A DNA stretch of 37,248 nucleotides from Elusimicrobiota bacterium. Its GTDB lineage: Bacteria; Elusimicrobiota; Endomicrobiia; Endomicrobiales; JAPLKN01. The number at the start of each line of letters is the position of its first letter. Within the stretch, counting starts at the first letter, position 1. The DNA lies in assembly GCA_026388075.1 (NCBI GenBank), contig JAPLKN010000063.1:1-37248 (forward strand). The letters are read 5' to 3'. Positions 1 to 37,248 of this stretch are shown piece after piece. The position numbers and the translations under genes were made by a program. The notes beneath the pieces were generated by a model. The model made no database searches and was not told the DNA's origin. It worked only from the letters and a program-made list of their open reading frames with translations.

Positions 1-4
1 TTAA

Positions 5-135
5 ATGAAGCTCCCCGCATCAGGATGCGGGGTATCAATGCGGAATTCTTCCGAAGCCACCCCGCACAGTTTTGTCTAAGACAAAACTAGACGTGGGGGT
101 TCTCCCCGCCTTCATCCCCGTAGCAAACTACGGGG
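5..135. repeat. Intergenic cluster of perfect hairpins upstream of gmk
   Basis: This gap has no credible gene and contains three perfect hairpins. The first (13-32) pairs CCCCGCATC with GATGCGGGG. The second (68-88) pairs AGTTTTGTCT with AGACAAAACT. The third (116-135) pairs CCCCGTAG with CTACGGGG around a CAAA loop. The octamer ATGAAGCT (5-12) next to the first hairpin is the reverse complement of AGCTTCAT, which directly follows a 20-nt hairpin at 1580-1587 and 10121-10128. This may therefore be the end of the same repeat family in reverse orientation. No T-run follows the stems, so they are not obvious terminators. Confidence 0.6.
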
Positions 136-154
136 CATTTGGCGAAGGAGAATA

Positions 155-181
155 ATGTTTGCAATTACTATTAATTTTTAA
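155..181 (+). other. Possible 8-codon leader ORF before gmk
   Basis: An AGGAG at 146-150 lies five bases before an ATG that opens a reading frame of eight codons (MFAITINF, stop TAA at 179-181), 12 bases before the gmk start. gmk itself has no Shine-Dalgarno sequence in front of its ATG, so a short translated leader could deliver ribosomes to it. Chance is an equally good explanation, because a frame this short cannot be judged by composition. Confidence 0.2.
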
Positions 182-193
182 TAAAATAAAAAG

Positions 194-790
194 ATGCAAA
201 AAAAAGGACTAATTATCGTATTGTCTGCCCCTTCAGGCGCCGGAAAAACTACTATCTGCAATCTTTTAATTAAAAAATCAAAAAACATTAAGGGTTCAGT
301 TTCTTACACCACACGGACACCGAGAAAAGGCGAAAAAAACGGGGTAGATTACTTTTTTGTAAATAAAAAAACATTCAAAAGGATGATTTTTAATAAAGAA
401 TTTATTGAATGGGCTCTTGTTCATGATAATTACTACGGAACACCGAAAAGATATCTTGAAAAAGCAATAAATTCAGGGAAAGATATTGCTCTGGATATAG
501 ATGTTCAAGGCGGGCTCAATATTAAAAAACTCTATCCCAATGCTGTGCTTGTCTTCATAATGACTCCAACTATGAAAGTTTTGGATAAACGAATAAAGAC
601 GCGCAAGAAAGATTCAGAAACAGAGATAAAGAAAAGGCTTGCCAATGCAAAAAAAGAACTGCATTGTATGAATAGATATGATTATCTTTTGATAAATGAC
701 AAACTTTCTCAGGCTCTCCGCAATTTGGAAAAGATAGTCTATTCGGAACATAATAGAATATCAAACATCGCGATACAGAAGTTTAATTAA
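194..790 (+). CDS. gmk: Guanylate kinase
   Basis: Converts GMP to GDP with ATP in the cytoplasm, an essential step in guanine nucleotide supply. The P-loop reads SAPSGAGKTT at residues 11-20. It is followed by the GMP-binding stretch SYTTRTPRKGEKNGVDYFF, which matches the family pattern S-TTR-PR-GE--G-DY-F. At 198 residues it has the normal length for a bacterial enzyme. It heads the gmk - omega - coaC series, the same order seen in Firmicutes. There is no clear ribosome-binding site directly before the ATG, but the P-loop position fits this start. Confidence 0.97.
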   Translation: MQKKGLIIVLSAPSGAGKTTICNLLIKKSKNIKGSVSYTTRTPRKGEKNGVDYFFVNKKTFKRMIFNKEFIEWALVHDNYYGTPKRYLEKAINSGKDIALDIDVQGGLNIKKLYPNAVLVFIMTPTMKVLDKRIKTRKKDSETEIKKRLANAKKELHCMNRYDYLLINDKLSQALRNLEKIVYSEHNRISNIAIQKFN

Positions 791-818
791 CAAAAATAAG
801 CAAGGAGGAATAAAGACT

Positions 819-1082
819 ATGAGCAGTATAAAAAAAACACCTAATCTACAGAATGACCGTTACAGAGTGTTTAAGATGGCAAAGGAATGGATGGGCAGTT
901 TTATACATTCAGATGAGGCAAAAAACCTTAACCGTTCTGAAATTGTTAGAAGAGTTTTGGAAGATATCCTTTTGGGAAAAATGACCGAAGAAGATATTGA
1001 AAAAGCAAAGAAAGAAAAAATAAGAAAAACTCCTGAAAATAAAAGCGAAGAAAAAAAACCTAATTATAAAAGTAGACAGTAG
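819..1082 (+). CDS. rpoZ: Divergent RNA polymerase omega subunit
   Basis: Probably the small omega subunit, which stabilises the beta' subunit of RNA polymerase. The 87-residue protein has the two halves expected of omega: an RYRVFKMAKEW helix, like the usual NRYELVLVAAKRA, and SEIVRRVLEDILLGKMTEEDIE, like the usual A--EI--GKI. Between them the usual conserved residues are replaced, so similarity alone is weak. Location between gmk and coaC, as in many bacteria, is the stronger evidence. The C-terminal 25 residues are rich in Lys and Glu and probably disordered. An AGGAGG at 803-808 fixes the ATG start. Alternatively it is an uncharacterised small protein. Confidence 0.6.
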   Translation: MSSIKKTPNLQNDRYRVFKMAKEWMGSFIHSDEAKNLNRSEIVRRVLEDILLGKMTEEDIEKAKKEKIRKTPENKSEEKKPNYKSRQ

Positions 1083-1090
1083 ACAGTAAA

Positions 1091-1406
1091 CCCCGTTAGA
1101 GACCTGCCTCGCTCGCCTCGCTGCGAAGCGGGCCGGCGGGCGGGCAATGGGAGCTTTGTCCCGTTAGAAATTATTGGCTGATACACCGATTTAGACAGGG
1201 GCTTAACTTTATATCTAAGCCAGCTAAGATTTCTAACGGGACAAGCGAATAAGGATGGAGTCATTACAACGCCATTTAACAGTATGATTTCAATTCCCCC
1301 TTCTTGCTTTCGCCCCTAGAAATCAGAAACGATTTCAGGGACTTTGGTCCCGGGAATGCTTTGCATTCCACGGGGCAAGAAAGCAGGGGGGCATTTTCTA
1401 ACGGGG
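1091..1406. repeat. Nested inverted repeats with a CCCGTTAGA core
   Basis: Part of a gap of more than 500 bases between rpoZ and coaC with no convincing gene. The core CCCGTTAGA occurs twice forward (from 1092 and 1160) and, as TCTAACGGG, twice reversed (1231-1240 and 1397-1405). The inner pair forms a perfect 16-bp stem, 1156-1171 with 1229-1244. It encloses a smaller hairpin, GGCTTA with TAAGCC. The outer pair is 1091-1100 with 1397-1406. Further short hairpins (GAAATC/GATTTC, GGAC/GTCC, GGAATGC/GCATTCC) follow between 1317 and 1375. GC content is clearly above that of the neighbouring genes. Confidence 0.7.
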
Positions 1407-1435
1407 TAAATAGGAAAAAAAGAGTAAAAATTTAT

Positions 1436-1587
1436 CCGCCTTCGCACCGTCCGCCAATGGCGGAGGCAGAGAAAACTCCTAACTTCTTTTAAGAGATGTT
1501 CGCCAATTGGCGAAGTCTCGCCTATGGCGGAAATGCGAAGAAGGACGAAACCAAAGATACTATGGTCGTAAGACCATAGAGCTTCAT
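1436..1587 (+). repeat. Dispersed hairpin repeat, copy 1 (uninterrupted)
   Basis: About 152 bp nearly identical to 9708-9816 joined to 10088-10128. In order it contains TCCGCC-AAT-GGCGGA (1450-1464), the perfect palindrome TTCGCCAATTGGCGAA (1499-1514), CGCC-TAT-GGCG, and a hairpin CTATGGTC-GTAA-GACCATAG (1560-1579) followed directly by AGCTTCAT. The stretch between the hairpins is also conserved, so this is a true repeat and not only shared palindromes. It contains no gene. I cannot name a known family. Confidence 0.8.
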
Positions 1588-1617
1588 TTTTAACAAGTGC
1601 TAATATTTGCAAATAAT

Positions 1618-2193
1618 ATGAAAAACATAAATTACAAAAATTCAGAAAACAAAAAACTTAATGGAAAAGAAATTTTATTAGGTATCTGCGGAGGTATTGC
1701 AGCTTACAAAGTGCCTTCCTTAATTAGAAAACTCAAATCGTTGGGGGCAAACATAACCTGTATTTTAACCGAAAATGGCGCAAAATTTGTTACACCTCTT
1801 ACCCTTCAAACTCTATCAAATAATCGTGTGTATGAAGATATGTTTGATAGAGATATTTGGGAAGTTGAACATGTTGCACTGGCAAAAAAGGCAGATATAA
1901 TAGTTGTTGTTCCTGCAACAGCAGACATTATTTCAAGACTTTCTTATGGCCGGGCAGAAGAATTATTATCGTGTGTTGTGCTGGCTTCTAAAGCTCCTAT
2001 TTTGATATGTCCTGCCATGAATGAAAATATGTGGAATCATTCTGCGACTCAGGAAAATATTGGCCGCTTAAAAAGGTTTGGTTACAATATTATTAATCCT
2101 GAAAAAGGAAAATTGGCTTGCGATGATGAAGGTATAGGCAGGCTGGCTGATCTTGAAAAAATAGTTTCTGAAATTTGCAATATTATCGGATAA
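1618..2193 (+). CDS. coaC: Phosphopantothenoylcysteine decarboxylase (stand-alone CoaC)
   Basis: FMN-dependent decarboxylation of 4'-phosphopantothenoylcysteine to 4'-phosphopantetheine, the third step from pantothenate to CoA. Visible motifs are LLGICGGIAAYK near the N-terminus, the active-site His in EVEHVAL, PATADI in place of PASANT, PAMNENMW, and the reductive Cys in KLACDDEGIGRL. It is only the CoaC half of the usual fused CoaBC; the CoaB half lies separately at 4358-4996. I prefer the ATG at 1618 because it sits closer to the conserved core. A GTG at 1597 in the same frame is possible. Neither has a clear ribosome-binding site. Confidence 0.93.
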   Translation: MKNINYKNSENKKLNGKEILLGICGGIAAYKVPSLIRKLKSLGANITCILTENGAKFVTPLTLQTLSNNRVYEDMFDRDIWEVEHVALAKKADIIVVVPATADIISRLSYGRAEELLSCVVLASKAPILICPAMNENMWNHSATQENIGRLKRFGYNIINPEKGKLACDDEGIGRLADLEKIVSEICNIIG

Positions 2194-2239
2194 TTTAAAA
2201 TTATTAAACACGAAAAATATCTTGTGTCTGGAGGGAAAA

Positions 2240-3301
2240 ATGGTTATGATAAATATTTTGAAAACGGCAGTCCAAAAAGGGGCTTCCGACGTTCATATGG
2301 TTATTGGGCGCCCTCCCATGGTTAGAATTAGAGGATCTGTTACTTCTTTAGATGATTTTCCTGTCTTGACTAAAGACTCTTCAAAAGACCTTATCTATTC
2401 CATTTTAACCGATTTTCAAAAATCTAAATTTGAAGAAAGCATGGAACTAGACTGTTCTTTTTCTTTGCAGGGAGTATCCCGATTTAGAGTAAATGTGCTT
2501 CAACAAAAGAATGGGGTTGAAGCCGTATTGAGAGTTATTTCATCCAGAATACCAACTCCTGAAGAAATTGATTTAAACCCGGTTATACTGCAGTTTGCCG
2601 AATTGCCTCGAGGTCTTGTACTAGTCACCGGTCCTACGGGTTCGGGGAAATCAACTACTCTTGCCTGTTTGATAAATATAATTAATCAGAAACGGCATGA
2701 ACATATACTTACAATTGAAGATCCGATAGAATATGTTTATGAAGGATTAAACTGTATCGTGAGGCAGAGAGAAGTGGGGGAACAGACAAAAAGTTTTCAT
2801 AGTGCTTTAAGAACGGCTCTCAGGCAGGATCCTGACATTGTTTTAATAGGAGAAATGCGTGACCTTGAAACAATCTCTGCGGCTTTAACTATAGCTGAAA
2901 CTGGCCATCTTGCATTTGCAACCTTGCATACGACAGATGCAGCCCAGACAGTGGACAGGATAATTGACGTGTTTCCGCCTCACCAGCAGCAGCAGGTAAG
3001 GGTTCAGCTTTCAACGACTTTAAAGGTCGTTGTGTCACAAACTCTTTTGCCCAAATCGGATGGTTTTGGCCGCGTGGCAGCCCGTGAAATTATGGTTGTT
3101 ACCCCAGCGATATCTAATCTTATACGAGAAGGAAAAACTCATCAGATTTATTCGGCTATAGAAACTGGCGGAAAGTTTGGCATGATAAGTTTAGACAGAG
3201 CATTATTAGAACTTGTAGAAGGAAATTTGATTTCAAAGGAAGATGCCATAGCAAAAGCTCAAAATCCGGAATATGTAAGAAGCGGCGGCCGGACGGCATA
3301 G
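2240..3301 (+). CDS. pilT: PilT/PilU-family type IV pilus retraction ATPase
   Basis: Hexameric motor ATPase that depolymerises type IV pili at the inner membrane for twitching or DNA uptake. The N-terminal domain begins ASDVHMVIGRPPMVRI. Walker A is GPTGSGKST around residues 131-139, Walker B is GEMRDLET, and the His box is TLHTTDAAQTVDRIIDVFP. The C-terminal PAISNLIREGK matches the AIRNLIRE retraction motif typical of PilT, not PilB. GGAGGG at 2230-2235 precedes ATGs at 2240 and 2246; either could be the start. No other pilus gene is in the window. It separates coaC from coaB. Confidence 0.93.
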   Translation: MVMINILKTAVQKGASDVHMVIGRPPMVRIRGSVTSLDDFPVLTKDSSKDLIYSILTDFQKSKFEESMELDCSFSLQGVSRFRVNVLQQKNGVEAVLRVISSRIPTPEEIDLNPVILQFAELPRGLVLVTGPTGSGKSTTLACLINIINQKRHEHILTIEDPIEYVYEGLNCIVRQREVGEQTKSFHSALRTALRQDPDIVLIGEMRDLETISAALTIAETGHLAFATLHTTDAAQTVDRIIDVFPPHQQQQVRVQLSTTLKVVVSQTLLPKSDGFGRVAAREIMVVTPAISNLIREGKTHQIYSAIETGGKFGMISLDRALLELVEGNLISKEDAIAKAQNPEYVRSGGRTA

Positions 3302-3398
3302 AAAGTATTAGAGTAAGACAGGTTGAGGTTAAGTAAAAAGCATTATTTTTTTATTCTTGACAGATTATTTCAATCCTAAATAAAAGCAAGGAAGAATA

Positions 3399-4327
3399 AT
3401 GAACAAACCATCTCTTTTAAAATCAGTTTTTATTTTTGAAGAAATTGAAGACAATTTGTTAAACGAGCTGTCAAAACAATTAAAAGAGGTTGCATTTAAA
3501 TCGGGAGATATTGTTTTTAAAGAAAACGATCGGGCTGATTCTTTTTTTATCGTAGATTCAGGACGGGTAACCATATCTAAACAGCTTGGAAAAGAAAAAG
3601 AAAAAATACTGATTGTTTTCACTCCGGGCAATGTTTTTGGAGAAATGGCATTTTTTTCTGATTCTCCAAGAACTGCTACTGCTAAGGCTAGTATGGATTC
3701 TAAGCTTTGGAAATAAAACGCGAAGATTTTATGCGTTTTGTTTCTGAACAGTCAAAAGCAGGCTTAAAAATTCTTTTCGGTCTTCTTAAGGTCGCGATGG
3801 AAAGACTTGAGCAGACTTCCAGAGAACTTACTACTATTTACCATACGGGAAACATTATTTCTTCAGGTAAAAGCTTGAATAAAATAGCTGAAGGAATAAG
3901 AGATGAAATACTTCTTGCGGTGCCTGAGGCAGATGGCGCGGCAATTTTTTTATATAATGAATTTAATCAAGAATATGACCCTGCTGCCGCTCCGAAAAAC
4001 GCCGGAATAATTGCTCCGGATAGCGCAATTATTAAAATTGTCAAACTAAATCCTTCGGGGGTAATCATTGAAAAATATGATGAACAAAATAAGGAAGAAT
4101 TTTTAAAAAAATGCAGATCGGTCCTTTTCGCTCCTATAATAAAAAATGAAAGCTTATTAGGCTTGATAATTTTATGGAATATAGAAAAAGAAAATGCTTT
4201 TAAAGACAGCCATGCGCTTTTGACAGCTTCTGTCGGCAGCCAATTTGCCGAAGCCATTGAAAACATAAAACATCAGCAGGAAGAAAAAGACAGGCAAAGG
4301 CTTAAAGAGAAAAAAGAATACTTTTAA
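3399..4327 (+). pseudogene. cNMP-binding/GAF protein, split by a one-base frameshift
   Basis: The first part (3399-3716) is a cyclic-nucleotide-binding-type beta roll ending GEMAFFSDSPRTATAKASMDSKLW, then a frame change and stop. In the -1 frame from 3707 the sequence continues EIKREDFMRFV, the normal end of such a domain, followed by an amphipathic helix and a GAF-like domain up to 4327. One missing base in the G run at 3709-3710 explains the break. The intact protein would have about 309 residues, with no DNA-binding domain seen. No classical slippery heptamer lies at the junction, so mutation or sequencing error is likelier than programmed frameshifting. Ligands are unknown. An AAGGAAGA precedes the ATG. 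Confidence 0.8.
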
Positions 4328-4357
4328 GCAAAAAATATAAATATAGTGTTTTGTTCT

Positions 4358-4996
4358 ATGAAACCAACATTTTTAATAACCTCAGGCCCTACCCGAGAAT
4401 TTATTGACCCGGTAAGATTTATCTCTAATTCCTCTTCAGGCAAGATGGGCGAAGCTATTGCAAGAGAAGCTGTTAAAAAAGCACAACAAGTTATAGTCAT
4501 TAGCGGCCCTTCGCAGGCAAGATTTTCTGCAAAAATAAAATGTATCCCGGTTGTATCGTCCCGGGAAATGTTTGAAAAAACAAAAAAATATTTTTCTAAA
4601 GCAGATATAATAATCGGTGCAGCCGCAGTTTCCGATTATAGGCCCAAAAACTATAAAAAACAAAAAATCAAAAAGAATAATAGTTTTTTAAATTTTAATC
4701 TAGTTAAAAATCCCGATATTTTAAGTTGTTTGGGAAAGATAAAGGGAAAAAAAGTTCTTGTTGGATTTGCTTTGGAAACTCATAATATTTTAAATTCTGC
4801 TAAGAAAAAGCTTAAAACAAAGAATCTGGACTTTATTGTCGCAAATTCGTTGAAATCTATTGGAAGCGACAAAACAACCGCGTGGCTAATAGATAAATGC
4901 GGAATAATGTATAAAGTAGAAAACAATAAAAATATATTGGCAAGAAGGATAATTGATGAATCAATCAGAATTTGGAAAAATAATAAAACTTGCTAA
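4358..4996 (+). CDS. coaB: Phosphopantothenate-cysteine ligase (stand-alone CoaB)
   Basis: Joins 4'-phosphopantothenate to cysteine, making the substrate of CoaC. Diagnostic segments are ITSGPTREFIDPVRFISNSS followed by SGKMG near the N-terminus, GAAAVSDYRP, and VGFALET. In most bacteria this is the C-terminal half of CoaBC. Here it is a separate 212-residue gene lying downstream of pilT and the cNMP/GAF gene. The ATG at 4358 places the conserved TSGPTR motif at residue 7, as expected; a GTG at 4346 is the alternative. Its 3' end overlaps the next gene by 41 bases. Confidence 0.92.
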   Translation: MKPTFLITSGPTREFIDPVRFISNSSSGKMGEAIAREAVKKAQQVIVISGPSQARFSAKIKCIPVVSSREMFEKTKKYFSKADIIIGAAAVSDYRPKNYKKQKIKKNNSFLNFNLVKNPDILSCLGKIKGKKVLVGFALETHNILNSAKKKLKTKNLDFIVANSLKSIGSDKTTAWLIDKCGIMYKVENNKNILARRIIDESIRIWKNNKTC

Positions 4997-5687
4997 AACA
5001 GCTATTGAAGAAGAACTTTGGGGGAACAAGGAAATATTAATGGAAAAGAAAGCCGTATCAATTCAAAATTCCTGCTCAAAGGAAGAAAAAAATAAAGGGG
5101 ATTCTTCTGATGTGTTAGATGCTTATAAAAGCGAAATTTCGGCGTGCAAAAAGTGTCATTTAGGCAAAACAAGAATAAAATTTGTTTTTGGGGAGGGTAA
5201 TCCTAACTCAAAACTAATGTTCATCGGTGAAGGCCCCGGATTTGATGAAGACCATCTCGGAAGGCCTTTTGTTGGAAGAGCCGGCCAGCTTTTAACCAAG
5301 ATTATAGAGTCAATGGGATTAAAAAGAGAAGATGTTTATATAGCAAACATAGTTAAATGTCACCCGATGAAAGATCCTAGCGATTCTGAAAAAAGAGGCA
5401 ACGACAGGGCCCCAACTCCTGAAGAAATAGCCGAATGCCTGCCTTATCTGCAAAAGCAGATAGAAATTATTAGCCCCAAAATAATATGCGCTCTTGGAAG
5501 CCACGCTTCAAAAACTTTATTGTCTACAGAAGAAACAATAGGAGTTCTTAGAGGAAAGTTCAGATATTATAACGGCACACTTTTAATGCCTACATATCAT
5601 CCCGCGGCGCTATTGAGGAATCCTTCGTTAAAAAAAGATGTCTGGGAAGATATGAAGTTAATTATGGCCGAGTTAAAAAAAGTTTAA
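4956..5687 (+). CDS. Uracil-DNA glycosylase, family 4 (iron-sulfur type)
   Basis: Removes uracil from DNA to start base-excision repair. The catalytic-pocket motif is GEGPGFDEDHLGRPFVGRAG, and the C-terminal motif is PTYHPAALLRNP. Four cysteines, C64, C67, C135 and C161, have the C-x2-C ... C ... C arrangement of the [4Fe-4S] family-4 enzymes. About 60 N-terminal residues precede the domain, longer than the minimal enzymes. The ATG at 4956 has AGAAGG just upstream; a TTG three bases earlier is also open. The overlap with coaB suggests translational coupling. Confidence 0.9.
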   Translation: MNQSEFGKIIKLAKTAIEEELWGNKEILMEKKAVSIQNSCSKEEKNKGDSSDVLDAYKSEISACKKCHLGKTRIKFVFGEGNPNSKLMFIGEGPGFDEDHLGRPFVGRAGQLLTKIIESMGLKREDVYIANIVKCHPMKDPSDSEKRGNDRAPTPEEIAECLPYLQKQIEIISPKIICALGSHASKTLLSTEETIGVLRGKFRYYNGTLLMPTYHPAALLRNPSLKKDVWEDMKLIMAELKKV

Positions 5688-5737
5688 AAAAAAATGATTT
5701 TGAAGTAGAAAAGTCTTTTTTAGTATCGGAATATGCA

Positions 5738-7723
5738 ATGTATGCTGAAGTAGCTCTTCCCTTGCCTTTAGATAAAACCTTCCATTATTCTGTTCCCGAA
5801 AATTTGAACGCTATCGTTAAACGCGGTATAAGAGTCAATGTCCCTTTTGGGAATAAAAAACTAATAGGATATGTAGTTTCTTTGCTTAAAGAATCCAATA
5901 TTTCAAAAATCAAAGATATCTCGTCAGTTGTTGATACAGAATCAGTATTGACTGACGAAATGTTTTATTTGGCCGAATGGATTGCCAAAAATTACATCTG
6001 TTCGCTTGGGGAAGCTTTTGCGGTTATAATGTCGCCGGCGCTAAGTTCTTCAAAAAGAAATTTGAAATCAATTGAAGAAAACATTAAAGAAAAACTTTTG
6101 CCTGTAAAAGTTTCTCATAAGCTCAGCGATTCTCAAAAAAGCGCGGTAACAGAAATAGTTAAATCCATAAACAAAAAGGAATTCAATACTTTTCTTTTAC
6201 ACGGGATAACTAGTTCCGGAAAAACTGAAGTCTATCTTTCAGCGATTGAAGAAATAATAAAACAGCAAAGATCCGCGATATTTCTGCTGCCCGAAATATC
6301 CTTAACCCCGCATTTTATTAGGCTTATACAGGACAGATTTCCTCAACAATTAGGAGTTTGGCACAGCGGTTTATCAAAAAGCGAAAAATACAGAACTTGG
6401 GAAAACGCGAAGAAAGGAAGAATAAAAATAATTTTAGGCCCAAGGTCGGCGATTTTTGCTCCTTTTGGAAATTTGGGGCTGATTATAATGGACGAGGAAC
6501 ATGAACCAACATACAAGCAGGAACAAAAACCTACATATCATGCAAGAGATGTTGCTTTAGAAAGAGCCAGGGCCAATAATGCGGTTTTAATTCTGGGGTC
6601 AGCCACACCGTCGCTTGAAACATACTTAGAAGCAAAAAACAAGAAATACCGGCTTCTTGAGCTTAAGGAAAGAATAGGCTCAGGGATTTTACCTCCAGTA
6701 GAAATAGTTGATTCAAAAAATCAATATAAAAGGTCAAAAATACTATCTGAGCCATTAATAGAAGCGCTTAACAAAACTCTTGCTCGAAGGGAGCAGGCAA
6801 TAATATTTTTGAACAGGCGGGGTTTTGCTCCCGGAGTAATGTGTCAAAATTGCGCACAGGTGTTAAAATGTCCAAATTGTTCAATATCTTTAGTTTATCA
6901 TTATGACGCGGAAAAACTGAAATGTCATTACTGCAATTATTCTTCTGTTTTTCCCAAAAAATGCCCTTCGTGCAACAGCAGCGAAATTTATGTTTTCGGA
7001 GTAGGCACACAAAAAGTAGAACAGGAACTCAAGAAGTTTTATCCTCAAGGGAAAATTATTCGGCTTGATCGTGATACCGCAGCGAAAAAAGGAGTCTACC
7101 AAAAGGTTTATGAGGATTTTAAAAAGGAGAATTTTGATATTCTTTTAGGCACTCAAATGATAGCGAAAGGATTTGATTTTCCGAGGGTTACCTTAGTCGG
7201 CGTTATTGATGCGGATACATCTTTGTATTTTCCTGATTTCCGTTCCGCTGAAAGGACATTCCAGCTTTTAACACAGGTGGCTGGCCGCTCAGGCAGGAGC
7301 TATCTGGGCGGAGAAGTTATTATACAAACAAGGCATCCTCAGCATTATGCGCTCCAGAACGCCAAAAACCATGACTTTATTTCTTTCTATGAAAAAGAAA
7401 TTGAATATAGAAAGGAGATGTACTATCCGCCGTTTTCCAGATTAGCCAATATAATTATCCGGTCCAAAAATGAGTTAAGACTAATAGAGTTCGCTGAAAA
7501 ATTTGCTGCTGAATTGAAACGCTTTAACGACAAAACAAATTTGTTCTCAATTTTGGGCCCGACACCCGCTTCAAGGACGAAACTTCACGGCATGTTCCGA
7601 TGGCAGATATTGTTAAAAGGCGAAAAAAGTGCTATTATTCAGGCAATTTTGGAAACAAAAAAAATTCAAGTTCCTTCAGGGATATTAGTTACAGCTGATA
7701 TTGATCCTTACGATATATTGTAA
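5738..7723 (+). CDS. priA: Primosomal protein N' (replication restart helicase PriA)
   Basis: Helicase that recognises stalled forks and reloads the replication machinery. The N-terminal 3'-end-binding domain (EVALPLPLDKTFHYSVP) leads into Walker A HGITSSGKT (residues 155-163), the DEEH box, and helicase motifs GSATPSLETY and QVAGRSGRS. Between the helicase lobes lie the paired zinc-binding modules: CQNC, CPNC, CHYC, CPSC. At 661 residues it is shorter than the 730 of E. coli but complete in domains. It is the next gene in the gmk - coaBC - priA - def - fmt order. Confidence 0.96.
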   Translation: MYAEVALPLPLDKTFHYSVPENLNAIVKRGIRVNVPFGNKKLIGYVVSLLKESNISKIKDISSVVDTESVLTDEMFYLAEWIAKNYICSLGEAFAVIMSPALSSSKRNLKSIEENIKEKLLPVKVSHKLSDSQKSAVTEIVKSINKKEFNTFLLHGITSSGKTEVYLSAIEEIIKQQRSAIFLLPEISLTPHFIRLIQDRFPQQLGVWHSGLSKSEKYRTWENAKKGRIKIILGPRSAIFAPFGNLGLIIMDEEHEPTYKQEQKPTYHARDVALERARANNAVLILGSATPSLETYLEAKNKKYRLLELKERIGSGILPPVEIVDSKNQYKRSKILSEPLIEALNKTLARREQAIIFLNRRGFAPGVMCQNCAQVLKCPNCSISLVYHYDAEKLKCHYCNYSSVFPKKCPSCNSSEIYVFGVGTQKVEQELKKFYPQGKIIRLDRDTAAKKGVYQKVYEDFKKENFDILLGTQMIAKGFDFPRVTLVGVIDADTSLYFPDFRSAERTFQLLTQVAGRSGRSYLGGEVIIQTRHPQHYALQNAKNHDFISFYEKEIEYRKEMYYPPFSRLANIIIRSKNELRLIEFAEKFAAELKRFNDKTNLFSILGPTPASRTKLHGMFRWQILLKGEKSAIIQAILETKKIQVPSGILVTADIDPYDIL

Positions 7724-7758
7724 GCAATAGATTATTTTAATAAAGGATGGCAGATAAA

Positions 7759-8268
7759 ATGTCAAAACTTAAAATTTACAAATACGGCGAGCCGATTTTA
7801 AGACAAAAATGTAAACCGGTGGAGCAGATTAATTCTCAGATAAAAAAACTTATTTCTGATATGTTTGAAACGATGTACAATGCGCCCGGGGTGGGCCTTG
7901 CTGCCCCTCAGGTAGGGGTTTCTTTAAACCTTTGTTTAATTGATCCCAATATTGATGGGAAAAAGCAGCCGATAGCGCTGATTAATCCTAAGATTGTTGA
8001 TAAAAAGGGGAAGATATTTGAAGAAGAAGGCTGCCTTTCTTTTCCCGGTATTCTTGCAAAGGTAAAAAGATTTGAAAACATAAAAGTTGAGGCGGTGAAT
8101 GAGAAAGGATTGCCGATAATAGTGCAGGGCACGGGTATCTTAAGCAGGATAATTCAGCATGAGATGGATCATTTGAATGGAAAACTATTCGTTGACTATT
8201 TATCCTTTTTCAAAAGAAAAAAAATTGAAAGTGAAATTAGGAAAAGAAAAAAGAGCGGAACATGGTAA
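7759..8268 (+). CDS. def: Peptide deformylase
   Basis: Metal-dependent removal of the formyl group from nascent protein N-termini at the ribosome. The three family motifs are present: GVGLAAPQVG, EEGCLSFPG (Cys metal ligand) and QHEMDHLNG (HExxH ligands and catalytic Glu). There is a basic C-terminal tail. The ATG at 7759 is about 11 bases from AGGA; an in-frame ATG at 7747 would add MADK. The stop overlaps the start of fmt by 7 bases, coupling the two halves of formyl-methionine metabolism. Confidence 0.96.
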   Translation: MSKLKIYKYGEPILRQKCKPVEQINSQIKKLISDMFETMYNAPGVGLAAPQVGVSLNLCLIDPNIDGKKQPIALINPKIVDKKGKIFEEEGCLSFPGILAKVKRFENIKVEAVNEKGLPIIVQGTGILSRIIQHEMDHLNGKLFVDYLSFFKRKKIESEIRKRKKSGTW

Positions 8269-9203
8269 AGATTATTTTTTTCGGGACTCCGGAAATTGCG
8301 GTTCCTTTCTTGAAAGAGTGCTTAGAAAAGCATACTGTTGTTGGAGTAATTACCCAGCCTGATAAACCGTCTTCCAGGCATTACAAAATACATTCGCCCG
8401 AAGTTAAAATTGAAGCGGTTAAAAATGAAGTAGATGTTTTTCAGCCTGAAAAGTTCAATGATGAGTTGATAGAAGAAATTAAAGCTTTAAAACCCGATGT
8501 CGGGATTGTTGTTTCATACGGGAAACTTATTCCAAAAAGAGTTTTTGATTTGCCCGCTTTTGGATGTTTCAACATTCATTTCTCGCTTTTGCCAAAATAC
8601 CGCGGAGCTGCGCCTGTTCAGTGGGTGTTGATAAACGGGGAAAAAACAACCGGTGTAACCTCATTCTGGATTGAAGAAACTCTGGATTCGGGCCCTATAT
8701 TAGTTCAAAAAACAGTTCAAATAGAATCTGATGATGAAGCAACAAGCCTTTTTAATAAATTGATTCCTGTAGGTATTGAAGTTATGAATGAAACGCTTGA
8801 CCTGTTAAAAAACGGAAAAGTTCCGGGAACGCCTCAAAAAGGAATGCCGAGTCTTGCTCCGTCATTAGAAAAAGAGGACGGGAAAATAAACTGGGCTAAA
8901 TCTGCCAACGAAATACTGAATCTCATAAGGGGAACTTATCCTTGGCCGGGGGCATATACATTGGGAAGTGACGGAAAAATGGCAAATAAAAGACTTAAAA
9001 TTATTAAGGCTCGCCTAATTCCTTCTCCAGTAAAAGAAAAAAATGGTGTAGTTGTTGAATTGAAAAAAAATGAAGGTTTTTTGGTAGGCTGCGGGGAGGG
9101 GGCTCTTCTTATAACAGAGGTTCAGCCGGAAAATAAAAATCCTATGTCCGCTTGGGCATTCATTCAAGGCGGTTATGTAGGATTAGGGTCAAAATTCAGC
9201 TGA
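8262..9203 (+). CDS. fmt: Methionyl-tRNA formyltransferase
   Basis: Formylates initiator Met-tRNA using 10-formyl-tetrahydrofolate. The N-terminal FFGTPEIAVPFL and the catalytic block NIHFSLLPKYRGAAPVQW are present; the usual NxHxSLLP has Phe between His and Ser. This is followed by the C-terminal tRNA-binding domain (INWAKSANEILNLIRGTYPWPGA). The length of 313 residues is normal. The start overlaps the def stop. fmt ends the first operon, as a separate promoter follows at 9245. Confidence 0.96.
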   Translation: MVKIIFFGTPEIAVPFLKECLEKHTVVGVITQPDKPSSRHYKIHSPEVKIEAVKNEVDVFQPEKFNDELIEEIKALKPDVGIVVSYGKLIPKRVFDLPAFGCFNIHFSLLPKYRGAAPVQWVLINGEKTTGVTSFWIEETLDSGPILVQKTVQIESDDEATSLFNKLIPVGIEVMNETLDLLKNGKVPGTPQKGMPSLAPSLEKEDGKINWAKSANEILNLIRGTYPWPGAYTLGSDGKMANKRLKIIKARLIPSPVKEKNGVVVELKKNEGFLVGCGEGALLITEVQPENKNPMSAWAFIQGGYVGLGSKFS

Positions 9204-9244
9204 ATTACAGGCCGTTTTTGATATTGTTCATAACTCATTTTGAT

Positions 9245-9273
9245 TTGACTTTAGGGTTATTTTTTGACATAAT
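9245..9273 (+). promoter_or_regulatory. Sigma-70-type promoter for rpmE
   Basis: TTGACT (9245-9250) and CATAAT (9268-9273) are separated by exactly 17 bases, each one mismatch from the consensus hexamers. They lie in the short gap between fmt and rpmE. Transcription would start near 9280, about 25 bases before the rpmE ATG and just before its Shine-Dalgarno AGGAG. Confidence 0.6.
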
Positions 9274-9304
9274 ACTGTCCCATAAATAAAGGAGATAATA
9301 AACC

Positions 9305-9643
9305 ATGAGAGAAGGAATACATCCCCAATATGTTGACTGTACTGTAACTTGTGCTTGCGGGTACTCGTTTAAAACGCGTTCAACAAAACCTATATTAAAA
9401 CTGGAAATTTGCTCAAATTGTCACCCATTTTTCACTGGTAAACAGAAATTGGTAGACTCAGCCGGGCGCGTAGAAAGGTTCCAAAAACGTTTCGCTAAAA
9501 CGGAAGGCAAAACAGTTAAGCGCGCGAAAAAGGTAAAAGAATCTATTGCGGACAAAAAGCCCAAAGGGAAGATTTTAACTACTTCTCCGAAAAGAAAATC
9601 AGCAGGAAAAAAAGAAGAAAAATCCGGTAAAAAAGAGAAGTAG
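9305..9643 (+). CDS. rpmE: Ribosomal protein L31 with long basic tail
   Basis: Large-subunit ribosomal protein L31 (bL31), zinc-ribbon type. It starts [10 protein letters not shown]; the metal-binding cysteines are in DCTVTCACG and [18 protein letters not shown], and [11 protein letters not shown] ends the core at about residue 65. The remaining 45 or so residues are mostly Lys, Ala, Ser and Glu, making the protein 112 residues against about 70 for typical L31. AGGAG lies upstream of the ATG. The gene has its own promoter and terminator, so it is a single-gene unit. Confidence 0.95.
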
Positions 9644-9660
9644 ATATCTTTATCATTTTT

Positions 9661-9707
9661 ATGGCAGAATTAGTGCAACAGAAACTAATTCTGTCATTTT
9701 GTTTTTT
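9661..9707 (+). terminator. Rho-independent terminator after rpmE
   Basis: A 14-bp stem pairs ATGGCAGAATTAGT (9661-9674) with ACTAATTCTGTCAT (9684-9697), with one G-T pair and a nine-base loop. It is followed at once by TTT-G-TTTTTT. It lies 17 bases past the rpmE stop codon. Confidence 0.85.
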
Positions 9708-10128
9708 CCGCCTTCGCACCGTCCGCCAATGGCGGAGGCAGGGAAAACCCCTAACTTCTTTTAGAAGATGCTCGCCAATTGGCGAAGTCTCGCCTATGGC
9801 GGAAATGCGAAGGCGGAACCCCCTGCTTAGTTTTGCTTCCCTACAGTTTTCTTCCCCAAAGATTTCCTTCCCCTATGATTTCTCCGAAATCAAGACAAGG
9901 GGACGATGTGAAATCTAGGCCCCATATGGTTTCTTCGAAACCAAGACAATGGGACAAGCATGGGGACAAGTCGAAAACTAATCGCAGGGACAAGTAGCAA
10001 AACTAGGGGGTAAGCTTCGGCGCCTGCCTCGCCGGCGGGCAGGGATTTCGCCCGCTTCGCCCGCCTAGCATCTAGGCTGGCAGCGAGGAAACCAAAGATA
10101 CCATGGTCGTAAGACCATAGAGCTTCAT
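9708..10128 (+). repeat. Dispersed hairpin repeat, copy 2, interrupted by about 270 bp
   Basis: 9708-9816 matches 1436-1544 closely and 10088-10128 matches the end of copy 1, including the GTAA-loop hairpin and the terminal AGCTTCAT. The 9817-10087 segment between them is absent from copy 1. That segment is GC-rich and full of hairpins: a long outer stem (9828-9837 with 9996-10005, extended by CCCCC with GGGGG), the two tandem hairpins listed separately, and GCCTAG-CAT-CTAGGC near 10067-10076. Short open frames across it are side effects of the repeat. The whole gap 9644-10152 has no supportable gene. Confidence 0.8.
9870..9953 (+). repeat. Tandem hairpin pair with compensatory base changes
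   Basis: Unit A (9870-9902) pairs GATTTC with GAAATC and, outside, CCCCT with AGGGG. Unit B (9920-9953) pairs GGTTTC with GAAACC and CCCAT with ATGGG. Both share the 3' strand tail CAAGACAA. The units align along about 35 bases, and where they differ in a stem both sides have changed together (A-T to G-C inside, T-A against A-T outside). This points to pairing having been kept after duplication. Confidence 0.65.
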
Positions 10129-10152
10129 AAATGAGTTAATCGGGAAAAAAGA

Positions 10153-11235
10153 ATGTTTAGCGAAGCAATTAAACAAAAACTTGAAAAAATGTATAATAGA
10201 ACTGAAGAGCTGGAACGTTTATTGAGCGATCCTTCAGTAATTTCTAATTCCGAGCTTTATCGTAAGTATTCAAAAGAGCATTCGCTTCTTCTAGCATTTG
10301 CACAGAATTACCGTGAATATAAAAATCTGCTTAATGAACTTAAAAATCTTGATGAACTTAAAAGTTCCAGCGATACCGAAATAAAAATTATTGCGGAAAG
10401 CGAATATGTTAATCTGAGCAGCAGGCTGGAAAAATTAGAAACAGAGATGAAGATATTTTTAATTCCTCCAGATCCTAATGAGGGAAAAAATATTATAGTT
10501 GAAATACGGGCAGGGACGGGAGGGGAAGAAGCAGCTCTTTTTGCAGGGGATCTTTTTAGGATGTACTGCCGGTACGCTGAAAGCAAGGGGTATAAGATTG
10601 AGCAGATGGACTCAAATCCCACGGGGATCGGAGGATTTAAGGAAGTAATTTTTTCAGTATCGGGAAAAGATGTCTGGAAATATTTTAAATTTGAACGCGG
10701 AATACACCGTGTTCAAAGGGTTCCCGAAACTGAAGCTTCAGGGAGAATACATACTTCTGCGGTTACGGTTGCGGTTCTGCCGGAAGCCGAAGAAGTTGAT
10801 GTTGAAGTTAAACCAGAAGATTTAAGAATTGACACTTACCGGGCTTCCGGCGCGGGCGGCCAGCACGTAAATAAAACGGATTCGGCTGTGCGCATAACAC
10901 ACATTCCTTCAGGGGTAGCTGTCGCCTGCCAGGATGAGCGCAGTCAAATGAAAAACCGCGCAAAAGCAATGCAGATTTTGAGAGCAAAGCTTTATGATCA
11001 AAAGATGGTTGAGCAGGAGAACTCAATTATTGAAGATAGAAGGAAACAGGTCGGTTCGGGAGACCGCTCAGAAAAAATTAGAACATATAATTTCCCTCAA
11101 AATAGAATAACTGACCACAGGCTAGATTTTAGTATTCATCGCCTGAAAGAAGTATTGGAAGGCGATATGGATGAACTTCTGGAAAAGCTGATTACAGCCG
11201 ATCAGGAACAGAGGATGTCAAGCATAGGCAGATAA
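10153..11235 (+). CDS. prfA: Peptide chain release factor 1
   Basis: Ends translation at UAA and UAG. The codon-recognition tripeptide region [13 protein letters not shown] corresponds to the P-x-T motif of RF1, not the SPF of RF2. The catalytic loop is [14 protein letters not shown]. The N-terminal domain is helical, and the protein has the standard 360 residues. The ATG at 10153 is 24 bases beyond the repeat end at 10128. The gene abuts prmC with no spacer, so both are surely co-transcribed. Confidence 0.96.
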
Positions 11236-12105
11236 ATGGAAAATATTTGGACTGTAGGGAAAATCTTGTCATGGACGGAAAAATATTTTGAAAATAAAAA
11301 TATTCCTGATTCGCGTCTGGAAACCGAAATTCTTTTATCTTCTATCATGGGATGCCGGAGGTTGGATTTAGTTTTAAGAAAAGACGATATTTTAAAAAAA
11401 GAAGCATTAAAATCCTTTAAAATACTTATTTTAGAAAGACAAAAACGCAAGCCCTTATCATATCTACTCGGCGAACATGAGTTCATGGGCTTAAAAATAT
11501 TGGTTGATGAAAATACTCTTATCCCAAGGCCTGAAACGGAAATACTTGTAGAAGAGTCTTTGAAAATATTAGAAAGAGAGAAAGGAAAGGTTGCCGCAGA
11601 TATCTGCACGGGTTCGGGATGCATTGCTGCATGCTTAGCAAAATTTTCTTCTGCTGAAATTATTTATGCGACTGACCTTAGCTCAAAGGCGCTTGAAATT
11701 GCCTATAAAAATATATTGAAAAATAACGTGGTTGGAAAAGTTATTTTAAAAAACGGAGATTTATTTAACGCTTTTCAGGGAGAAAACATTGAGAATAAAT
11801 TAGATATGATAATTTCCAACCCGCCTTATGTAGCCGAAAATGAGCTGGCAGCTTTACAGCCGGAAATTTCATATGAGCCCAAAATGGCTTTAAACGGTGG
11901 GAAAGACGGGCTTGATTTTTACCGAAGGATAAGCAGTGAAGCTCATTTTTATTTGAAGCCCGGCGGATATTTAATTATGGAAATGAATTCGGCAAAAAGT
12001 GCCGAGATAAATAAAATTTTTGAAACAAATGGTGTTAAAGTTGAAAAAACAGTAAAAGACTTTTCAAGTTTAGAAAGAGTTATAATAGGAAAAATAAATG
12101 GATAA
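11236..12105 (+). CDS. prmC: Release factor glutamine methyltransferase PrmC
   Basis: N5-methylates the Gln of the GGQ loop in release factors, here presumably the product of the adjacent prfA. The helical N-terminal domain includes PLSYLLGEHEFMGL, followed by the SAM fold DICTGSGCIAACLA and the catalytic NPPYV motif. The length of 289 residues is normal. The ATG directly follows the prfA stop codon, and the 3' end overlaps murA by 8 bases. Confidence 0.95.
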   Translation: MENIWTVGKILSWTEKYFENKNIPDSRLETEILLSSIMGCRRLDLVLRKDDILKKEALKSFKILILERQKRKPLSYLLGEHEFMGLKILVDENTLIPRPETEILVEESLKILEREKGKVAADICTGSGCIAACLAKFSSAEIIYATDLSSKALEIAYKNILKNNVVGKVILKNGDLFNAFQGENIENKLDMIISNPPYVAENELAALQPEISYEPKMALNGGKDGLDFYRRISSEAHFYLKPGGYLIMEMNSAKSAEINKIFETNGVKVEKTVKDFSSLERVIIGKING

Positions 12106-13351
12106 AATTGTAATATACGGCGGAAAAAAACTTAAAGGAACTGTGAAAATATCGGGTTCTAAGAATGCGGCCCTGCCGATATTGATTGCAACTCTATTAA
12201 CCGATGAATCCTGCTTAATTGAAAATGTGCCTTCTTTGGCGGATATTGATACTACTATCGGTTTTCTTACGTATATAGGAAAAAAGATTGAGAAAAATGA
12301 TCACAGAGTTTATATACACGCAGACGGATGTTTAAAACATTCCGCTCCGTATGATTTAGTTAGAAAAATGAGGGCAAGTATATTAGTTACTGGGCCTCTT
12401 TTGGCTCGCATAGGCAGGGTAGATGTTTCGCTTCCGGGGGGCTGCGCTATAGGAGCTCGTCCGATAGATATACATCTGGATGCTTTTAAGCGGCTGGGAG
12501 CCAAGATCAAACTAAAGTCAGGTTATGTTGACCTGAGCACCAAAAAACTTATCGGCAATAGGATTTATTTTCGTTTCCCCAGCGTAGGTGCCACGGAAAA
12601 TGTTTTGTTAGGCGCTGTATTGGCTAAAGGAAAAACAATTATTGAAAATGCCGCCAGGGAACCTGAAATTGCAGATCTCGCGGATTTTTTGAATAAAATG
12701 GGTGCAAAAATTTCAGGAGCCGGCACAAAAAAAATTATTATTGAAGGGGTAAACAAGCTGCATGGCGCAAAATATAGGATTATTCCCGATAGAATTGAAA
12801 CAGCAACTTATCTTGTGGCGACAGCTATTACTAAAGGCGATGTTAAGCTCGTGGAAACTGAACCTAAGCATTTGAAAAGTGTTATTTCAAAACTTAAAGA
12901 ATCAGGCATGAAAATAATGGTTAGCGCTCGCACAATTTCAGCTAAATGGACCGGGCCTCTTAAACCTGTAAATGTCAAGACCGAAGTATACCCTTTTTTC
13001 CCGACAGACGTCCAAGCTCAATGGATGGCTTTAATGTCAATAACTAAAGGAAAATCAAAAATTGAAGAAACGGTATTTGAAAATAGATTCCTGCATGTTG
13101 CTGAACTTCAGAGGCTGGGAGCAAACCTGGCTATTAAAGGCAATGTTGTTTTAGTAAAAGGGGTGAACGATCTTTCCGGCGCACCAATGATGGTTTCAGA
13201 TCTTCGCGCCGGGGCAGCTCTTGTTTTGGCGGCGCTTGCCGCAAAAGGAAAGTCAATAATTTCAAGAATATATCATCTTGACAGAGGCTACGAGCATCTT
13301 GAAAGAAAACTGAAAAGTCTGGGAGCAAATATAAAAAGAATACACTCATAA
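12098..13351 (+). CDS. murA: UDP-N-acetylglucosamine 1-carboxyvinyltransferase MurA
   Basis: First committed step of peptidoglycan synthesis: adds enolpyruvate from PEP to UDP-GlcNAc. It has the opening GGKKLKGTVKISGSKNAAL, the RKMRASILVTGPLLAR segment, and the active-site loop LPGGCAIGARPIDIH with Cys116, the residue attacked by fosfomycin. The length of 417 residues is standard. It overlaps prmC. Only five bases separate its stop from a remnant of the panB start (13357), which suggests that panB once followed murA directly. Confidence 0.96.
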   Translation: MDKIVIYGGKKLKGTVKISGSKNAALPILIATLLTDESCLIENVPSLADIDTTIGFLTYIGKKIEKNDHRVYIHADGCLKHSAPYDLVRKMRASILVTGPLLARIGRVDVSLPGGCAIGARPIDIHLDAFKRLGAKIKLKSGYVDLSTKKLIGNRIYFRFPSVGATENVLLGAVLAKGKTIIENAAREPEIADLADFLNKMGAKISGAGTKKIIIEGVNKLHGAKYRIIPDRIETATYLVATAITKGDVKLVETEPKHLKSVISKLKESGMKIMVSARTISAKWTGPLKPVNVKTEVYPFFPTDVQAQWMALMSITKGKSKIEETVFENRFLHVAELQRLGANLAIKGNVVLVKGVNDLSGAPMMVSDLRAGAALVLAALAAKGKSIISRIYHLDRGYEHLERKLKSLGANIKRIHS

Positions 13352-13356
13352 ATCAT

Positions 13357-13413
13357 ATGGATAAAATAACTGCCACTAAACTCAAAGAGATGAAGCAAAA
13401 AGGCAAAATATAG
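13357..13413 (+). pseudogene. Relic of a panB 5' end
   Basis: An ATG opens 18 codons reading [18 protein letters not shown] before TAG. The intact panB at 13532 starts [20 protein letters not shown]. Ten residues in a row ([11 protein letters not shown]) correspond, and most DNA differences there are in third codon positions (CTC/CTT, AAA/AAG, AAG/AAA, AAA/AAG). The relic is therefore a diverged panB start cut off where the GC-rich repeat begins, not a fresh duplication. It is unlikely to make a functional product. Confidence 0.75.
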
Positions 13414-13520
13414 CGGATAGCGTATTGCGGATAGGGAAAAATCTTTTTAGTTTCTGAAGTTTCTATACGCTACCCCTGCCTCCGCCTGAGGCGGACGGCG
13501 CTAAACGCTATACGCTAATA
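13411..13520. repeat. Repeat inserted between panB relic and panB
   Basis: TAGCGTAT (13418-13425) faces ATACGCTA at 13465-13472 and again at 13510-13517. Inside is TCCGCC-TGA-GGCGGA (13481-13495), the same stem as in the dispersed repeats at 1450 and 9722 but with a different loop. GCGGATAG-type motifs also recur at 13413-13434. The sequence is unlike the flanking coding DNA. No gene is present. Confidence 0.6.
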
Positions 13521-13531
13521 TGTGAGGAATT

Positions 13532-14335
13532 ATGGCAGATAAAGTAACTACAATAAAACTTAAGGAGATGAAACAAAAGGGCGAGAAGATCACAATGCTT
13601 ACCGCTTATGATTTCAGCACAGCAAAAGTCCTCAATGAAGCGGGGATTGACATAATTCTGGTTGGTGATTCTTTGGGAATGGTAAAATTAGGGTATGAAA
13701 ATACCCTGCCCGTAACGGTTGAAGATATTTTTTATCACACGAAAGCAGTTAAAAGAGGAAACTCCAGGGCTCTTTTAGTTGCCGATATGCCGTTTATGTC
13801 TTATGAGACAAATAAAAAAGACGCTCTTTACAATGCGGGTAGAATGGTTAAAGAAGGCGGAGCCGAAGCCGTAAAGATTGAAGGCGGCATAGACTGTATT
13901 GAGACTATTAAGTCCATAATAAGAACAAAAATACCCGTAATGGGGCATTTAGGGCTTACACCTCAGGCAATTAATCAGTTAGGAGGATATAAAGTGCAGG
14001 GCAGGGAAGAAGAAGCAGCCGAGAAAATATTTTTTGAGGCCAGGGAACTTGAAAAAGCAGGGGTTTTTGCGATAGTACTTGAATGCATTCCTGAAAAACT
14101 TTCTCAAAAAATAACAAAAACTATCTCGGTACCGACAATCGGGATAGGCGCCGGGCCGGTTTGCGACGGACAAGTTCTTGTCACCGACGATATGATTGGT
14201 TTATTCGCAGAATTCAAACCCAAGTTTGTTAAGCGCTATCTAAATTTACGACCTCAAATAGTTAACGCTGTAAAACAGTATTGCGCGGAAGTAAAAGAAG
14301 GTAAATTTCCATCAGAAGAGCATACCTACAAATAA
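13532..14335 (+). CDS. panB: 3-methyl-2-oxobutanoate hydroxymethyltransferase
   Basis: Makes ketopantoate from 2-oxoisovalerate and methylene-tetrahydrofolate, the first step to pantothenate. Conserved blocks are [65 protein letters not shown] and [17 protein letters not shown]. The length of 267 residues is normal. GAGGA precedes the ATG. A truncated, diverged copy of its 5' end lies upstream. One base separates its stop from panC, so the two form an operon. With coaB and coaC nearby, the window covers four steps toward CoA. Confidence 0.96.
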
Positions 14336-14336
14336 A

Positions 14337-15191
14337 ATGAAAATAATTCGCTCGCCTCAAGAAATGCGATCCATTGCTTCAAAAATTAAACGTAACGGAA
14401 AAAAAATCGGGCTTGTTCCAACAATGGGAGCTTTGCATGAAGGGCATCTTTCTTTAATTAAAAGAGCTCTAAAAGAAAATAATATTGTTGTTGTATCTAT
14501 TTTCGTAAATCCAAAACAATTCGGCCCAAAAGAAGATTATATTCTTTATCCAAGACCTTTTAAAAAAGATATCAAAGTTTGTGAAAAAATCGGAGCGGAT
14601 TATGTTTTTTCGCCTAAGCCTATAGCGATGTATCCAAAAAGTCACCTGACATTTGTAAATGTTGAAAAGCTTTCCGAGGTTCTTTGCGGAAAATCCCGTC
14701 CGGGACATTTCCGAGGGGTAGCGACTATTGTTGCCAAACTTTTTAATATTATTCAGCCCGATAAAGCATATTTTGGCATGAAAGATTACCAGCAGCTTAA
14801 GATAATTGAACAAATGGCAAAAGATTTGGATTTTCCAGTAAAAATTGTTTCTTGTCCGATAATTAGAGAAAAGTCCGGGCTTGCCCTTTCAAGCCGAAAT
14901 CAATATCTATCCATCAGCCAGCATAATGACAGTCCTATGATTTATCAATCTTTACAATCTGCCCGTGATTTGATAAAATCCAAAAAAGCAAAAAACGCAG
15001 AAAAAATAACTAAAATATTGAAAAAAAACTTATTGAAAATTCCCGATTCAAAAATTGACTATATTAGTATTTTGAATGCTAAAAACATGGGACCCTTAAA
15101 TTTGATAAAGCCACCTATAGTTATCGCAGTTGCCGTTTGGGTCGGCAAAACTCGTTTAATTGACAATATAGTGATAGAAAAATATTCTTAA
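14337..15191 (+). CDS. panC: Pantothenate synthetase
   Basis: ATP-dependent condensation of pantoate with beta-alanine to pantothenate. The nucleotidyltransferase signature is PTMGALHEGHLSLIKRA, followed by SIFVNPKQFGPKEDYILYPR, the ATP-binding FRGVATIVAKLFNIIQPDKA and FGMKDYQQL, and SSRNQYLS (KMSKS-like). The length of 284 residues is normal. It is coupled to panB with a one-base gap. panD, which would supply beta-alanine, is not in the window. Confidence 0.96.
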   Translation: MKIIRSPQEMRSIASKIKRNGKKIGLVPTMGALHEGHLSLIKRALKENNIVVVSIFVNPKQFGPKEDYILYPRPFKKDIKVCEKIGADYVFSPKPIAMYPKSHLTFVNVEKLSEVLCGKSRPGHFRGVATIVAKLFNIIQPDKAYFGMKDYQQLKIIEQMAKDLDFPVKIVSCPIIREKSGLALSSRNQYLSISQHNDSPMIYQSLQSARDLIKSKKAKNAEKITKILKKNLLKIPDSKIDYISILNAKNMGPLNLIKPPIVIAVAVWVGKTRLIDNIVIEKYS

Positions 15192-15241
15192 ATTGATTTT
15201 ATGGAAAAGATATCCCATATAACGGGATCAGGGAGGTTTTA

Positions 15242-15769
15242 ATGAAGCCAGTTTTTCGCAGGACGCATTACATTATCAAACCGCTGCTCCAATGGAAATA
15301 TTTTTTTATTTCTCTTTTGTTAGTAGTTGTGACTGCGCTGATTGTATATTACGTTTTTTGGCTTGCACTCGTGACATCTCCAGGGCTTGAAAATTTGAGT
15401 TCCGGAGACTGGAGAGCTCTAGCCAGCGCTTATAATTCCGGATTTATTTGGGTAGTGATAACACTAGCTCTTTCCGCAGGAATTGCGAGCATATTTTTGT
15501 TTCATAAATTAATTGGGCCTATTTACGTTTTTGAAAGGGCATTGAAGTTCCTGAAATTGGGAGATCTCAGAACCTCAGTTCATACTCGCAAAAGAGACGA
15601 ATTAAAAGGAATGGCCAGTGATATGCAGGCGATGATAGAAAACATCAGGCAAGCAGTCCAAGATGATCGCAGCAAAGTGGAAGAAATTAAGAAAAAAATT
15701 GATATCGGGGATTACGATGAAGCTAAAGAACTGCTTTCTAAAGTAACCAGCTGGTATACTTTAGACTAG
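15242..15769 (+). CDS. Two-helix membrane protein with a HAMP-like domain, no output domain
   Basis: The 175-residue protein has transmembrane helices at about residues 20-45 (FFISLLLVVVTALIVYYVFW) and 67-90. Next comes LIGPIYVFERALKFLKLGD, a HAMP-like linker, and a coiled-coil tail with RKRDELKGMASDMQAM. The short loop between the helices (about 25 residues) is too small for a usual sensor domain, and no kinase or methyl-accepting region follows. GGGAGG precedes the ATG. A second protein of the same design lies at 19641 after a histidine kinase, so both may work with that kinase. This role is inference. Confidence 0.75.
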   Translation: MKPVFRRTHYIIKPLLQWKYFFISLLLVVVTALIVYYVFWLALVTSPGLENLSSGDWRALASAYNSGFIWVVITLALSAGIASIFLFHKLIGPIYVFERALKFLKLGDLRTSVHTRKRDELKGMASDMQAMIENIRQAVQDDRSKVEEIKKKIDIGDYDEAKELLSKVTSWYTLD

Positions 15770-15854
15770 TACTAAAGAATCCCTGATTCTCAGTTAATTC
15801 CAATTAATTTTTGTAATAACGAACGGATTCAATTTTAAATCTTAAATAAATTCC

Positions 15855-16236
15855 GCCAACGGATTTTTACCCGCCAAAAATTGAAACCCTGAACCAAGGT
15901 TTGGGGACGAGCTTGATAAAATTTGAAAAAGATTTAATGAAATCAAAAAGAGTTCTGAAGCCGTGACTGCCGAAGGGCGGGGATTTCATATTACCGAAGG
16001 AGCCAAAGGTTCCTGCCGGAAGTATTGAACCCAGATTTTTCAACAGAAAAATCTGCACGCCGCGGCGGGCCGCACCATTGAAAAATGCTGAAAAATGAAG
16101 CACTTTAAAAGAGTGTCAGCTGGAAACCCCTGCAAACATTTAATTGAACAAGTTATAAATGGTGCGGGGTTAACCCAGCTCGTCGGTGACAGGCTGTCCC
16201 TTCAGGACAAATTTTGCAATCTGTCGCAAAATTTGG
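15855..16236. other. Hairpin-rich non-coding region before nadB
   Basis: The gap 15770-16249 has no supportable gene and many stems: GGAGCC-AAA-GGTTCC near 15999-16013, CAGATTTTT with AAAAATCTG (9 bp, near 16032-16055), a long-range 10-bp stem 16070-16079 with 16158-16167 enclosing smaller hairpins, the palindrome GGGTTAACCC, and CAAATTTTGC with GCAAAATTTG (16208-16217 with 16226-16235) ending 14 bases before the nadB ATG. I find no tmRNA, RNase P or SRP signature. It could be a structured RNA, a nadB leader or a repeat element. Confidence 0.5.
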
Positions 16237-16249
16237 GTTGAACCTTTTT

Positions 16250-17854
16250 ATGATTAAAACTGATTATCTGGTTATTGGAAGCGGTATAGCGGGACTCTCT
16301 CTTGCAATTAAGGCCGGTCAAATAGGTTCCGTTGCGCTTGTGACTAAAAGAAATATTACTGACAGCTCTACTGAGAAAGCCCAGGGCGGAATCGCTTCAG
16401 TATGGGCTAAAGATGATTCATTTAAATCGCATATTCAAGATACTTTAATTGCCGGAGCTGGGCTTTGTAAAGAAGAAATAGTTAATAAAGTTGTTTCGGA
16501 AGGGCCCCAGAGGTTAAAAGAACTTATTGATTGGGGTGTTAAGTTTGACCGAAAAAATAAAAATGAATATGATCTTACCTTGGAAGCAGGCCATTCTCAC
16601 CGAAGAATATTTCACTCCGGGGATACAACCGGCAGTGAAATAGAAAATACCCTTTCAAGAAAAATCAAAAAAACAAAAAATGTAAAAATATTTGAAAATC
16701 ATATTGCCATTGATCTTATTACAACCGGGAAAATTGAAAGAAAGTCCGGGCTTGAAAAAGATATTTGCTGGGGCGCATACGTTTTAGATATTCCAAAAAA
16801 TAAAATTGAGACTTTTCTTGCTAAGGTTGTCATTTTGGCAACGGGCGGGGCTGGAAAGGTTTATGTTTATACCTCAAATCCCGATATCTCAACGGGGGAC
16901 GGCATAGCAATGGCTTATCGTGCCGGCGCTGAAATATCAAATCTTGAATTCGTGCAATTTCACCCGACCTGTCTTTATAATCCTCAGGCAAAATCTTTTC
17001 TTGTTTCAGAAACGCTTCGCGGTGAAGGAGCAATTCTTAAATTAAAAAACGGCAAAACCTTTATGGAAAAATATCATCCCTTAAAAGAACTGGCTCCCAG
17101 AGATATCGTTGCGCGGGCAATTGACAACGAGCTAAAGATGAGAGGGGACGATTTTGTTTACCTTGATATTACTCATAAAAGCGAAAAATATCTGAAAGAA
17201 CGATTCCCGAATATTTATAGCGAATGTCTCAAATATGGAATCAATATAGCCAAAGATTATATACCTATAGTTCCTGCAGCTCATTATTTCTGCGGAGGAG
17301 TAGTAACTAACGAGTACGGTGAAACCTCGATTAAGAATCTTTATGCAATCGGAGAAACTGCCTGCACCGGCCTGCACGGGGCAAATCGTCTTGCTTCAAA
17401 TTCTCTGTTAGAAGCTGTTGTTTATGCAGAAAGTACTTTTCAAAAAACTAAAGATAAAATTAATGAAGATGTTGAATTTCCTTCCATACCAATTTGGGAT
17501 TCCGGCAAAGCCAGAGACAGCGATGAATCCGTCGTTGTTAAACATAACTGGGAAGAAATCCGCAATTTTATGTGGAATTATGTCGGGATAGTGCGCAGTG
17601 AAAAAAGACTAAACAGGGCAAAAAGAAGAATTGAAATGCTGCAAAAAGAAATAAGCGAATATTATTGGGATTTTATAATCACGAGCGATCTTATTGAGTT
17701 AAGAAATATTGCTATTGTCGCTGAACTTATTATTCACTGCGCTCTTTCAAGAAAAGAAAGCCGCGGGTTGCATTATACGATTGATTATCCGGATACGCTC
17801 CCTGAGGCAAGAGATACGATTTTTTCAAGAGCAGATCTAGAAAAAAACATATGA
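16250..17854 (+). CDS. nadB: L-aspartate oxidase
   Basis: FAD enzyme that oxidises L-aspartate to iminoaspartate, the first step of de novo NAD synthesis. The dinucleotide fold is YLVIGSGIAGLSLAIKA. It is followed by TEKAQGGIASVW, HSHRRIFHSGDTTG, the active-site HPTCLY and SETLRGEGA blocks, RDIVARAID, and the C-terminal FAD site CGGVVTNEYG and GLHGANRLASNSLLEA. The length of 534 residues is close to 540 in E. coli. I chose the ATG at 16250; a TTG 36 bases upstream lies inside a hairpin. nadA and nadC are absent here. It overlaps the next gene by four bases (ATGA). Confidence 0.95.
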   Translation: MIKTDYLVIGSGIAGLSLAIKAGQIGSVALVTKRNITDSSTEKAQGGIASVWAKDDSFKSHIQDTLIAGAGLCKEEIVNKVVSEGPQRLKELIDWGVKFDRKNKNEYDLTLEAGHSHRRIFHSGDTTGSEIENTLSRKIKKTKNVKIFENHIAIDLITTGKIERKSGLEKDICWGAYVLDIPKNKIETFLAKVVILATGGAGKVYVYTSNPDISTGDGIAMAYRAGAEISNLEFVQFHPTCLYNPQAKSFLVSETLRGEGAILKLKNGKTFMEKYHPLKELAPRDIVARAIDNELKMRGDDFVYLDITHKSEKYLKERFPNIYSECLKYGINIAKDYIPIVPAAHYFCGGVVTNEYGETSIKNLYAIGETACTGLHGANRLASNSLLEAVVYAESTFQKTKDKINEDVEFPSIPIWDSGKARDSDESVVVKHNWEEIRNFMWNYVGIVRSEKRLNRAKRRIEMLQKEISEYYWDFIITSDLIELRNIAIVAELIIHCALSRKESRGLHYTIDYPDTLPEARDTIFSRADLEKNI

Positions 17855-19575
17855 AACTTTTTCATAAATTTCTTATTGCGTTATTAGTAATTTCCATAGT
17901 TCCGCTTGCGGTTTATAGTTTTATTACTCTAAATTCTACGGGAGAAACTCTTAAAAAAATAATAAATGAAAATAATATTAATTTATCCATAAATATTGTC
18001 CGTGAAGTTAACGAATTTTTTTCAATAATTAAAAGCAAAACATATTTTGCAAAAGAAATAGAACGTAACAAGAGCATGGCAGATCATATAATATTTAAAG
18101 AAATTAACGAGGGGGAAATAGTTTCGGGAGTTCTATTATTAGACTCAAAATTAAATACCGTGACAGGATGGGGATTAAACAGGGAAAATTTAAACGAAGA
18201 AATAATCAATAGAACATTATCAACCGGCAAATGTGAGGTGACCCCGATTTTAAGAACGGAATCAGAAGATATGTTTATTGATGCGGCTTATAATGTTTCA
18301 AAAAAGTCAAAAGAGACTCTTTATATACGCTATAATCCCGGATATTTAATAAAAAAAGTTAAACCGTATCTAAAAGGAACAGGAAAGCCTTTAGGCAGAA
18401 AAAATGTATTCATAATAGATCCTTCAAGCGGAACAATATCAGTTTATACTAAAACATTTTTAAGGATCCCTGCGGATAAATTAAATAGATACGCAAAACT
18501 GAATCAGAACGAGGTATTTATAGAAGAAGGAAATTTAAATATTGTGCAGAAAATATCCGAACCCGGGTGGATGACCTTATTTCAGGAACCGGTTTCATCA
18601 GCTTATTTTCCCGTAAAACAGTTGTGGATAATTTCTGCAATATTAATCCTGGCGACATCGGGCTTTGCTTTATTAGTCGCATTTTTGCTGGCAAATAACT
18701 TATATAAACCGCTTAAAATTCTTGTAGAAGGAATGGAAAAAGTTTCCGAAGGAAATCTTGATTATCAGCTTAAAATACTTTCCAATGACGAATTGTCTAA
18801 ATCTGTATCCATATTCAATTCTATGACCGCAAAACTTAAAAAACTGCAGAATGATATGCGCGCCAAAGAACGATTATCGGCGATGGGCCAAATGGCGAAT
18901 GTATTAGGTCATGAGATTCGCAATCTTTTAGGGGCAATAGTTAATGCTTTGTACATAATCAAGCACTATTCAAGTAAAGAAACTCAGCAAAGCGAAATAA
19001 TTAAATATGTTGAAATAATTGAAAAAGAAATTAAATCCATGGAGAAAATAATAAATAATATGCTTGATTTTTCAAGAACCAGGTCTCCCATTCTTGAAAA
19101 AATTAATATTGCGGAATTTCTTGATGATATTCTCAAAAATTTTAATATGCCGGAAAACATAACCCTGGATTTTGAAAAAAAGCAATTCCCGGAAATTACA
19201 CTAGATTTAGATATTGAAGAAATAAAACAAGTCATAAGAAATATTTTGAATAATTCAATTGAAAGCATGGAAGCAAAAGAAAAAGGTGTTTTGAAAATAC
19301 GCTTATTAAGGACAGTCCTTGAAAAATACGGGGAATCCGTCCCTGCAATTCGTCTGGAAATTACTGACACCGGCAATGGGGTTCCGCCTGAAAATATAAG
19401 CAAGATTTTTGAACCATTCTTTTCAACTAAATCAAAAGGAACGGGACTTGGCCTTTCGGTTGTAAAAAAAATTATAGAAGAACGGCATGGGGGAAAAGTT
19501 GAAGTAAAAAGCGGAATAAACGAAGGAACAACTTTTATAATTATTTTACCAATAAATTCGGATAAAAATGAATAA
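17851..19575 (+). CDS. Membrane sensor histidine kinase (HAMP-HisKA-HATPase)
   Basis: Orphan sensor kinase of 574 residues. A first transmembrane helix (about residues 7-27) is followed by an extracytoplasmic sensing region of some 230 residues with Cache-like features. The second helix (about 260-283) leads to a HAMP linker (LYKPLKILVEGMEKVSEG). The phosphoacceptor is His354 in LGHEIRNLLGAI, the N box is IRNILNNSIESM, and the G boxes are DTGNGVPPENISKIFEPFFS and GTGLGLSVVKKI. No response regulator adjoins it; the nearest is the double receiver at 33620. It is coupled to nadB through ATGA, though a functional link to NAD is not evident. Confidence 0.9.
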   Translation: MKLFHKFLIALLVISIVPLAVYSFITLNSTGETLKKIINENNINLSINIVREVNEFFSIIKSKTYFAKEIERNKSMADHIIFKEINEGEIVSGVLLLDSKLNTVTGWGLNRENLNEEIINRTLSTGKCEVTPILRTESEDMFIDAAYNVSKKSKETLYIRYNPGYLIKKVKPYLKGTGKPLGRKNVFIIDPSSGTISVYTKTFLRIPADKLNRYAKLNQNEVFIEEGNLNIVQKISEPGWMTLFQEPVSSAYFPVKQLWIISAILILATSGFALLVAFLLANNLYKPLKILVEGMEKVSEGNLDYQLKILSNDELSKSVSIFNSMTAKLKKLQNDMRAKERLSAMGQMANVLGHEIRNLLGAIVNALYIIKHYSSKETQQSEIIKYVEIIEKEIKSMEKIINNMLDFSRTRSPILEKINIAEFLDDILKNFNMPENITLDFEKKQFPEITLDLDIEEIKQVIRNILNNSIESMEAKEKGVLKIRLLRTVLEKYGESVPAIRLEITDTGNGVPPENISKIFEPFFSTKSKGTGLGLSVVKKIIEERHGGKVEVKSGINEGTTFIIILPINSDKNE

Positions 19576-19592
19576 ATAAAAAGAGCCCTCCC

Positions 19593-19629
19593 GCTCCAAA
19601 GGAGCTGGCGAGGCCGCGCCCAAAGGGCG
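19593..19629 (+). repeat. Two short AAA-loop hairpins
   Basis: GCTCC-AAA-GGAGC (19593-19605) and CGCCC-AAA-GGGCG (19617-19629) stand in the 65-base gap after the histidine kinase. No T-run follows; instead GGGGAGA, the likely ribosome-binding site of the next gene, overlaps the end of the second hairpin. Translation of the next gene could thus be affected by folding. Confidence 0.5.
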
Positions 19630-19640
19630 GGGAGAAAAAA

Positions 19641-20075
19641 ATGAAAACTCAAGGTGAAAAAAGAAAAAAGGTGTTCATGTCTGGCAAAGAACTGTCTATT
19701 TTAAGAAATCTATTTATTAAAATCTTAATTCCTTTTGTTGCAGTTATTGTTATAAGTTCGCTTCTTCTTTTTTTGGGACTTCAGTTCCTCATTCAAAAGG
19801 CAAATTTCTGCAACTATGGAATAGCTCCCGCAACTGTTTTGTTCAGTGTTTCTCAGTTTATATTAATTTATGTAGTTATTTTTATTGTGAATATTTTATT
19901 ATTGCTTTCGTTAAGCGGGATAATTTTTTACTTCATGGTGCATGATCTTGTATTTCCGATAATGAGAATAACCGAAGAATTGAAATCCGCAGGGGATAAA
20001 GCAATTCAGGTTAGGAAAACTGACATGTTTGTGCAGCCGCTGGTAAGACTTATAAATAAATTAAGAGAAAAATAA
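19641..20075 (+). CDS. Small membrane protein with HAMP-like tail
   Basis: The 144-residue protein has two long hydrophobic helices (about residues 27-51 and 69-98). They are followed by HDLVFPIMRITEELKSAGDK and a short helical tail, the layout of a minimal HAMP module with no output domain. It resembles the protein at 15242 in design (short periplasmic loop, Pro after the second helix, charged coiled-coil tail) although the sequences differ. GGGGAGA precedes the ATG at 19641; an internal ATG at 19677 is an alternative. Function is unknown. Confidence 0.65.
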   Translation: MKTQGEKRKKVFMSGKELSILRNLFIKILIPFVAVIVISSLLLFLGLQFLIQKANFCNYGIAPATVLFSVSQFILIYVVIFIVNILLLLSLSGIIFYFMVHDLVFPIMRITEELKSAGDKAIQVRKTDMFVQPLVRLINKLREK

Positions 20076-20097
20076 AAAATAAGTTGGGAAAATTGAT

Positions 20098-20430
20098 ATG
20101 GAGAAATATTCTATAAGTTTCTTAATAGGAATGGCATTGCTTATACTAAACCCTGTTATCGGCTGGGGAGCAGTTATTTTCGCTGTTTATTTGTATAAAA
20201 AAAGCAAAAACAAAATATATTTATTAATCGGGACCATTACTTACATTTTATCCTGGGGCATGCTGTTTTTAGGAAGCATATTAGCAGGTCGGCAGGGATT
20301 CAAACTTCTAAAAACTTTTGTAAAAGAAAACATATTATTAACTTCTTTGGCGGCTATTATAATCTTAGTAATTTACTTATTGAATCAAAAAAGAAAAAAT
20401 AAAACAGGCAATGAAATTCATCAAAATTAA
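20098..20430 (+). CDS. Small hydrophobic membrane protein, unknown
   Basis: The 110-residue protein has about four hydrophobic segments (residues 5-17, 21-33, 41-62, 77-94), short charged turns rich in Lys, and a hydrophilic C-terminus. I do not recognise a family. It lies 22 bases after the HAMP-like protein, and its 3' end overlaps the next gene by 20 bases, which supports it as a real translated gene. Confidence 0.6.
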   Translation: MEKYSISFLIGMALLILNPVIGWGAVIFAVYLYKKSKNKIYLLIGTITYILSWGMLFLGSILAGRQGFKLLKTFVKENILLTSLAAIIILVIYLLNQKRKNKTGNEIHQN

Positions 20431-21436
20431 AAATATCACTCTTAGAAAAATAGGTTATTGGGGTAAAAAATTTGGACTACCGGTCTATCTTATCGGGGGA
20501 TCGGTAAGGGATATATTGATAGAGAAAAAAAGTCTTGACTTTGATATTGCTGTTGAAGGGAATCCGGTTCGGCTAGTTAGAAAAATAGCGGACATTCTTA
20601 AAGCTGAAATAAAATCTCATTCTAGATTCAAAACATTTGTTGTTGAGCTTCCAAACGGTCATCACATTGATTTTGCAACAACAAGAAAAGAAAAATATCC
20701 TTTGCCGGGCCAGCTGCCGATTGTTAAACGAAGCAATTTAAAAGAAGATATTTTAAGGCGGGATTTTACAATAAATGCGCTCGCCGTTTCGTTAAATCAT
20801 AAAGATTTCGGCAGGGTTATAGATTTTTGCGGTGGTCTTGACGACCTTAAAAAAAGAGTCTTAAAAGTTTTGCATCCGTTAAGTTTTCGTGATGATCCTA
20901 CCAGAATCTTAAGGCTTGCTAAATTTGCTTCAAGAGGATTTAAAATAGAAAAAAAGACTGAAAAGCTAATTTTTAAACATAAAGCCTTCATGTCTAAGGT
21001 TTCGGACGAAAGAATATCAAAAGAAATTATTGAAATTTTTAGCGAAAGAAAATCTTCAAAAGCGTTAAAATACTTCAAGAAATGGAATCTCTTCAATGTC
21101 ATCTTTCCTGGAGTAGAATTTTCAAAAATTATAAACAAAATTGATAAACCTAAAACTATTGAGCAAAAACTCATAATTCTAACAGACGGGATGAATAAGT
21201 TTAGGCTAAAAATATTTTTAGAAAAATTTAAGCTTAGCCGAAAAATTAAGAAAAGTATTGAAAAAAGAATGAAAAATGAGGCAAAACCAATTCTGAACGG
21301 AAACGACCTAATTAAGATGGGATACAGCCCCGGCCCTTTATTTAAAAGCATATTTGAAGCCCTAAATAAACATAAATCTCCCAACCGACGAAAAGCCTGC
21401 CAATTTGTGTTTGACAATTTTCCTCAAAAAATATAA
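20411..21436 (+). CDS. tRNA nucleotidyltransferase / poly(A) polymerase family protein
   Basis: Class II nucleotidyltransferase that adds CCA, or part of it, to tRNA 3' ends, or adds poly(A). The N-terminal catalytic core has YLIGGSVRDILI and the metal-binding DFDIAVEG. FATTRKEKY, RRDFTINALA and the FRDDPTRILRLAKFA neck motif follow. At 341 residues the C-terminal body and tail are short, so it could be a CCA-adding or an A-adding enzyme; sequence alone does not decide. It overlaps the preceding membrane-protein gene. Confidence 0.88.
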   Translation: MKFIKIKNITLRKIGYWGKKFGLPVYLIGGSVRDILIEKKSLDFDIAVEGNPVRLVRKIADILKAEIKSHSRFKTFVVELPNGHHIDFATTRKEKYPLPGQLPIVKRSNLKEDILRRDFTINALAVSLNHKDFGRVIDFCGGLDDLKKRVLKVLHPLSFRDDPTRILRLAKFASRGFKIEKKTEKLIFKHKAFMSKVSDERISKEIIEIFSERKSSKALKYFKKWNLFNVIFPGVEFSKIINKIDKPKTIEQKLIILTDGMNKFRLKIFLEKFKLSRKIKKSIEKRMKNEAKPILNGNDLIKMGYSPGPLFKSIFEALNKHKSPNRRKACQFVFDNFPQKI

Positions 21437-21481
21437 AATCAATACTTAGACTTACTAAATCAATAAAAAATTTAAAATTTC

Positions 21482-21503
21482 AATAATTTCTTAATTATTT
21501 TTT
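21482..21503 (+). terminator. Possible weak terminator after the nucleotidyltransferase
   Basis: AATAATT (21482-21488) pairs with AATTATT (21493-21499) around TCTT, and a run of T ends at 21503. The stem has only A-T pairs, so it would be weak. It lies in the 205-base gap before the protease gene, where an operon boundary is plausible. No convincing promoter is visible in this gap. Confidence 0.35.
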
Positions 21504-21641
21504 CCTTCCGGTGGGCTAAGATTTTGGCGCCCATGTATGTTTAAGGGTTATACTTAATATAAGTATCTTTAATAATAAAAGGATTTTTTCAGTTCTTGTA
21601 AAATTTGTTCTAAATAATTTAATATTGGATATTTGTTTTTT

Positions 21642-22277
21642 ATGGATCTATTAATTCAGTTACCGGTACTTTTATTTTCAATTATTATTCACGAATATGC
21701 TCACGGCTGGGTAGCTGAGAAATATGGCGATGATACTGCGCGGGTTATGGGAAGATTGACATTTAATCCGATTCCGCACATTGATTTAGTCGGAACTATA
21801 CTTCTGCCTGCCTTGGCGCTTCTTACCGGGGCTCCCGTTTTTGGCTGGGCTAAACCCGTACCCGTAAATCCCAATAGACTCAAAACTCCCTTAAAAGACA
21901 TGGTATGGATTTCTTTTGCAGGCCCTATTGCTAATTTTATTTTTGCTTTAGTAGCGTCTTTAGGACTGTGGTTTATAAAAACTTATCATTTTTTTGGCAA
22001 TGAATTAACTATCACATTTTTTGAACTTTTCAGGCTGATATTGGTTATCAATATAATTTTGGCAATATTTAATCTTATTCCGATCCCTCCTTTAGACGGA
22101 AGTAAGGTTTTACTGGGGCTTCTTCCTGCAAGACTTGCATATGAATATGCTAAAATTGAACCGTTTGGTTTTATCATAATTTTAGTCCTGCTTGCTTCCG
22201 GCTTATTTTGGATGATTTTGGGGCCGATTATCGGGTTTTTGATTCGGCTATTGACCGGCGGGACAGGGATTTTTTGA
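21642..22277 (+). CDS. Site-2 protease family (M50) membrane metalloprotease
   Basis: Rhomboid-like in topology but zinc-dependent, cutting substrates within the membrane. The zinc site is HEYAH near residue 19 in the first helix. The second site is NLIPIPPLDGSK, matching NxxPxPPLDG of this family, and FNPIPHIDLVGT lies between. There are about five membrane helices and 212 residues, the size of the small soluble-domain-free members often found beside trpS and scpAB. The ATG at 21642 is preferred to a TTG nine bases upstream. The substrate is unknown. Confidence 0.9.
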   Translation: MDLLIQLPVLLFSIIIHEYAHGWVAEKYGDDTARVMGRLTFNPIPHIDLVGTILLPALALLTGAPVFGWAKPVPVNPNRLKTPLKDMVWISFAGPIANFIFALVASLGLWFIKTYHFFGNELTITFFELFRLILVINIILAIFNLIPIPPLDGSKVLLGLLPARLAYEYAKIEPFGFIIILVLLASGLFWMILGPIIGFLIRLLTGGTGIF

Positions 22278-22281
22278 GTTT

Positions 22282-22987
22282 ATGAAAAAGAAACGTATTT
22301 TATCGGGAATGAGACCTTCTGGAAAACTTCATCTTGGACATTTGTTCGGGGCATTAAACAATTGGGCAAAATTACAGGATGAATATGAATGTTTTTACAT
22401 GGTAGCTGACTGGCACGCGCTTACAACCGACTATGCTGATACTTCGGAAATTCTAAAAAATACCAAAGAGATGGTTATTGACTGGCTTTGCGCCGGGCTT
22501 GATCCCAAAAAAAGCGTTTTATTTAAACAGTCTGAAATTTTAGAACATTCAGAACTTTTTACGCTTCTTTCCATGATTACTCCTTTAGGTTGGCTTTTCA
22601 GATGTCCCACGTACAAGGAGCAATTGAAAGAAATTACCTGCGATAAGAAGCAAAGTACAGCAGATGTTTACTGATCCTCAAAAAATTAGAGCAAACGATC
22701 CGGGACATCCCGAGGGCTGCGTTGTTTACGCTTTTCAGGAAATTTACAACAAGGATGTTAAAACGCTGAAAACTGACTGTCAACAAGGTAAGATCGGATG
22801 CGTTGCCTGCAAAAAAAATCTTTCACAATTATTAATTGACGGCCTTGCTTCTTTGAGAGAAAAAAGAAAAGAGATTGAAAACAATAAAAATCTTGTAGAT
22901 GATATTTTAAGTGACGGGAAAAAAAGAGCAAAAGAAGTGGCTGAAAAAACAATGGAAGAAGTAAGGAAAGCGATAAAACTTCTATGA
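22282..22987 (+). pseudogene. trpS: Tryptophanyl-tRNA synthetase with central deletion
   Basis: The N-terminal part (22282-22674) has the class I HIGH-type motif PSGKLHLGHLFGA and ends ...STADVY then TGA. The C-terminal part (22664-22987, a different frame) begins MFTDPQKIRANDPGHPEGC and has the anticodon-binding end. About 100 residues are missing between them, including the GYPVLQAADI and KMSKS blocks needed for catalysis. Together the parts have 230 or so residues against about 330 for the family. The junction reads GATGTTTAC, which fits both sides. The gene cannot be active as read. The 3' end overlaps scpA by ATGA. Assembly error is the main alternative. Confidence 0.85.
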
Positions 22988-23745
22988 ACGAAATACAATA
23001 CGATGTTCATTTAGAAATATTTGAGGGCCCATTTGACCTGCTATTGTACTTGATCAAAAAAAATGATCTTGAGATATCTGAAATTCCTATTGCTAAAATT
23101 ACCGAAGAATACTTAAATTATCTTGAAGCGATGAAAACATTGAACCTTGAAGTTGCAGGAGAGTTTCTGGTTATGGCTTCTACGCTGATGCAGATCAAGG
23201 CAAGAATGCTTCTTCCTTCGGCCGAACTGGAGGAAGTTGAAGGCCCGCTGGGCGAACTAAAGGCAAGGCTTTTAGAATATCAGAAGTTTAAAGAAGCGGC
23301 TAAGTTTTTATCTTTCAAAGAAAATGAGTATTCTCAAATTTACTACAGGCCGGCCCCTGTCTTTGAAAAAGATGATTTTGTCCTGGAAGTATCTTTATTT
23401 GATTTGGTGGGAAGTTTCAGAGAGGTTTTAAAAGAACTTCCCGAAAATATTAAAGAAATTGTTTACAAGGAAATCCCGATAGAAGAAAAAATAAGGGAAA
23501 TTCTTGACCTTTTTGAAGGTAAAAAATTTCTTTCAGTTAAACAAATCTTCAAAACTCAAAGCTCAAGGCAGGCTTTAATAGTAAGTTTTCTTGCGATATT
23601 GGAGCTTATTCGGCTCAAACAGATTATTGCAAAGCAGTCTAAACTTTTTGATGAAATAAGAATCTACCGCGTAACTGAAATGGCGGTTGAAAATACAAAA
23701 GAAGATTTATCGCAAGGTAAAACCATAACAAAAAGCGACGAATAA
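22984..23745 (+). CDS. scpA: Segregation and condensation protein A
   Basis: Kleisin subunit that links Smc heads in the bacterial condensin complex. The N-terminal EIFEGPFDLLLYLIKKNDLEI and EFLVMASTLMQIKARMLLP are hallmarks of the family. The C-terminal winged-helix segment (LSVKQIFKTQSSRQALIVSF) binds Smc. The length of 253 residues is normal. It overlaps the remnant of trpS by four bases and is followed by scpB; smc is not here. Confidence 0.95.
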   Translation: MNEIQYDVHLEIFEGPFDLLLYLIKKNDLEISEIPIAKITEEYLNYLEAMKTLNLEVAGEFLVMASTLMQIKARMLLPSAELEEVEGPLGELKARLLEYQKFKEAAKFLSFKENEYSQIYYRPAPVFEKDDFVLEVSLFDLVGSFREVLKELPENIKEIVYKEIPIEEKIREILDLFEGKKFLSVKQIFKTQSSRQALIVSFLAILELIRLKQIIAKQSKLFDEIRIYRVTEMAVENTKEDLSQGKTITKSDE

Positions 23746-23797
23746 ACTGGCCCTGCATTTTAATAAATTTACGAATAAATTAGCACAGAGGAAAATT

Positions 23798-24487
23798 ATG
23801 GAAAATAATGAAATCAAAAAAATCATAGAAGTTTTGCTTTTTGCTTCTGACCAGCCGATTAGCGCAAGCACATTTAAAAACGTTTTAGGAGATCTTATTA
23901 AAGATTTTGATATTAAGGGGATTATAAAGGAAATAGAAGAAGAATATAAAGCAAAAAACAGCCCTTTTGAGATACGTTATATTGCGGGAGGCTGGCAGTT
24001 TTCAACTAAAAAAGAGTTCGGCCCCTGGATAAAAAAATTATTCAAAGCCCGTACAACTTTACGGCTTTCAAACTCTGCCCTTGAAACACTTTCTATAATA
24101 GCGTATAAACAGCCCATTACCCGTTCTGATATAGAAGAAATAAGAGGCGTGGAATCATCCGGGGTATTAGATACCTTGCTGGAAAGAAAACTTATCAGAA
24201 TTGTCGGACGCAAAGAAGTGCTGGGAAGGCCTCTGCTATACGGGACTACACAGGAATTCTTGCGGCACTTCGGCTTAAGTCATTTAAGCGAACTGCCTTC
24301 CTTGGAAGAGTTCATCAAGCAGGAAAGCGAAGAATCCCGGGAATCAGAAAATCAGAGTGCTCAGGAACTTCCTTTTGAAAATACTTCTGAAGAAGCTGAA
24401 CATAAAGAAGAAACTAAAACTCCCGTTTCTTCAAATGATTTGGCGGAGGAATTAGTAAAAGAAAAAGACGATTCTGTTTTGAATTAA
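23798..24487 (+). CDS. scpB: Segregation and condensation protein B
   Basis: Dimeric winged-helix partner of ScpA in the Smc complex. It begins IKKIIEVLLFASDQPIS; the core has RTTLRLSNSALETLSIIAYK, QPITRSDIEEIRGVESSGVL and GRPLLYGTTQEFLRHFGL, all typical. The last 60 residues form an acidic, low-complexity tail. GAGGAAAA precedes the ATG, 52 bases after scpA. Confidence 0.95.
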   Translation: MENNEIKKIIEVLLFASDQPISASTFKNVLGDLIKDFDIKGIIKEIEEEYKAKNSPFEIRYIAGGWQFSTKKEFGPWIKKLFKARTTLRLSNSALETLSIIAYKQPITRSDIEEIRGVESSGVLDTLLERKLIRIVGRKEVLGRPLLYGTTQEFLRHFGLSHLSELPSLEEFIKQESEESRESENQSAQELPFENTSEEAEHKEETKTPVSSNDLAEELVKEKDDSVLN

Positions 24488-24499
24488 ATTAATCTATCG

Positions 24500-25429
24500 A
24501 TGAAAAATCTTCTTTCTCTTTCAACAGCTTATTTAATTAAAAAGTCTAAATCTTGGCAAAATTTGATTAGGGAGGCTAAGCTTCTAAATTTCCAAAACAT
24601 TGAACTCAGTGTTGAAATACCCGAGTTATGGATGAAAGAAATTGAACTTAGTGTTTCAAACAACGAGATAGGCATTTCAAGTCTTCACAATTATTGTCCC
24701 GCGCTTATCGGACTGCCAAAGAACAGAACTATATATTCGGGATATCTTTTGACTTCTGATGATGAAAATGAAAGAAAACTGGCTCTTGAATATACTCTCA
24801 AAACAATTGAATGGGCTCAGAGATTAAATGCAAAAGCGGTTGTAATACATGCGGGAGAAATTGAAACTAATCCTTCAGGAAAAGAATTCTTCAAATATAT
24901 AAAACAATTAGGATATAAGGAAAAACAAGATAGCCGTTATTTTGAGCCAATACAAATTAGCAGGAAAATTAATTCTGCTAAATATTTAGACAGACTGATG
25001 AAAGGGCTGGATAAAATACTATCTTTTGCTCAAGATAAAAATATAGAAATAGGCCTTGAAAATAGATTTTATTTTAACGAAATACCTAATATTGAAGAAA
25101 CAGCAAAAATTTTTGAGACTTTTCCTGATGCGCCGCTGGGTTACTGGCATGATACCGGGCATGCGGAAGTTTTTGTAAGAATTGGGCTGGTTAAAAACCA
25201 TCTGGAATATATTAAACCGTTCAGTGAAAAGCTAATCGGCGTTCATTTGCATGATATTAAGGGTTTAGAAGACCATTATGCTCCGGGTAGCGGGGATTTT
25301 GATTTTTCAATCTTAAAGCCTTATTTGGCCGAGAAGGTTTTAAGAGTAATTGAGGCCCATACGCATTCAAGTTCAGACGAAGTAAAGAGAAGTATAATTT
25401 ACTTGGAAAATGCCGGGTTGTTGTCATAA
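24500..25429 (+). CDS. TIM-barrel sugar-phosphate isomerase/epimerase-like protein
   Basis: Xylose-isomerase-like TIM barrel, the fold shared by sugar epimerases and endonuclease IV. Probable metal ligands are in VVIHAGE, IGLENR, WHDTGHAE, GVHLHDI and RVIEAH, in the order expected for a barrel with one or more divalent metals. The protein has 309 residues and no signal peptide. The substrate cannot be predicted, and the spread of the histidines keeps an endonuclease role formally possible. It is 12 bases downstream of scpB. Confidence 0.8.
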   Translation: MKNLLSLSTAYLIKKSKSWQNLIREAKLLNFQNIELSVEIPELWMKEIELSVSNNEIGISSLHNYCPALIGLPKNRTIYSGYLLTSDDENERKLALEYTLKTIEWAQRLNAKAVVIHAGEIETNPSGKEFFKYIKQLGYKEKQDSRYFEPIQISRKINSAKYLDRLMKGLDKILSFAQDKNIEIGLENRFYFNEIPNIEETAKIFETFPDAPLGYWHDTGHAEVFVRIGLVKNHLEYIKPFSEKLIGVHLHDIKGLEDHYAPGSGDFDFSILKPYLAEKVLRVIEAHTHSSSDEVKRSIIYLENAGLLS

Positions 25430-25440
25430 GTAGAAAGTTT

Positions 25441-25468
25441 TTGAGTTTAGTTTATTAAAAATTTATAA
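25441..25468 (+). promoter_or_regulatory. Candidate promoter for the kinase cluster
   Basis: TTGAGT (25441-25446) and TTATAA (25463-25468) are 16 bases apart in the only sizeable gap (74 bases) before the kinase gene. The match is moderate and the region is AT-rich, so chance is possible. If real, the transcript leader would be about 28 bases. Confidence 0.3.
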
Positions 25469-25503
25469 CGAAAAATTAAGTTTGTTTCAGAGCGGCAAAA
25501 AAA

Positions 25504-28395
25504 ATGTCAACAGTAAATAATAACAAACAATTGTTTATTAACGATCAATATCTAACCATAAAAAAGATCGGGCAGGGCGGTTTTGGCACTGTCTGGAAAG
25601 CTTACGATTTTTCATTGCGAAATTTCGTCACCATTAAAGAACTTTTAAAAGATTTTACTGAACCCAAATATATTGAGATGTTTTATAAAGAAGCGCTAAT
25701 AGCTAAAAATATTATTCATGATAACATTGTCAGGGTTCAGCATTTCTGGAAGGGAACAAACGATTCATATTATATCGTTATGGATTATGTAAGCGGAGAC
25801 GATCTGGAAAATATCCTTAGCAAATGCAAGGAAATTAATATAAGGCTTCCATGGGAAATCGCAGTTCATATAACCGGAAATATTTTAAAAGCCATAGATT
25901 TTGCAAATCGCGGGGCAAAGGATCCTATTACGGGAAGGCCTTTCGGAATCGTATACAGGGATCTTTCTCCGGGAAATGTGCTTATTTCATTTGAAGGCAA
26001 CATTAAACTAAGCGATTTCGGAATTGCAAAGACTGCGGATGACATAAGCTGCAGGATTAAACGAAGAATAGTTACGGGAAAATATGCCTATATGTCGCCG
26101 GAACAGATAGAGTGCGACCCTGAAATAGATCATCGTTCAGACATTTTTTCCGTAGGTATAGTCTTGTATGAAATGCTTTCAGGAAAACCGTTATTTAAAG
26201 GCACAAATGAAGAAATAAAAGCCCAGGTTCTTGAAACTAAATTTGATTCTAAATTGTTAAATAATTTGAATTTGTCCGACGATCTTGTTGAAATTGTTGG
26301 GAAAGCCCTTGAAAAAAAGAAGGGAAACAGGTATGAAAAAGCCCTGGAAATGTTCAGGGACATGAGAAGGCTATCAAAACTTAAAGAAACAGAAGAATTA
26401 ACTCTGGAATTATCAAGTTTTCTAACTAAAATAATGCCTGAACGTTATAACTCTGAGAAAGAATCAATCAAATTTGTGAAACAGCTCAATATTCAGGATA
26501 TCAAAAGCGATATTAACATTGAAAAATTCTTCTGCAAAGATTTTATTATGGGGGAACTTCACAGGGAAGAACAAGAGGATTTTGAAAAAATAAAAGAAAT
26601 TTCAGAATCAGAAGACAAAGAAATTAATCTGAGTTATGAGCCGGAATTTGAAACAAAGGCTGAAGAGAAAGGAAAAACAGTTTTTGAGGAAGTGGGGGAT
26701 TGGTTCATAAACAAATTCATAACCTACAAAAAAATGATTATACGCGGTATAATCGCATTTTTTGTAGCTTTAATAATTTTTGGCGTAGCAGATACTTTCT
26801 TTCAAATCACAACTTTTGGAAAATATGTTTTTTCATACCTTTATCCTCCCGATATAATAATAACCACGGTACCCAGCGGGGCAAAAGTAAGCATGAGAAC
26901 CCGCGAGGGCAAAATTATAGTGTCAGATCAGGATTCAACGCTTCCGGTAAAATTGAGAAAGATATTGCCGCGCACATACATAATCACTGCAGAGAAAAAA
27001 GGCTTTAAACCGACCGAAAGAGTAATAAAGATTGAAGAGCCGACAAAGAGCGCAAAGAAGAAAAAACTTCAAAAAATTGAAATGTTTTTTGATTTTATGC
27101 TTCGTGTGCGTTCGGATATTGAAGGCGCCGATATATTTATCGACGGGAATAAGGTAGGCGTTTCAACATGGACAGGGACTATTACATCAGGGGAACATAC
27201 AGTAAAACTAACTGCTCCGGGTTTTGAAGATCTGGGCTCTGTGGCTAAAGAAACAAAAGAAGGGCAGTGCAGTATAGATTTTACAAAAGCAGCACTTCCG
27301 GAAATTTTTGCAAATGCGGATCCAAAATTTTGGAAATATGAAATGACGTCTATTGGCGAAGATACTGTTTTTGTGCTTTCCGGCAGCATGGTAAAAAAAG
27401 TTACAATTAATACTGTTCCACAAAGGATGATTCTGCACATAAAAAATGAAAGTAAAGATAGAGGAAAAACGCCAATAGTTGTCGCTTTAAAATCAGGCGA
27501 ATACTTGCTGCGTTTTATGGATCCGGAAGGAAAATATGCTGAAGCCACGGCAACGCTTTTAGTCGGAAAAGGAAGTTCCGAAAGCATGAGGATTTTTTTA
27601 AGGAGATGGGTCACTGTTAAAATTAAAACCAAAGGACTCTCAAATGAACCTTTTGCTACAAATGTTATTATCAAGGGTTCTAAAGTGGATATAAAGGGCG
27701 AAGTTTCCACAACAAAACCTTTCAGAATTGCTCTTTATCCCGGCACATATAAGTTTCTTTTCGAAGGAAATGCGGAATATGATTCATTTGAAACCAAAGA
27801 AATTGATATTAATGATGAAAGCACAATAGTTGCCGAGATGCAATATAAAAAAGTGATGGTAAGGATTGTCGTTAAAGACAGTGATGCCAGAGATCCTATA
27901 CCTGATGCATCTATTTGGACAAAAGATAAACTTCTGGGACAAACGGACAAAGATGGGGTCTGGGAAGGCCTTGTAGAATACGGGATGAGCACTCTTGGAA
28001 TTGTTGCTACAAATTATCTCGGAACAACAATAGTTGAAGAAATAAAGCCGAACGAGAAAAAAGTAATTGAAGTTTATCTGGTTCCGGATACAAAAATACC
28101 TGTTAGTGCAATACCAGAACCGAATAAGATCGCAGAGCTGAAAAATTCTCTAGAAGAAGTAAGCGCTACAGTCGGCAATGCGGTTGGCGCAACGGTAGGC
28201 ATAACTACCGGAAAAAATGTTCCGGAAGCTATAAGCAAAAATGTCGTTACCGGCGTTTCAAAAAGCACTGAAACGGCAAAATCCGGCCAAAAAGAAATTA
28301 CTATTTATTGTTCTAATTGCGGCACATCCTATAATATTACACCCGGTAAGAAATTAAGGTTTTGCACAAATTGCGGAAAACCTTTACGATACTAA
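25504..28395 (+). CDS. Transmembrane Ser/Thr kinase with PEGA repeats and C-terminal zinc ribbon
   Basis: A 963-residue Hanks-type kinase. The glycine loop is GQGGFGTV (residues 23-30), the ATP lysine is Lys45, the catalytic loop is YRDLSPGN (151-158; Tyr replaces the usual His of HRD), DFG is at 171-173, and YMSPEQ follows. A transmembrane helix covers about 411-431. Beyond it lie PEGA domains (about 450-513 and 530-590) and more beta-rich segments up to about 870. The end has four cysteines, C936, C939, C954 and C957, in a CxxC...CxxC zinc ribbon. With one helix the kinase is cytoplasmic and the ribbon outside, which is unusual. A PP2C phosphatase and an FHA protein follow. Confidence 0.9.
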   Translation: MSTVNNNKQLFINDQYLTIKKIGQGGFGTVWKAYDFSLRNFVTIKELLKDFTEPKYIEMFYKEALIAKNIIHDNIVRVQHFWKGTNDSYYIVMDYVSGDDLENILSKCKEINIRLPWEIAVHITGNILKAIDFANRGAKDPITGRPFGIVYRDLSPGNVLISFEGNIKLSDFGIAKTADDISCRIKRRIVTGKYAYMSPEQIECDPEIDHRSDIFSVGIVLYEMLSGKPLFKGTNEEIKAQVLETKFDSKLLNNLNLSDDLVEIVGKALEKKKGNRYEKALEMFRDMRRLSKLKETEELTLELSSFLTKIMPERYNSEKESIKFVKQLNIQDIKSDINIEKFFCKDFIMGELHREEQEDFEKIKEISESEDKEINLSYEPEFETKAEEKGKTVFEEVGDWFINKFITYKKMIIRGIIAFFVALIIFGVADTFFQITTFGKYVFSYLYPPDIIITTVPSGAKVSMRTREGKIIVSDQDSTLPVKLRKILPRTYIITAEKKGFKPTERVIKIEEPTKSAKKKKLQKIEMFFDFMLRVRSDIEGADIFIDGNKVGVSTWTGTITSGEHTVKLTAPGFEDLGSVAKETKEGQCSIDFTKAALPEIFANADPKFWKYEMTSIGEDTVFVLSGSMVKKVTINTVPQRMILHIKNESKDRGKTPIVVALKSGEYLLRFMDPEGKYAEATATLLVGKGSSESMRIFLRRWVTVKIKTKGLSNEPFATNVIIKGSKVDIKGEVSTTKPFRIALYPGTYKFLFEGNAEYDSFETKEIDINDESTIVAEMQYKKVMVRIVVKDSDARDPIPDASIWTKDKLLGQTDKDGVWEGLVEYGMSTLGIVATNYLGTTIVEEIKPNEKKVIEVYLVPDTKIPVSAIPEPNKIAELKNSLEEVSATVGNAVGATVGITTGKNVPEAISKNVVTGVSKSTETAKSGQKEITIYCSNCGTSYNITPGKKLRFCTNCGKPLRY

Positions 28396-28410
28396 ATAGA
28401 GGTCTGTAAA

Positions 28411-29904
28411 GTGCATATCAAAATAAAAAATAAACGCTGTTTTATTCCTATAATTGTAATTATGGTTTACTTTGCGTGCACTATAAACATTTTTGCGCAA
28501 TCTAAGAAGGACATTTCGGATCCTGTGCTTCAGGAAATTTTATCTTTTTTTTATACCAGAATGCCTCGTTTTATTGACCAGCACGGACCCAATTTGTTCG
28601 TAGCGGACGGCCCTTTAACCAGAGGAAAGTTTATAAGCGCTTTGTATGAATATGATAAATCTTTGAAATTTGCGGCTAAAGCAGAAATTGACGAAATGAA
28701 AGAAAAATTAGCTCTGCTTGAAAAAACTAGTCAAACATCTAATTATCGCTATGACATCAATAAGATTATCACTGATATTCAGCCGGGAATGCCCCTGCTT
28801 CTGGATAAAACTCTTAATACTTCAAAAGTATTTTCTGATTTTAAAAATGAAATATCAAAAAAGCTTCCTAGCATGCCTACTACTCAAGAAAATATCAACA
28901 AAACATTGGTAGAGAATCAGAACGATCTTTTAGGAAGGATTGAAAAAGTGGAAGAAGCAGTCGCTAAAACTGAGCCTGCGCCATCTATAGATCTGATAAA
29001 AATTGAAAAAAGAATTAACGCTCTTGAAAAAATAAAAATATCTCAAGAGACTAATGAAGAAACGCTGGCTAAAAGGGTGGAAAATCTTGAAAATCAAATT
29101 GGCAAAAGTACGAAATCTGAAGGTAAAAGTTTAAATTTTGATGAAATAAATAAACGCATTTTATCGCTTGAAAGCTTTCTAAACAAAAATACCGGCTATT
29201 CTAATTCTGACTTGTCTAAGCTTGAAGAAAGGATTAGTGCTCTAGAAAGAAATCCCGGGTCTTTCAAGGCTTCAAAATCGGAAAATTTATCGGCATTGGA
29301 AGATAGGTTGGCTGAACTTGAAGGAAAAATTGAAAGCGCTGAAAGAACATCTTTGAGTCAATCAAGTTTATCTGAAAATATAGCTGTTCTATCAAAAAAA
29401 ATAGAAAAGCTTGAAATGAATCTGGGCCAGAAATCTTCTTTGACTATGGATTTAGCGAAAATTGAAAAAAGGACAGAAAGGCTTGAAAACATGCCAGCAG
29501 ATAAAGGTCTTTCAAGCGATTCGCTAAATGATCTTACAAAAAGGATAGGAGTACTTGAGACCTTGGCGGACCAGAATAAATTATTAGAAGGAAAACTTTC
29601 CAGACTTGAGAATAAAATAAATTCATTAAGTGCCCCGGCATCTAGCGAATCTATGACTGTCACAAATATTTCTAGCAGGGAGATAGCGGAATTAAACAAA
29701 AGAATTGACGCTGTCGAAAAAGTAGTTCCAATATATAATAAATTTGAAAAGGAAATTTCCCGAATTGATAATAAAATATCTAGCGTGGAAAGAATATCGT
29801 CGTTAGGAAATCTTTCAGCAAGTGAAGATCTAGCCGAGCTGAGTAAAAGGCTTGATGAGATTGAAAAATCTATTAATTCAATTAAAAATACTAGAAAACC
29901 ATAA
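28411..29904 (+). CDS. Exported coiled-coil repeat protein
   Basis: 497 residues starting with GTG, set by AGAGG upstream. An N-terminal signal (IPIIVIMVYFACTINIFAQS) is followed by a globular part near residues 35-90 with DGPLTRGKFISALYEYDKS, faintly like an S-layer homology repeat. The rest is long coiled coil with about twelve copies of a unit close to [LI]xKRIxxLE, spaced mostly 24-31 residues apart and joined by Ser/Asn-rich linkers. I recognise no family. It probably forms an elongated stalk in the periplasm, perhaps tethering peptidoglycan or the outer membrane; that role is inference from shape and neighbours. Confidence 0.75.
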   Translation: MHIKIKNKRCFIPIIVIMVYFACTINIFAQSKKDISDPVLQEILSFFYTRMPRFIDQHGPNLFVADGPLTRGKFISALYEYDKSLKFAAKAEIDEMKEKLALLEKTSQTSNYRYDINKIITDIQPGMPLLLDKTLNTSKVFSDFKNEISKKLPSMPTTQENINKTLVENQNDLLGRIEKVEEAVAKTEPAPSIDLIKIEKRINALEKIKISQETNEETLAKRVENLENQIGKSTKSEGKSLNFDEINKRILSLESFLNKNTGYSNSDLSKLEERISALERNPGSFKASKSENLSALEDRLAELEGKIESAERTSLSQSSLSENIAVLSKKIEKLEMNLGQKSSLTMDLAKIEKRTERLENMPADKGLSSDSLNDLTKRIGVLETLADQNKLLEGKLSRLENKINSLSAPASSESMTVTNISSREIAELNKRIDAVEKVVPIYNKFEKEISRIDNKISSVERISSLGNLSASEDLAELSKRLDEIEKSINSIKNTRKP

Positions 29905-29933
29905 AAGGATTTTAATAATATTTAGGAGAAACA

Positions 29934-32183
29934 ATGCCGCGTCTTTTGATTAAGAAAAGAGCAGAAATTACAGCTGAATATAAGATTAATAATCTTAGAA
30001 TAATAAATATCGGCAGTATAAGAGCCAACGATGTGTTCCTGCCTGACAAAAACATTTCTGAAAATCACTGCACTATAACCAAAGTCAGTGATACCTATGA
30101 AATAAAAGATAATAACACGCTTACCGGGACAACTTTGAATAAAAAATCTATTACGATATCGGAATTAAAATACAATGACGAAATAGGAATAGGGAATTAT
30201 ACGATTATATTTCTTAAAGATGCGCTAAACATAATGCGTGAAATAGAAGAAGAAGATTATTCATTAGATGAGTCAAAAGGGAAAAATTATTTTCTTTTGT
30301 GTATATACGGAAGATTTGAAGGGAAAAAATATCATATAAAAAATTCCGGTACATTCATAGGGCGCGAAAAAATCTCCCCGAAGGGTATTGAAAATGATGT
30401 AATTCTGGCCGGTGACATGACCGTTTCTAAAGGTCATGCAAAAATTGTGCTCAGAGAAAATTTATATTTTTTGAAAGATATTGGAAGCACTGGCGGAGTG
30501 GCGATAAATGGTAAAAAAGTAGGACAACTTAATGAAATTCAAATTAGAAATGGGGATGAGATTGCTATTGGCAGGACGATATTCAGATTTGCTGAAGACG
30601 GGAATGATGATTATTCGCTTCCGAAAAATCATGAAATATTCCTTTTAAAAGCCAGAGGGCCGTTCATAAGGTTTATAGTAGTCAGCTCGCTTATTATCTC
30701 ATTTATGTTGGGATATTCGGGCATAGTAGGAATAAAAATTAGCCAGTCAACTGTTAGAAAAATATCTTTTGATCTTGAAACTGCTTGGAATCCTTCAGGA
30801 AATCCTTTGCGGAATTTGCCGAAAGAATATGATATTTCAGGTTCAATGGCTATAGGAGACTTAAATAGCGATGGTACAAATGATATCGTGTTTTTGAGTC
30901 CTTCGGGATTTCTTTATGCCTGGGACGGGAAAAAAGGCAATCAAATATTTAAGCCGGTTGAAATATACAATTCAGGCAAGTCGTCTCCGGTTCTTTATGA
31001 TATGAATAATGACGGAATTTTAGATATCGTAGTTGTTTCGGATACTTCCCTTTTGTATTTAATTGACGGTAAAAGCGGAGGAATTATCAGGAAAGAAGTT
31101 TTAGGGGGAGCAATTTCTGAATTATCTCCGGCAATTGCCGACCTAGACGGGGATGGAAAACAAGATGTTGTTGTTTGTGCTGAAGACGGTATGGTTCATT
31201 TCATATATGACCCTGGTTTTGATGCGGATTTCCAAAAATATACTGAATTCGTTGAAGGCCCGATTTATGCTTCTCCTGTTATTCTTTCTACAGATAAAAT
31301 ATCTCCGCTGGTTGTTGTTTGCTGTTATAACAGCAAAGTTTTTTTCTTTGACGGAAAAAATAGATCAAAAAAAACAGTAGATATTGTAGAAAAAACCGGC
31401 AAAGTTCATTTATTGTCTTCCCCGCCGGCTGTGGGTGATTTAAACGGAGATGAAATTCCCGAAGTTGTAGTTCTGTCAAATACGCCTCAATATGTATCGG
31501 CAATAGATATAACCAGTTTTGGAGTTAACTGGACATATTTTGTTGAGCCGGTACCTCCCTCGGGAATTAAACATAATTCTCCTCCGGTAATAGCAGATAT
31601 TAACGGTAACGGAACTAGCTATGTTGTGTTTGTTTCTCCTAACGGTTATTTATATGCTCTTAAAGGAAAAACAGGTTATCCTGCCGGAGAACTGCTGTAC
31701 AAAACAAAAATTCCAGACGGAGGAAGACTTATCGGAGGATTGTCGTTATATGATTTTTATAAAAATGGTTCGGTTGGTGTGGCTTTTGGCACTGAAGAAG
31801 GTGATGTGGTTATAGCCCGAAGCCAGCCTCATGCAAGGGATTGGGAAATTGCGACGGCAATAAAGATCAGCAATGATCCTATAACTTCTACTCTAATGAT
31901 TGGCGATATTAACGGAGACAGCAAGATAGAAATTCTTTGCAGTAATTTCGCTAATTCAATTCAGATGCTTAAAAGCAATTTAAGAACATTTAAAAATAAG
32001 TTAATATGGCCGGTATATTTGGGAGGGCCCTTAAGAACAGGTTCTTCGGATTTAAGAGAAAATAAAACACCTTATATAATTAAATTATGTTTAGGTGTTT
32101 TAATTTTTCTTGCTTTAATGATTCTATATTTTATTCATAGGAATAAACAATATTCTAAAAGGTATAGGACTTTTTATTTGTGA
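29934..32183 (+). CDS. Transmembrane FHA protein with FG-GAP/VCBS beta-propeller
   Basis: 749 residues. Two FHA domains are at the N-terminus: the first is diverged (GSIRANDVFLPDKNISENH). The second is canonical, with GRE at 143-145, SKGHAK at 165-170 and GSTGGVAING, and should bind phosphothreonine. A membrane helix at about 244-270 leads to a large outer region with repeats such as GDLNSDGTNDIV, ADLDGDGKQDVV, GDLNGDEIPEVV and GDINGDSKIEIL, Ca-binding DxNxDG loops of a propeller. A second helix (about 714-734) returns to the cytoplasm. AGGAG precedes the ATG. The likely phosphate donor is the kinase at 25504. It overlaps the phosphatase gene by four bases. Confidence 0.88.
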   Translation: MPRLLIKKRAEITAEYKINNLRIINIGSIRANDVFLPDKNISENHCTITKVSDTYEIKDNNTLTGTTLNKKSITISELKYNDEIGIGNYTIIFLKDALNIMREIEEEDYSLDESKGKNYFLLCIYGRFEGKKYHIKNSGTFIGREKISPKGIENDVILAGDMTVSKGHAKIVLRENLYFLKDIGSTGGVAINGKKVGQLNEIQIRNGDEIAIGRTIFRFAEDGNDDYSLPKNHEIFLLKARGPFIRFIVVSSLIISFMLGYSGIVGIKISQSTVRKISFDLETAWNPSGNPLRNLPKEYDISGSMAIGDLNSDGTNDIVFLSPSGFLYAWDGKKGNQIFKPVEIYNSGKSSPVLYDMNNDGILDIVVVSDTSLLYLIDGKSGGIIRKEVLGGAISELSPAIADLDGDGKQDVVVCAEDGMVHFIYDPGFDADFQKYTEFVEGPIYASPVILSTDKISPLVVVCCYNSKVFFFDGKNRSKKTVDIVEKTGKVHLLSSPPAVGDLNGDEIPEVVVLSNTPQYVSAIDITSFGVNWTYFVEPVPPSGIKHNSPPVIADINGNGTSYVVFVSPNGYLYALKGKTGYPAGELLYKTKIPDGGRLIGGLSLYDFYKNGSVGVAFGTEEGDVVIARSQPHARDWEIATAIKISNDPITSTLMIGDINGDSKIEILCSNFANSIQMLKSNLRTFKNKLIWPVYLGGPLRTGSSDLRENKTPYIIKLCLGVLIFLALMILYFIHRNKQYSKRYRTFYL

Positions 32184-33619
32184 AAATTGAACATTATGAA
32201 AAAACCGACGTAGGAAGATTAAGATCCGATAACCAAGACAGTCTTGGTGTATTTGAATCTGAAAATCTTTTTGTCGTGTGTGACGGTATGGGCGGAGGCG
32301 CGGCAGGGGATTTTGCCAGCCAGCTAGCCGTAGAAATAGTAATCAAGTCGTTCAAACTGTTGGATGTTAATGATATAAAGGGTATTTTAGGCAAAAGCAT
32401 ACAATCTGATTCTCCTGAAGCGTTGAAGCCGATGGCAGCTATCAGGCTTGCCAACCGGGCTTTAAAAAATTATTCGGATAAATTTCCCAGACTTTCAGGA
32501 ATGGGAACAACAGTATCTTCAATATTATTTGATAATAAAAAAGATGTCGTTCATATCTACAATGTCGGAGACAGCAGAGTTTATAGAATAAGAAGCGGAA
32601 GAATAGAGCTGCTGACAAAAGACCATACAAAAGTCAACGAACTAGTTGAATCGGGCAAAATGAGCCAACAGGAAGTAAAAAATGCTGAAATACAAAGCAT
32701 GCTTACCCGTGCTCTTGGAACTCAAAGTACGGTTAAGATTGACTACAGACAGGAAAAAATTAAACCCAATGACTGTTATCTACTTTGCAGTGACGGCCTT
32801 AACGGCGAACTTGAGGATTTTACAATACGTGATATAGTTTCAATTAACAAAGACAATGCCGAAAGTGTGGTAAACGAATTAATTCACGCTGCGAATAATT
32901 CCGGAGGAAAAGATAATGTTACGGTTGTTTTTGTTAAGACGGATTTTGAAACTGCTTCAAAAGAGAATCTTGGAACTGAAAAATTGGCAAAAATTGTTAC
33001 GATAAATGAAGAAGCTCAGGCTGAATCCATTTCAGAAGACAAGGTATTGAAGAAAATTCTGCCAAAAATCAGTGTTAAAGTACCTGAACTGGCAAAAGAA
33101 AAAAATATTTTAAAAAGCCCTGTATATATAGGAACCATTATTGCTGTTCTTCTATTAAGTTTTACAGCCTTTTTAATAAATTCTAATAAAAGTGTTTATA
33201 ATAAAGCGCTGATGGATTTAACTGGAAAAGTATCCGGTGTAAGCATGGAAATAAGAAGCCCTTCAAAAGCACAGCTGGACCTTTTCCAGAAATCAAATGA
33301 TAATGTCTATAAGCTTCAGCTTATTCAGGACTGGCTAAAGAACAAGGGGGCAAATACTATTCCTTTAGGGGACGTTTATGTTTCTGTCAAAGGAAAAGAC
33401 GGGGCGGAAGAATTTAACGGAATTTCGGGAATAAATCCCCTGGAAATAGATCTTCCCAAAGGAAATCACAAGATTATCGTTAAATATCCGGGATATAAGA
33501 TTATTTCCGAGAAAATGGAACTTAAGGACAGTATAGATGTTTCTCTTGAATACGGAGATTCTTTGAAACCGTTGATTTTATTTATTGTTCCTGAAAAAAT
33601 ACACAGGAGGAAAACCTAG
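32180..33619 (+). CDS. Transmembrane PP2C-family Ser/Thr phosphatase
   Basis: 479 residues with a GTG start overlapping the FHA gene as GTGA. PP2C motifs: TDVGRLRSDNQDS (N18, D20), DGMGGGAAGD (D35-G36), GMGTTVSSIL, NVGDSRVYRIR, LTKDHTKVNELVESG, LTRALG, CSDGL and GGKDNVTVV. All the metal-binding acidic residues are in place, so it should be active. A membrane helix (about 315-336) carries an outer C-terminal domain ending in a PEGA-like fold (PLEIDLPKGNHKIIVKYPGY). It probably reverses the neighbouring kinase's phosphorylation. Typical bacterial PP2C partners of kinases lack such an outer domain. Confidence 0.92.
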   Translation: MKIEHYEKTDVGRLRSDNQDSLGVFESENLFVVCDGMGGGAAGDFASQLAVEIVIKSFKLLDVNDIKGILGKSIQSDSPEALKPMAAIRLANRALKNYSDKFPRLSGMGTTVSSILFDNKKDVVHIYNVGDSRVYRIRSGRIELLTKDHTKVNELVESGKMSQQEVKNAEIQSMLTRALGTQSTVKIDYRQEKIKPNDCYLLCSDGLNGELEDFTIRDIVSINKDNAESVVNELIHAANNSGGKDNVTVVFVKTDFETASKENLGTEKLAKIVTINEEAQAESISEDKVLKKILPKISVKVPELAKEKNILKSPVYIGTIIAVLLLSFTAFLINSNKSVYNKALMDLTGKVSGVSMEIRSPSKAQLDLFQKSNDNVYKLQLIQDWLKNKGANTIPLGDVYVSVKGKDGAEEFNGISGINPLEIDLPKGNHKIIVKYPGYKIISEKMELKDSIDVSLEYGDSLKPLILFIVPEKIHRRKT

Positions 33620-34402
33620 TTGGTTTCTAACGATATTAAGGTATTGATCATAGACGACGATCAGCAGTTATTGGATACAACAACTGTTATATTGAGGCTA
33701 AATGGTTTTTTGGCTTATTCAGCTAACACAGGAAAACAGGGGCTTAAAAAAGCAAATGAAATAAAACCCGATATAGTCATTTTGGATGTATGGCTTCCCG
33801 ATGTTGACGGCTTTCATGTTTATCTTCAACTGAAAGAAAGGCCTGATACGGCGAATATTCCGGTTATTTTTATTACCGGGGATGAAACTTTAGATATTGA
33901 AAAAGGCTTTTCTGTCGGCGGGGATGACTGCATAGTTAAGCCGATAGATCCCGAATATCTTGCAACGAGGATTTTAAAATTAGTAAATAAAGAAAAAAAA
34001 ATTATTACGCCTACTCAAGCACCCAAAAAAAGGGTTCTTATTGTAGACGACGATCGCCAGATATGCGATATGCTCAAGAATTTGCTTATTCGAAAAGACT
34101 ATGAAGCTGATATTCTTTATGAAGGAATAAATGTTTTAAACGTTGCAAAAGAAAGAAAACCTGATATAATACTCTTAGATATCTCTTTTCCGTCAGGGCC
34201 GAGCGGTATAGAAATCTGCGGTATTCTAAAAAGTAATTCGGAAACTAGAGATATACCGATAATTATGATGACCGCAAATGAGGATATACAATCCGTTGAT
34301 AAATGTTTTGAGCTGGGCGCGGAAGATTACATATTTAAACCTTTCAGTTTGGAAGATTTATTATTAAGGATAAAAAAATATCAATTGGCAAGGAGGACTT
34401 AA
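33620..34402 (+). CDS. Double-receiver response regulator without output domain
   Basis: 260 residues, two complete receiver domains in tandem. The first has acidic pocket D12-D14, acceptor Asp56 (VILDVWLP) and Lys in VKPID. The second has VDDDR near 138-142, Asp187 (LLDISFP) and Lys in FKPF. No DNA-binding or enzyme domain follows, so it acts through protein contact or as a phosphorelay. The TTG start directly follows the PP2C stop; AGGAGG at 33605-33610 at nine-base spacing decides it. Its stop shares a base with the next ATG. It could receive phosphate from the kinase at 17851, the only histidine kinase in the window. Confidence 0.9.
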   Translation: MVSNDIKVLIIDDDQQLLDTTTVILRLNGFLAYSANTGKQGLKKANEIKPDIVILDVWLPDVDGFHVYLQLKERPDTANIPVIFITGDETLDIEKGFSVGGDDCIVKPIDPEYLATRILKLVNKEKKIITPTQAPKKRVLIVDDDRQICDMLKNLLIRKDYEADILYEGINVLNVAKERKPDIILLDISFPSGPSGIEICGILKSNSETRDIPIIMMTANEDIQSVDKCFELGAEDYIFKPFSLEDLLLRIKKYQLARRT

Positions 34403-36627
34403 TGTATTTTTATTATGGCCTTAAATTTTGCATAGAGATTGTCAGTTTTGCTTTCGGAACTTCTACAAAACAATTTTTCATTCGGCTTTCAAGAAAAGCT
34501 TTTTATTTAGCTTTAGTTTTTTTTATAGGGCAAGGGCTTCTATTTTCTTCATCAGGAATTACGTCCGGAGAAATTTCAACAATTAATCCTGATCCTCATA
34601 CTTCTTCCATGGGTTCAAGTATTCTTGCAAGCTATTATTCTCCCAGTTCAATTTTTGTAAATCCTGCTGGCATGGCTCAGTTTTATCAGCCTAAGTTTTC
34701 TTTTTCAAACGTACAGCTGACTGATGATATTAATTATAAGTTTGCAGGTTTTGTATTGCCGACAGAAAACGGGAATTTCAGCGGCGGAGTATCCCTTTTA
34801 TCATACGGAAATATCCAAGGCTATGATACAAACGGCATTTCCTATGATATACCGACTTCGGAAGACATGCTTTTTGTTCTAAATTTCGCATTTCCTTTAA
34901 AAAGAATTATTCCAGTTGAAAAAAATTACGGAAGTGTGGGCGTGAATTTAAAAGTTATAAATAGTTCTATTGCCGGCTATTCGGCGAATGCAGTTGCTTT
35001 TGATTTAGGCTGCATTTTCGGAATTTATGAGCCGATGGGACTAAGCGGAAGTTTTGTATTTAAAAATTTGGGGAAATCCTTGAATTATTATAAAAAAGAA
35101 GCCGTGCTTCCCACTGCATTTGATATAGGAATGAAGTACGAAAATCCTGATATTAGAAATTTTACCGGTGTAGCAACAATTTCTAGAACCACAAACGACG
35201 AATTGCTTACCTATGCCTGCGGAGCAAGTATTTCACCGATATATCCGTTAAGCGTAAGAATCGGCTGGCAGGAGACGACGGATTCCTTGAACTCGGGTTT
35301 GCGCGGGGGGCTTGGCCTTGATTTCGGAAATGTGAGCATAAATTATTCGGCTGAACCATTGAAAAATTTCTCGATGATTCAAAAAATAGGAATTGATATC
35401 GCTTTTAACAATATAGTTAACCCGAGTATAGCCTATGACTATTATCTCAACAAAAATTTTGAACTGGCCCGTGAAAAATATCTTAAGGGGGACTATGTGG
35501 ACTCCCGTCAAAGATTTGAAGAAATACTTTCATTATATCCGAATCATCAGCCTTCAAAGGATTATCTGGCAAAGATAGCTCAAAATCTTGAAAAAGTTGA
35601 GCAGAAAACTCAAGTAAAAATAAGCAGATACTTGTCCAAAGCGCGGTTAGCCACGTATGATAATAATTTGCTAAAAGCGTTGAAATACTATAACTATGTA
35701 CTTGGTATAGACCCTGTTAACGCTCAGGCAATTGAAGGAAAGAAAAATATTGAAGAAAGTAGGCAAAAGCTTGACCGTGGAAAAACTAGAAAGAAAAACG
35801 AAAGCAAAATTATTGAACTTTGGTCTCAGGCCAAGGAACTCTACGATAAATCGGATTATGTTTCTGCAAAAGATAAAATTAATGAACTCTTAATATTAGA
35901 CCCGGATAATGAAGAAGCAAAGAAATATTCAAAAGAAATCAATGCTAAGCTTGAGAAAATATCTAACGTTCAGATTGAGGAAATTTATCTTAAAGGAGTT
36001 TTATTGTATAGCGAAGAAAAATACGCGGAAGCTCTGAAATATTTTGATTCGGCAATATTGGCAAGCCCTAACAGGCAGGATGCCGTCAATTACCGAAATT
36101 TGTGCATTAAAAAGCTCAAAGAAAAACAAATAAAAGAAAAGGCTGAAAAGTCTTCTGATAAAGATACTAAAATTAAGCAGGAAATAGATGCTCAATACCA
36201 GACAGCTTTGAAACTTTATAATTCCGGCAAATTTTCGGAAGCCATGAAAGCATTTAGCGACATTCAAAAGACTTCCGAAGACTATTCCCTGAATCAGTAT
36301 TCGGAAAACTCAAGAATATATATTTTTAAAATCAAAAGCACTATGGCTGAGAATAATTTCAAAACGGCACAGGACTATGCGCGCAAAGGAAATTTAGAAG
36401 CGGCATATGAAGAATATAAAAAGTCGCTTGAAAATAATCCTGAATTTTCTTCTGCAAGAATTGAATATGACAAAGTTTCTGAATTGTTATCAAAAAGATA
36501 CTACGAAGAAGGAACCAAAGAATTTTCTAAGGGGAATCAGGTGAAAGCAAAAGAATATTTTCAGAAATCACTTCGCTATAAAAGCGATAACGTTGAATCA
36601 CAAAGAGCTTTGGATAGAATTAAATAG
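34402..36627 (+). CDS. PorV/PorQ-like outer-membrane barrel fused to TPR repeats
   Basis: 741 residues. A long N-terminus with a hydrophobic helix (FYLALVFFIGQGLLFSSSG, about residues 35-53) reads as a signal peptide. Next, about residues 60-345 resemble the PorV/UPF0164 barrel family: SSMGSSILASYYSPSSIFVN then PAGMAQ, and alternating beta strands with FGVSL-type glycine motifs. From about 350 to the end are TPR-like helices with repeated ARxKYLKGDYVDSRQRFEEIL, ALKYYNYVLGIDPVNAQA and EYFQKSLRYKSDN motifs. This is probably an outer-membrane protein with a periplasmic TPR scaffold. Its location before pal fits. The cargo or function is unknown. Confidence 0.8.
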   Translation: MYFYYGLKFCIEIVSFAFGTSTKQFFIRLSRKAFYLALVFFIGQGLLFSSSGITSGEISTINPDPHTSSMGSSILASYYSPSSIFVNPAGMAQFYQPKFSFSNVQLTDDINYKFAGFVLPTENGNFSGGVSLLSYGNIQGYDTNGISYDIPTSEDMLFVLNFAFPLKRIIPVEKNYGSVGVNLKVINSSIAGYSANAVAFDLGCIFGIYEPMGLSGSFVFKNLGKSLNYYKKEAVLPTAFDIGMKYENPDIRNFTGVATISRTTNDELLTYACGASISPIYPLSVRIGWQETTDSLNSGLRGGLGLDFGNVSINYSAEPLKNFSMIQKIGIDIAFNNIVNPSIAYDYYLNKNFELAREKYLKGDYVDSRQRFEEILSLYPNHQPSKDYLAKIAQNLEKVEQKTQVKISRYLSKARLATYDNNLLKALKYYNYVLGIDPVNAQAIEGKKNIEESRQKLDRGKTRKKNESKIIELWSQAKELYDKSDYVSAKDKINELLILDPDNEEAKKYSKEINAKLEKISNVQIEEIYLKGVLLYSEEKYAEALKYFDSAILASPNRQDAVNYRNLCIKKLKEKQIKEKAEKSSDKDTKIKQEIDAQYQTALKLYNSGKFSEAMKAFSDIQKTSEDYSLNQYSENSRIYIFKIKSTMAENNFKTAQDYARKGNLEAAYEEYKKSLENNPEFSSARIEYDKVSELLSKRYYEEGTKEFSKGNQVKAKEYFQKSLRYKSDNVESQRALDRIK

Positions 36628-36659
36628 AAATGTAAAAATAATATTCGGAGGGAACACTT

Positions 36660-37175
36660 ATGAAAAAGTTATTGGTAATTTCGTTAGCGGTTTTTTTGTT
36701 CATCGGATGCGCAAAAAAAACTTTAGTAAGAACCGGACAACAGGAATCTGCTGCTGTTACAGCGACGGCTACGCAGGAAATGGAGCAAGAGCCTTCGGTT
36801 CGTTTCTCGGATTGGGAGAAAATTCCTGAAATGCAGATCGGATACTTTGATTTTGACAAATCAGAATTGACTGAGGCCGCCAGAAATGCTCTCAAGAAAA
36901 ATGCGGAGTATATGAAAAATAATACGGATTTGACATTTTTAGTTGAAGGACACTGTGATGAAAGAGGCACGGTAGAATATAACCTTGCATTAGGTCAAAG
37001 AAGGGCTCTTTCGGTTCGGGAATATTACGCTAAATTAGGAGTTCCTCTTACGAATATCGGCACAATATCCTATGGTTCTGAAAAACCCGCGGTTTTAGGA
37101 TCAAGTGAGGAATCCTGGGCAAAAAACAGGCGCACGGAAACGAGAGTAAGGAACAGGAAACAAAATAATGAATAA
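36660..37175 (+). CDS. pal: Peptidoglycan-associated lipoprotein Pal
   Basis: OmpA-family lipoprotein that anchors the outer membrane to peptidoglycan and works with Tol proteins. The lipobox LFIGC sits in a signal peptide with the lipidated Cys at residue 17. A flexible linker is followed by the OmpA domain: YFDFDKSELTEAARNALKKN, VEGHCDERGTVEYNLALGQR and YGSEKPAVLG, ending RRTETRV. The length of 171 residues is normal. GGAGGG precedes the ATG. tolB and tolA lie outside the window. The next gene begins inside its last codons. Confidence 0.95.
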   Translation: MKKLLVISLAVFLFIGCAKKTLVRTGQQESAAVTATATQEMEQEPSVRFSDWEKIPEMQIGYFDFDKSELTEAARNALKKNAEYMKNNTDLTFLVEGHCDERGTVEYNLALGQRRALSVREYYAKLGVPLTNIGTISYGSEKPAVLGSSEESWAKNRRTETRVRNRKQNNE

Positions 37176-37248
37176 AAATATAATTCTTATTCCATTTTTT
37201 ATTTTAGTCGGATTTATTTTTTCCGGATGTTTTGCCACTTCAGGTGAA
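37168..37248 (+). CDS. Partial lipoprotein, runs off the window
   Basis: The ATG at 37168 overlaps the pal end by eight bases. The 27 visible residues are a signal peptide ending FSGCFATSGE, with a lipobox-like SGC. In many genomes the gene after pal encodes the periplasmic TPR protein CpoB/YbgF, but that family normally has a plain signal peptide, so I do not assign it. The 3' end is not in the window. Confidence 0.7.
   Translation, partial: MNKNIILIPFFILVGFIFSGCFATSGE

Follow-up and report, generated by a model that had tools for sequence, protein, structure and literature searches.

Circuits that combine a Ser/Thr kinase, an FHA reader and a PP2C phosphatase control wall growth and type VI secretion (T6SS). 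The closest described systems to the locus reported here are the PknB/PrkC kinases with their Stp/PrpC phosphatases and GarA/OdhI/FhaB readers. Our block shares with them a PknB-like kinase, a PP2C close to the Stp1 type (just under the model cut-off), OdhI- and FhaB-like FHA domains and probable kinase-FHA docking, but has PEGA in place of PASTA domains, a PP2C with its own transmembrane (TM) helix and PEGA domain, a two-TM FHA-propeller protein, and linked PorV-type genes. The T6SS set PpkA/PppA/Fha also unites kinase, PP2C and FHA protein, whereas no sheath gene was found in this genome and the FHA and PP2C proteins of the block are membrane proteins. BamB, an outer-membrane lipoprotein, is a scaffold of envelope proteins. 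The propeller of the block shares its fold (TMt about 0.75), but at about 14% identity, and it is joined to cytoplasmic FHA domains and anchored in the inner membrane at both ends rather than being an outer-membrane lipoprotein.

In the T9SS, which is under PorX/PorY control, the phosphorylated PorX receiver binds the motor protein GldL (PMC10951265), while cargo passes from Sov/SprA to PorV (PMC8754138). The locus resembles this system in its PorV family, SprA homologue, CTD proteins and nearby receiver protein. It differs in its Ser/Thr kinase/FHA/PP2C control, in a PorV fused to TPRs, and in lacking matches to the PorU peptidase and to GldL (the latter in a search where no control matched). 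Mosaic adhesive trimer (MAT) fibres of Bdellovibrio (PMC10769870) have a weak N-terminal match in relatives of this locus, but the match is below the model cut-off and the gene concerned is absent here. The parts are known; their combination appears to be new relative to the available literature.

Architecture of the block

The window is the whole stretch of DNA that was analysed (37,248 nucleotides), one entire contig (C63) of a 2.1-Mb genome (167 contigs, 95% complete). Its species has its own family (f1) among the sampled genomes of Endomicrobiales. G000 denotes the window's genome and other G numbers those of relatives; L, f and g denote loci, families and genera. Domain and family model searches of the window's ORFs found all genes listed in an earlier note on this DNA to be real. 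A tight block (25504-36627) runs from a Ser/Thr kinase through a coiled coil, a tandem-FHA propeller, a PP2C-PEGA protein and a double receiver to a PorV-TPR protein:

25504..28395, + strand: Hanks-type Ser/Thr kinase with TM helix, PEGA-like beta-domain string, flexible tether and C-terminal CxxC/CxxC knuckle (domain searches, hydropathy, alignment, structure model)
26668..26691, + strand: juxtamembrane motif KGKTVFEE with invariant Thr392 (19 of 19 orthologues), proposed FHA2 docking site
28411..29904, + strand: secreted coiled-coil protein with conserved N-terminal domain (domain search, hydropathy, alignment)
29934..32183, + strand: FHA1-FHA2, TM 247-265, BamB-like beta-propeller, TM 715-733, conserved basic tail (domain searches, hydropathy, alignment, structure match)
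32180..33619, + strand: PP2C phosphatase, TM 310-328, single PEGA domain, its start overlapping the FHA stop by 4 nt (domain and family models, hydropathy)
33620..34402, + strand: double receiver without output domain (domain search)
34402..36627, + strand: PorV-family barrel with C-terminal TPRs (domain and family models)
36660..37175, + strand: Pal, above the NCBIfam cut-off (family model)
37168 to the contig end, where it is cut: lipoprotein-like ORF (ORF call)

Intergenic gaps are 15 bases from kinase to coiled coil, 29 from coiled coil to FHA protein, -4 from there to PP2C, 0 to the receiver, -1 to PorV-TPR and 32 to Pal. Promoter and terminator counts in the window are close to shuffle means, and we place no weight on either. 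A full-scoring Hanks kinase, an FHA protein and an Stp-type PP2C occur only once each in the genome, and each of them lies in the block; together with the order conserved in relatives, this bears out the earlier note's idea of a dedicated circuit, and the circuit is co-inherited.

The kinase (Pkinase 8e-43, PEGA 3e-15) has its Hanks domain followed by a single TM helix (411-429 by hydropathy), as in PASTA kinases. A PASTA ectodomain was not found, PEGA taking its place, and the PASTA-kinase model scores 206 bits against a cut-off of 450. K45, D153, N158 and D171 are invariant in the orthologue alignment, and the nearest structures are of PknB, one of them solved with its substrate GarA. The ectodomain is modelled as successive beta domains, a disordered stretch and the knuckle; confidence in the model is low overall (pLDDT 66, pTM 0.35), and its ectodomain strand pattern alone was used. 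The zinc-ribbon-like CxxC...CxxC knuckle (window 28306-28386), predicted to lie on the periplasmic side, is nearly invariant across Endomicrobiales, but G009 has lost it. It would be unusual for such a knuckle to have a metal or redox role outside the cytoplasm.

Across 19 aligned orthologues, the linker before the kinase TM is variable except for the motif E-x-x-G-K-T-[VI]-F-E. Within the loci scanned, its GKTVFEE core is confined to the block kinases and absent from every other ORF. On sequence grounds, the FHA2 domain, which is intact, probably docks at this Thr392 motif.

The FHA protein has two FHA domains, OdhI- and FhaB-like by model match, and an FG-GAP propeller. The phosphothreonine-binding residues of FHA2 (G143-R144, S165, H168, N192-G193) are invariant; FHA1 has no arginine after its glycine. 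Structurally, the propeller is best matched by BamB, with an eight-bladed-type fold, but the protein does not meet the BamB sequence family (17.5 bits vs 285.2) and has no lipobox start. The helix leading to an outside propeller, as first described, was found, but the protein crosses the inner membrane twice and the second TM had been overlooked. This second TM is present in every full-length orthologue, and the short basic tail after it is conserved. Thus, on hydropathy, both ends of the propeller are tethered to the inner membrane. A contig scan of named genomes with a single FHA sequence, a query of shorter reach than an alignment, gave one weak propeller match, on a Flammeovirgaceae contig.

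The PP2C scores 224-225 bits against the Stp1-type model (cut-off 230) and 1e-4 for PEGA, and its catalytic D20, D35, D205 and D245 are invariant in the alignment. With the outer parts of both the FHA protein and the PP2C anchored at the inner membrane, and that of the PP2C consisting of about 150 residues with one PEGA, the earlier description of outer-envelope sensors finds no support in that form.

Over window 29800-29904, the coiled-coil protein is without the C-terminal hydrophobic segment (like ISLGLSMVAALFIAR) of relatives and G063. An SLH match of its N-terminal domain was obtained for one distant homologue alone (E 0.025, below cut-off), with none listed for the window protein; an SLH reading is otherwise unsupported by Pfam. 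Pal, listed in the earlier note among the adjacent genes, adjoins the block in this window only; it is probably not part of it, and a role as circuit partner finds no support. The lipoprotein, like Pal, is only a local neighbour.

Conservation and loss in Endomicrobiales

FHA orthologues occur in 35 of 60 genomes of Endomicrobiales, and about 30 of these cover the propeller. The gene order is kept in about 30 genomes, across families f1, f4, f5 and f6. The expected succession of kinase, FHA, PP2C and PorV-TPR genes was therefore recovered, and these genes are not scattered in relatives. Fetched loci have the order kinase, a cassette of three genes (fibre-like protein, CTD protein, PorV) where present, coiled coil, FHA, PP2C, receiver and PorV-TPR, with galT, glgA, ftsX, envC and ctp downstream in most relatives. 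The PP2C directly follows the FHA gene in 31 of 33 loci, almost always overlapping it by exactly 4 nt, which hints at translational coupling. Mirror-tree correlations of the block proteins are 0.88-0.95; flanking genes correlate nearly as well, so that these values show vertical inheritance only.

The cassette lies after the kinase in most relatives. It is absent from the window and from L045, which keep the coiled coil; L055-L058 lack both and keep the rest of the block. G009 (L059) has kinase, FHA and PP2C alone, without PorV-TPR and receiver. SprA was not detected in that genome, PorV matches number two, and there is no CTD match. Read from sequence, this single natural deletion shows that the kinase-FHA-PP2C trio is separable from the outer arm, and that outer arm and export machinery go together, once.

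Clean absences were also found. The gene immediately after scpB is glgA or galT in G014 and G034 and a remnant of glgA in G030, without the block. G014 is a complete single-contig genome from which the whole block is gone while scpB, glgA, ftsX and envC are retained; the block is thus dispensable. The same neighbours flank the site in genomes with and without it.

The block is broken in several small genomes of genus g6, in various states of decay (L060, L061, L063), the pseudogene calls being based on draft genomes. From this decay, the block may function where the cell meets its surroundings. Genus g6 includes a protist endosymbiont, and its decay states could serve for studying how symbionts lose genes. 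A contig of another Endomicrobiales genome, G012, matches plasmid NZ_AP017461.1 of Candidatus Endomicrobium trichonymphae and is identical over its 5,752 bases.

The profile search covered the phylum Elusimicrobiota (295 genomes). Outside Endomicrobiales, a match over FHA2 and propeller was found in G063 alone, in the order kinase ectodomain, CTD protein, PorV, coiled coil, FHA-propeller, PP2C and two receivers. Next after these receivers comes a gene for an FHA-GAF-class III cyclase protein (L086:655-2265, - strand). Most other FHA hits in the phylum are short FHA proteins, and the loci examined hold a different kinase-PP2C-FHA set. This second set, with its short FHA protein, occurs in other Elusimicrobiota (L064-L067, L088, L089); G003 and G004 have it in addition to the main block.

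Export genes in the same genomes

A Sov/SprA homologue, mostly of 1,760-1,900 aa, is present in most Endomicrobiales genomes, including that of the window. The window genome's own copy is a truncated gene with SprA_N above the Pfam cut-off, lying on C137 (L090:1843-12245, G000:C137), where it is cut by the contig end, with a PorV-type gene and an M6-peptidase-like CTD protein nearby. G003 (L091) has the same arrangement, and its SprA gene scores 166 bits against an NCBIfam cut-off of 200. The PorV family is strongly expanded in Endomicrobiales (18 matches in G000, 35 in G003, 30 in G004), with many CTD-type proteins; CTD-region matches in the window's genome number ten. The peptidase part of the PorU sortase was not matched; nearly every match to the PorU model falls in its C-terminal-domain region. 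The GldL/PorL motor model gave no match, in a search where no control matched either.

Among 60 genomes, 27 have both FHA block and SprA, three the block only, ten SprA only and 20 neither (p 1e-5). With the reduced genus set aside, the counts are 21/3/4/4 (p 0.047), a weak association. The genomes differ in completeness and are related, so these statistics count as support, not proof. In the relatives' cassette, gene 1 matches the N-terminal domain of Bdellovibrio MAT fibres weakly (E 2e-7, 1e-9; below cut-off), gene 2 has a FlgD/Por_Secre_tail/CHU_C-type C-terminal domain, and gene 3 belongs to the PorV family.

A proposed phosphorylation switch and its alternatives

We tentatively propose, at somewhat less than an even chance, that a PorV/T9SS-like cell-surface system of Endomicrobiales has in this block its own dedicated trans-envelope switch, operated by Ser/Thr phosphorylation. 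The kinase would read the periplasm through its PEGA string and autophosphorylate juxtamembrane Thr392. On the model of PknB-type kinases and their FHA readers, pThr392 would recruit FHA2 of the propeller protein, which shares the kinase's membrane, and the co-translated membrane PP2C would undo this. The propeller, as a periplasmic arm, could pass the state to the outer-membrane PorV-TPR protein, a contact that we infer with the TPRs as possible partner, and in relatives also to the PorV, CTD and fibre genes. Surface-protein export, attachment or anchoring would be adjusted as a result, with the receiver adding an aspartyl-phosphate signal as a second input.

Such a switch is supported by the order that the block keeps with the genes for CTD protein, PorV and PorV-TPR, also in distant G063, and by the clean absences in G014 and G034. 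Further support comes from the invariant Thr392 in a variable linker, the invariant FHA2, kinase and PP2C residues, and the structural match to PknB with GarA. The presence of SprA and its association with the block support a PorV/T9SS-like output, which fits better than the outer-membrane assembly or tethering proposed in the earlier note. Against the switch count the four non-reduced genomes with SprA and without the block, together with the p of 0.047. The G009 trio, lacking PorV-TPR, receiver and SprA, implies that these three genes serve, or once served, some purpose independent of the outer arm. The restriction of PorU matches to the C-terminal-domain part counts against a T9SS-like output; GldL was not matched either, in a search that is uninformative.

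What G009 retains would suit a general envelope-growth kinase of the PknB/PrkC kind, in which the trio would govern division or the synthesis of peptidoglycan, with the outer-membrane genes as operon accessories. The PknB-like kinase fold and the ftsX, envC and ctp genes downstream in most relatives point the same way. Yet the loss of the entire block from complete G014, where scpB, glgA, ftsX and envC remain, marks it as dispensable, its neighbours are the same whether or not it is present, and PASTA domains are absent; we consider this account rather unlikely. A quite improbable explanation, close to that first offered, is an envelope-stress circuit in which changes in the state of the outer membrane act on a BamB-like propeller and a coiled-coil tether. 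It draws on BamB as best match, the weak SLH match and the adjoining Pal, but the propeller sits in the inner membrane, Pal is not conserved beside the block, and L055-L058 lose the coiled coil while the rest stays.

A T6SS-type PpkA/PppA/Fha regulatory set would contain the same three kinds of enzyme and reader. As noted earlier, no T6SS is apparent: the VipB sheath gene was not found in this 95% complete genome, in a search whose control matched, and the score for the TagH model, 51.7, is far below its cut-off of 120.25. As far as a genome of this completeness can show, this assignment is rejected as extremely unlikely. A chance neighbourhood without functional link describes Pal and the lipoprotein correctly. 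For the block it has practically no probability and is refuted by the gene order kept in f1, f4, f5, f6 and G063, by the 4-nt FHA-PP2C overlap in nearly all loci, and by block-wise absence.

If the proposed switch exists, a kinase/FHA/PP2C set in which all members are membrane proteins with outer domains would have PorV-type genes as a new output for such circuits. T9SS-like parts would also extend to Elusimicrobiota, for which we found no such description in the open literature searched. The switch has a readily testable point, one conserved Thr and one FHA domain. A bolder version, which we regard as unlikely, is a Ser/Thr-phosphorylation-controlled T9SS-like surface organelle, in which a trans-envelope complex of kinase, membrane FHA-propeller and membrane PP2C with PorV-TPR would gate the display of fibre-like surface proteins in Endomicrobiales, the organelle decaying in reduced host-bound lineages.

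Elsewhere in the window (22282-22987), trpS is broken up into a pair of ORFs of 130 and 107 aa that overlap, compared with one of about 326 aa in relatives; a region seems to be missing, possibly through an assembly error.
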